DNA of 39,789 nucleotides from Brasilonema angustatum HA4187-MV1 (GTDB taxonomy: Bacteria; Cyanobacteriota; Cyanobacteriia; Cyanobacteriales; Nostocaceae). The translations under genes were made by a program, and so were the position numbers. The notes beneath the pieces were generated by a model, which saw only the letters and a list, made by a program, of their open reading frames with translations, did not search any database and had not been told where the DNA came from. Location of the stretch: NCBI GenBank assembly GCA_019359695.1, contig JAHHGV010000063.1, forward strand, positions 1 to 39,789, written 5' to 3'. Every line of letters starts with the position of its first letter. The first letter of the stretch is position 1. Below are positions 1-39,789 of this stretch, piece by piece.

Positions 1-125
1 GTGGGCATCTCTCGACAAATGTTTCCGGATTTGTAATTCTACATCCATTGCTCTGCTTACCTTCCAGAGTTTTCTATCCATGATTCTTTTATTCAGAATA
101 CCCGGAAAGTGACAGAAGAGGGATA
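1..125 (-). mobile_element. Partial IS end with transposase start (left window edge)
   Basis: Bases 1-125 are an exact reverse complement of 39664-39788. On the minus strand an ORF opens at 81 and runs off the window edge for 27 codons, beginning MDRKLWKVSRAMDVELQIRK. The outer end reads TATCCCTCTTCTGTCACTTT on the minus strand, about 44 bases upstream of that ATG, as expected for a terminal inverted repeat. The rest of the element is outside the window, so the family cannot be assigned. Confidence 0.75.
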
Positions 126-130
126 ATGAG

Positions 131-211
131 AAAATACGGAATCACGAGATTTTCAACCCTGTTAAGCGTTCCTTGCTATATGTCCTAATAGAGTTGGCGA
201 CTGCTATAGAT
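131..211 (+). repeat. Direct repeat copy 1 flanking the TPR fragment
   Basis: The last 38 bases (174-211) are nearly identical to 626-663, with two visible differences. The upstream 40 bases are also recognisably similar to those before the second copy. The two copies bracket the TPR fragment in the same orientation. They look like ends of a mobile or repeated element, but I cannot name it. Confidence 0.6.
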
Positions 212-487
212 GAAAACTACATTGATGCTTACTATGAGCGAAGTATAGCCCGCTTTGCCCGCCAGAAATATGAGGATGCGATTAAAGATTGCGATCGCGT
301 GATTAAGCGCGATCCTAACTATGCCCAAGCATACGAAAATAAAGGTAACGCTTTCTTGGCTTTGAAAAAGAAAGTAGAAGCAAAGCAGGCTTTTGAGCAA
401 GCGGCTAAAATCTATTTTCAAAAACAGGAGAACACCAGCTTGCAACGAGTGCAGCAAATCATTGCTGGGATTGCCGTCGCAAAATAG
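173..487 (+). pseudogene. TPR-protein fragment, probably 5'-truncated
   Basis: This frame of about 104 codons holds one clear tetratricopeptide unit (residues ~14-70; YYERSIARFARQKYEDAIKD, then DPNYAQAYENKGNAFLALKK), followed by a short helical tail. Its first 13 codons lie inside a sequence repeated at 626-663, so the original start has probably been replaced by the repeat. No Shine-Dalgarno sequence precedes the apparent TTG start. TPR units mediate protein-protein contacts, but nothing here says which partner. The fragment sits between an IS end and the 3' end of the first kinase gene. I read it as the remnant of a longer TPR protein; an intact small TPR protein is possible. Confidence 0.55.
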
Positions 488-569
488 AAATATGAATTAG
501 GGGATTACGCAAAGCAAGGGACGCGACTAGCACGTATAGCCGTTACTAGGTAAATTAGGATATGAACTT

Positions 570-663
570 ATGAAAAAATACCCACATTACCAGACTTTTA
601 AGCCTGTTAAAAGTTAAGAGTTCTTTGCTACATGTCCTAATAGAGTTGGCGACAGCTATAGAT
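570..663 (+). repeat. Direct repeat copy 2
   Basis: This is the second copy of the sequence at 131-211. It ends 13 bases before the stop codon of the kinase gene on the other strand. The stretch 488-676 holds no gene. Confidence 0.55.
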
Positions 664-676
664 AGAGATTTTTTAA

Positions 677-2722
677 TCAATGCAAGTTAGCATCCCAAAT
701 TGCAATGTAAATTTGGTCTTCTGAATTGCGTTCTATCGACCCTTTTAGTCCACCAACATTAAAAGAGTATTGATTCGTTTTCCGATTGTATACTTGTTGC
801 AATCCTTGCTTAATATTACCAGAAGCACTACCCCCTAGCATTCCCTGTAGTGTGTTCTGCATCACCTCCGGTGCAACAGATTGGGCAAATGAGACTTCTG
901 TTTGGCGTAGCGTTTTTGTTTGACGATCAAACAAATAACCAAGATCAAAGCGGTTTGGATCACGCTGGTAAAGGTAAGCACGAGTTCTCCCAAACGCACC
1001 TCTTGAAACCTTAGTTGGCTTTCCTAAAGCTGCTGTAACTGTATCTTCTGAAGAACCAACAGGAAATGCAGGAACATCACTACTACTGGTTTTTGGAATT
1101 GCAAGACTTTGTTTTTCCGGCTGTGGAGGTGGAGTGGAAGCCTCTGGAGTTGAGATCACATTAGGAGAAGTAGCTGGTTGTTCCGTTTTTTGTGGTGTAG
1201 ATTGTTGTTGTGATTTTTGTGGTGTAGCTGGTTGTTCCGCTTTTTGTGGTGTAGATTGTTGTTGTGGTTTTTGCTGTTTAGCTGGTTGTTCCGCTTTTTG
1301 CGGTGTAAATTGTTGTTGTGGGATAGATTCTTGCGGTATGCTTTGTTGTGGTGGAGTAGAAGTAATTGGAGTTTGCAATTCTTCAGGGACTTGTTGTTCT
1401 GGTACAGGCTCAATTGTTGATAACTGTGATTTCGAGTCAGGAACAACTGAGGGTGAAGCAGATATATAAGCTTCTGGTTGTTGTTGCGATCGGCTGGGTG
1501 CAATCACAACTTGTTCTGGTGTAGTAACTCTCCTATGTCTACGTATCCTAGCTTGAGAAGTAGGAGTTGGGGACGGTGTCGCAGGGGTTGGATTTGTTTC
1601 GTTAGCTGCTGGAACCTCTGTAGAGGTGGGCGATGTTGCAACGGGAACTTCAGACGATTGACGATTTATATTGCCAATAGCTACTCCACCAATCAAACTA
1701 CCTACAACCAAACTGCCTACAATCCAAGCAGGTTTTTGCCAGTTTGCTGGAGTGGAAGAAGTTGGAATCACAGCAGGTTTGCGAGTGGACGGTATTGCTG
1801 GTTGAGTATACTGTGATGAGTATGATCCACCAGAATTTGTAGTCCGTAGGGGTACTGTCGGTTGAGAGGCTGCTGTTGGTTCCACCGTAGGCACAGAAGT
1901 TGCAGATCTCAAAGCGTAAAGCATTTTGCTGGCAGTAGTGTAGCGATCGCCTGCAAGTGGCTTAATTGCCTGATTGAGTATCATCACCAAGTTTTGGGAT
2001 ACTTGAGGAGCTAGGTGGTGCCATGTTACTTGATCAGTTTGAGGATCTGTTTGTAGTTCACTTGGGTATTTACCAGTGAGCAAGTAAATTGCCGTCATAC
2101 CTAAACTATAAATATCACTGGCGTAAACTGGGCGTCCAACAGCTTGCTCATTCGGCATATAGCCTGGTGTACCAATAATCAGTGATTGTACGGGATATCC
2201 TCCAGGACTCACCACTGAACGTATTGTTTCTTTGACAGCACCAAAATCAATTAAGACAGGTTTGCCATCCGAGGAGCGGATAATGATGTTGTCCGGTTTA
2301 ATATCCCGATGAATAATCCCTTTACTGTGAACATAATCCAATACGGACAGCAAACTCAATAAGATTTGCCTAACAGTCGTTTCGCCCAGTGCCCCTTGTG
2401 ACTTAACTACGTGTGCTAGAGTTTCACCTTGAATCCATTCTTGAACAAGGTAAAATTGCCCTGTTTCAGAAAAGTAGGCAAATAGTTTGGGAATTTGGTC
2501 ACTACCTTCGCCCAGATACTCCAGGGTTGCAGCTTCTCGTTCAAATCGGTTTTGGATAACTTGATAAGTTTGCGGGTTGTTGATTACGGGTTTGAGTTGC
2601 TTAATGACACAGCGACGGCGAGAAGGCATATGAGTATCTTCCGCCAAAAAAGTTTCACCAAACCCACCGGCACCGAGTACCTGGAGAACTTGATAGCGAT
2701 TGTTCAGCAGCTTAGTTGTCAT
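677..2722 (-). CDS. Membrane-anchored Ser/Thr protein kinase, PknB/Hanks type
   Basis: This 681-residue protein has an N-terminal Hanks-type kinase domain (~10-275). The glycine loop is GAGGFGETF (17-25), the ATP lysine is K41, the catalytic loop is HRDIKPDN with D140, DFG starts at D159, and GTPGYMPNEQA is the activation segment. All catalytic residues are present. A proline/threonine-rich linker leads to one transmembrane helix (WIVGSLVVGSLIGGVAIG, about residue 335). A long P/Q/T/K-rich stalk follows, with a repeated TPQKAEQPA-type unit (roughly 1180-1320 in DNA). The last ~120 residues (SSEDTVTAALGKPTKVSRGA onward) form a compact domain of unassigned type that should lie outside the cytoplasm. 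The ATG at 2722 is fixed by alignment with the paralogue at 12049-13383. It is monocistronic, behind a leader shared with that paralogue. The ligand and targets are unknown. Confidence 0.93.
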   Translation of the reverse strand: MTTKLLNNRYQVLQVLGAGGFGETFLAEDTHMPSRRRCVIKQLKPVINNPQTYQVIQNRFEREAATLEYLGEGSDQIPKLFAYFSETGQFYLVQEWIQGETLAHVVKSQGALGETTVRQILLSLLSVLDYVHSKGIIHRDIKPDNIIIRSSDGKPVLIDFGAVKETIRSVVSPGGYPVQSLIIGTPGYMPNEQAVGRPVYASDIYSLGMTAIYLLTGKYPSELQTDPQTDQVTWHHLAPQVSQNLVMILNQAIKPLAGDRYTTASKMLYALRSATSVPTVEPTAASQPTVPLRTTNSGGSYSSQYTQPAIPSTRKPAVIPTSSTPANWQKPAWIVGSLVVGSLIGGVAIGNINRQSSEVPVATSPTSTEVPAANETNPTPATPSPTPTSQARIRRHRRVTTPEQVVIAPSRSQQQPEAYISASPSVVPDSKSQLSTIEPVPEQQVPEELQTPITSTPPQQSIPQESIPQQQFTPQKAEQPAKQQKPQQQSTPQKAEQPATPQKSQQQSTPQKTEQPATSPNVISTPEASTPPPQPEKQSLAIPKTSSSDVPAFPVGSSEDTVTAALGKPTKVSRGAFGRTRAYLYQRDPNRFDLGYLFDRQTKTLRQTEVSFAQSVAPEVMQNTLQGMLGGSASGNIKQGLQQVYNRKTNQYSFNVGGLKGSIERNSEDQIYIAIWDANLH

Positions 2723-2999
2723 GCTCCATTATCTCAGATCTCATTCGGATAGAATATAACGCAGCCCAACAGGACAGTGTACAGTTGCCTGAGGTCTTAC
2801 GAGATAAAGGCAAGGATAATGGTTTACTAAATCCCTGGCAGGGACTTAAATCAACCAAGAAACTCTTACCTAAAATACTTCCCCTTTACAAATGTATACC
2901 AAATCCTAGACGATTACAGGAAGCGCATGTGTTCCACTTTGAGAACTGTGTTTTTGGGCAAAGCGACTTGGCATCAGTTTATTGTTCAAACCGCTGTAT
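2723..2999 (-). promoter_or_regulatory. Conserved leader of kinase gene 1, with palindrome at 2832-2844
   Basis: About 270 bases upstream of the kinase ATG align by eye with 13384-13650 upstream of the second kinase. A perfect 13-bp palindrome TCCCTGGCAGGGA (2832-2844) starts exactly 110 bases from the ATG in both loci. The leader also keeps an AT-rich TATATTCTATCC block near the gene. An open frame on the other strand (2716-3027) has no family features and I do not call it. From 3000 to 3219 I see only the hairpin at 3081-3113. Confidence 0.55.
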
Positions 3000-3080
3000 T
3001 TGTTTTCTCGTGTTGCCATATGGTTAATTTTGGACGATTTTTAAGCGATCAGCAACTTATGAAAAGATGATTGAGAAAAG

Positions 3081-3113
3081 CGACGAATTTACCTATTTTC
3101 GTTAAATTCGTCG
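3081..3113. repeat. Perfect hairpin upstream of the 3232 gene
   Basis: CGACGAATTTA (3081-3091) pairs with TAAATTCGTCG (3103-3113) around an 11-base loop. There is no clear U-tract on either side, so an operator or RNA structure is as likely as a terminator. Confidence 0.5.
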
Positions 3114-3231
3114 GAGAAAGTTTGCCCCGACAGATTTAATTCACACGATGATCAATTTGTACAGCGCGTAAGTCTTATAATAGTGACTGTATGAATGTGC
3201 TGGGGAATCTGGTGTCCAGTTGGAGCAATTG

Positions 3232-3693
3232 ATGCCATCAGTAGAGGATATTGAGAAGATCAAGACTAAGCTTGGGGTGACAAAGCTGACAGTTGTGGTT
3301 GACTTTGATCAGCTTAAAATTCAAATCCGTAAGGGTGGTAAAGTGACTTTTATCGATGCCTTGGAAAGTGCGATTCGCAGCTTTATTGAGGATGGAAATG
3401 ACACTCAAAGTCCAGTTGGCGTTATTGAACTTGAACCGGAGACATTCGATTTACCTTCAGATGCCGATCGCGCCAAAGTCAGCGAAGCTATTCGTGGCTA
3501 TATGAATCTACCCTCTGCCGAGATCACGTTGCTGCATAAAGACAGCGATTTTAAATATCCTCCTCAGCAGGGAGAAAGCATTGAGGAGAATTGGATCTTT
3601 TTGTTATCGCTGTCGGATCTCTGCTATAACTGGTTCTGGGCGATTGTTGACCGAAAGGGGATTAACAAGACCTATAATTATGGCTTTGGTTAA
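3232..3693 (+). CDS. Hypothetical protein, family not recognised
   Basis: I do not recognise this protein. It is about 153 residues, soluble in appearance, with no signal peptide or membrane segment. A TTG start at 3220 is possible, but the ATG at 3232 has GGAG six bases upstream and is preferred. The N-terminus has a helix then a beta-like stretch (GVTKLTVVVDFDQLKIQIRK). The C-terminal third is aromatic (LCYNWFWAIVDRKG). It contains a HIP1-like GATCGC site and has ordinary cyanobacterial codon use. It stands alone: the divergent kinase leader is upstream and decayed DNA is downstream. A 33-base hairpin lies ~120 bases upstream. Function unknown. Confidence 0.7.
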   Translation: MPSVEDIEKIKTKLGVTKLTVVVDFDQLKIQIRKGGKVTFIDALESAIRSFIEDGNDTQSPVGVIELEPETFDLPSDADRAKVSEAIRGYMNLPSAEITLLHKDSDFKYPPQQGESIEENWIFLLSLSDLCYNWFWAIVDRKGINKTYNYGFG

Positions 3694-3860
3694 AAGCGCA
3701 GACTTCTTGCAAGTGCTGTGGCAGGTAAGTTATTGTGCATTAAAAATGCACAACAGTAGCGAACATTGTTTCTGGGCATCACGCACTTAGCCAATGTTTA
3801 TCATGTTGTGGCAAACGATCACGAAACTGTCATATCTCAATTGGGTCACAATATTTTAGC

Positions 3861-4026
3861 CCACATTCCGCACCTGGTACTGTCACAATCGGTTATTTCG
3901 CAATTTTGAGAAAAATTTAGTTTTTTTTGATACTTTTTGTACTGAAATTTGTCTTCCTGTTCCCAGTTAAGCGTTAAGCGTTCCCTAAAAATCCATAATG
4001 TGACACTTGAGGGTGCGGAATGTAGG
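3861..4026. mobile_element. Candidate MITE with CC(C/T)ACATTCCGCACC ends
   Basis: CCCACATTCCGCACC at the left (3860-3874) is mirrored by CCTACATTCCGCACCC read on the minus strand at the right (4026-4011). A second matching block, TGTCACA, lies further inside both ends. The ~166-bp interior has no ORF. The 3694-3860 flank shows no gene. Family unassigned. Confidence 0.5.
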
Positions 4027-4046
4027 TTTTAGGCAATGGACTGTTA

Positions 4047-4684
4047 TATAAATTTTTGCAAATTGCGACGCTATCGATTTTACTCTTAGCAGCCATAGGA
4101 CTTACGCATGAAAACGAGAAATCAAGGGTTTAGGCAAGGGGTATAGGGGGGCAAGGGTGTAGGTGTTCAAACCCGTGATCCCCCAACAACACGCTTGTGC
4201 TAACTCCTGCACAGACGCTCTTGCAACAAGTCGGGAAACTCGCTTCTGAGCACTGGCTCCCCTTACCCCCTTACACCCTCCCATAACTCAGCATCTCGTT
4301 GCGTAAGTCCTGAGCCAATACGAGTTATGCAGACTTTCCCCGGCTTGCCTCTCTCTTAGCACGCGATGGATTTTTACCCCGGCAATTAGGTTGGGCGATC
4401 GCTTAGTCTTCTCCAATGGCATTATTTTGCTGGTGATGTTATTTCTAGCCATTAATCGTCAGTATAAATATGTTGCCAAACGCCTCAGTCTTGAGAATTT
4501 TGCACCTAGAAGTTCTCTTAGCAAACCGAAAACAGACATAATCAATCAACCAGCACTGGTGGTGGTTGGTCAACTCAATCAAGTCACAGTTTTCGCTCTC
4601 GATTATGTCCGTAGTATTACGGAACTTGTGATAGGTCATCTCTGGTATGATTGCCCAATTTTGAACTTTCAGAGTATTCCTTGA
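4047..4684 (+). pseudogene. Decayed APC-family permease with C-terminal Usp-like domain
   Basis: Translated pieces assemble into one permease. Bases 4047-4095 give FLQIATLSILLLAA. After the MITE, 4318 onward continues NTSYADFPRLASLLARDGFL then PRQLG. A one-base frameshift near 4390 leads to GDRLVFSNGIILL. A large in-frame deletion then joins FLAINRQYKYVAKRLSLENF and a soluble tail containing QPALVVVGQLNQVTVFALDY, typical of the universal-stress-like C-terminus of this permease group. Known family members are ~600 residues, so most of the transmembrane core is missing. The gene cannot make a transporter. The order of events was at least one MITE insertion, one frameshift and one deletion, in unknown sequence. 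Confidence 0.8.
4096..4312. mobile_element. MITE (AGGACTTACGCA family) inserted in permease pseudogene
   Basis: The terminal repeats are AGGACTTACGCA (4097-4108) and TGCGTAAGTCCT (4300-4311). A 5-bp target duplication AGCCA flanks the element (4091-4095 and 4313-4317). Removing the element and one AGCCA restores the permease reading frame exactly. The interior holds GGGGTATAG-type simple sequence and no transposase. Two relatives are at 22380-22500 and 32874-32989. Confidence 0.88.
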
Positions 4685-4750
4685 AATTTTTCAAGTGGCA
4701 TTGCTGTCTCCGCGTCGATCCAGATATGTCATTTTCAAGTTGACAGACTA

Positions 4751-5521
4751 CTAGGGCGTACTCGCTACGGCGCAGGTGTGGTCGAGCAACTCTTCCCCGC
4801 TTCCCCTGTCGCCATGCAGCAAGTTGGCTGTATCGGCTAAAAGGATAAACCCCTCGTTGCCATTCTCAAACTTTACCCCCACTATGACAAGCGTCATAGC
4901 GCTCATGTTGTTTTGCGCTTCATGCTCCTGCAAGAGAAGGAGAAACGGATTGACGTTTCTCAGATCCGTGGAGTAGATGCGTCGCGCCCGGTAGTTATGC
5001 CCGTTCAGCTTGACCGACAGCGCTGCCCAGTCCGTGCCGATGGTGCTTGAATGCAAAAGCAGCGCCGAGCGAGTTTTGGGCGAGATGCAGTCGATATGGA
5101 TATGCAGCTGGTTCTGGCTGCGCCCGTAAGCCGAATTCACTGCCAGGGCTATCTCGTCGCGCCGCAGCTTGCGCCGCAGACGCTGTGATATAAGATCGCG
5201 TGCTTCCCAGGCATATCTCCAGTATTCGGGCACGTTTTTCAATAGTAGAGCCGGGCTCTCGATACCGGAAATGGCTGCGGTTGGGAGCAACAAATATTGC
5301 GCCACGCCTACCTTGTCTTTGAGAAGCGCGTAGCCGTTCTTGAGATCGACGCGGACACAAGGTGCGGGATTGCCGCTATGCTCCTGTTGGGGAACACAAC
5401 GATCATGTACGATATGCCACAACGCATCGCTTTTAAGCCCTATCCCCGTGGAACTCGCACAGTCCGCAAGTAACCCCATAGATAGCGCTAGCGCGAGATT
5501 TCCTATCCAATGCTTAACCAT
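4751..5521 (-). CDS. cdh: CDP-diacylglycerol pyrophosphatase (Cdh-like)
   Basis: This 256-residue protein matches the Cdh family, which hydrolyses CDP-diacylglycerol to phosphatidate and CMP at the membrane. Family landmarks are ALWHIVHDRCVPQQEHSG near the N-terminus, LLLPTAAISGIESP in the middle, and the histidine motif NQLHIHIDCI (HIT-like HxHxD, ~residue 140). The length fits the E. coli enzyme. The N-terminus (WIGNLALALSMGLLADCASS) is a hydrophobic signal or membrane anchor; the Cys is preceded by Asp, a poor lipobox. The DNA is visibly richer in G+C than its neighbours, with runs of CGC codons. Cdh is best known from enterobacteria and other proteobacteria, so I infer horizontal acquisition. 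It stands alone next to repeats, and no partner gene is visible. Confidence 0.85.
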   Translation of the reverse strand: MVKHWIGNLALALSMGLLADCASSTGIGLKSDALWHIVHDRCVPQQEHSGNPAPCVRVDLKNGYALLKDKVGVAQYLLLPTAAISGIESPALLLKNVPEYWRYAWEARDLISQRLRRKLRRDEIALAVNSAYGRSQNQLHIHIDCISPKTRSALLLHSSTIGTDWAALSVKLNGHNYRARRIYSTDLRNVNPFLLLLQEHEAQNNMSAMTLVIVGVKFENGNEGFILLADTANLLHGDRGSGEELLDHTCAVASTP

Positions 5522-5992
5522 TTTTGTTCTCTATTTTGGCTTATTCCCGATACCATTTTCGCTCTTGACCGCTTTTGTGCTTCGGTGGTTTAGCTTCTTC
5601 GCGCCCTCGCCCCGCACCATAGCTGTACTCAGCTTGGTGTCGGGATATAAGGCGGGGAATGACGAAAGCAACCGCAATCAAAGAAAATATAGAGTAAAAA
5701 AGAATACATTATTCTGAGAGTAGAAACGTCTTATGGCTGGTTTGGATCGGTGAGGGCAAGCCTGAATTATCTCCAATTTGGCGTCAGTATCTACTGCCTT
5801 TACCTTAATGATGTTTTCTCACTGGAGTTTAAATGCAGGTATTTTTAAAGCAGCAAGAAAGACTTGTTGGAGGAATTGGATCGAGAGGATGTTGAAGTAC
5901 GATACCAGGCAGTCATCAGGGCGTTGTCATCACAAAATATAGATTCAACTCTCGATGTTTGAGTGTCAATTAAAGTAGTATTTAATACGATA
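5522..5992. other. Non-coding stretch with possible gene scraps
   Basis: There is no intact gene here. Two short plus-strand stretches look coding-like: 5732-5806 (WIGEGKPELSPIWRQYLLPL before a stop) and 5850-5962 (KKDLLEELDREDVEVRYQAV and on to a stop). Both are too short to identify and have no starts or ribosome sites. They may be ends of lost genes. Confidence 0.3.
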
Positions 5993-6082
5993 TATAGCAA
6001 TCCTCAATCATTTATAAACAATCCCTGTTCCCTGTTAAGAGCCCTCATGAGACAATTTACAATCTCATTTAGGACTGCTATA
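5993..6082. mobile_element. Short MITE with TATAGCARTCCT ends (IS630-related)
   Basis: The left end is TATAGCAATCCTCAATCATT. The right end read on the minus strand is TATAGCAGTCCTAAATGAGA. The same end sequence (TATAGCAATCCTAAATCATT) begins at 13741, where it borders an IS630-type transposase remnant, so this ~90-bp element is probably mobilised by that family. It inserted in TA-rich DNA. Confidence 0.65.
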
Positions 6083-6212
6083 TTATCAATACCTTCGCCA
6101 ATTTAGGAGCCTTGGGAATAGAGTTTAGCGAAGGTATTGCCTATAGGTTGGAATTTATTTTGGCACTCGTAGTTATGCTCTTATGGCTTCAGTCGTCTTG
6201 TAAGCTTTTGAC

Positions 6213-9200
6213 TTAACCAAATCCTCCGCCTCCTGGCGTTTCAATCACAAAGACATCGCCTGGATGCATTTGAACCTCAGCTTTGCTAGGAAGGGGTTCG
6301 ATTGTCCCATCACGGTGTTCTAGCCAATTGCGCCCGATCGCGCCAGGTTCGCCACCTTTTAACCCAAACGGTGGCTTTTCGCGATGACCTGATAAAATTG
6401 CAGCAGTCATCGCTTCACGGAATTTAATCCGACGAATGACTCCGTTTCCACCCCTGTGTTTTCCCTTTCCGCCACTATTAGGACGGATAACAAACTCTTC
6501 CACTAAAATCGGGAATCGCCACTCTAGCACCTCCGGATCGGTGAGGCGTGAGTTAGTCATGTGCGTCTGAACAGCATCAGTTCCGTTAAAGGTTGCCCCA
6601 GCACCAGAACCACCACAAATAGTTTCATAATACTGGTGTCGCTCATTGCCAAAGGTGAAATTGTTCATGGTGCCACAAGATGCTGCCATCATACCAAGCG
6701 CACCATACAGGGCATTTGCGATCGCTTGGGACGTTTCAACGTTACCTGCGACGACTGCGGCTGGATATTGCGGATTCAACAGACAGCCCTCTGGAATAAT
6801 AATCTCTAAAGGTTTGAGGCATCCTGCATTCAGGGGAATGTCATCATCAACAAGTGTACGAAAAACATAAAGGACAACCGCTTTGCAAATAGCTATTGGG
6901 GCATTCAAATTTGTAGATTGCTGCCCAGAGGTGCCAGTAAAATCAATACGAGCAGTGCGTTCGCCTCGCTCAATCGTAATCTTGACTTTGATCTCACTTC
7001 CATCATCCATAGAATAAGTAAAGCTGCCATCTTTAAGCACATCAATCACGCGCCGCACTGATTCTTCAGCATTATCTTGGACATGCTGCATGTATGTTTG
7101 CACAGTTGCCAGTTCGTAATGCTCGATCATGCGGGAAAGTTCCTGCACGCCTCGCTCATTAGCGGCGATCTGTGCTTGGAGATCAGCTAAATTTTGAGCG
7201 GAATTGCGAACCGGACAGTTACCTGCGTTCAACAATTCTAGTAATTCTGCTTCTCGAAAACGTCCTTGCTCTACAAGCAAAACGTTATCAAGCAAGATGC
7301 CTTCTTGATTTATAGTGGTGCTGTGTGGTGGCATCGAACCCGGTGTAATTCCGCCGATGTCGGCATGGTGACCACGTGAGGCGACGTAGAACAAAGGAAT
7401 TGCAGCCTGGGAGACAAAAACTGGAGTAATAACTGTGACATCTGGAAGATGCGTACCCCCGTTGTAGGGATTATTAGAAACATAGGCATCACCAGGTTTA
7501 ATTGTATTGCCTTTGGCTTGGATTAAACTAGCCACGCTTTCGCTCATCGAACCAAGATGAACCGGGATATGCGGCGCATTGGCGACGAGTTGTCCGTGTT
7601 GATCAAAAATGGCGCACGAGAAATCGAGCCGTTCTTTAATGTTAACGGAGTAACTTGTGTTTTGCAGCGTGATGCCCATTTCCTCTGCGATCGCCCGCAC
7701 TAAATTGTTGAAAATTTCTAACAGAACGGGGTCGGGGGTAGAAAAAGACTCTGAATGTAACTTACTTGAATTTTGTGCTAAGGTGAAGGATGGATTAGTA
7801 GTTTGATCCTTGATATTACCTTCATCCCTGCTCAAAATTAGGTGATTGCGTGCAGTTAATTCTGCACACCAACCAGGCTCAATCACGTTTGTTCCAGTGG
7901 GTTCGACGATCAAAGCGGCTCCTGTGATGCGATCGCCAGGTCTTAAATCCTCACGCTGATAAACGAGCGTGTCGTGCCAGTTACCTTTGGTGTAAATTTG
8001 TACTGTTGCGATTGCTTCAAGCGGTGTGCTTCTGCTAGATGTAAGCATCGGTTCTTCAAGGTCGATGGTCTGTCCAACCACTTCCACAGAAACCGCTTCC
8101 ACCATCAGTACTTTATCAGGCATCGTGAAGCCGTAACGCTGGTAATAGGCTTGCAAAAACTGATCGCGCATGGAAACCACATTCCCAAAATCTACAACCA
8201 AAGCAGAATCCGTTCCTGCATAGCGTAGATGTACTTTAAGTAGAACGTGGATTTGAGACTCAGCGATCCCCTGTTGAATAATTTCAGTGCGACCTTGAGC
8301 ACTGAGAGTGGCGAGCGTTTGTTTTAGCACAGGTAGTTCGGACTCGGTTAATTGAACTTCCACTGCCTTTTGTTTGAGAGTTCGCACATCCGCCAACCCA
8401 ATGCCATAGGCAGATAACACCCCTGCATAGGGATGAATGAAAATTCGGGTCATGCCTAGCGCTTCTGCAATCAAACAAGCATGTTGTCCGCCAGCACCGC
8501 CGAAACAGCACAAGGTATATTCTGTGACATTATAGCCGCGTTGAATCGAGATTTTCTTAATTGCGTTCGCCATTTTGTTAATCGCGATCGCTAAAAATCC
8601 TTCTGCTACTTGTTCTGGCTTTTGTTGAAAACCAGTTTTTTCACTAATTTCTGCTGCCAATTCGGTAAACTTTTGCCGCACAATCTCAGTGTCTAGGGGC
8701 AAGTTACCTTCATTGCCAAATACAGACGGGAAGAAAGCGGCTTGAAGTTTGCCGATCATCACATTGCAATCAGTGACAGTTAACGAACCGCCTTGACGGT
8801 AACAAGCAGGACCAGGATATGCACCAGCCGATTCAGGACCTACTCGATAGCGAGATCCATCGAAGGAAAGAATCGACCCACCACCCGCCGCCACAGTATG
8901 AATCGACATCATTGGGGCACGCAGCCGCACTCCAGCAACTTCGCTTTCAAATGTGCGCTCGTATTCACCGTTGTAGTGAGAAACATCGGTGGATGTCCCG
9001 CCCATATCAAATCCGATGATTCGGTCAAAACCTGCCATTGCGCTCGTTTTCACAGCTCCAACGATTCCGCCAGCCGGACCTGATAGAATGCTGTCTTTTC
9101 CTTGAAATCGGTTAGCATCAATTAAACCGCCGTTGGATTGCATGAACATGAGTTGGGGCATCGCATCATTCAAGAGCGGACCTTGGAGTTCTGTGGCAAC

Positions 9201-9908
9201 CTGATTTACATAGCGCCGCAAGATTGGAGATAGATAGGCATCAACCACAGTAGTATCGCCCCGGCTGACCAGCTTCATCAGTGGGCTGACTTCATGAGAC
9301 ACTGAGATTTGGGTAAAACCAATGTCACGGGCGATTGCGGCAACTTGTTGTTCGTGGTTGGGGTAACGGTAGCCGTGTAGAAACGCGATCGCACAAGCTC
9401 GAATGCCAGCGTTATATGCTGATTGTAGCGATTGCATGAGTTGAGGATTAATTTGAACGCTCAAAAGTTCTTCACCTTGAGCGCTATAACGTTCCTCAAC
9501 TTCAATCACCCGTTCATAAAGTATTTCGGGCAAAACAATGTGACGCGCAAAGATGTTCGGACGATTTTGATAACCAATGCGTAACGCATCACGGAAGCCC
9601 TTTGTGATCAGTAAAAGAGTGCGATCGCCCTTACGCTCTAATAGTGCATTCGTCGCTACCGTAGTTCCCATTTTGACAACAGCAATTTGATCGGTTGGAA
9701 TTGGCGCATCAGATGGAATTCCTAAGATATCTCGAATACCCTGAATTGCAGCATCTGTGTAACGTTGTGGATTTTCAGACAAAAGTTTGTGAACGATGAC
9801 TCTACGATCTGGGCTTTGTGCCACTATATCGGTAAACGTACCGCCTCGATCAATCCAAAACTGCCAGCGTTCAGTAATAGGGTTATTCATGGAAAGATTA
9901 TTCTGCAT
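6213..9908 (-). CDS. 5-oxoprolinase, fused hydantoinase A/B type
   Basis: This ~1231-residue cytoplasmic enzyme is of the ATP-dependent 5-oxoprolinase/hydantoinase superfamily, which opens 5-oxoproline to glutamate. The first ~690 residues form the HyuA half: WIDRGGTFTDIVAQSPD is the ATP-binding start, KMGTTVATNALLERKG follows, and IGFDMGGTSTDVSHY is the second phosphate loop. The rest is the HyuB half (VANAPHIPVHLGSMSESVAS, NNPYNGGTHLPDVTVITPVF, ASRGHHADIGGITPGSMPP, ending VIETPGGGGFG). The full fused length matches the eukaryote-like single-chain form. Three N-terminal ATGs exist. The first (9914) abuts GAGGAA with almost no spacing, while 9908 (MQNNLSM) has normal spacing and is preferred. 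It is a single gene with repeats downstream. Substrate specificity (oxoproline versus hydantoin) is inferred from the fusion. Confidence 0.92.
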   Translation of the reverse strand: MQNNLSMNNPITERWQFWIDRGGTFTDIVAQSPDRRVIVHKLLSENPQRYTDAAIQGIRDILGIPSDAPIPTDQIAVVKMGTTVATNALLERKGDRTLLLITKGFRDALRIGYQNRPNIFARHIVLPEILYERVIEVEERYSAQGEELLSVQINPQLMQSLQSAYNAGIRACAIAFLHGYRYPNHEQQVAAIARDIGFTQISVSHEVSPLMKLVSRGDTTVVDAYLSPILRRYVNQVATELQGPLLNDAMPQLMFMQSNGGLIDANRFQGKDSILSGPAGGIVGAVKTSAMAGFDRIIGFDMGGTSTDVSHYNGEYERTFESEVAGVRLRAPMMSIHTVAAGGGSILSFDGSRYRVGPESAGAYPGPACYRQGGSLTVTDCNVMIGKLQAAFFPSVFGNEGNLPLDTEIVRQKFTELAAEISEKTGFQQKPEQVAEGFLAIAINKMANAIKKISIQRGYNVTEYTLCCFGGAGGQHACLIAEALGMTRIFIHPYAGVLSAYGIGLADVRTLKQKAVEVQLTESELPVLKQTLATLSAQGRTEIIQQGIAESQIHVLLKVHLRYAGTDSALVVDFGNVVSMRDQFLQAYYQRYGFTMPDKVLMVEAVSVEVVGQTIDLEEPMLTSSRSTPLEAIATVQIYTKGNWHDTLVYQREDLRPGDRITGAALIVEPTGTNVIEPGWCAELTARNHLILSRDEGNIKDQTTNPSFTLAQNSSKLHSESFSTPDPVLLEIFNNLVRAIAEEMGITLQNTSYSVNIKERLDFSCAIFDQHGQLVANAPHIPVHLGSMSESVASLIQAKGNTIKPGDAYVSNNPYNGGTHLPDVTVITPVFVSQAAIPLFYVASRGHHADIGGITPGSMPPHSTTINQEGILLDNVLLVEQGRFREAELLELLNAGNCPVRNSAQNLADLQAQIAANERGVQELSRMIEHYELATVQTYMQHVQDNAEESVRRVIDVLKDGSFTYSMDDGSEIKVKITIERGERTARIDFTGTSGQQSTNLNAPIAICKAVVLYVFRTLVDDDIPLNAGCLKPLEIIIPEGCLLNPQYPAAVVAGNVETSQAIANALYGALGMMAASCGTMNNFTFGNERHQYYETICGGSGAGATFNGTDAVQTHMTNSRLTDPEVLEWRFPILVEEFVIRPNSGGKGKHRGGNGVIRRIKFREAMTAAILSGHREKPPFGLKGGEPGAIGRNWLEHRDGTIEPLPSKAEVQMHPGDVFVIETPGGGGFG

Positions 9909-10132
9909 TGTCATTTCCTCTATTCGTTAAATACAGCCTACTAATAGAACTGAAAAAATCTCTACTTCAGATGTAGAAATAAGTCCTACATCTGTCGCTT
10001 TTACGGATTCATGTCAAAATTTGATCGGATTTTTAGAAGTGGTAGGAGATTTGAGATAGTTGCGTTGATTTCTCTGAATCGCCAATACCTTTCTCGGTTA
10101 ATCGGATGCTGAAATAATTTAAGCGATTCAAA

Positions 10133-10180
10133 TGCTAGCATTTTGCTAGCATAAAGGTAACGATCCGCTAGTAAACTAGC
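10133..10180 (+). promoter_or_regulatory. Palindromic operator cluster upstream of toxin-antitoxin pair
   Basis: Two identical palindromes TGCTAGCA lie 11 bases apart, one DNA turn (10133-10140 and 10144-10151). They are followed by GCTAGT-AA-ACTAGC (10167-10180), which shares the GCTAG core. The cluster is 20-67 bases before the antitoxin ATG, where ribbon-helix-helix antitoxins usually bind to repress their own operon. The rest of 9909-10132 shows nothing else. Confidence 0.7.
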
Positions 10181-10199
10181 ACTCTTCTAAGGAGACAGT

Positions 10200-10424
10200 A
10201 TGGCAACAATTACGATTCGCAATATATCTGATGAATTAGTCGCTCGGATTAAACGCTTGGCAGGACAAAAGGGGATTTCGATGGAGCAAGAAGTCCGCGA
10301 TTTATTGCAAAAACGCTATGGGCAACGTAATGAAGTGCTTGCTCGTATTCGTCAACGCGCGGAAGCGTTACCGATGGAACAAGAAAGTCGGGTGCAGTCT
10401 TGGAAATCAGAAGGACGACCTTGA
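10200..10424 (+). CDS. Ribbon-helix-helix antitoxin, FitA/VapB type
   Basis: This 74-residue protein begins MATITIRNISDELVARIKRL, the beta-strand and first helix of a ribbon-helix-helix DNA-binding fold, followed by GISMEQEVRDLLQKRY as the second helix. The C-terminal ~30 residues (RQRAEALPMEQESRVQSWKS) would wrap the toxin. AAGGAG sits five bases before the ATG. The stop codon overlaps the toxin start (TGATG), a typical coupled type II operon. It should neutralise the adjacent PIN nuclease and, with it, repress transcription at the TGCTAGCA sites. Confidence 0.9.
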   Translation: MATITIRNISDELVARIKRLAGQKGISMEQEVRDLLQKRYGQRNEVLARIRQRAEALPMEQESRVQSWKSEGRP

Positions 10425-10816
10425 TGGTGATTGATACAATGGTTTTTGCCTATGCGCTCTTACACGTAGAGGACAAGTATGAGCAGGCGATCGCTGCTTT
10501 AGAAAGTGTAGATCGGATTGTGGTGCCTGATTCGTTGTTTGCCGAGCTGGGTAATGTCATTTGGCAATGGATACAATTTCGGGAACTACCGTTGCAAATA
10601 GGTTTAGATGCGCTGCAAGATGCTGAGGCATTGGTTGATATCATGATTTCTAGTTCTCAAATTCGGGATATTGCTCTAAAATTGGCAGTCGAGGCAAGTC
10701 ATTCGTTCTACGATACGTTATTCGTGGCAGCAGCAATTCAATCTAATACTCAGGTGCTGACTTATGATCGGAAACTAGCGGCTAAGTTTGGTGAGCACGT
10801 TGAATTGCTGGAATAG
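10424..10816 (+). CDS. PIN-domain ribonuclease toxin, VapC/FitB type
   Basis: This 130-residue PIN domain protein starts MVIDTMVFAYALL. It retains the acidic metal-binding set: D4 in VIDTMV, E in LFAELGNVIW (~44), D in HSFYDTLFVAAA (~93) and D in VLTYDRKLA (~112). PIN toxins of this class cleave RNA, often tRNA, when freed from antitoxin. The ATG at 10424 overlaps the antitoxin stop and gives the normal PIN N-terminus. An in-frame ATG at 10400 would add eight residues not seen in the family. Nothing is truncated, so the module looks functional. Confidence 0.92.
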   Translation: MVIDTMVFAYALLHVEDKYEQAIAALESVDRIVVPDSLFAELGNVIWQWIQFRELPLQIGLDALQDAEALVDIMISSSQIRDIALKLAVEASHSFYDTLFVAAAIQSNTQVLTYDRKLAAKFGEHVELLE

Positions 10817-10847
10817 GAATAAATATGTGCAAACCATCAAGTTATTC

Positions 10848-11989
10848 CTACATTGATCGTAAATGCGACCATTTCCATTTTTGTTGTTGAGGATTCCATT
10901 TCACAGTAACAATTTCTGATGGTGGTTCAATGCGATTGCCATTTTCATCAAATTTGATAGTTCCTGTTACTCCCTGCTCTGCGCTTTGCTGCCTTTTATA
11001 ATATTGATCCATCTGTTCAATAAGAGAGTGGCTATTTAGTAACGGTTGATGGGCTTGATTGCGTGTGCGTTCTAAAACTCTTAGAATAATAAACACTGCA
11101 TCAAACGCGGTTGCACTGCGCCATGTTAAATTTTCTTCTCTCCAAAGTTGAGCGCCAACGCGACAAAATTGCTGAGATATGATATTGGTACTATTACAGC
11201 CATTTTTATGACTGTTCCAATGCCAGGGAATACAGGCGATAATTTGATCTCGATTTGAATTGATTGAATTATCCTGATGGTGTTCATGCATCCAATGCAA
11301 AACATTCATTCGAGCAAGTAATTATTGATATAAATTAAAACTTCTGGATTACCCGTTTTATACTCTGACTGTTCTGTTTTCCAAGCTTTCAGAAAGCAAT
11401 GTAATGATTGATAGTAAAGTCCTTGTTGAAAAAGTCCCGACCCCTGAGTCTGCGCCTGATATCGTGTTCGGTTAAAGACTTATCATTAAGACCGCAGAGG
11501 TGCAGAGGTGCAGAGGGCAGAGGGGAAGGGTTTTTAAGCTTAATGCATAGATTCGGGAATTATAACTAATTAGCCGAACTTGATATGAGCGATCGCGCCC
11601 TTAGAAGGGTCAAGAAAAATTTGCCTTCCAAAGCTCCCTTGAAAGTTATCGCTGTTTAATTGAGGAGCAGGATTTAACTTATAACTATTCTTTGGATTCA
11701 GTAATAAATTTAGAATTAAGACCCAGTTACCAGCGATCGCTTCTTGCTCAACTTGCATTAACTCTGCTATTTGAGAATAGATATAGCGAGACAATCGATC
11801 TCTAACGCTTTCAGCAGATAAACAAAGTTGAAGAGCAATGTATTTTCGAGAGTGTCCTAGTAAAGATTGACAAATAATCTCTTTATCGCACTCGCTAAGT
11901 TGTCCTCTACCTAAATCTGCTAGCTTTCTGAAAAAAAGCTCAATGTCAATTCCTAACTGTTCGATCACCTGTTGGCAATGTTTGCACAT
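10848..11989 (-). pseudogene. Broken HTH-TPR-periplasmic-binding-like gene
   Basis: Three minus-strand pieces read as one ancestral gene. Bases 11989-~11590 encode an intact N-terminus (MCKHCQQVIEQLGIDIELFF, a helix-turn-helix-like segment LLGHSRKYIALQLCLSAESV, then SDNFQGSFGRQIFL). A hairpin element (11459-11586) interrupts it and adds a stop. Bases 11428-11309 continue in another frame with QQGLYYQSLHCFLKAWKTEQ and GNPEVLIYINNYLLE, a TPR-like segment. After a stop and frame change, 11309-10848 encode the C-terminal lobe of a Leu/Ile/Val-type substrate-binding domain (IIACIPWHWNSHKNGCNST, LTWRSATAFDAVFIILRVLE, GVTGTIKFDENGNRIEPPSE). The N-lobe of the binding domain is missing. From memory, Nostocales proteins combine these parts; that link is an inference. 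The product is not functional as a whole. Confidence 0.72.
11459..11586. mobile_element. Hairpin-ended element with GCAGAGG core
   Basis: The left end ATATCGTGTTCGGTTAA resembles the right end read on the minus strand (ATATCAAGTTCGGCTAA). Between them lies a GGTGCAGAGGTGCAGAGG-type simple repeat. The element interrupts the pseudogene, whose upstream piece ends in sequence provided by the element. It is related in design to 28651-28753. Confidence 0.65.
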
Positions 11990-12048
11990 GTTAAGCCTCC
12001 AGCTTATCGCATGTTCATATTTTTTTTAGCAACGCCGCCTTTTTGCTC

Positions 12049-13383
12049 TCATTTCTGAAAATATCTGCGGTTGTAACGGTCTTGATATTGTGCAATATAT
12101 TGTACATTCCACTGCTCTGTACTTGAGAGCAAGCTAGTTGGAAAATCTTTTGGTGAATACAGAGGTCGATACCACGGCTGTTTATCAAAATACTGTTGTA
12201 AGCCAGTAGTGTCAAAACGACGACCGTGACGTGCAAAAATGGAATTTCGCATAATATCAAGCTCAAAACCGCTTTTACCTTCTAAATCTGCATCTGTTAC
12301 AGTTCTTTGAGAAAGCCAATAAGAATCATTTGGAGTTTGTTTTACCACTGGCTGTTGTGGAGACGGTTGAGAAGATTTTGTTAACACAAGACCAATAATT
12401 ACAGATATACCGATTAACCCAGTTGCAATCGCACTTCCTATGACAATATTATTGTGACTATAATTGCGCTCTCTAGATAGTGTCGAGACAATAGTCTCAG
12501 GAGATGGTGTACGGACAGCGCTTTGAGTAGAAGGCGGTTGTGTCGGTAAAATTGTATTTGCTGTTCCTTGCAAAGCTTGCAACATTTCTCTAGCACTGGC
12601 AAACCTATCCCGTGGATGGTAAGCAATTGCTTTATCAATAACAGATGCGATCGTTGAGCTAATATTCAAAGCATAAGAGCGCCAAACAATTTCTCCAGTG
12701 TGTGGATCTGTTTCCAGTTCTTGCGGGTATCTCCCTGTTAGCAGATAAATAATAGTCATCCCTAAACTATACAAGTCACTAACATAAACTGGTTTACCGA
12801 TTGCCTGCTCGCTAGGCATATATCCAAGAGTTCCAATGATAATTGAGCTAGCAAGACTCCCTTGAGAATTGATGAGTGTACCCATTGTTTCCCGTACAGC
12901 ACCAAAATCAATCAGTACTGGTTTTTGATCTGATGAGCGCAAAATAATGTTATCTGGTTTGATATCACGGTGGACAATGCCCTTTGAGTGGATGTACTCC
13001 AGTACAGGTAATAAAGTTAGCAATAATTCCCGGACAGTATTTTCACCAAAGACTCCCTGCTGTCTGAGTTTAGTTGTCAGTGTATCGCCTTCAATATACT
13101 CTTGAACTAAGTAGAATAGCTCATCTGACTGAAAATAAGCGTATAAAGCCGGTATTTGGTCACTGCTTCCACCTAGCTGTTCTAATATCGCTGCTTCGCG
13201 TTGAAATCTCTGTTGTACTAGTTGATAAATCTGGGGGTTATTGTGAATCGGTTTGAGTTGCTTAATCACGCAGCGACGGCGAGAAGGCATATGTATATCT
13301 TCCGCCAAAAAAGTTTCACCAAATCCACCCGCACCTAGTACTTGGATAATTTGATAGCGATTGTTTAGCAGCTTGGTTGTCAT
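12049..13383 (-). CDS. Membrane-anchored Ser/Thr kinase with YARHG domain
   Basis: This 444-residue protein is a paralogue of the kinase at 677-2722. The kinase domain has identical spacing: GAGGFGETF (17-25), K41, HRDIKPDN with D140, DFG at D159, and GTLGYMPSEQA. A short Ser/Thr/Pro linker leads to one transmembrane helix (IVIGSAIATGLIGISVIIGL, ~320-340). The extracytoplasmic tail is a YARHG-type domain (NSIFARHGRRFDTTGLQQYF, then KQPWYRPL), a small domain usually found outside the membrane and thought to bind cell-wall or peptide ligands. The long Q-rich stalk of its paralogue is absent. The ATG at 13383 follows a leader shared with kinase 1. It should signal from outside to cytoplasmic targets, which are unknown. 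Confidence 0.93.
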   Translation of the reverse strand: MTTKLLNNRYQIIQVLGAGGFGETFLAEDIHMPSRRRCVIKQLKPIHNNPQIYQLVQQRFQREAAILEQLGGSSDQIPALYAYFQSDELFYLVQEYIEGDTLTTKLRQQGVFGENTVRELLLTLLPVLEYIHSKGIVHRDIKPDNIILRSSDQKPVLIDFGAVRETMGTLINSQGSLASSIIIGTLGYMPSEQAIGKPVYVSDLYSLGMTIIYLLTGRYPQELETDPHTGEIVWRSYALNISSTIASVIDKAIAYHPRDRFASAREMLQALQGTANTILPTQPPSTQSAVRTPSPETIVSTLSRERNYSHNNIVIGSAIATGLIGISVIIGLVLTKSSQPSPQQPVVKQTPNDSYWLSQRTVTDADLEGKSGFELDIMRNSIFARHGRRFDTTGLQQYFDKQPWYRPLYSPKDFPTSLLSSTEQWNVQYIAQYQDRYNRRYFQK

Positions 13384-13650
13384 GCTCCATTATCCCAGTT
13401 TTCACTCGGATAGAATATAACGCAGCCCAATAGGACATTGTACAGTTGCACTCAGGTTTTACTGCATAAAGGCAAGAATTGTGGTCTGTAAATCCCTGGC
13501 AGGGACTGAAATAAACTCTTACCTCAGATACTTGCCCTATTATAAATGTATACCAAATCTTAGACGACTGCACGGAGGAAATGTATCCCGCTTTCAGATC
13601 TGTATTTTTGGGCAAAGTGATTTGGCATCAGCTTATCGCTGAAACCGCTA
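13384..13650 (-). promoter_or_regulatory. Conserved leader of kinase gene 2, with palindrome at 13493-13505
   Basis: It aligns with 2723-2999. Long identical words include AGAATATAACGCAGCCCAA and TTTTTGGGCAAAG, separated by small indels. The palindrome TCCCTGGCAGGGA starts 110 bases from the ATG, the same distance as in kinase 1. The open frame on the minus strand at 13316-13615 runs in this leader and I do not call it. Confidence 0.55.
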
Positions 13651-13740
13651 CAACTGAGTTCTAAAAGAGTTCGGTCTTCTTCAAAGATCAATATTATTCT
13701 TAATGGAGCAGGCATCTGTAATTACTTAATTGCTGCACTC

Positions 13741-13962
13741 TATAGCAATCCTAAATCATTCGTGAAAATGAATCGTACATAAAAATTTTGGGGAAATCAA
13801 AGATTTGATGGTGAGTTACAAGTTCAAATAATCTCTTAACCGCAGTAAAAGATTTACATAGATGATAAAACTCTCTGACAAAGTTTTTCGCGTGCAACCA
13901 AATATCTTCCACCGGATTTTGTGCGGGGTCATTTGGGGCAAACCGTTCCACAGTGCCGAAAC
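13741..13962 (-). pseudogene. IS630-family transposase C-terminal remnant
   Basis: About 70 codons encode the end of a DDE_3-type transposase: ERFAPNDPAQNPVEDIWLHA carries the final Glu region of the catalytic triad, followed by KNFVREFYHLCKSFTAVKRL and HHQIFDFPKIFMYDSF. The element end TATAGCAATCCTAAATCATT is at 13741. Everything upstream, including the first two catalytic aspartates, is lost. It lies against the stop of the S9 peptidase gene. Confidence 0.85.
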
Positions 13963-13978
13963 GGGATCTGATTCAAGA

Positions 13979-16009
13979 CTATTTTCCACTAGTTGCGGTC
14001 GAGCGGATCAAGTATTTATCATACCAAGCTAAATAACGTTCTAGGACATCACGTTGATAACTCGGTTTGCTGATCCCGTGGGACTGTCCGGGATAAACTA
14101 CTAACTGGGTATCAATTCCGAGACTTTTCAGGGCTTGATACATCTGCTCAGAGTTGTGCAGTGGTACAGAACTATCCTTGTCACCTCCCAGAAATATTGT
14201 CGGTGTCACAATTCGGTCAGCGTGAAGAAATGGGAAAGAAATTCGCAGCCATGTATTAAGGTTCTTCCACGGTACGCCTAACTCTTGTTCTTCATCATAA
14301 ATATACTCATCTGTACCGTAGGTCGCAAGAATATTTGATTCACTAGCCCCACTGACTGCGGCTTTGAAGCGAGTATCTTGAGCAATAGTATAGTTGGTCA
14401 ACATTCCCCCATAACTCCACCCACCAATTCCTAAGCGCGATGGCGAAGCAATTCCGGTAGCGATCGCATAATCAGCACCGGCAATAATATCTTGAGCGTC
14501 TTTGTTTCCCCAGTCTGCATAAATCGCTTTAGAGAAAGCTTCACCTCTTCCTGAACTTCCACGTGGGTTAACACCGACAACGACATAACCTTTGGCCGCA
14601 AACAGTTGCCAATTAAACATAAACTGATTTGTGAACTGCCCTACAGATCCGCCGTGCAGCATCAGCAGTGTCGGGTATTTTTTCCCTGACTGAAAGTTAG
14701 GTGGCTTGACGAGAAAGCCGTGAATTTCTGTTCCATCTTTACTATGAAAGCTGATTTCATTTGTAGTTGCTAAATTTAGCTGAACTAGCAACTGATCATT
14801 TTGGCGCGACAATGAACGCAAATCTTTACCTTTGAAGGCGAAGACTTCATTTGGTTGTTGTGGCGTTGAAGAAAGTAAAGCGATTTTGTCATCGCCTCCT
14901 AAATCAAAGTTACTAATATTTCGCCTTCCTGCTAACAAGCGCTCAAATTTGCCACCAGCTACGGGTATCTTTGCAAGGTGAACGTTGCCATCGTCTTCAA
15001 TTAAAAACAGTATTGATTTCCCATTTTTTGTAAAACGCGGTTTGACAACATTGCGATCAAGGCTTTTAGTCAGTAGACGCGGAGTGCCGCCAAGGGCAGG
15101 AATCACCGCTAGATGGTAAACTGCGTATTCAATGAGTTTGGGTGAACCTCCTTGAAGATAGGCAATTGACTTCCCATCTGGACTCCAAGCTGGACGGCTA
15201 CCCCAATCAGGATCGCAGTCAGGTCCAGAAAAAGTGGTTAGCTGGCGGGCTTTTGCTCCAGGTTGGGCAGCGATGACATAAAGATCCCAATTATTGTTGC
15301 GCTCGCTATTTTCACCGCGTTTGCTCACAAAAGCAATATTTTTACTATCACTTGACCAAGCAGGTAAAGACTCATTAAATGAACCTGGGGTGAGAATCTC
15401 TGTTTTGCGAGTTGCTAAGTCCAATACATAAAGATGTTCTCGACTTTTGTCGATAAAACCGACACCATCTTCAAGGAAGTGAAACAGATCGATAACAATC
15501 GGTGGTGGGGTTTTGCCATTAAAGGGAGTTTCTGGAGCTGGTTGAGAGGCAATTACGGCTAGTCGTTTACTGTCACCAGACCAGACAAAATCGCTAACAT
15601 CACCAGCAAAGTCCGATATTTTTTCGGCTTCACCACCTGCTAGGTTGAGCAACCAAATTTGCTGTTTTCCAGATTCACGGCTGGAGATGAAAGCTAGATA
15701 CTTCCCATCTGGGCTGAACCGAGGGTTATATTCACTATCTTTACCGTTAGTTAAATGTAACGTTCGGGAAGCATCCCAAGAAGTCATGTAAATATGTTTA
15801 TCTTGTGTATCATTTTTCAAATCCGTATTAGTTACTGTGTAAGCAATCCAGTCTCCAGTGGGAGAAAGTTGGGGATCGCTAATTTGGCGAAAGGCAAACT
15901 GATCCTCAAGCGTCAGCAGGCGTTTTTCTTGAGCTTGAGCCGGAATATTTATACCGAGTGTCATCATTAAAACAGCACTTATGAAAGCAATTTTTATTAG
16001 CTTTTTCAT
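13979..16009 (-). CDS. Exported S9-family serine peptidase (acylaminoacyl/prolyl oligopeptidase type)
   Basis: This 676-residue protein begins with a signal peptide (KKLIKIAFISAVLMMTLGIN, cut near AQAQ-EK). A beta-propeller of WD40/PD40-like blades spans about 30-390 (ISDPQLSPTGDWIAYTV, RFSPDGKYLAFISSRESGKQ, AWSPDGKSIAYLQGG). The C-terminal alpha/beta hydrolase holds the triad: S532 in GGWSYGGM, D612 in GDKDSSVP and H644 in PGQSHGIS, with the HGG oxyanion motif MLHGGSVGQF. It should cleave short peptides in the periplasm or outside the cell. All key residues are present and the length is typical. It is transcribed alone; an IS630 remnant follows its stop. Confidence 0.94.
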   Translation of the reverse strand: MKKLIKIAFISAVLMMTLGINIPAQAQEKRLLTLEDQFAFRQISDPQLSPTGDWIAYTVTNTDLKNDTQDKHIYMTSWDASRTLHLTNGKDSEYNPRFSPDGKYLAFISSRESGKQQIWLLNLAGGEAEKISDFAGDVSDFVWSGDSKRLAVIASQPAPETPFNGKTPPPIVIDLFHFLEDGVGFIDKSREHLYVLDLATRKTEILTPGSFNESLPAWSSDSKNIAFVSKRGENSERNNNWDLYVIAAQPGAKARQLTTFSGPDCDPDWGSRPAWSPDGKSIAYLQGGSPKLIEYAVYHLAVIPALGGTPRLLTKSLDRNVVKPRFTKNGKSILFLIEDDGNVHLAKIPVAGGKFERLLAGRRNISNFDLGGDDKIALLSSTPQQPNEVFAFKGKDLRSLSRQNDQLLVQLNLATTNEISFHSKDGTEIHGFLVKPPNFQSGKKYPTLLMLHGGSVGQFTNQFMFNWQLFAAKGYVVVGVNPRGSSGRGEAFSKAIYADWGNKDAQDIIAGADYAIATGIASPSRLGIGGWSYGGMLTNYTIAQDTRFKAAVSGASESNILATYGTDEYIYDEEQELGVPWKNLNTWLRISFPFLHADRIVTPTIFLGGDKDSSVPLHNSEQMYQALKSLGIDTQLVVYPGQSHGISKPSYQRDVLERYLAWYDKYLIRSTATSGK

Positions 16010-16088
16010 AACTAGAGGGTGTGGTCAAAAGTAGTTAGTGGATAAGCGATCGCATTTAAAGATCAGGAAGTATTCCCTTTCTAAAGAA

Positions 16089-16308
16089 TATCCCTGTTCT
16101 GTGACTCTCCGAAAACATTTACCATTTTTGAATTCTAGAGCTTTTATTTGGTAAGGGATTGCGCGGAGCGCAGACGCCAAGGGCGTATCGCACAATTTTT
16201 TTCTAATAATAAAGACTACACCCATTTTTTTCTAATAGGATAGCTTGTATTGTTTGCCTGATAAGCCTTCCAGAGATTGCTCACCCGGAAAGTGACAGAA
16301 GAGGGCTA
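16089..16308. mobile_element. MITE-like relative of the border IS
   Basis: The left end TATCCCTGTTCTGTGACTCT mirrors the right end (TAGCCCTCTTCTGTCACTTT on the minus strand). The right 23 bases are identical to the IS end at the window borders. CCTTCCAGAG also recurs inside. The ~220-bp element contains a palindromic GCGGAGCGCAGACGCCAAGG repeat but no transposase. A 66-codon minus frame (16025-16225) runs through it and is not a gene. Confidence 0.65.
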
Positions 16309-16396
16309 TCTATCTTACGTTTTTTTTGTTGACCTACTTAACAGTTCAGGACAAAAGCAACTTCGACTGCTCAAAACTTTTCAAACACCCTCTTAG

Positions 16397-16696
16397 CTCG
16401 ACTTTATCCAATTAAGCAGTGTAAACCTTAATTCTCTGGCAAAAGTTGTAGCTTTGTGGCAAAAACTTTTTCCTACATCACTAATTTTGCCAAGATAGAA
16501 AAAGTCAAAGTCTACATTCCATAAAGGTTTTAGCGTCAAGCCTCTGGCTTATCGCCTACGCTGAAACTTTTATGGAGTAATGCATTTGACTTTTTCTATA
16601 TCGCCAACATCAGTGACAGTGGAAAAACCTTTTCCCTAAAATCTGGAATTGTTCCCAGATAGCAAAGTTACGTTCTCTGATTTGGATAAAGTCGAG
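16397..16696. repeat. 300-bp segment bounded by 15-bp inverted repeats
   Basis: CTCGACTTTATCCAA (16397-16411) is repeated exactly in inverse at 16682-16696. A second inverted structure is nested within it (16496-16598). There is no ORF. It fills most of the gap between the peptidase and the DHFR-like gene. The rest of the gap (16309-16396) shows nothing. Confidence 0.5.
16496..16598. mobile_element. Near-complete palindrome, candidate MITE
   Basis: TAGAAAAAGTCAAA (16496-16509) pairs with TTTGACTTTTTCTA (16585-16598). TCCATAAA and TTTAGCGT pair further in, and a GCGTCAAGCCTCTGGCTTAT repeat forms the tip. Almost the whole 103 bases can fold into one hairpin. Confidence 0.65.
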
Positions 16697-16709
16697 AATT
16701 TTCGCTTAT

Positions 16710-17282
16710 TCAGTCGCGTTTGGGCTCGTAATTAAGAACAACAATCCCGCAGTCAAATGATGTAGATTTTAATAATGTCAGATTTTGTTTGCTGTCAAGT
16801 TCTTTGAAAATTGTCATTCCGTTACCAATTGCAGTTGGATGTATAAATAAATGAAACTCGTCGATCAATCCTTGTTTGATTAGAGCCGATACAAAGGTCG
16901 CACCGCCATAAGCGATGATGTCTTTACCGTCTTGTTTTTTTAAGTTAGTGATTTCGTCAGCAAGGTTGCCTTTTGCTAAAACGGTATTGTCCCATTCTGA
17001 CTTGTCAAGCGTGTTGGTAAAAACAACTTTGTGTGTGTCTGTAAATTTCTTACCAGCTGTAAATTCTGGATCATCCGGATTTGCAGCCACACTAGCCCAG
17101 TAAGGAATGAACCCTTCGGCAAGTTTTCGTCCAAGGATAATGCAGTCAACAGGTTCAGTTATATCTTTAACATATTGTTTTGATTTGTCATCCCAATTCC
17201 ATACCATAAAGTCCATTTCGCCATTTAGCCCCGCAATATATCCGTCAACGGTCATTTGAACTTGAAGTTTTAATTTTCTCAT
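16710..17282 (-). CDS. Dihydrofolate-reductase-fold protein (RibD C-terminal type)
   Basis: This ~190-residue protein is of the RibD-C/DHFR-like reductase group. MRKLKLQVQMTVDGYIAG is the usual family start. CIILGRKLAEGFIPYW and DIIAYGGATFVSALIKQGLI mark the NAD(P)H-binding core, and DEFHLFIHPTAIGNGMTIFK the closing strands. Its substrate is unknown; such proteins are often annotated as deaminase/reductase without evidence. An in-frame ATG seven codons upstream (17303) has no ribosome site, whereas 17282 lies ~10 bases after AAAGGA. It is A/T-rich compared with its neighbours, and the sequence resembles Bacteroidota members, which hints at transfer. It may be the last gene of the YCII-SnoaL-VOC unit, now separated by repeat DNA. 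Confidence 0.85.
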   Translation of the reverse strand: MRKLKLQVQMTVDGYIAGLNGEMDFMVWNWDDKSKQYVKDITEPVDCIILGRKLAEGFIPYWASVAANPDDPEFTAGKKFTDTHKVVFTNTLDKSEWDNTVLAKGNLADEITNLKKQDGKDIIAYGGATFVSALIKQGLIDEFHLFIHPTAIGNGMTIFKELDSKQNLTLLKSTSFDCGIVVLNYEPKRD

Positions 17283-17303
17283 TGTCGTGTTTTCCTTTGT
17301 CAT

Positions 17304-17595
17304 AAAATTGTCTCAGTTTTAGTAATTTCAGCTTTAGGGAGATCCGTAAAAAAAAATCAAAGCGCCTGAGTCTTGAGCCTGCGGCACGGCTTCGCCCAAG
17401 CCGCGTGCGCAAAGCGCTCTGCAGAACGGACACGCTCTTGCAACGGCACTGCCCCTTGGGCAATCGCCAGCTTCAAAAACGATGGCTGAAACTCTTATTC
17501 TTTCGTCAACTTTCACTCATTTTTCGGCAAAGCCGAAAGTCGCTGACGGTTGAGTTCAAAAGAAATGCTTGCAGACATCTCCCAAGAATGATGGA
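17304..17595. repeat. Repeat-filled gap
   Basis: There is no gene here. Bases 17360-17470 hold dense palindromic repeats of the GCCTGCGGCACGGCTTCGCC and GCAAAGCGCTCTGC kind, scattered elsewhere in the window (39420-39580, and in shortened form at 27357-27381). Confidence 0.6.
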
Positions 17596-18006
17596 TCAAG
17601 CAGTCTTTTCACAGTTGACCATCCACGGAATGCCGAATTGGTCAACCAACATGCCAAACCGGAATGCCCAGAAGGTTTGCTCAAACGGCATCTTCACTTT
17701 TCCGTTTTCTGCCAAGGCATAAAAGACTCGCTCCGCTTTGACTGGGTCGTCAACGCTGATCTGCACGTAGAATCCTTGGGGTGTTTCAAAATATCCAGGC
17801 GGGCAGTCAGACCCCATCAAGAGGCGATCGCCCAAATCAAGGCAGGCATGCATAATTTTATCATGGCACTGAGCGGGCACATTCTCAGCTGAAGGCGCTT
17901 CAGAGTGGGGCAGCATCATAACGATTTTACCGCCGAGACATTGCTCATAGAACTTGAATGCTGCTTCACAATTGCCGTTGAACATGAGATAAGAATTGAT
18001 TTTCAT
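17596..18006 (-). CDS. VOC/PhnB-like protein
   Basis: This 136-residue protein is of the PhnB-like vicinal-oxygen-chelate (glyoxalase-fold) group. It begins MKINSYLMFNGNCEAAFKFY and has the typical LGDRLLMGSDCPP, GFYVQISVDDPVKAERVFYA and WAFRFGMLVDQFGIPWMVN blocks. AAGGAG stands seven bases before the ATG at 18006. The reaction is unknown; members of this group accompany ECF sigma factors and DGPF proteins in many bacteria. It lies 33 bases after the SnoaL-like gene in the same direction, so it is probably the third gene of one transcript. Confidence 0.9.
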   Translation of the reverse strand: MKINSYLMFNGNCEAAFKFYEQCLGGKIVMMLPHSEAPSAENVPAQCHDKIMHACLDLGDRLLMGSDCPPGYFETPQGFYVQISVDDPVKAERVFYALAENGKVKMPFEQTFWAFRFGMLVDQFGIPWMVNCEKTA

Positions 18007-18039
18007 GATGTGCTCCTTGGATTGGCTCAGTTGCTTGGG

Positions 18040-18483
18040 CTATGGGTTAAGCGTGAATGCGGCTTGAGAGGTGTGTGGATCAAATGGAATCGAGAGGTGC
18101 TCGTGTAGGATCTGCCAGTTGCCTTGATTTTTGTGGCAGACAGCGGTGACACGCATCCACGTCTGCATTGCTGGATGGTCTTCTGTTCCTGTGAAGCGAA
18201 ATAGCCAATGTGCAATTGCTAAGTCTTCACTGACAGTAATCTTGAGGTCTCGTGTTTCGATCTCAAAGGAGTTTGGGAAGCAAGGCAAACATTCTTCCCA
18301 GACTTGACGCCAAGCCACTTTCCCTTGGGTTTGGAACGGAGGTTTGACATCGAAGACGATGATCTCGGTGGCATAGCGGGACATGATTTGGTCAACATCC
18401 TTAGCACAGATGGCACGTTGTTGATCGGCGATCAATTGGCGAATCTGAACTTCATTGGATATTATTGTGCTTTCGGTTGTCAT
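18040..18483 (-). CDS. SnoaL-like/DUF4440 NTF2-fold protein
   Basis: This ~147-residue single-domain NTF2-fold protein includes VQIRQLIADQQRAICAKDVD, RYATEIIVFDVKPPFQTQGK and the C-terminal WMRVTAVCHKNQGNWQILHE. Such proteins bind small ligands or catalyse isomerase or hydrolase steps, but no catalytic assignment is possible here. The ATG at 18483 is chosen because GGAGAAA lies just upstream. An in-frame start at 18561 would overlap the end of the YCII gene and adds an atypical tail. It is the middle gene of the YCII-SnoaL-VOC group. Confidence 0.88.
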   Translation of the reverse strand: MTTESTIISNEVQIRQLIADQQRAICAKDVDQIMSRYATEIIVFDVKPPFQTQGKVAWRQVWEECLPCFPNSFEIETRDLKITVSEDLAIAHWLFRFTGTEDHPAMQTWMRVTAVCHKNQGNWQILHEHLSIPFDPHTSQAAFTLNP

Positions 18484-18538
18484 TGAAGTTTCTCCATTTG
18501 GTTTGAGGTTCAGTTTGGTTTGAAATTGAGCGCAAACC

Positions 18539-18895
18539 TTAATTCTCTGGTATGCCTGCAACTTCTATCACAGGGCGGATTTCGACAGTGCCGACCCGTG
18601 CTCCTGGAATCTGGGCAGCAATATTGATCGCCTCGTCAAGATCCTGGGCATTGATCAGGAAGAACCCACCCAATTGTTCGCGTGTTTCTGCAAACGGTCC
18701 GTCGGTCACCAGCGGTTTGCCGTTACGTACCCGGACACTGGTTGCAGTTGCTACAGAGTGGAGTGGGGCAGTCGCTAGATACTGTCCATTCGAGTTGAGT
18801 TGCTGTGCGAGCACAGCGGATTCTAAATAACAGTGCTCTCTCTCGGTTTCGCTCAGGGCATGTTCTTCCAGGTAAATCAGCAGCACATATTTCAT
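18539..18895 (-). CDS. DGPF/YCII-domain protein
   Basis: This 118-residue YCII-related protein has the signature DGPFAETREQLGGFFLIN (residues ~68-85) and the usual start MKYVLLIYLEE. GGAG is eight bases before the ATG at 18895; the frame is open further up to 18979, but that would run over the promoter region. DGPF proteins are the standard genomic partners of ECF42 sigma factors, and the divergent gene at 19084 is one. Their biochemical role is unknown. An ECF42-type promoter sits ~30 bases upstream of the ATG. It is first in the unit with SnoaL and VOC genes. Confidence 0.93.
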   Translation of the reverse strand: MKYVLLIYLEEHALSETEREHCYLESAVLAQQLNSNGQYLATAPLHSVATATSVRVRNGKPLVTDGPFAETREQLGGFFLINAQDLDEAINIAAQIPGARVGTVEIRPVIEVAGIPEN

Positions 18896-18924
18896 TGGGT
18901 TGTCTCCGTGGTTTCCCTTTTTTC

Positions 18925-18982
18925 GTAAGTCGAACAGCAATTGCTCAAATCGACACCTCGTCAGAAAATTTTTTATCATTAG
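18925..18982 (-). promoter_or_regulatory. ECF42-type promoter, repeat unit 1 (toward YCII gene)
   Basis: The minus strand reads TGTCGA (18955-18950), 17 bases, CGAC (18932-18929). This matches the ECF42 consensus as I recall it (TGTCGA, then CG[A/T]C). Transcription would start near 18922, giving a leader of about 27 bases. The 58-bp unit is repeated at 19016-19071. On the plus strand it also reads AGTCGA-17-CGAC. Confidence 0.72.
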
Positions 18983-19015
18983 ATACGTGGTTTACTTCCA
19001 TTGTTTCTTTTGTGA

Positions 19016-19071
19016 GTAAGTCGAACGGCAATCTCCCAAATCGACACTTCGCCAAAAATTTTTATTGTTAG
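19016..19071 (+). promoter_or_regulatory. ECF42-type promoter, repeat unit 2 (next to sigma gene)
   Basis: This is a direct repeat of unit 1 with a few substitutions. The minus strand carries TGTCGA (19046-19041), 17 bases, CGAC (19023-19020). The plus strand carries AGTCGA (19019-19024), 17 bases, CGAC (19042-19045), which could start a transcript ~33 bases before the sigma ATG. The strand that is used is not decided by sequence alone. Confidence 0.6.
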
Positions 19072-19083
19072 CTATGGTTCCAA

Positions 19084-20367
19084 ATGCACTCATCAGATGT
19101 AACCCAAGTTATTGACTCTGTTTATCGCGCTGAGTGGGGTCGGATCATCGCCATCCTGATCCGTCTGGTTGGGGATTTCGATGTAGCTGAAGAAACGGCA
19201 CAGGAAGCATTTACAGCCGCCTTTCATCAGTGGCAGTCCACGGGAGTTCCTGATCTGCCCCGTGCGTGGATTATCAAAACAGCCCGATACAAAGCCATTG
19301 ATCGCCTCCGCCGCCGGACGCGGCTGACGGAAAAACTGGAATGGTATGCGGCATCCGGGTTAATCCCAGCTAGCGAGGAGCCAACCTACGACACCGACGA
19401 AATTCCAGATGATCGGCTACGGCTGATCTTCACTTGCTGCCACCCGGCGCTAGCGATGGAGGCTCAAGTCGCTTTGACACTGCGGATGCTAGGCGGACTT
19501 GAAACTGATGAGATTGCACGGGCGTTTCTCGTGCCCACGGCGACAATGGCACAGCGGCTTGTACGTGCCAAGCGTAAGATTCGTGACGCGGGTATTCCTT
19601 ACAGAGTGCCGGATACAACTGATCTACCGATACGCTTGGAGGCGGTGCTGACGGTGATCTATCTCATTTTCAACGAAGGCTATGCGGCAACAACAGGTGA
19701 GACAATGGTCAGAGTTGACCTCTGTGCAGAAGCCATCCGGCTCGGTCGCCTTGTAAGGGCATTGATGACACCACAGCCGCCAGCAGAAGTGACTGCACTG
19801 GTGGCGCTTATGTTACTGCACGACTCACGACGCGATGCTCGCCTGGATGAGGCTGGTGATCTTGTTCTACTCGAAGATCAAGACCGTCGTCGCTGGAACT
19901 GGCGGCAAATCGCTGAAGCGCTACCGCTTGTTGAAGAAGCACTGCGCGGCGGAACTAGTCCTTTTGCCTTGCAAGCGGCGATCTCCGCATTACATTGTCA
20001 GGTGGTACGAGCGGAAGAAACCGACTGGGCACAGATCGTTCGGCTCTATGATGTGCTGGAACGTTTACAACCTTCGCCAATCGTGTCGCTAAATCGGGCG
20101 GTAGCGATCGCAATGGTAGACGGACATCAGGCGGCGCTTATACTGATCGATGGACTTACCACTGAACTCGATGGCTACCACCTGTTTCACGCCGCACGTG
20201 CCGATCTGCAGCGCCGCCTTGGAGACTCAGCGTCAGCCGCACAGAGCTACGCACGAGCGCTCGCGCTGGTCACCAACGACAGCGAACGCCGTTTCTTGGA
20301 GCGTCGGCTAAGCTCAGTTCAGCCTGCTAATTTTAGGTCAAGCGAGAGCAATCCTCCGGCAAGTTAG
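19084..20367 (+). CDS. ECF sigma factor, ECF42 type with C-terminal TPR-like extension
   Basis: This 427-residue protein has sigma region 2 at ~10-85 (AEETAQEAFTAAFHQWQSTG, PRAWIIKTARYKAIDRLRRR). Region 4 is at ~115-175 (DDRLRLIFTCCHPALAMEAQ, ATMAQRLVRAKRKIRDAGIP). A ~240-residue C-terminal helical domain follows (YLIFNEGYAATTGE, LNRAVAIAMVDG, DLQRRLGDSASAAQSYARAL), the TPR-like extension of the ECF42 group that is needed for activity in characterised members. No anti-sigma gene is nearby, as is normal for this group. It diverges from a DGPF gene across two ECF42-like promoter repeats. G+C is clearly higher than in the kinases nearby. The start at 19084 has only a weak ribosome site, but region 2 needs no longer N-terminus. 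Confidence 0.93.
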   Translation: MHSSDVTQVIDSVYRAEWGRIIAILIRLVGDFDVAEETAQEAFTAAFHQWQSTGVPDLPRAWIIKTARYKAIDRLRRRTRLTEKLEWYAASGLIPASEEPTYDTDEIPDDRLRLIFTCCHPALAMEAQVALTLRMLGGLETDEIARAFLVPTATMAQRLVRAKRKIRDAGIPYRVPDTTDLPIRLEAVLTVIYLIFNEGYAATTGETMVRVDLCAEAIRLGRLVRALMTPQPPAEVTALVALMLLHDSRRDARLDEAGDLVLLEDQDRRRWNWRQIAEALPLVEEALRGGTSPFALQAAISALHCQVVRAEETDWAQIVRLYDVLERLQPSPIVSLNRAVAIAMVDGHQAALILIDGLTTELDGYHLFHAARADLQRRLGDSASAAQSYARALALVTNDSERRFLERRLSSVQPANFRSSESNPPAS

Positions 20368-20396
20368 GTTGTATAACCGAGCGATCGCCTATAAAA

Positions 20397-22241
20397 CTAC
20401 TCAAGTACTTCCAGGTTTCGTACCGCGCCTTGATCCGCGCTAGTAGCTAGCATTGCATAAGCCTTGAGCGCTGCTGTCACCCGACGCTGCCGGGGCTGCG
20501 CGGGCTTCCAAGCATCTTTGCCCTTTGCTTCCATGGCAATACGACGGTTGGCTAATTCCTCCGTCGATAGATCCACATTGATACTGCGATTGGGGATGTC
20601 GATCAAGATCTGATCGCCGTCGCAAACCAGAGCAATGTTGCCGCCAGCCGCCGCCTCTGGAGAGGCATGACCAATCGAGAGGCCCGAAGTCCCGCCTGAG
20701 AAGCGTCCGTCGGTTAATAATGCACAAACCTTGCCCAGACCCTTGGATTTCAGGTAACTGGTCGGATAAAGCATTTCCTGCATGCCAGGTCCACCGCGTG
20801 GACCTTCATAGCGAATGATCACCACATCGCCCGCTTCCACTTCCGAATTGAGAATTCCTTTGACAGCAGCATCCTGACTTTCAAAAATACGTGCCCGACC
20901 TTCAAACACATGAATGCTTTCGTCTACGCCTGCTGTCTTAACAATACAACCGCGCTCAGCCAGGTTGCCGTATAGCACAGCCAGTCCGCCCTCGGAACTG
21001 TAAGCGTTTTCGACGCTGCGGATACAGCCGTTTTCCCGGTCCAGGTCGAGTGAGGGCCAACGGGTCGATTGACTGAAGGCTTGCTGAGTGGGAATACCCG
21101 CAGGACCAGCCTTGAAGAAGGTGTGGACGGCTTCGTCATCAGTTCGCATGATATCCCAGTGATCGAGTGCTTCTTTGAGCGTCTTGCTGTGAACCGTCGG
21201 CAAGTCCGTGTGGAGCAGTCCTGCACGGTCCAGCTCGCCGAGAATGCTGGGGATGCCGCCGGCACGGTGGACGTCCTCGATATGATACTTGGGTGTGTTA
21301 GGTGCTACCTTGCAGAATTGTGGAACCTGGCGCGAGAGGCGATCGATGTCAGTCAAGGTAAAGTTGACATCAGCTTCATGAGCTGCAGCCAGCAAGTGCA
21401 GAATGGTGTTGGTCGATCCGCCCATGGCGATGTCCAGCATCATGGCATTCTCAAACGCTTTGAAACTGGCGATAGAGCGTGGCAGTACCGATTCGTCGTC
21501 CTGCTCGTAGTAGCGGCGGGTAATGCTGACAATGGTTCGTGCGGCGTTGAGGAACAGATCCTTACGGTCGAAATGGGTTGCCAGGACGGTGCCATTGCCT
21601 GGTAAGGAGAGACCGATCGCCTCGGTGAGACAATTCATCGAGTTGGCGGTGAACATGCCAGAGCAGGAGCCACAGGTTGGGCACGCGGAACGCTCATATT
21701 CCTCGGCAACCTCGTCGCTGATACTGTCGTCCGCAGCAACCACCATGGCGTCCACCAAGTCCAGTTTATGCTCCGACAGCTTTGTCTTACCGGCTTCCAT
21801 GGGACCGCCGGAGACGAATACTGCGGGAATGTTGAGACGTAGGGCTGCCATCAACATACCGGGGGTGATCTTGTCACAGTTGGAAATGCAGACCAGGGCA
21901 TCGGCACAATGGGCGTTGACCATGTACTCGACCGAATCGGCGATGATCTCGCGTGAGGGCAGACTGTAAAGCATCCCGTCATGGCCCATAGCGATGCCAT
22001 CATCCACTGCGATGGTGTTGAATTCCTTAGCTACACCACCAGCAGCTTCAATTTCACGGCACACCAATTGGCCCAGATCCTTCAGGTGAACGTGGCCGGG
22101 TACGAATTGGGTAAAAGAGTTGGCGACGGCAATGATTGGCTTCTCGAAATCTGCTGTGTGCATTCCGGTGGCGCGCCAGAGCGCGCGGGCACCGGCCATA
22201 TTGCGTCCCTGGGTGGAGGTTTTGGATCGATAGGTCGGCAT
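20397..22241 (-). CDS. ilvD: Dihydroxy-acid dehydratase, long proteobacterial form
   Basis: This ~614-residue IlvD dehydrates 2,3-dihydroxy acids to 2-keto acids in valine, leucine and isoleucine synthesis. [20 protein letters not shown] is the family start, so 22241 (AGGA six bases upstream) is preferred to the ATG at 22298, which adds 19 atypical residues. Iron-sulfur and metal cysteines are in [13 protein letters not shown] and [20 protein letters not shown], and the C-terminal [15 protein letters not shown] and [16 protein letters not shown] are intact. The length and sequence resemble the ~616-residue enterobacterial enzyme rather than the ~560-residue form I associate with cyanobacteria. 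G+C is high. It is convergent with the sigma gene, 29 bases apart. I infer an acquired, possibly second, copy. Confidence 0.95.
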
Positions 22242-22379
22242 GGCGCATCCTATTCGTCTAGGGGTTTTTAATAGTCTAGACTTTATTGTGTTCCCCAAAG
22301 TAGTAGGTTGTGTCGCAAAAACTGCTCAGTGACAAACACTCTGTGTCGAAGGGCACTAAAAAAAGCCGAAACACTTGTA

Positions 22380-22500
22380 TAGGACTTACGCATGGAAACG
22401 AAAAATCAAGGGTTTGGGCAAGGGGTATAGGGGTATAGGGGTGTAGGTGTTCAAACCCTTATACCCTCCCATAACTCAGGGTCTGGTTGCGTAAGTCCTG
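22380..22500. mobile_element. MITE (AGGACTTACGCA family), second copy
   Basis: The ends are AGGACTTACGCA (22381) and TGCGTAAGTCCT (to 22499). A perfect 5-bp target duplication TTGTA lies at 22375-22379 and 22501-22505. It is 121 bp, shorter than the 4096 copy but with the same interior words (AAATCAAGGGTTT, GGGGTATAGGGG). The stretches 22242-22379 and 22506-22810 show no gene. Confidence 0.88.
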
Positions 22501-22810
22501 TTGTAGTTTAAGCAGTTTGCAAAGTTTGCAATTACTTGCGTAATTCGTGCCATTCATAGTGCTACAGCAGAAGGATTTTGTTGCCTCAAAAAGCTTTTCA
22601 TACCTCAGATAGATTTATAGAACATATCTTTGTGAAACTGTTTTAGATTCGTTATATTTTATACAAATTCTCTTTTTGCACAACTTGTAATTGAAGACCA
22701 GGGTTTTTTTTGCGTCATAATTTGGTATGCCTTTTGTGTAAAGAAGGCAATTGAAACTGATAGCGAGCAATAGCAAAGATAATTAATATAGATATTCTTG
22801 CCCCGCCACC

Positions 22811-25800
22811 ATGTCCACCGAACAGTTAACCAGAGAAAGCGATAATTTAGATTTAAAACAGCTCCTGAAAACGCTGGTAGCTGTTAAAAAAGGTGATTTT
22901 TCTGCCCGTATGCCAATAGACCAAACTGGTATGGCAGGAAAAATTGCCGATACGCTCAACGATATTATTGAACAAAATGAGCGGCTAACAACAGAACTAC
23001 AAAGGATTAGTCATGTTGTTGGTAAAGAGGGCAAAATTAGTGAACGCGCCTCTTTAGGAAATGTTCGTGGTTCTTGGTCAGTGTGTGTTGATTCTGTCAA
23101 CACCCTGGTGACAGATTTGGTTCAGCCGACAGAGGAAACGGCGCGTGTGATCCGGGCGGTGGCGAATGGTGACTTATCTCAAGCGATTGCACCAGAAATT
23201 GAAGGTAGACCCCTCAAGGGAGAATTTCTCCAAACTGCCCAAATGGTTAATACAATGGTGGATCAGTTGAATTCGTTTGCGAACGAGGTCACACGAGTTG
23301 CTAGAGAAGTTGGAACTGAAGGTAAGCTGGGAGTGAAAGCAGAAGTTCCTGGTGTAGCTGGAACTTGGAAGGACTTGACGGACAGTGTGAATTTAATGGC
23401 GGGAAACTTAACCGCACAAGTTCGTAATATCGCCGAAGTCACGACAGCGGTAGCAAACGGCAACCTCTCCAAAAAAATTACCGTTGATGTCAAAGGTGAA
23501 ATTTTGGAGTTGAAAAATACTATCAACACGATGGTGGATCAACTCAATTCCTTTGCGTCGGAAGTGACGCGGGTTGCGAGGGAAGTGGGAACCGAAGGTA
23601 AACTCGGTGTGCAAGCAGAAGTACGCGGCGTTGCTGGGATTTGGAAAGACTTAACCGACAACGTGAATTTGATGGCGGGTTCTTTAACCGCGCAGGTACG
23701 AAACATTGCGGAAGTGACGACGGCGATCGCCAACGGTGATCTCTCGAAGAAAATTACTGTTGATGTTAGAGGTGAAATTCTAGAACTCAAGAACACCATC
23801 AATATTATGGTGGATCAACTCAGTTCCTTTGCCGGAGAAGTGACGCGGGTTGCAAGGGAAGTTGGTGCAGAAGGAAAACTGGGCGTACAAGCAGAAGTTC
23901 CAGGTGTGGCTGGAACTTGGAAAGATTTGACCGACAGCGTCAACTTCATGGCAGGTTCCTTGACAGCGCAGGTACGGAATATTGCTGAAGTGACTACGGC
24001 GGTTGCAACTGGTGATCTCTCGAAGAAAATCACTGTTGATGTCAAAGGCGAAATTTTAGAACTGAAAAATACGATCAACACAATGGTGGATCAACTCAGT
24101 TCCTTTGCCAGCGAGGTGACACGAGTTGCCAGGGAAGTGGGAACTGAAGGTAAGCTGGGTGTACTAGCGGATGTCAAAGGTGGTGCTGGTACATGGAAGG
24201 ACTTGACCGACAGCGTGAATTTTATGGCGGGTTCCTTGACAGCGCAGGTACGGAATATTGCGGAAGTGACGACGGCGATCGCTAACGGTGACCTTTCTAA
24301 AAAAATCACTGTGGTGGTGAAAGGCGAAATTTTGGAGTTGAAAAACACTATTAATATTATGGTGGATCAACTCAACTCCTTTGCATCGGAAGTGACGCGG
24401 GTTGCAACAGAAGTGGGCAGTGAAGGTAAGCTGGGCGTGCAAGCAGATGTCAGAGGTGTTGCAGGCACTTGGAAAGATTTAACCGACAGTGTCAACTTCA
24501 TGGCGAGTTCCTTGACAGGGCAGGTGCGAAACATCGCTGAAGTCACCACGGCGGTAGCAACTGGTGACCTCTCCAAGAAAATCACTGTGCAGGTCAAAGG
24601 TGAAATTCTGGAGTTAAAAAACACCGTGAACACGATGGTGGATCAACTCAATTCCTTTGCGTCGGAAGTGACGCGGGTTGCGCGAGAGGTGGGAACCGAA
24701 GGTAAGCTGGGCGTGCAAGCTGAAGTACGAGGCGTTGCTGGCACTTGGAAGGATTTGACTGATAGTGTGAATTCGATGGCAGGTTCTTTAACTGCACAGG
24801 TGCGGAACATTGCCGAAGTCACTACAGCAGTAGCAACTGGTGACCTCTCCAAGAAAATTACTGTTGACGTTAAAGGTGAAATTCTGGAATTAAAAAACAC
24901 CATCAATACGATGGTGGATCAACTCAACTCCTTTGCATCGGAAGTGACGCGGGTTGCGCGGGAAGTGGGAACCGAAGGTAAGCTGGGTGTACAAGCTAAT
25001 GTCAGAGGTGTAGGAGGCACTTGGAAAGATTTGACCGACAACTTCAACTTGATGGCAGGTAACTTGACGGCACAAGTGCGGAATATTGCCGAAGTCACGA
25101 AGGCGGTGGCAAATGGTGACCTCTCGAAAAAAATCACTGTTGATGTTAGAGGAGAAATTTTGGAGTTGAAAAATACTATCAACACGATGGTGGATCAGCT
25201 TTCGTCTTTCGCCTCAGAGGTGACGCGAGTTGCGAGGGAAGTCGGCACTGAAGGGAAATTGGGCGGTCAAGCGCACGTTGTTGGGGTGGCAGGTACCTGG
25301 AAAGATTTGACCGATAATGTCAACTCGATGGCGGGTAACTTGACCGCACAAGTGCGGGGTATAGCCAAAGTTGTGACGGCGGTTGCTAATGGTAACTTGA
25401 AACAGAAACTCACACTAGATGCCAAGGGAGAAATTGAAACTTTGGCAGAAACGATTAATGAGATGATTGGTACTCTAGCGACGTTTGCCAACCAAGTCAC
25501 AACAGTCGCACGTGAGGTGGGGATTGAAGGTAAGTTGGGTGGACAAGCCAAAGTGCCGGGGGCTGCGGGAACTTGGAAAGATTTGACCGACAACGTGAAT
25601 GAACTGGCTGCTACCCTCACCACTCAATTACGGGCGATCGCCGAAGTCGCAACTGCTGTCACCAAAGGCGACTTAACGCGCTCAATTTCTGTGGAGGCGC
25701 AAGGTGAAGTCGCCATGCTGAAAGACTACATCAACCAAATGATTGCTAACCTGCGGGAGACAACCCAGAAAAACACTGAACAAGACTGGTTGAAAACTAA

Positions 25801-28627
25801 CTTAGCGAAGTTTACTCGCATGCTTCAAGGTCAGCGTGACCTTGAAACGGTGTCTAAACTGATTCTCTCGGAGTTAGCACCGCTGGTTGGGGCTTCGCAG
25901 GGTGTCTTTTTTATCATGGATATTACAGTAGACATTAAGTACTTAAAATTACTCAGCAGCTACGCTTACCGTGAACGCAAGCATCTTGCAAACCGCTTCC
26001 AGTTGGGTGAAGGTTTGGTCGGACAATGCGCTTTGGAAAAAGAACGCATTCTGCTGACAGAGGTACCGCACGACTATATCAAGATTAGTTCTGGCTTAGG
26101 TGAAGCGACTCCGCTGAATGTTGTTGTGTTACCTGTCCTGTTTGAAGGACAAGTCACCGCAGTGATTGAACTCGCCTCATTCCGACGCTTTAGTGAAATT
26201 CATCTGTCATTCTTTGACCAACTTACTGAAAGCATAGCGATTGTATTGAACACCATCGCTGCCAGTATGCGTACTGAAGAGTTACTCAAACAGTCCCAGT
26301 CTTTAGCACAGGAGTTACAAAGTCAGCAAAGCGAACTCAGGGAAACAAACAAGCGCCTAGAAGAACAAGCAAAATCGCTCCAAGCCTCCGAGGATTTACT
26401 GAAAAAACAGCAAGAAGAATTACAAGAGACGAACGCTGAACTAGAAGAAAGATCGGAATTATTAGCTTTGCAAAACAAGGAAGTTGAGCGCAAAAATAAT
26501 GAAATTGAACAGACAAGCCGAGAATTAGAAGAGAAAGCAGAACAACTAGCACTCTCGTCAAAATATAAGTCTGAGTTTCTGGCGAACATGTCCCATGAAC
26601 TACGGACACCGCTAAATAGCTTGTTGATTTTGGCGAAATTGCTCGCAGATAACGTGGACAAAAATCTCACAGCTAAACAAGTCGAGTATAGTCGTACGAT
26701 CTACTCGTCAGGAAACGACCTTTTGACGCTGATCAATGACATTTTGGATTTGGCAAAAATTGAATCTGGAACAATGTCAATTGACATTGAGCAAATGCTG
26801 CTTGCAGAATTGCAAGAGAACATTGAGCGAACTTTTCGACAAATCGCGATTGATAAAGCGCTGAATTTCACCATACAATTCGCCCCCGAACTGCCAAGAA
26901 GTATCTACAGCGATACAAAGCGTTTACAACAAGTCTTGAAAAATCTCCTCGCCAATGCTTTTAAATTTACAGATCATGGAGAAGTCGGCTTGCAGGTGTT
27001 TGTGACAACACAAGGGTGGAGTCATGACCAGGAAAGTTTGAATCGCGCTCAAACTGTGATAGCATTTGCAGTCAGCGATACGGGCATTGGCATTGCTGTA
27101 GATAACCAAAAAATAATTTTCGAGGCGTTTCAACAAGCTGATGGCACCACTAGTCGCAGATATGGCGGTACGGGGTTAGGCTTATCGGTGAGTCGCGAAA
27201 TCACCCGTCTTCTTGGTGGAGAAATTAAACTTCACAGTCGTGTTGGGGAAGGTAGTACTTTTACACTGTACTTACCCCAGGAAGGAGAACAAATCAATTC
27301 AAAATTAGAAGTCTCTCCCTCACTTCCTTTGCTTCCTTCTTCACTCCCTCCCTCCCAGCCTACGGCTCGCTTCGCTAACACTCCTTCACTCACTCCGTCA
27401 TTCCCTCACTCCCTGACTCCCCTCACCGACGACAGAGGCAATATTGAAGAAGGTGAACGCATACTTCTTATAATTGAAGATGACATCAATTTTGCCCGTA
27501 TCCTTTTAGACATGGCACGCCAACAAGAATTTAAAGTTATTGTTGGCCATAATGGTAGCGGGGGTTTAGCACTGGCACAACAATTTCAACCTTCAGCGAT
27601 CATTTTGGATATCCGTCTACCAGGAATGGATGGTTGGACGGTACTGGATCGCCTCAAGCATGATCCAAGCACCCGTCATATTCCAGTACATATCATGACT
27701 GTTGAGGAAGGGCGACAGCGCGGGTTGCAACTAGGTGCCATTGCTTATATACAAAAGCCAGTCAGCACTGAGGTGTTGTCTCAAGCACTGAGCAATATTA
27801 AAGGTTTTGTTGAACGCCCAGTCAAGAATCTGCTGATTGTGGAAGACGACGATAATCAACGCCATAGTATTATGGAATTGATTGGTGACACAGATGTTGC
27901 AATCACTGGTGTGAAAACTGCTGGCCAGGCGCTAGAAGCGATAGAAAACCAGTATTATGATTGTGTCGTTCTCGATTTGGGTCTGCCTGACATGAGCGGG
28001 TTTGAACTGATCACAAGAATCAAACAGCATCCCAATGGTCAAGCACTACCAATTATTGTTTATACAGCAAGAGAATTGAGTCGGGCAGAAGACACTCAAC
28101 TGAGGCGCTTGACAGAGACGATTATTATAAAAGATGTGCGATCGCCTGAACGTCTCCTTGATGAAACAGCATTATTCCTGCATCGAGTTCAAGCAAATTT
28201 GCCTGCGCCCAAGCGACAAATGTTAGAACAGTTGCATTCCAATGATCCTGTACTTGCGGGTAAAAAAGTTCTTATCGTAGATGACGATATGCGTAATATC
28301 TTTGCCCTCACGAGTATGCTAGAGCGTTATCAAATGCAGGTCTTATATGCCGAAAATGGTAGAGATGGCATTGAAGTTTTGCAAAACACACCAGACATTG
28401 ATGTTGTTTTGATGGATATTATGATGCCACAAATAGATGGTTACGAAACAACGCGCCTAATTCGGCAGAACAATCAGTTTAAATCCCTGCCAATCATCGC
28501 ACTCACAGCAAAGGCAATGCAAGGTGACAGAGAAAAGTGTATTGAAGCAGGCGCATCAGATTATGTTAGCAAACCTGTAGACATTGAACAGTTGCTTTCG
28601 CTGTTGCGTGTTTGGTTATATCGATAA
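22811..28627 (+). CDS. Soluble poly-HAMP hybrid histidine kinase with GAF and three receiver domains
   Basis: This 1938-residue protein has no membrane segment. The order is an N-terminal HAMP-like region (1-145), then nine tandem 92-residue units (~147-974), each with a paired HAMP structure ([46 protein letters not shown]). A GAF domain follows (~998-1150), then a coiled coil (~1155-1245). HisKA has H1262 in [11 protein letters not shown]. HATPase has N1382 in NLLANAFKF, then DTGIGIA and [11 protein letters not shown]. After a low-complexity linker come three receivers with phospho-acceptors D1600 ([11 protein letters not shown]), D1722 ([11 protein letters not shown]) and D1869 ([10 protein letters not shown]). 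The repeated HAMP array resembles group III (Nik1/Os1) osmosensing kinases. The ATG follows CCGCCACC, with no Shine-Dalgarno. It stands alone, with no response-regulator gene adjacent. Confidence 0.95.
23249..25732 (+). repeat. Nine 276-bp tandem coding repeats (HAMP array)
   Basis: The period is exactly 276 bp. The unit start (NTMVDQ or its equivalent) is at 23249 and recurs every 276 bases to 25457. Units 1-8 are strongly alike at DNA level; unit 9 has diverged ([10 protein letters not shown]). The last part of unit 8 already drifts toward unit 9. The high DNA similarity makes this region prone to recombination and to assembly collapse. Confidence 0.95.
27296..27440 (+). repeat. Low-complexity repeat insert in the kinase linker
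   Basis: Between HATPase and the first receiver, the DNA turns into CTCCCTCACTCC-type simple repeats with CCTACGGCTCGCTTCGCTAA in the middle, a word typical of the window's intergenic palindromic repeats. The frame stays open and encodes a Ser/Pro/Leu-rich linker ([17 protein letters not shown] and onward). Confidence 0.75.
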
Positions 28628-28650
28628 TTGACATCCCACAGCTACAGGTG

Positions 28651-28753
28651 ATATCAAATCCGGTAGCATCTGAATGATTAAAAAACCGCAGAGGCGCAGA
28701 GGACGCAGAGGGAGAGGAAGGAGAAATAATTCCGATACAAACGGATTTGATAT
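28651..28753. mobile_element. Hairpin-ended element with CGCAGAGG core
   Basis: ATATCAAATCCG (28651-28662) is mirrored by CGGATTTGATAT ending at 28753. The core holds CCGCAGAGGCGCAGAGGACG. It sits in the 190-bp gap between the kinase and the convergent beta-helix gene and could double as a terminator. Confidence 0.65.
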
Positions 28754-28818
28754 GAGACACCGCTGTAAGCGCTTCAGGCTTGCGGGGGCTTCGAGATCCC
28801 CGTGAAGCGCTATATTTA

Positions 28819-31575
28819 TCAGGCAAAGGAAAATTCCAACGCCTGAATATCGGCTTTGTCACCGCTTACACCAGAAACTATGTCTCCTGTGGCCCCAAAT
28901 CCACCGCTGCCCGTGATATCGCCAATCAAGTTATAGCCATCGCTAATGAAGTTACCTGCTACATCCGGGTTGACACCACCTGAACTGGCGAGGTTGGCGG
29001 CAATAATCGTGTTTCGCACTCTAGCTGTACCAGAAGTATTATTGAACACCCCACCACCATTTGCGGCTTGGTTGAGGGTGAGGGTACTGAACAGTAGTGT
29101 CAGATAAGTATTGTTATATATACCACCACCGTTATTTTCTGACGTGTTACCACTAAGGGTGGTATTGCTCACTGTTAGAGTGCTACCACTAAAGTTAGTG
29201 ATACCGCCACCCTCAAAGCGTGCTCTGTTATTACTCAAGCTGCTGTTACTCACCGTCAGAGTGTTGCCGTTCCAGATGCCACCACCGCTGACTAATGCTT
29301 CGTTTGCCGTAACGGTAGTGTTGCTTACATTCACAGTACCACTGTTAAAGATACCACCGCCTATATTGCCTACTTTGTTGCCACTGAGAATGCTGTTACT
29401 CACTTCAACACTGCTGTTGGGATTGCTGGAGATACCACCGCCATCTCTTGCCGAATTGTTGCTGATGCTGCTGTTGCTCACACCAACTGTGCCACTACTA
29501 TCAAAGATGCCGCCACCGTTTCCTCCCGAGTTACCACTGATACTGCTGCTGCTGACCTCAATGGTGCCGCTGAAGTTGGCGATACCGCCGCCATTGTTGG
29601 TTGCCGAGTTGTTGTCTATGGCGCTGTTGGTAACTGTTACAGTAGATTTTTTGGCTCTACCGTCGTTAAAGATACCGCCGCCGTCTTGGCTTGTCGAGTT
29701 CCCGGAAATGGTGCTGTTGCTCACCTCAAGAGTGCCGCCAATGTTAGAAATCCCACCACCACCACCACTCGGGCCGAAGATGCCGCTGCCGCTTACCGAA
29801 TTGCCACTGAGATTGCTGTAGCTCACCTTAACAGTGCCAGTGTTATAGATGCCACCGCCACTGGGGGAGAATAACCCGCCTCCGCTTACCAAGTTATCGC
29901 TGATGCTGCTGTAGCTGACCTCAAGAGTGCCGCTGTTAGAGATACCGCCGCCATGAGGGAAGTAAGTGTTCTGAATTGCTGAGTTACCGCTGATGGTGCT
30001 GTTGCTCACATTCATAGTGCCGCCGTTAAAGATACCGCCACCATCGCTTGCTTTGTTAACACTGATGGTACTGTTGCTCACATTCATAGTGCCGCTGCTG
30101 TTATAGATGCCGCCACCAGCACCGCTGTCCCTGAAGCCCTGTACAGAGTTGCCATTCAAAGTGCTGTAGTTAACCGTCACAGTACCGCTTTCGTTATATA
30201 TGCCACCGCCACTGGGATCGGGAGCACTGCTGCTTGCCAAGTTGCCACTTATGGTACTGTAGCTGACCTCAAGAGTACCGCCGCCGTTATAGATGCCGCC
30301 GCCACTGGTCTTGTTAAAGCTGTTTACCTTGTTATTGGTGATGGTGCTGTTGTTCAGCCTCAGAGTGCCGTCGTTATAGATGCCGCCGCCATTGGTGGCT
30401 GAGTTGCCACTCAGGTTGCTGTTGGTTACCGTTAGCGTACCGCCGAAATTAGCAATGCCGCCGCCGTTCTGTGCTGAGTTACCAGTCAGGCTACTATTGC
30501 TCACCGTCACCGTACCGAAGTTCTCAATGCCGCCAACAAAATATCCTGGGTTGTCGCTGATGGTGCTGTTGCTCACCTCTAGAGTACCGGTGTTCGATAT
30601 GCCGCCTGTCAAGCCTAAATTTTTGCTGATGGTGCTGTTGCTCACATTCATAGTGCCGCCGTTTGAGATGCCGCCGGTGGTGCCACCATCAGCAGTGCTG
30701 TTGTTGCTGATGGTGCTGTTGCTCACATTCATAGTGCCGCCATTCGAGATACTAGTACCTTTATTTCCGACGATGGTGCTGTTAGTCATCCCAACAGTGC
30801 CGCCGGTGAAGTTATAAATGCCGCTTCCCGCAAAGCGTGCCAAGTTGTCGCTTATAGTACTGTTGTTTACCTCAACAGTGCCCGTGTTTGAAATACCGCC
30901 ACCGACGACCTCGCCTAAACCGCCGTTAGCTATGGAGAATACCTGGTTGTCGCTTATAGTACTGTTGTTCACCGTCAGGATACCCGTGTTGTAAATGCCG
31001 CCGCCAGAGCCAATGGCAGACAGGTTATCAACCACGGTGTTATTGCGAACAATACTATTGTCTAAGGTGAGAGTGCCACTGTTCTTAATACCACCACCGT
31101 TGTCACCCGTCACACTGCCATTGGCAATAATCAACCCAGAGAAGTTGACTGTTGCTCCGGTTCCAATCTCAAACACCCGTGAAGCATTGTTGGCACTCAC
31201 ACTCAATAAGTCTGCACCTGTGAACGGATCAACTGGGGCATTGATGCTCAAGCTGTCGGTAATACTCAGTTGTCCCAGACTGAGGGTAATTGTCTGTGCA
31301 GAGCCAAATAGCGAAGAGTCAAACACAATTGAGTCTTTTCCACCGATCGCGTTTGCAAAGTTGATCGCTTCACGCAACGTCATCACCCCATCACTATCAT
31401 CCACCACATCGGCAATGCTGTTGACTGTAAAGATGGAACTACCGCTTCCTTCGAAGTTTGCGCCACCGATAATGTCTTGTGGAGTACCAAAGTTGAAGTT
31501 AGATGTGGCGGATGGGTTGAATGTAGATTGGGAAGCTTGAAGATTGTCTAAGGCAGATTCAGATAAGAGATCCAT
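28819..31575 (-). CDS. Beta-helix repeat surface protein, CSLREAI-type start
   Basis: This 918-residue protein has an N-terminal region with FTVNSIADVVDDSDGVMTLR and EAINFANAIGGKDSIVFDSS, the CSLREAI-type module that precedes surface beta-helices. About 25 imperfect repeats of the form GGGIYNSGTVNVSNSTISGN (20-28 residues) follow, forming a right-handed parallel beta-helix of polymorphic-OMP type. The end (NTIIAANLASSGGVNPDVAG, FISDGYNLIGDITGSGGFG) is the usual close, but the final ~40 residues are short compared with relatives that continue to an INAG/DIGAFE segment. No classical signal peptide is present, which is common for cyanobacterial proteins of this kind. AGGAA precedes the ATG. Adhesion or matrix role is inferred. 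Long frames on the other strand here are repeat shadows. Confidence 0.9.
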   Translation of the reverse strand: MDLLSESALDNLQASQSTFNPSATSNFNFGTPQDIIGGANFEGSGSSIFTVNSIADVVDDSDGVMTLREAINFANAIGGKDSIVFDSSLFGSAQTITLSLGQLSITDSLSINAPVDPFTGADLLSVSANNASRVFEIGTGATVNFSGLIIANGSVTGDNGGGIKNSGTLTLDNSIVRNNTVVDNLSAIGSGGGIYNTGILTVNNSTISDNQVFSIANGGLGEVVGGGISNTGTVEVNNSTISDNLARFAGSGIYNFTGGTVGMTNSTIVGNKGTSISNGGTMNVSNSTISNNSTADGGTTGGISNGGTMNVSNSTISKNLGLTGGISNTGTLEVSNSTISDNPGYFVGGIENFGTVTVSNSSLTGNSAQNGGGIANFGGTLTVTNSNLSGNSATNGGGIYNDGTLRLNNSTITNNKVNSFNKTSGGGIYNGGGTLEVSYSTISGNLASSSAPDPSGGGIYNESGTVTVNYSTLNGNSVQGFRDSGAGGGIYNSSGTMNVSNSTISVNKASDGGGIFNGGTMNVSNSTISGNSAIQNTYFPHGGGISNSGTLEVSYSSISDNLVSGGGLFSPSGGGIYNTGTVKVSYSNLSGNSVSGSGIFGPSGGGGGISNIGGTLEVSNSTISGNSTSQDGGGIFNDGRAKKSTVTVTNSAIDNNSATNNGGGIANFSGTIEVSSSSISGNSGGNGGGIFDSSGTVGVSNSSISNNSARDGGGISSNPNSSVEVSNSILSGNKVGNIGGGIFNSGTVNVSNTTVTANEALVSGGGIWNGNTLTVSNSSLSNNRARFEGGGITNFSGSTLTVSNTTLSGNTSENNGGGIYNNTYLTLLFSTLTLNQAANGGGVFNNTSGTARVRNTIIAANLASSGGVNPDVAGNFISDGYNLIGDITGSGGFGATGDIVSGVSGDKADIQALEFSFA

Positions 31576-32163
31576 AGATTTAAGTTCCTTTTTTTTCTTA
31601 TATGTAGAGTATTTTCCACATTCTGTAGATTGAATTGTCGCATAGGATAATTATTTATCAACAATGATTTTTTAGTAATTTAGTTATGCCTTTATATCAA
31701 AATAAATGTGGTTTACACTACATCTTCTCAATCACTACAGTATTTTATGTAACATTCTTATTGACGACATTCCACTGGTTAACACTTTAAGGTAAGGTAT
31801 TTTCAGGATGTCTTTCTTTTTATAAGTTGGAGATCTAAACGAAGCTGACAAAAGCAGATAAGACACATAGTGCGTAAATCAATCTCCAGCTGCTTTAAAA
31901 CGAATCACCAGCTACGTCCACGATCAACCATACTCGGCAAAGCCCTTCTCCTGTGGACTGAGGCTAGAGATTTATTTTTTTGAATCTCTCTAAAACAAGA
32001 AATGCAAAAAACGCCCCCCTTTAAGGAGAACGCTTTTACTTATCTAAATCTTAGCTATTAACCCCAGCACATCATAAAAATAGCCCCCATGCAAATACTG
32101 TGTGCCGATTGTTATGTGGCGTCTACAACACTCAGTACTACTGAAAATGACTTATTCTTGAGA
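31576..32163. other. 588-bp gap without a gene
   Basis: This is A/T-rich, with stops in all frames. It should hold the promoter of the beta-helix gene (the 31576-31800 side), but I see no certain motif or repeat. Confidence 0.5.
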
Positions 32164-32505
32164 TCACTCTACCTCAAGTTGCGCTGCCGTCATTGCATCA
32201 AAAGCAAAAGCTAAAACCAGAGGTATTGGACATTTTAATAAGTAAGTAGAAACGACGGCTACAACTGTCCCAAATACTGCTGACACCGACCAAAGTTTTT
32301 CCTGAGATGTCAGTCCCTTTTGAGTTTTTATCAATCTCAACGTATGGGTAGGAATTGGCTCAGGCATAACTGCACCTGGAGGAAATGCCCAATAGTTATT
32401 ACACCGCTCTTCAAATAAATCTGTCCAGCCATTTTCTTGGCACCATTCTTCAATCCATTCATTACAATAATGTTTCATGTTTGGGCTGGGAAGTGGAATC
32501 AGCAT
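32164..32505 (-). CDS. Small membrane protein, conserved hypothetical in cyanobacteria
   Basis: This protein is 113 residues, or 104 if it starts at the in-frame ATG at 32478 (MKHYCNEWIEEWCQENGW), which I think is the more natural start; neither has a good ribosome site. The N-terminal half is soluble, aromatic and Cys/Trp-rich, with a proline-rich stretch (AFPPGAVMPEPIP). The C-terminal half has one or two hydrophobic segments (LWSVSAVFGTVVAVVSTYLL and PIPLVLAFAFDAMTAA). I recall similar small proteins in Nostocales but know no function. It stands alone, with no partner gene. Confidence 0.72.
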   Translation of the reverse strand: MLIPLPSPNMKHYCNEWIEEWCQENGWTDLFEERCNNYWAFPPGAVMPEPIPTHTLRLIKTQKGLTSQEKLWSVSAVFGTVVAVVSTYLLKCPIPLVLAFAFDAMTAAQLEVE

Positions 32506-32873
32506 AAGGTTTAGAAACTGAATCTAATTTTCTAGGGTTTTTGGCGAGAAGTTTACTAATGGGTATAAAACTAAAGATTATTCAAGAACTATTTGGCTTG
32601 GCTAAGAATCTAAAAATACCTGTAATTAGAACTAAATTTGATGCTATTCTTCATTCACAGGCTAACAGTATTTAGTTTCTTCTTGGATGAAATGAAAATA
32701 AACTTTACTTGAAACTTTGATTTTTAACAATTCTCAACATAATCGTGATTTGTTGGCTCTAAAAACAGATATTTACTCAATCTATATGTAAAGTTGTGTT
32801 ACACAGCTTCAACGCATAAATACCCTAAAAATCAATATGTTTTAGTTAGAACTAAATGGAAAAAAAAAGATGT

Positions 32874-32989
32874 TAGGACTTACGCACTCGCGACGAAAAA
32901 TAAGGCTTTGCGATTGCTTCCCTATGCCTAACGGCACGCGCAAGGGACGATCGCAATCATACAATAGCGTTATTTTTGCGTAAGTCCTG
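32874..32989. mobile_element. MITE (AGGACTTACGCA family), third copy
   Basis: The ends are AGGACTTACGCA (32875) and TGCGTAAGTCCT (to 32988). The flanks GATGT (32869-32873) and GATCT (32990-32994) agree at four of five bases, a decayed target duplication. The interior differs from the other two copies (GCGATTGCTTCCCTATGCC). The stretch 32506-32868 has no gene. Confidence 0.82.
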
Positions 32990-33037
32990 GATCTATTTCG
33001 AGACGCAAAGCGCTAGAAATGCAGCCTCCGCAAGTAA

Positions 33038-33152
33038 TACCGTTTCACTTTAAGGTTGATACAAATAGGCAGCAGAGGAGCAGAGGAGCAGAGGAGCAGG
33101 GGAGAAAGAATTAGAGACTAATCATTTGTATCAAGGATTTCGTGAAATGGTA
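33038..33152. mobile_element. Hairpin-ended element with GCAGAGGA tandem core
   Basis: The left end TACCGTTTCAC...TTGATACAAAT mirrors the right end (TACCATTTCAC...TTGATACAAAT on the minus strand). The core is four GCAGAGGA-like units. The flanks both read TAA (33035-33037, 33153-33155), a possible target duplication. Confidence 0.7.
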
Positions 33153-33175
33153 TAAGACTCCTAGCTTTAGTTATG

Positions 33176-33228
33176 GGAACCCCTACACCCTTATACCCCT
33201 ACACCCTTATACCCCTATGCCTTGCGGG
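33176..33228. repeat. CCCCTACACCCTTATA microsatellite
   Basis: Two and a half copies of a 16-base unit lie 15 bases after the permease stop codon on the minus strand. The same words occur inside the MITE at 4096-4312. Confidence 0.75.
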
Positions 33229-33242
33229 CATTGACTGTGAGA

Positions 33243-34424
33243 TTATTCAGAGCGTAGGGCTTTGACTGGATCGATTTGGCTTGCTCGCAGGGCGGGGGTC
33301 AAACTGGCTCCTACCCCCACTACGAGTGCTGAACCCAACGCTAGTGTGGCAATAGAACCGTCAAACTCATAGGGCAAGTTAAAAGTATTCGTGACTACAA
33401 TTGTCAATCCATGTACCACCCCAAGACCGATAGTTCCTCCAATAAGACTTAAAAGCGTAGCCTCCAGAATAAATTGCAGCATGATTTCTTGCTGGGTTGC
33501 TCCTATTGCCCGTCTCAAACCAATTTCAGCGGTTCGTTCCGCCACTGAGGCAATCATGATATTCGCAATCCCAACACCGCCGACCAACAGCGCGATCACT
33601 CCTACTACTGCAAGTCCTTGGGACGCCATCTCAAGAGTTTTCTGCTGCTCTAGGATGTCTGATACATTGTTCCAAGACTTAAATTTTTGACTGGGGAATC
33701 GCTGCTTTAGCAGTTCCTCAGCTTGGTTGCTCAAGTTTTCCACATCTTGGAGTTTGTAAGGACGCATTTGGATGCTACCAATGTCGCGGCTACCAGTCAA
33801 AGCGTTATAAACAGACATTGGTACATAAAGTTGACCCGTTGGAGGTGCATTTTCATCCAGAGTTGTCGCCACTACCCCCACAACTACATAAGGTCTGTCC
33901 CCAGCGTAAATCATCTGACCCAGAGGTTTCTGCCCACCGAAAAGTTGTTCTGCCAACAGTTGATCCATAACGACCACTGGTCGGTAGCTGGCAAAATCTT
34001 CAGCGCTAAAGAATCGTCCTGAGACCAGTGCTTTTCCTGAAGTCAGCAAAAAACCTTGGGAAACAGGTGACATGGGTGGAGTTAATTCCTTATCCTGAAA
34101 TATGGTTGGCATAGAACCCGCCCAATTAAAAGCACTGATTGCCCGCAAACCTGCTAGCCGTTGTCGTAAGAATTCCATGTCTTCCAACTTTAGTGGGGTG
34201 GTTCTACCACCAGAACCCCACTCTGGATAGACTGAAGCTTGAGGTGCGCCTCGTTTTTCTAGTTGTTGACCAATAACTGCCCGACTGATGTTACCCACTT
34301 GAAGCGTAGCACTAACAGCAGCCACACCCATAAACACTCCCAAAGCCGTTAGGGCAGAACGCAAAGGGTTTTTGCCTAAGGAGCGAAAGGTAATATTCAG
34401 TAAGTCTAGAGATGAAAGACTCAT
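33243..34424 (-). CDS. ABC transporter permease, MacB/FtsX type
   Basis: This ~393-residue permease has one N-terminal helix (PLRSALTALGVFMGVAAVSA), a large periplasmic MacB-PCD region (~50-270, with LPTGQLYVPM-like strands and GSIQMRPYKL), and three C-terminal helices: GLAVVGVIALLVGGVGIANI, ILEATLLSLIGGTIGLGVVH and IATLALGSALVVGVGASLTP. It ends with the family box PALRASQIDPVKALRSE. MacB-type systems move macrolides, lipoproteins or heterocyst-envelope lipids. No ATPase or membrane-fusion gene is in the window, so the partner is elsewhere. The start is taken at MSLSSLDLLNITF (34424); an ATG at 34442 adds six residues. Confidence 0.9.
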   Translation of the reverse strand: MSLSSLDLLNITFRSLGKNPLRSALTALGVFMGVAAVSATLQVGNISRAVIGQQLEKRGAPQASVYPEWGSGGRTTPLKLEDMEFLRQRLAGLRAISAFNWAGSMPTIFQDKELTPPMSPVSQGFLLTSGKALVSGRFFSAEDFASYRPVVVMDQLLAEQLFGGQKPLGQMIYAGDRPYVVVGVVATTLDENAPPTGQLYVPMSVYNALTGSRDIGSIQMRPYKLQDVENLSNQAEELLKQRFPSQKFKSWNNVSDILEQQKTLEMASQGLAVVGVIALLVGGVGIANIMIASVAERTAEIGLRRAIGATQQEIMLQFILEATLLSLIGGTIGLGVVHGLTIVVTNTFNLPYEFDGSIATLALGSALVVGVGASLTPALRASQIDPVKALRSE

Positions 34425-34584
34425 AACGGTAGATTTGCACAAATTTTAAATTCGGAATAAAAAATTAGGACAGTGAAACTTGGTAGTCAAGTTTCTAAAC
34501 TCGTTTAAGCAAAAATTTTTTATTACCCCTGGTTTTTGTTTGTCCAAGTAATTTCCCATAATACCGCGTTGATTTCTTCTCAAT

Positions 34585-34636
34585 GAAAAAAAGGCAGCAG
34601 CCCACACCAAACTGGTTACTGGACTGCTGCCTTTTC
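34585..34636 (-). terminator. Intrinsic terminator after rplL
   Basis: Read on the minus strand, AAAAGGCAGCAG (34635-34624) pairs with CTGCTGCCTTTT (34600-34589), and the hairpin is followed by more T. The position, ~25 bases past the rplL stop, fits the end of the ribosomal operon. Confidence 0.85.
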
Positions 34637-34661
34637 GTAATTAAGAATTACAAACTATGAA

Positions 34662-35054
34662 CTACTTGACAGTTGCCTTACCGCCAGCATCTTCCAACTG
34701 CTTCTTAGCTTGTTCAGCAGCTTCCTTGGCGATCGCTTCCTTAACTGGCTTAGGCGCAGATTCTACCAAGTCTTTGGCTTCCTTGAGACCCAAGCCTGTC
34801 AATTCCCGTACAATCTTGAGTACAGCTATCTTCTTATCAGCTGGGACTGATTCCAGAATGACGTTAAACTCGGTCTGCTCTTCTACTGGTTCAGCTGCAG
34901 CAGGTGCAGCACCACCGGGAGCAGCCATAAAGGCTCCAACTGGTGCTGCAGCACTGACGCCAAAGGCTTCTTCAATTTGCTTCACTAACTCAGATGCTTC
35001 CAGCAAGCTCAAGGTTTTTAGTTTTTCCAAAATTTCATCAGTTGCAGTAGACAT
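34662..35054 (-). CDS. rplL: Ribosomal protein bL12 (L7/L12)
   Basis: This 130-residue stalk protein recruits translation GTPases to the 50S subunit. The N-terminal dimerisation helices ([20 protein letters not shown]) are followed by an Ala/Pro hinge (~33-58) and the globular C-terminal domain (KTEFNVIL-like [40 protein letters not shown]). It is intact and of normal length. It follows rplJ by 63 bases and ends the cluster at a strong terminator. Confidence 0.98.
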
Positions 35055-35117
35055 GGATATAACTCCTGTAATGTTGATAAATTATTTGTTAGTTGTTCTG
35101 CCTAGCACTAAAACTAA

Positions 35118-35711
35118 CTAGGAAGCACTTTCTTCGGATTCGCCGCCTTTTTCCTGATCAGCGTCAGAAGCGCTTTCTGATTCGCCGCCTTTTTCCTGAT
35201 CAGCGACAGCCTGCAAAGCACGAGCCAGCGAACCGGGAACCTCGTTGATACCCACAGCAATCTTGGTAGCCAAGGCGTTGATCGCTCCGGCAATTTGTGC
35301 CATGAGTTGTTCTTTGGATGGCAAATCTCCTAGAGCTTTGACATCAGGCTCTTGCAGCAGGCGACCTTCCATAACGCCGCCGCGAATTTCTGTTTTCTTG
35401 CTGGCTTTTTGGAAATCTTGGTAAGCCTTAATTGCTGCAGAGAAATCATCTTTAACCAGCAAAAAGGCAGAAGAGCCTTTGAGCAATTCTGACAACACTT
35501 GCCATTTTTCGTCGTCTTGAATGGCAATGCCCATCAGGGTGTTTTTAGTCACCTTACAAACAGTACCAGAGGGACGCAGGCGTCTCCGCAGGTCTGTGAT
35601 TTCAGCAACTGTTAGTCCTTGGTAGTCAATCACCAGTGCTAGTTGAGACTGACTCAAAGTTTCTTTGAGTTCAGTAACTATAGCTTTTTTGTTTTCTAAC
35701 GTTCTAGGCAT
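35118..35711 (-). CDS. rplJ: Ribosomal protein uL10 with duplicated acidic tail
   Basis: This 197-residue protein anchors the L12 stalk to 23S rRNA. It starts [20 protein letters not shown] at 35711, with AAGGAGG eight bases upstream; a GTG at 35720 lies on the ribosome site and is rejected. The core is normal ([40 protein letters not shown]). The C-terminus carries an acidic tail in which ADQEKGGES appears twice, encoded by a 27-base direct repeat (35137-35163 and 35179-35205). The tail lies after the helix that binds L12 dimers. An L10-type leader and a hairpin precede the gene. Confidence 0.97.
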
Positions 35712-35804
35712 CCATCTCACCTCCTTAACAAATCAGCTTTCAGGTATTGGCTGTTAGGTTTTTGCCAACTGCTGACCACCATGACAGTGATCGCTTAAAA
35801 ACAA

Positions 35805-35833
35805 TAAACCCCAGCTCTCGCAGCCGGGGTTTA
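35805..35833 (-). terminator. Hairpin in the rplJ leader, terminator or attenuator
   Basis: Read on the minus strand, TAAACCCC (35833-35826) pairs with GGGGTTTA (35812-35805), followed by TTGTTTTT. It is ~95 bases upstream of rplJ and just after the L10 leader core. Confidence 0.7.
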
Positions 35834-35914
35834 GTGGTATTGACACCTTATACAGTGCGTCTATACCTTATCATCCTTATGCTATGGTACTCACGCTTAT
35901 CATGCGTGGTACTG

Positions 35915-35995
35915 GTAGCAATTGGGGCGAAAACCTCGGCAGGACATTAAGCCAATGGCACCTGCTGTCTTGGGCTGTTGCCTATTTTATTTTGT
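35915..35995 (-). ncRNA. Ribosomal protein L10 leader
   Basis: The minus strand reads GACAGCAGGTGCC, a short loop, then AATGTCCTGCCGAGGTT, the conserved core of the L10 leader that binds the L10-(L12)4 complex. It lies between rplA and rplJ, its usual place, and would let excess stalk protein shut down rplJL. Confidence 0.75.
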
Positions 35996-36050
35996 TAGCA
36001 ACCTTCAGTTGTTTGCCGTTTGTCATGTACTAATCGATGACATAACGATA

Positions 36051-36767
36051 TTATGCTGCTTCTGTGAGTTTCAAATCGCGTAGGGCGTTAATATCTACGC
36101 TAATTGATGGCCCCATTGTGGCAGAGACATACACTGTGCGCCAGTAACGACCTTTAGCTCCTGAAGGACGGTTACGGTCGATTGTTTCTTGCAACGCCTT
36201 CAAGTTTACTAGTAAATCTTCTGGTGAGAACGAGACCTTACCAAACATAACATGGACAATGCCAGTCCGATCAGCCCGGAACTCTAATTTACCTGCTTTG
36301 AATTCTGCGATCGCACTGCCTAAGTCAAATGTTACTGTTCCACCTTTTGGTGACGGCATCAAACCACGCGGACCAAGTAACTTACCAAGCTTCGCGACCT
36401 GAGGCATAATATCAGGTGTGGCAATAAGCTTGTCAAAATCCATTCTACCTTTTTGAATTTCGTCAATTAGTTCTTCTGAACCAACGACATCAGCTCCCGC
36501 ATTGGTTGCTTCTGTAACCTTTTCCCCTCTTGCAATCACTGCTACTCGCACTGTTTGTCCTGTGCCTTTGGGCAGTACGACAGTTGTTCGCAACTGTTGA
36601 TCAGTATATTTCGGATCAATGCCTAGGCGGATATGCGCTTCTGCGGCTTCGGGAAACTTTGCCGTTGCTGTTTCTTTAAGAAGGGATAACGCCTCTATGG
36701 GTATATAATCCCTCTCTTCAACTTTTTCTATTAACGCCTGCATTCGGCGTGATAGTTTTTTTGCCAT
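36051..36767 (-). CDS. rplA: Ribosomal protein uL1
   Basis: This 238-residue protein of the 50S L1 stalk, which binds 23S rRNA and helps tRNA exit, starts [20 protein letters not shown] at 36767 behind GGAGAG. An ATG at 36788 is in frame but precedes the ribosome site. Family blocks are [40 protein letters not shown] and the C-terminal [20 protein letters not shown]. It is intact, in the order rplK-rplA, with a 329-base gap to rplJ that holds the L10 leader. Confidence 0.98.
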
Positions 36768-36856
36768 TTTTCTCTCTCCTGGGGTCAATTGCGAGGCTTT
36801 ACCTCTCCCCCGAATAATTTTTCTTTTGTCCTAAGTCAATTGTCTAAAGCTAATGA

Positions 36857-37282
36857 CTAATCTGTAACTGTTACGCCCATATTTTTTGCAGTGCCTTCGA
36901 TGATGTTCATCGCTGCTTCTACATCATTAGCGTTAAGGTCAGGCAGTTTGGTTTGGGCAATTTGCCTCAATTGCTCTCTACTAATTGACCCAACTTTTCT
37001 TTTGTTAGGTTCGCTGGAGCCTTTGTCAATTTTAGCTGCCTTAGTAATGAGTACTGATGCAGGTGGAGTCTTGAGGACAAATGTAAAACTCCGGTCTTCA
37101 AACACCGAAATTTCTACAGGAATTACCGTTCCAACTTGGTCAGATGTCTTGGCGTTGTACTCCTTGCAGAACATCATGATATTAACGCCGTGTTGACCCA
37201 AAGCGGGACCCACTGGCGGTGCTGGGTTGGCTTTACCAGCATTTAGGGCCAATTTAATGACCGCTACGATTTTCTTCGCCAT
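36857..37282 (-). CDS. rplK: Ribosomal protein uL11
   Basis: This 141-residue protein sits at the base of the GTPase-associated centre. It starts [20 protein letters not shown], followed by the proline-rich [20 protein letters not shown] used in factor and thiopeptide contact, and the C-terminal rRNA-binding domain ([20 protein letters not shown]). It has full normal length and starts six bases after nusG. Confidence 0.98.
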
Positions 37283-37288
37283 TCTTAT

Positions 37289-37930
37289 TTAGCTCTGTTT
37301 TTGAACCTGATTAAATTCCAATTCTACTGGTGTATCCCGTCCAAAAATAGAAAGCAAGGCTTTTAGTTTACTCCGTTCTGGACTGACTTCAATCACCTCG
37401 CCTTCAAAGTCTTTAAACGGACCAGAAAGCACGACTATCTTATCACCTGTAGCCATGTCAATTTTGACCACTGGCTCCTGTTCGCTGGTCTGTTTGAAGA
37501 TCCTTTCTACTTCTGTATGACTCAGGGGCATAGGTTTTACGTGACCCCGACCTTTGCCAGTGCCACGTTTTTGTTCTGCTCCCACGAAATTGATCACATG
37601 AGTAGTGTTTCTTACTACTTGCCAGCTGTCGTCATCCATCATCATCCTTACCAGCACATAGCCAGGGAAGACTTTCTCTTCTGTATGCTGGCGACTACCG
37701 TCTTTACGGATTTTTACTGCTGGTGTATGTGGGATTTCCACCTGGACGATTTTCTCAGCTAAATCGAAGGTCTGAATGCGCTGCTCTAAGTTTGTCTTGA
37801 CACGCTTTTCACAGCCAGAGGCTACTTGCACTGCATACCAGCGGGCTTCGTGAGAAGCTTCTGACGCTGTATCTGCGGCTTCCTCTGACTGCAGCGTCGC
37901 ATTGTAATCTCCGTCTGTTGCAAAACTCAT
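37289..37930 (-). CDS. nusG: Transcription elongation/termination factor NusG
   Basis: This 213-residue protein has the NGN domain (ARWYAVQVASGCEKRVKTNL, VFPGYVLVRMMMDDDSWQVV) and a C-terminal KOW domain (GDKIVVLSGPFKDFEGEVIE). The ATG at 37930 overlaps the secE stop by four bases (ATGA), which fixes the start; an upstream ATG at 37954 is inside secE. The N-terminal ~35 residues are an acidic extension (LQSEEAADTASEASHEARW). Role: binds RNA polymerase, suppresses pausing and links to the ribosome or Rho. Confidence 0.97.
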   Translation of the reverse strand: MSFATDGDYNATLQSEEAADTASEASHEARWYAVQVASGCEKRVKTNLEQRIQTFDLAEKIVQVEIPHTPAVKIRKDGSRQHTEEKVFPGYVLVRMMMDDDSWQVVRNTTHVINFVGAEQKRGTGKGRGHVKPMPLSHTEVERIFKQTSEQEPVVKIDMATGDKIVVLSGPFKDFEGEVIEVSPERSKLKALLSIFGRDTPVELEFNQVQKQS

Positions 37931-38151
37931 CCGAACACCTGTTGTGCTGCCCAAGTAAATAATCTATCTACCAAAAATATCAAAGATGCGGAGAGAGTCA
38001 CCATTAACAGTACAGCCGCTGATTCACTCACTAGCTGCTTGCGACTGGGCCAAACCACTTTTTCGAACTCTTCTTTTATTCCATTTACAAAGTTCGTTAT
38101 GCCAGACCCATTGCTTGCCTCTGTTATTTCTGCTTCGTTTTTTTTAGTCAC
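37927..38151 (-). CDS. secE: Preprotein translocase subunit SecE
   Basis: This 74-residue, single-span SecE has a variable polar N-terminus, the amphipathic clamp helix GIKEEFEKVVWPSRKQLVSE, and one transmembrane helix (SAAVLLMVTLSASLIFLVDR). It is the short form usual in cyanobacteria. It completes the SecYEG channel in the cytoplasmic and thylakoid membranes. It is translationally coupled to nusG. The gap 38152-38347 to the tRNA should carry its promoter; I see no certain boxes. Confidence 0.96.
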   Translation of the reverse strand: MTKKNEAEITEASNGSGITNFVNGIKEEFEKVVWPSRKQLVSESAAVLLMVTLSASLIFLVDRLFTWAAQQVFG

Positions 38152-38347
38152 GTCGCTTCTCTCCCCTCATTCCTGATACAAACAACTGTTAAGCGTTAAT
38201 TTTCACCTTTTGTTAAGATTTAGCATTCAAACTTAACTTATCCGACAAACCAATAAGCTGTATGCACAAAAATTACACCCAAAATTTTCAATCATACTGC
38301 TATCTTAGCAGATGTTGCATAATTTTCGGGCATTTTTTTAGTGACAG

Positions 38348-38420
38348 CGCGCCCTGGAGGACTTGAACCCCCGACATCAGGTTTTGGAGACCTGCGTTCT
38401 ACCAACTGAACTAAGAGCGC
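38348..38420 (-). tRNA. trnW: tRNA-Trp (CCA anticodon)
   Basis: This is a 73-nt cloverleaf read on the minus strand. The acceptor GCGCTCT pairs with AGGGCGC, the D arm contains AGTTCAGTTGGTAGAAC, the anticodon arm is CAGGTCTCCAAAACCTG with CCA, and the T arm is GGGGGTTCAAGTCCTCC. The discriminator is G and CCA is not encoded. It lies in its usual place between rplS and secE. Confidence 0.97.
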
Positions 38421-38511
38421 ACAGGCTGGCTTTTACTCAGTTATTGCACTTAATATAACCCATTTTAACACAAGTTGGCAATTTTTTTCTTTGGCTTTGA
38501 TTTAGGGAACA

Positions 38512-38535
38512 AATGAGCGGCGGGAGCCGCCTTTT
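38512..38535 (-). terminator. Short hairpin downstream of rplS
   Basis: GCGGC-GGGA-GCCGC (38517-38530) forms a five-pair stem ~40 bases past the rplS stop. The T-run on the minus side is weak, so it is a tentative terminator. Confidence 0.4.
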
Positions 38536-38569
38536 GTTAAACCCTTCTCCCACATCTTGCTCTGTAGAA

Positions 38570-38932
38570 CTATAAAGCGCGGTCAAAACGCTGCTTTATT
38601 CGGGTAGCTTTACCAACACGATTACGTAGATAATAAAGTTTAGCACGCCTTACCTTACCACGACGCAATATTTTGATGTTGTCTATGCGAGGAGAATGCA
38701 CGAGGAACACTCGTTCAACTCCCACACCTTGGAAAACACGACGAACAGTAATCGTTTGATTAATACCGCCATTGCGCTTACCAATCACGACTCCTTCATA
38801 GGGTTGTATGCGGTATTTGTCGCCTTCCTTAATTTTGACTCCGACTTTGACAGTGTCGCCCACAAATATTTCGGGCAAATTAGATTTTAGTTGTTCCGCT
38901 TCAATAGAGCGGATGATCTCTTGAGTATTCAT
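38570..38932 (-). CDS. rplS: Ribosomal protein bL19
   Basis: This 120-residue 50S protein at the 30S-50S interface starts [20 protein letters not shown] (38932); the frame is open to 38953, but the upstream codons are not family-like. Typical blocks are [60 protein letters not shown] and the basic end [20 protein letters not shown]. It is monocistronic upstream of tRNA-Trp. Confidence 0.97.
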
Positions 38933-39205
38933 AGTCCCGGAAAAAACCCACAATCAACAATCATAAATCCATAACTACCTTATAGTCTAGTCATTTGAAA
39001 TAGAGAATTTTTTAACCACAACGTCATTAAGAACACAAATGCATTACATATGGCTGTGCTAAAAAGTGTTAAATGTATTAAATTTAGCGTCGATCTTATG
39101 ATCGACTACTGCTTGAAGTTACTACAACGATTGATTGTAAAGGCTTAAACAATATCCAGTAATGGATAACCATAGCTTTGGGCTAAATTATCAGTAGCGA
39201 CTGTC

Positions 39206-39237
39206 TATAGTAACTTGACTAGAGTCAAGTTACTATA
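39206..39237. repeat. Perfect 14-bp palindrome
   Basis: TATAGTAACTTGAC pairs with GTCAAGTTACTATA around a TAGA loop. There is no T-run, so it is more like joined element ends or a small MITE than a terminator. Confidence 0.7.
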
Positions 39238-39339
39238 ACAACAGGCAGGGGAATTGCTTGGATGAGTCATGCATTTGTGCGCTTAGTTTCCAGAGGTGGA
39301 GTAAACCACAACCACCAGTAACCCAAACTCTAGGGGCTG

Positions 39340-39590
39340 CAATTGCGAAAGCGGGTGGTTTGTCACCAACGCGATACGCGTTTGCGTTTGCGTTTGCGTT
39401 TGCGAAGCACTCCCAAAGGGAGCTCGCGCTCCCTATGCCTGCGGCACGGCTACGCCTATCGGGGCTAGCGTCAAGCCTCCGGCTTATCGCAAAATTTTGC
39501 CACGCGGTTTGATTAAATTTTTCAAGTTAGGAGGGGCTATAAGCCCTACGGGCACGCTACGCGTAAGCCTGCAGCATGCTCTGCGCTTAC
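39340..39590. repeat. Palindromic repeat cluster in the 38933-39663 gap
   Basis: The cluster starts with four GCGTTT units (near 39377-39401). It then has GGGAGCTCGCGCTCCC, GCCTGCGGCACGGCTACGCC, GCGTCAAGCCTCCGGCTTAT and GTAAGCCTGCAGCATGCTCT. These are scattered Nostocales-type repeats. A short open frame through them (39258-39512) is not a gene. No gene is visible in 38933-39663. Confidence 0.7.
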
Positions 39591-39663
39591 GTGAACAACA
39601 AGATTCCCGATAACTTCTGCGAAGTCGGGAATCTGAACATGCGCGATTTTCAGTTCCACAGTC

Positions 39664-39789
39664 TATCCCTCTTCTGTCACTTTCCGGGTATTCTGAATAA
39701 AAGAATCATGGATAGAAAACTCTGGAAGGTAAGCAGAGCAATGGATGTAGAATTACAAATCCGGAAACATTTGTCGAGAGATGCCCACC
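39664..39789 (+). mobile_element. Partial IS end with transposase start (right window edge)
   Basis: This is the exact inverse of 1-125. The presumed terminal repeat TATCCCTCTTCTGTCACTTT starts at 39664. The transposase frame opens at 39708 (MDRKLWKVSRAMDVELQIRK) and runs off the window after 27 codons. A MITE-like relative is at 16089-16308. Confidence 0.75.

Follow-up and report, generated by a model that had tools for sequence, protein, structure and literature searches.

This study revealed that the gap between a DGPF/YCII gene and a divergently oriented ECF42-type sigma gene contains two tandem copies of a promoter unit, both of which probably point at the DGPF gene, so that self-activation of the sigma factor from these copies is improbable. 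The reading we favour, and consider reasonably probable, is that the units are tandem one-way ECF42 promoters for the DGPF operon and that the sigma gene would be transcribed from a housekeeping site at a shared -35 element. All positions refer to the window, that is, the whole 39.8-kb stretch of DNA that was analysed (Table 1). At the level of sequence, the polarity of the motif, its duplication, its conservation and the absence of a family promoter facing sigma (20 of the 23 divergent loci, all 42 sigma-first loci) are established. The start sites, the extent of the operon, the promoter read by the housekeeping sigma factor and possible competition for the common -35 element are what we infer from them.

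Table 1. Positions of genes, repeat periods, promoter units and candidate sigma-70-like sites in the window.
Feature	Position	Strand	Basis or remarks
RibD C-terminal-domain (RibD_C) protein, possibly last gene of the target operon	16710..17303	minus	PF01872, 91.7 bits; preceded by a 292-nt gap
VOC/glyoxalase-superfamily protein, probable target operon	17596..18006	minus	domain scan
SnoaL-like protein, next in the probable target operon	18040..18489	minus	PF13474, 69.2 bits
DGPF/YCII-domain protein, 118 aa, first gene of the target unit	18539..18895	minus	PF03795, 73.7 bits
Tandem duplication, first period	18896..18986	no strand	repeat search and gapped alignment
Unit 1, ECF42-type promoter towards DGPF	18928..18955	minus	TGTCGA-N17-CGAC-T; 25.1 bits DGPF-ward, 1.8 sigma-ward
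Sigma-70-like site TCGACA-N18-TATCAT, towards sigma	18950..18979	plus	10/12 matches; shuffle p = 0.03; putative function
Tandem duplication, second period	18987..19083	no strand	repeat search and gapped alignment
Unit 2, ECF42-type promoter, same polarity	19019..19046	minus	TGTCGA-N17-CGAC-T; 28.6 bits DGPF-ward, 2.5 sigma-ward
Sigma-70-like site TCGACA-N16-TATTGT, towards sigma	19041..19068	plus	9/12 matches; shuffle p = 0.10; putative function
ECF42-type sigma factor, 427 aa	19084..20367	plus	region 2, region 4 and DUF6596 extension

The two genes are separated by 188 bp, with start codons at 18895 (DGPF, minus strand) and 19084 (sigma, plus strand), and one unit lies directly upstream of each. 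The units are 28 bp long, read GTCGA-N16-TCGAC on either strand and are spaced 91 bp apart. Unit 1 appears as AGTCGA-N17-CGAC-A on the plus strand and as TGTCGA-N17-CGAC-T on the minus strand, and the boxes of unit 2 are identical. The original prediction of a duplicated, near-symmetric ECF42-type promoter between the DGPF gene and its sigma factor thus holds, with boxes on both strands of both units. The direct repeat that it described is also real, but its length of 56 to 58 bp was an underestimate. A repeat search of 18700-19300 returned a single direct-repeat family of two 60-nt copies, 78% identical without gaps and offset by 91 bp; in a gapped alignment, the repeat widens to approximately the full intergenic region (18896-18987 versus 18987-19083, a period of about 91 bp). 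The placement of a unit just upstream of each gene was likewise correct, and the leaders, formerly put at about 27 and 33 bases, are here predicted to be about 25 nt from unit 1 to DGPF and about 30 nt towards sigma; from unit 2, the leader to the DGPF start would be about 116 nt. These values assume a start 9 nt past CGWC, a distance taken from a single ECF42-dependent promoter of S. meliloti, SMc01149 (Table 1 in the available part of PMC6180224). As regards the sigma start codon, the protein of locus L029 begins at an ATG that matches window position 19074 (ATGGTCTCAGACGCAGAATCAGATGTA); this ATG is out of frame in the window owing to a difference of one base in length, and the earliest in-frame start of the region 19060-19090 is 19084.

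A scan of the 8.5-Mb genome, which had been proposed together with the original prediction, gave 17 occurrences of TGTCGA-N16/17-CGWC, including both units of the window. The window pair is by far the best scoring: under the promoter model described below its members reach 28.6 and 25.1 bits, and the other 15 pattern matches do not exceed 12.4, nine of these 15 having a 16-nt spacer that the spacer-17 model penalises. Within the matches to TGTCGA-N16/17-CGWC, no further target of a regulon was found in this genome, since all 15 sites outside the intergenic region score 12.4 or less; matches to GTCGA-N16/18-CGAC were listed but not scored as a set. A control with the reversed pattern is unfair because the reversed letters differ in composition. 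The genome-wide count, the scores and the recurrence at the equivalent place in relatives rule out that the units are chance matches. Two similar pattern matches, G000:C56:318039-318064 and G000:C80:37103-37128 (L115 and L122), both contain CACATTATTTGTCGTC; they have more the look of an interspersed repeat or a transposon end than of promoters.

For comparison, ECF42-type loci were collected by a genome scan (80 loci kept) and by DUF6596 or protein searches in the phylum and the order of the window, in 12 genomes specified by locus and in five additional phyla; 120 further stretches were retrieved. The best-scoring loci were taken first, up to 30 per search; the set is a sample, so the numbers of loci given here mean at least that many. 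The 378 loci contained 380 sigma open reading frames, and after removal of 10 without a start call they yielded 350 distinct sigma proteins. Loci L001-L028 and L109-L126 (own-genome pattern and family matches) and L129-L131, L133, L135 and L143-L157 (the window, or shorter duplicates of places that had been retrieved again) were left out. The DGPF gene is codirectional and upstream of sigma in 223 cases, codirectional and downstream (sigma-first) in 42 and divergent in 23; in 62 cases, there is no DGPF gene nearby. Enough upstream sequence for the promoter counts was present in 219 of the 223 DGPF-upstream loci and in 61 of the 62 without a near DGPF. Start codons were called by script, and those of L202 and L030 are probably placed too far downstream. 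One record, L033, is named as a Bordetella parapertussis metagenome-assembled genome; this naming is probably wrong, since its genome (G551) came up in the phylum search around G549, a Pyrinomonadaceae record.

The promoter model has 28 columns and was built from 100 promoters of DGPF-upstream loci outside the window's clade. Training sites deviated from TGTCGA and CGWC at no more than one position, had a spacer of 17 and lay 8-160 nt upstream of DGPF. The core boxes served for picking, and the other 18 columns are independent of it; across all 115 DGPF-upstream promoters these unpicked columns have an asymmetric consensus around the -10 element, CCGTTCG[TA]CT. As a control of the picking, perfect matches occurred in 63 of the 219 loci versus 3 on the reverse strand, and matches with up to one departure in 121 versus 31 (n = 219), so some training sites may be chance matches. 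Training scores have a median of 25.2, a 10% quantile of 16.9 and a minimum of 5.6, and a score of 15 or more was counted as a promoter match.

With regard to direction, the model ranks unit 2 (28.6) first and unit 1 (25.1) second on both strands of the whole window, with the next site at 5.6; the ECF42-type identity of the units, initially proposed from a match to the ECF42 consensus, is supported by this model from other ECF42 loci. Read towards sigma, the units score 1.8 and 2.5, which rank tenth and eighth in the window, and with the same model on both strands these sigma-facing scores fall below that of the lowest training promoter (5.6). The same polarity was found throughout the comparison of 25 loci (the 23 divergent ones, L195 and L346): the DGPF-ward score exceeds the sigma-ward score in 43 of 43 units, with means of 26.2 and 4.3, and the 18 unpicked columns alone give the same result in 43/43 units and 25/25 loci (9.4 versus -4.7). 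The earlier idea that the sigma factor drives itself and its target equally from these units finds no support in this uniform polarity. Nor is the unit next to the sigma gene specialised for it, since in the DGPF direction it outscores the DGPF-side unit in 6 of 13 multi-copy loci, ties with it in 2 and scores below it in 5.

Gene order offers a second view of direction. A promoter match lies upstream of DGPF in 117 of 219 DGPF-upstream loci (training loci included), in 31 of 42 sigma-first loci, which all lie outside the training set, and in 23 of 23 divergent loci; matches on the reverse strand number 9/219 and 1/42 in the two codirectional orders. A match directly facing sigma was found in none of the 42 sigma-first loci, in 1 of 61 loci without a near DGPF and in 3 of 23 divergent loci.

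These counts bear on the alternative of a true bidirectional ECF42 promoter, in which the holoenzyme would read each unit both ways and drive DGPF and sigma, perhaps more weakly towards sigma. Several observations suit such a promoter. The exact GTCGA-N16-TCGAC unit is present at least once in 20 of the 23 divergent loci of the comparative set, and in the remaining three (L331, L320 and L366) the DGPF side reads ATCGA instead of GTCGA. In L031, L033, L194 and L338, a single unit leaves 19-31 nt to DGPF and 28-29 nt to sigma. Three divergent loci, L032, L070 and L299, reach 15-19 bits towards sigma; two of them belong to separate lineages, and these three could be readable both ways. In the genome G354, where sigma and DGPF are now about 5 kb apart, each has retained a good unit (26.7 bits on the DGPF side and, intact and directed towards the former position of DGPF, 27.2 on the sigma side). 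Three accounts would fit this arrangement: the unit may serve sigma, the locus may have been rearranged recently, or the unit may be used by the intervening genes, which by eye comprise a TetR-like gene and others. Nevertheless, the best sigma-ward score stays below 15 in 20 of the 23 divergent loci (median 5.0, and lower still in the window), the sigma gene has no family promoter upstream in any sigma-first locus, and the left half of the sigma-side unit is lost or changed in L030, L206 and L354. We regard two-way reading by the ECF42 holoenzyme as unlikely on the whole, although weak reading towards sigma, or two-way use in some lineages, is possible.

The near-palindromic appearance of the units can be explained as a by-product, since the complement of TGTCGA, TCGACA, contains the CGAC that forms the -10 element in this clade, and the 17-nt spacer sets the register. 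Among the codirectional sisters of the clade, in which sigma lies downstream of DGPF, 7 of 15 promoters are exact palindromes, 3 are near-palindromes and 5 are not palindromic (their -35 element is TGTCGT). Exact palindromes are more common in the divergent loci (19/22) than in these sisters (Fisher p = 0.025, relatedness ignored), as two-way use predicts. Against this, the reverse-strand scores of the sisters match those of the divergent loci (means of 6.4 and 5.5; p = 0.79 for divergent above sisters), and a reverse-strand score of 15 or more also occurs in 5 of 16 exactly palindromic promoters of DGPF-upstream loci. The base after the -10 element, at which the two readings conflict and which could favour sigma, follows DGPF: 19 of 22 divergent loci have T, which is also the commonest base there among codirectional promoters, and one of 22 has A, as needed towards sigma. 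The variable column of the -10 element is A in 22 of 22 divergent loci and T in 75 of 115 codirectional promoters. The argument that CGAC instead of CGTC proves two-way use was rejected, as A likewise stands in this column in all the codirectional sisters of the clade (15/15). Complementarity would account for much of the symmetry of the units, beside possible selection for two-way reading.

An operator for a dimeric transcription factor would likewise fit the dyad symmetry and the presence of a copy close to each gene, in which case the palindrome would not be a sigma-factor promoter at all. We consider this highly improbable, because the flanking consensus (TGTCGA..., CCGTTCG[AT]CT) is common to codirectional ECF42 loci, where 98 of 121 promoters are non-palindromic, and because the position of the unit tracks the DGPF genes through three gene orders.

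The unit was found at the same place in relatives, a comparison that had also been proposed at the outset. The 14 divergent loci of the window's phylum carry one unit (L194), two units (8 loci including the window) or three units (5 loci), with a spacing of 81-96 bp where there are several. In five multi-copy loci, successive periods are 76-90% identical without gaps. L031, L033, L320, L331, L338 and L366 each have one unit within a gap of 75-96 bp; these six loci are called acidobacterial on the basis of the record of L031 and of the phylum search around it. The simplest history would be one unit per gap at first, with the entire gap duplicated in tandem later. A tree of 349 of the 350 proteins was built with FastTree, omitting one protein no longer than 250 aa. 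In it, the 14 loci from the phylum of the window group in a single clade (support 0.875), and a clade of 24 (support 1.0) consists of 21 divergent loci and three without a near DGPF. As L070 and L299 fall elsewhere in the tree, outside the 24-member clade, the divergent layout would have arisen about three times (parsimony by eye).

How the sigma gene is read may be suggested by its upstream flank. A generic sigma-70 scan of 18850-19150 found two sites versus 0.4 expected, both on the plus strand and both using TCGACA; their -35 elements are the complement of the -35 elements of units 1 and 2, i.e. the right ends of the units. Across loci, 10 of 26 flanks proximal to sigma have TAnnnT at a spacer of 16-18, as do 6 of 18 internal flanks and 1 of 121 codirectional controls, and within-flank shuffles give p < 0.05 in 6/26, 6/18 and 3/121, respectively, the control flanks differing in base composition (shuffle mean of 2.7 versus 3.6). 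TCGACA is kept in sigma-side units where the left half has been lost (L354, which has no near DGPF) or changed (L030), and in L206 a TCGACA remnant adjoins sigma. In 8 of the 10 proximal flanks with TAnnnT (L031, L033, L331, L338, L354, L366, L189 and L194), this hexamer ends exactly 5 nt before an in-frame start codon, as is expected for leaderless transcripts, and the sigma mRNA is probably leaderless in the acidobacterial relatives. As a general rule, leaderless housekeeping transcription of sigma was rejected: it suits the single-unit acidobacterial loci but fits poorly in the multi-copy cyanobacterial ones, 11 of 13 of which lack TAnnnT in the proximal flank; six internal copies have TATCAT or TATAGT. 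With moderate support, the sigma gene is perhaps read by a housekeeping sigma factor from TCGACA-N16/18-TAnnnT, with a -35 element common to the DGPF promoter; we put the odds of this step at better than even. A conserved AAAATTTT-like tract also lies about 7-10 nt beyond TCGACA (18965-18974 and 19053-19064 in the window, and many sigma-side flanks of divergent loci); it would coincide with the place of an UP element for the DGPF promoter, and acidobacterial single-unit loci have comparable AT tracts.

In the favoured reading, units 1 and 2 would be tandem copies of one directional ECF42 promoter that faces DGPF-SnoaL-VOC on the minus strand, and they would have originated by duplication of almost the entire intergenic region of about 91 bp. 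The ECF42 holoenzyme would start DGPF transcription at unit 1, with a short leader, and at unit 2, with the leader of about 116 nt. The sigma gene would be transcribed by the housekeeping sigma factor, with the TCGACA hexamer as -35 element and TAnnnT 16-18 bp further on as -10 element, and the divergent promoters of DGPF and sigma would stand back to back on common base pairs. A variant compatible with this reading is that unit 2 acts mainly as a road-block, at which bound, DGPF-facing ECF42 holoenzyme would occlude the housekeeping promoter of sigma and exert negative feedback while initiating little DGPF transcription. The predicted -35 hexamers of the divergent promoters are the same base pairs, and unit 2 outscores unit 1 as an ECF42 site (28.6 versus 25.1), both of which speak for this variant; the housekeeping -10 element at unit 2, however, matches only 4 of 6 positions, and repression of sigma is a proposal, which leaves the road-block doubtful in our view. 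Equally tentative is the broader idea that two sigma factors share a -35 element back to back, that ECF42 at its target promoter blocks its own mRNA, and that the duplication tunes dose and feedback.

The surrounding genes fit an ECF42 locus. ECF42 loci characteristically have no anti-sigma gene close by, and the six genes within 16710-22298 covered by a domain scan carry other domains. DGPF, SnoaL and VOC, possibly with RibD_C, form a probable target operon. The sigma factor matches regions 2 and 4 (PF04542, 33.1 bits; PF08281, 32.4 bits; both above cut-off) and carries a C-terminal extension with a match of 122.2 bits to DUF6596, a domain associated with ECF42. The extension of the group is about 200 residues long and rich in TPRs; here TPR models gave no match at E <= 0.001. 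Two further traits of the group, a YCII/DGPF gene next to the sigma gene (188 nt away and divergent) and a family promoter upstream of DGPF (25.1 and 28.6 bits versus a training median of 25.2, n = 100), are also present. The sigma gene is the sole DUF6596 match in this genome assembly, and the domain is sporadic in the phylum (15 of 386 sampled genomes); the genome of L037 (G557, Kribbella) has 19 such matches versus this one. Elsewhere in the window, 22811-28627 encodes a hybrid histidine kinase of 1938 aa, in which many nearly identical, HAMP-like segments follow one another ahead of the kinase and several receiver-like domains, all judged by eye.

The domain plan is like that of known ECF42 systems with DGPF/YCII neighbours, namely the Sven_0747 group of S. 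venezuelae, ECF-10 of P. putida and RpoE10 of S. meliloti. In contrast to these, the sigma gene of the window is divergent from DGPF and not downstream of it, the promoter-bearing intergenic region is tandemly duplicated, and a -35 element is possibly shared with a housekeeping-type promoter. The consensus in S. venezuelae is reportedly TGTCGA / CG[AT]C. The boxes of the window are similar to the S. meliloti promoter, given as TGTCGG-17-CGTC in the available part of PMC6180224, and a YCII neighbour of ECF42 sigma factors, as in the window, is described in the accessible portion of PMC8999054. Overexpressed RpoE10 apparently did not activate its own operon, and its authors note that the motif at this operon overlaps the mapped start, which possibly explains the lack of activation (PMC6180224, same part). 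As an excerpt of a review gives autoregulation for about 55% of the ECFs whose regulons have been predicted (PMC8103513), a lack of self-activation by the sigma factor of the window would not be odd.

Pseudo-symmetrical bidirectional promoters are known in E. coli (PMC12825309, in the part available). They share with the window overlapping elements on opposite strands, where binding of one polymerase can exclude the other. In E. coli, the symmetry lets one sigma-70 polymerase bind either way, whereas in the window the ECF42 match is one-way and the opposite strand fits, if anything, a different sigma factor. A limited literature search, which did not include the main ECF42 papers (S. venezuelae 2018; extensions 2019), returned no tandem or divergent ECF42 promoters in titles or abstract openings. 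ECF42 and cyanobacteria occurred together in the literature searched only in PMC9205884, in the available part of which both stand within the reference list.

Taken together, these findings suggest a rule for ECF42 loci, in which the promoter, where found, precedes DGPF in every gene order. They also warn against equating a palindromic promoter with a two-way one, as symmetry in the ECF42 family would arise largely from the complementarity of the -35 and -10 elements. In cyanobacteria, the whole promoter region varies in copy number, from one to three units, and the design in which two sigma factors may share a box is offered as a testable proposal.
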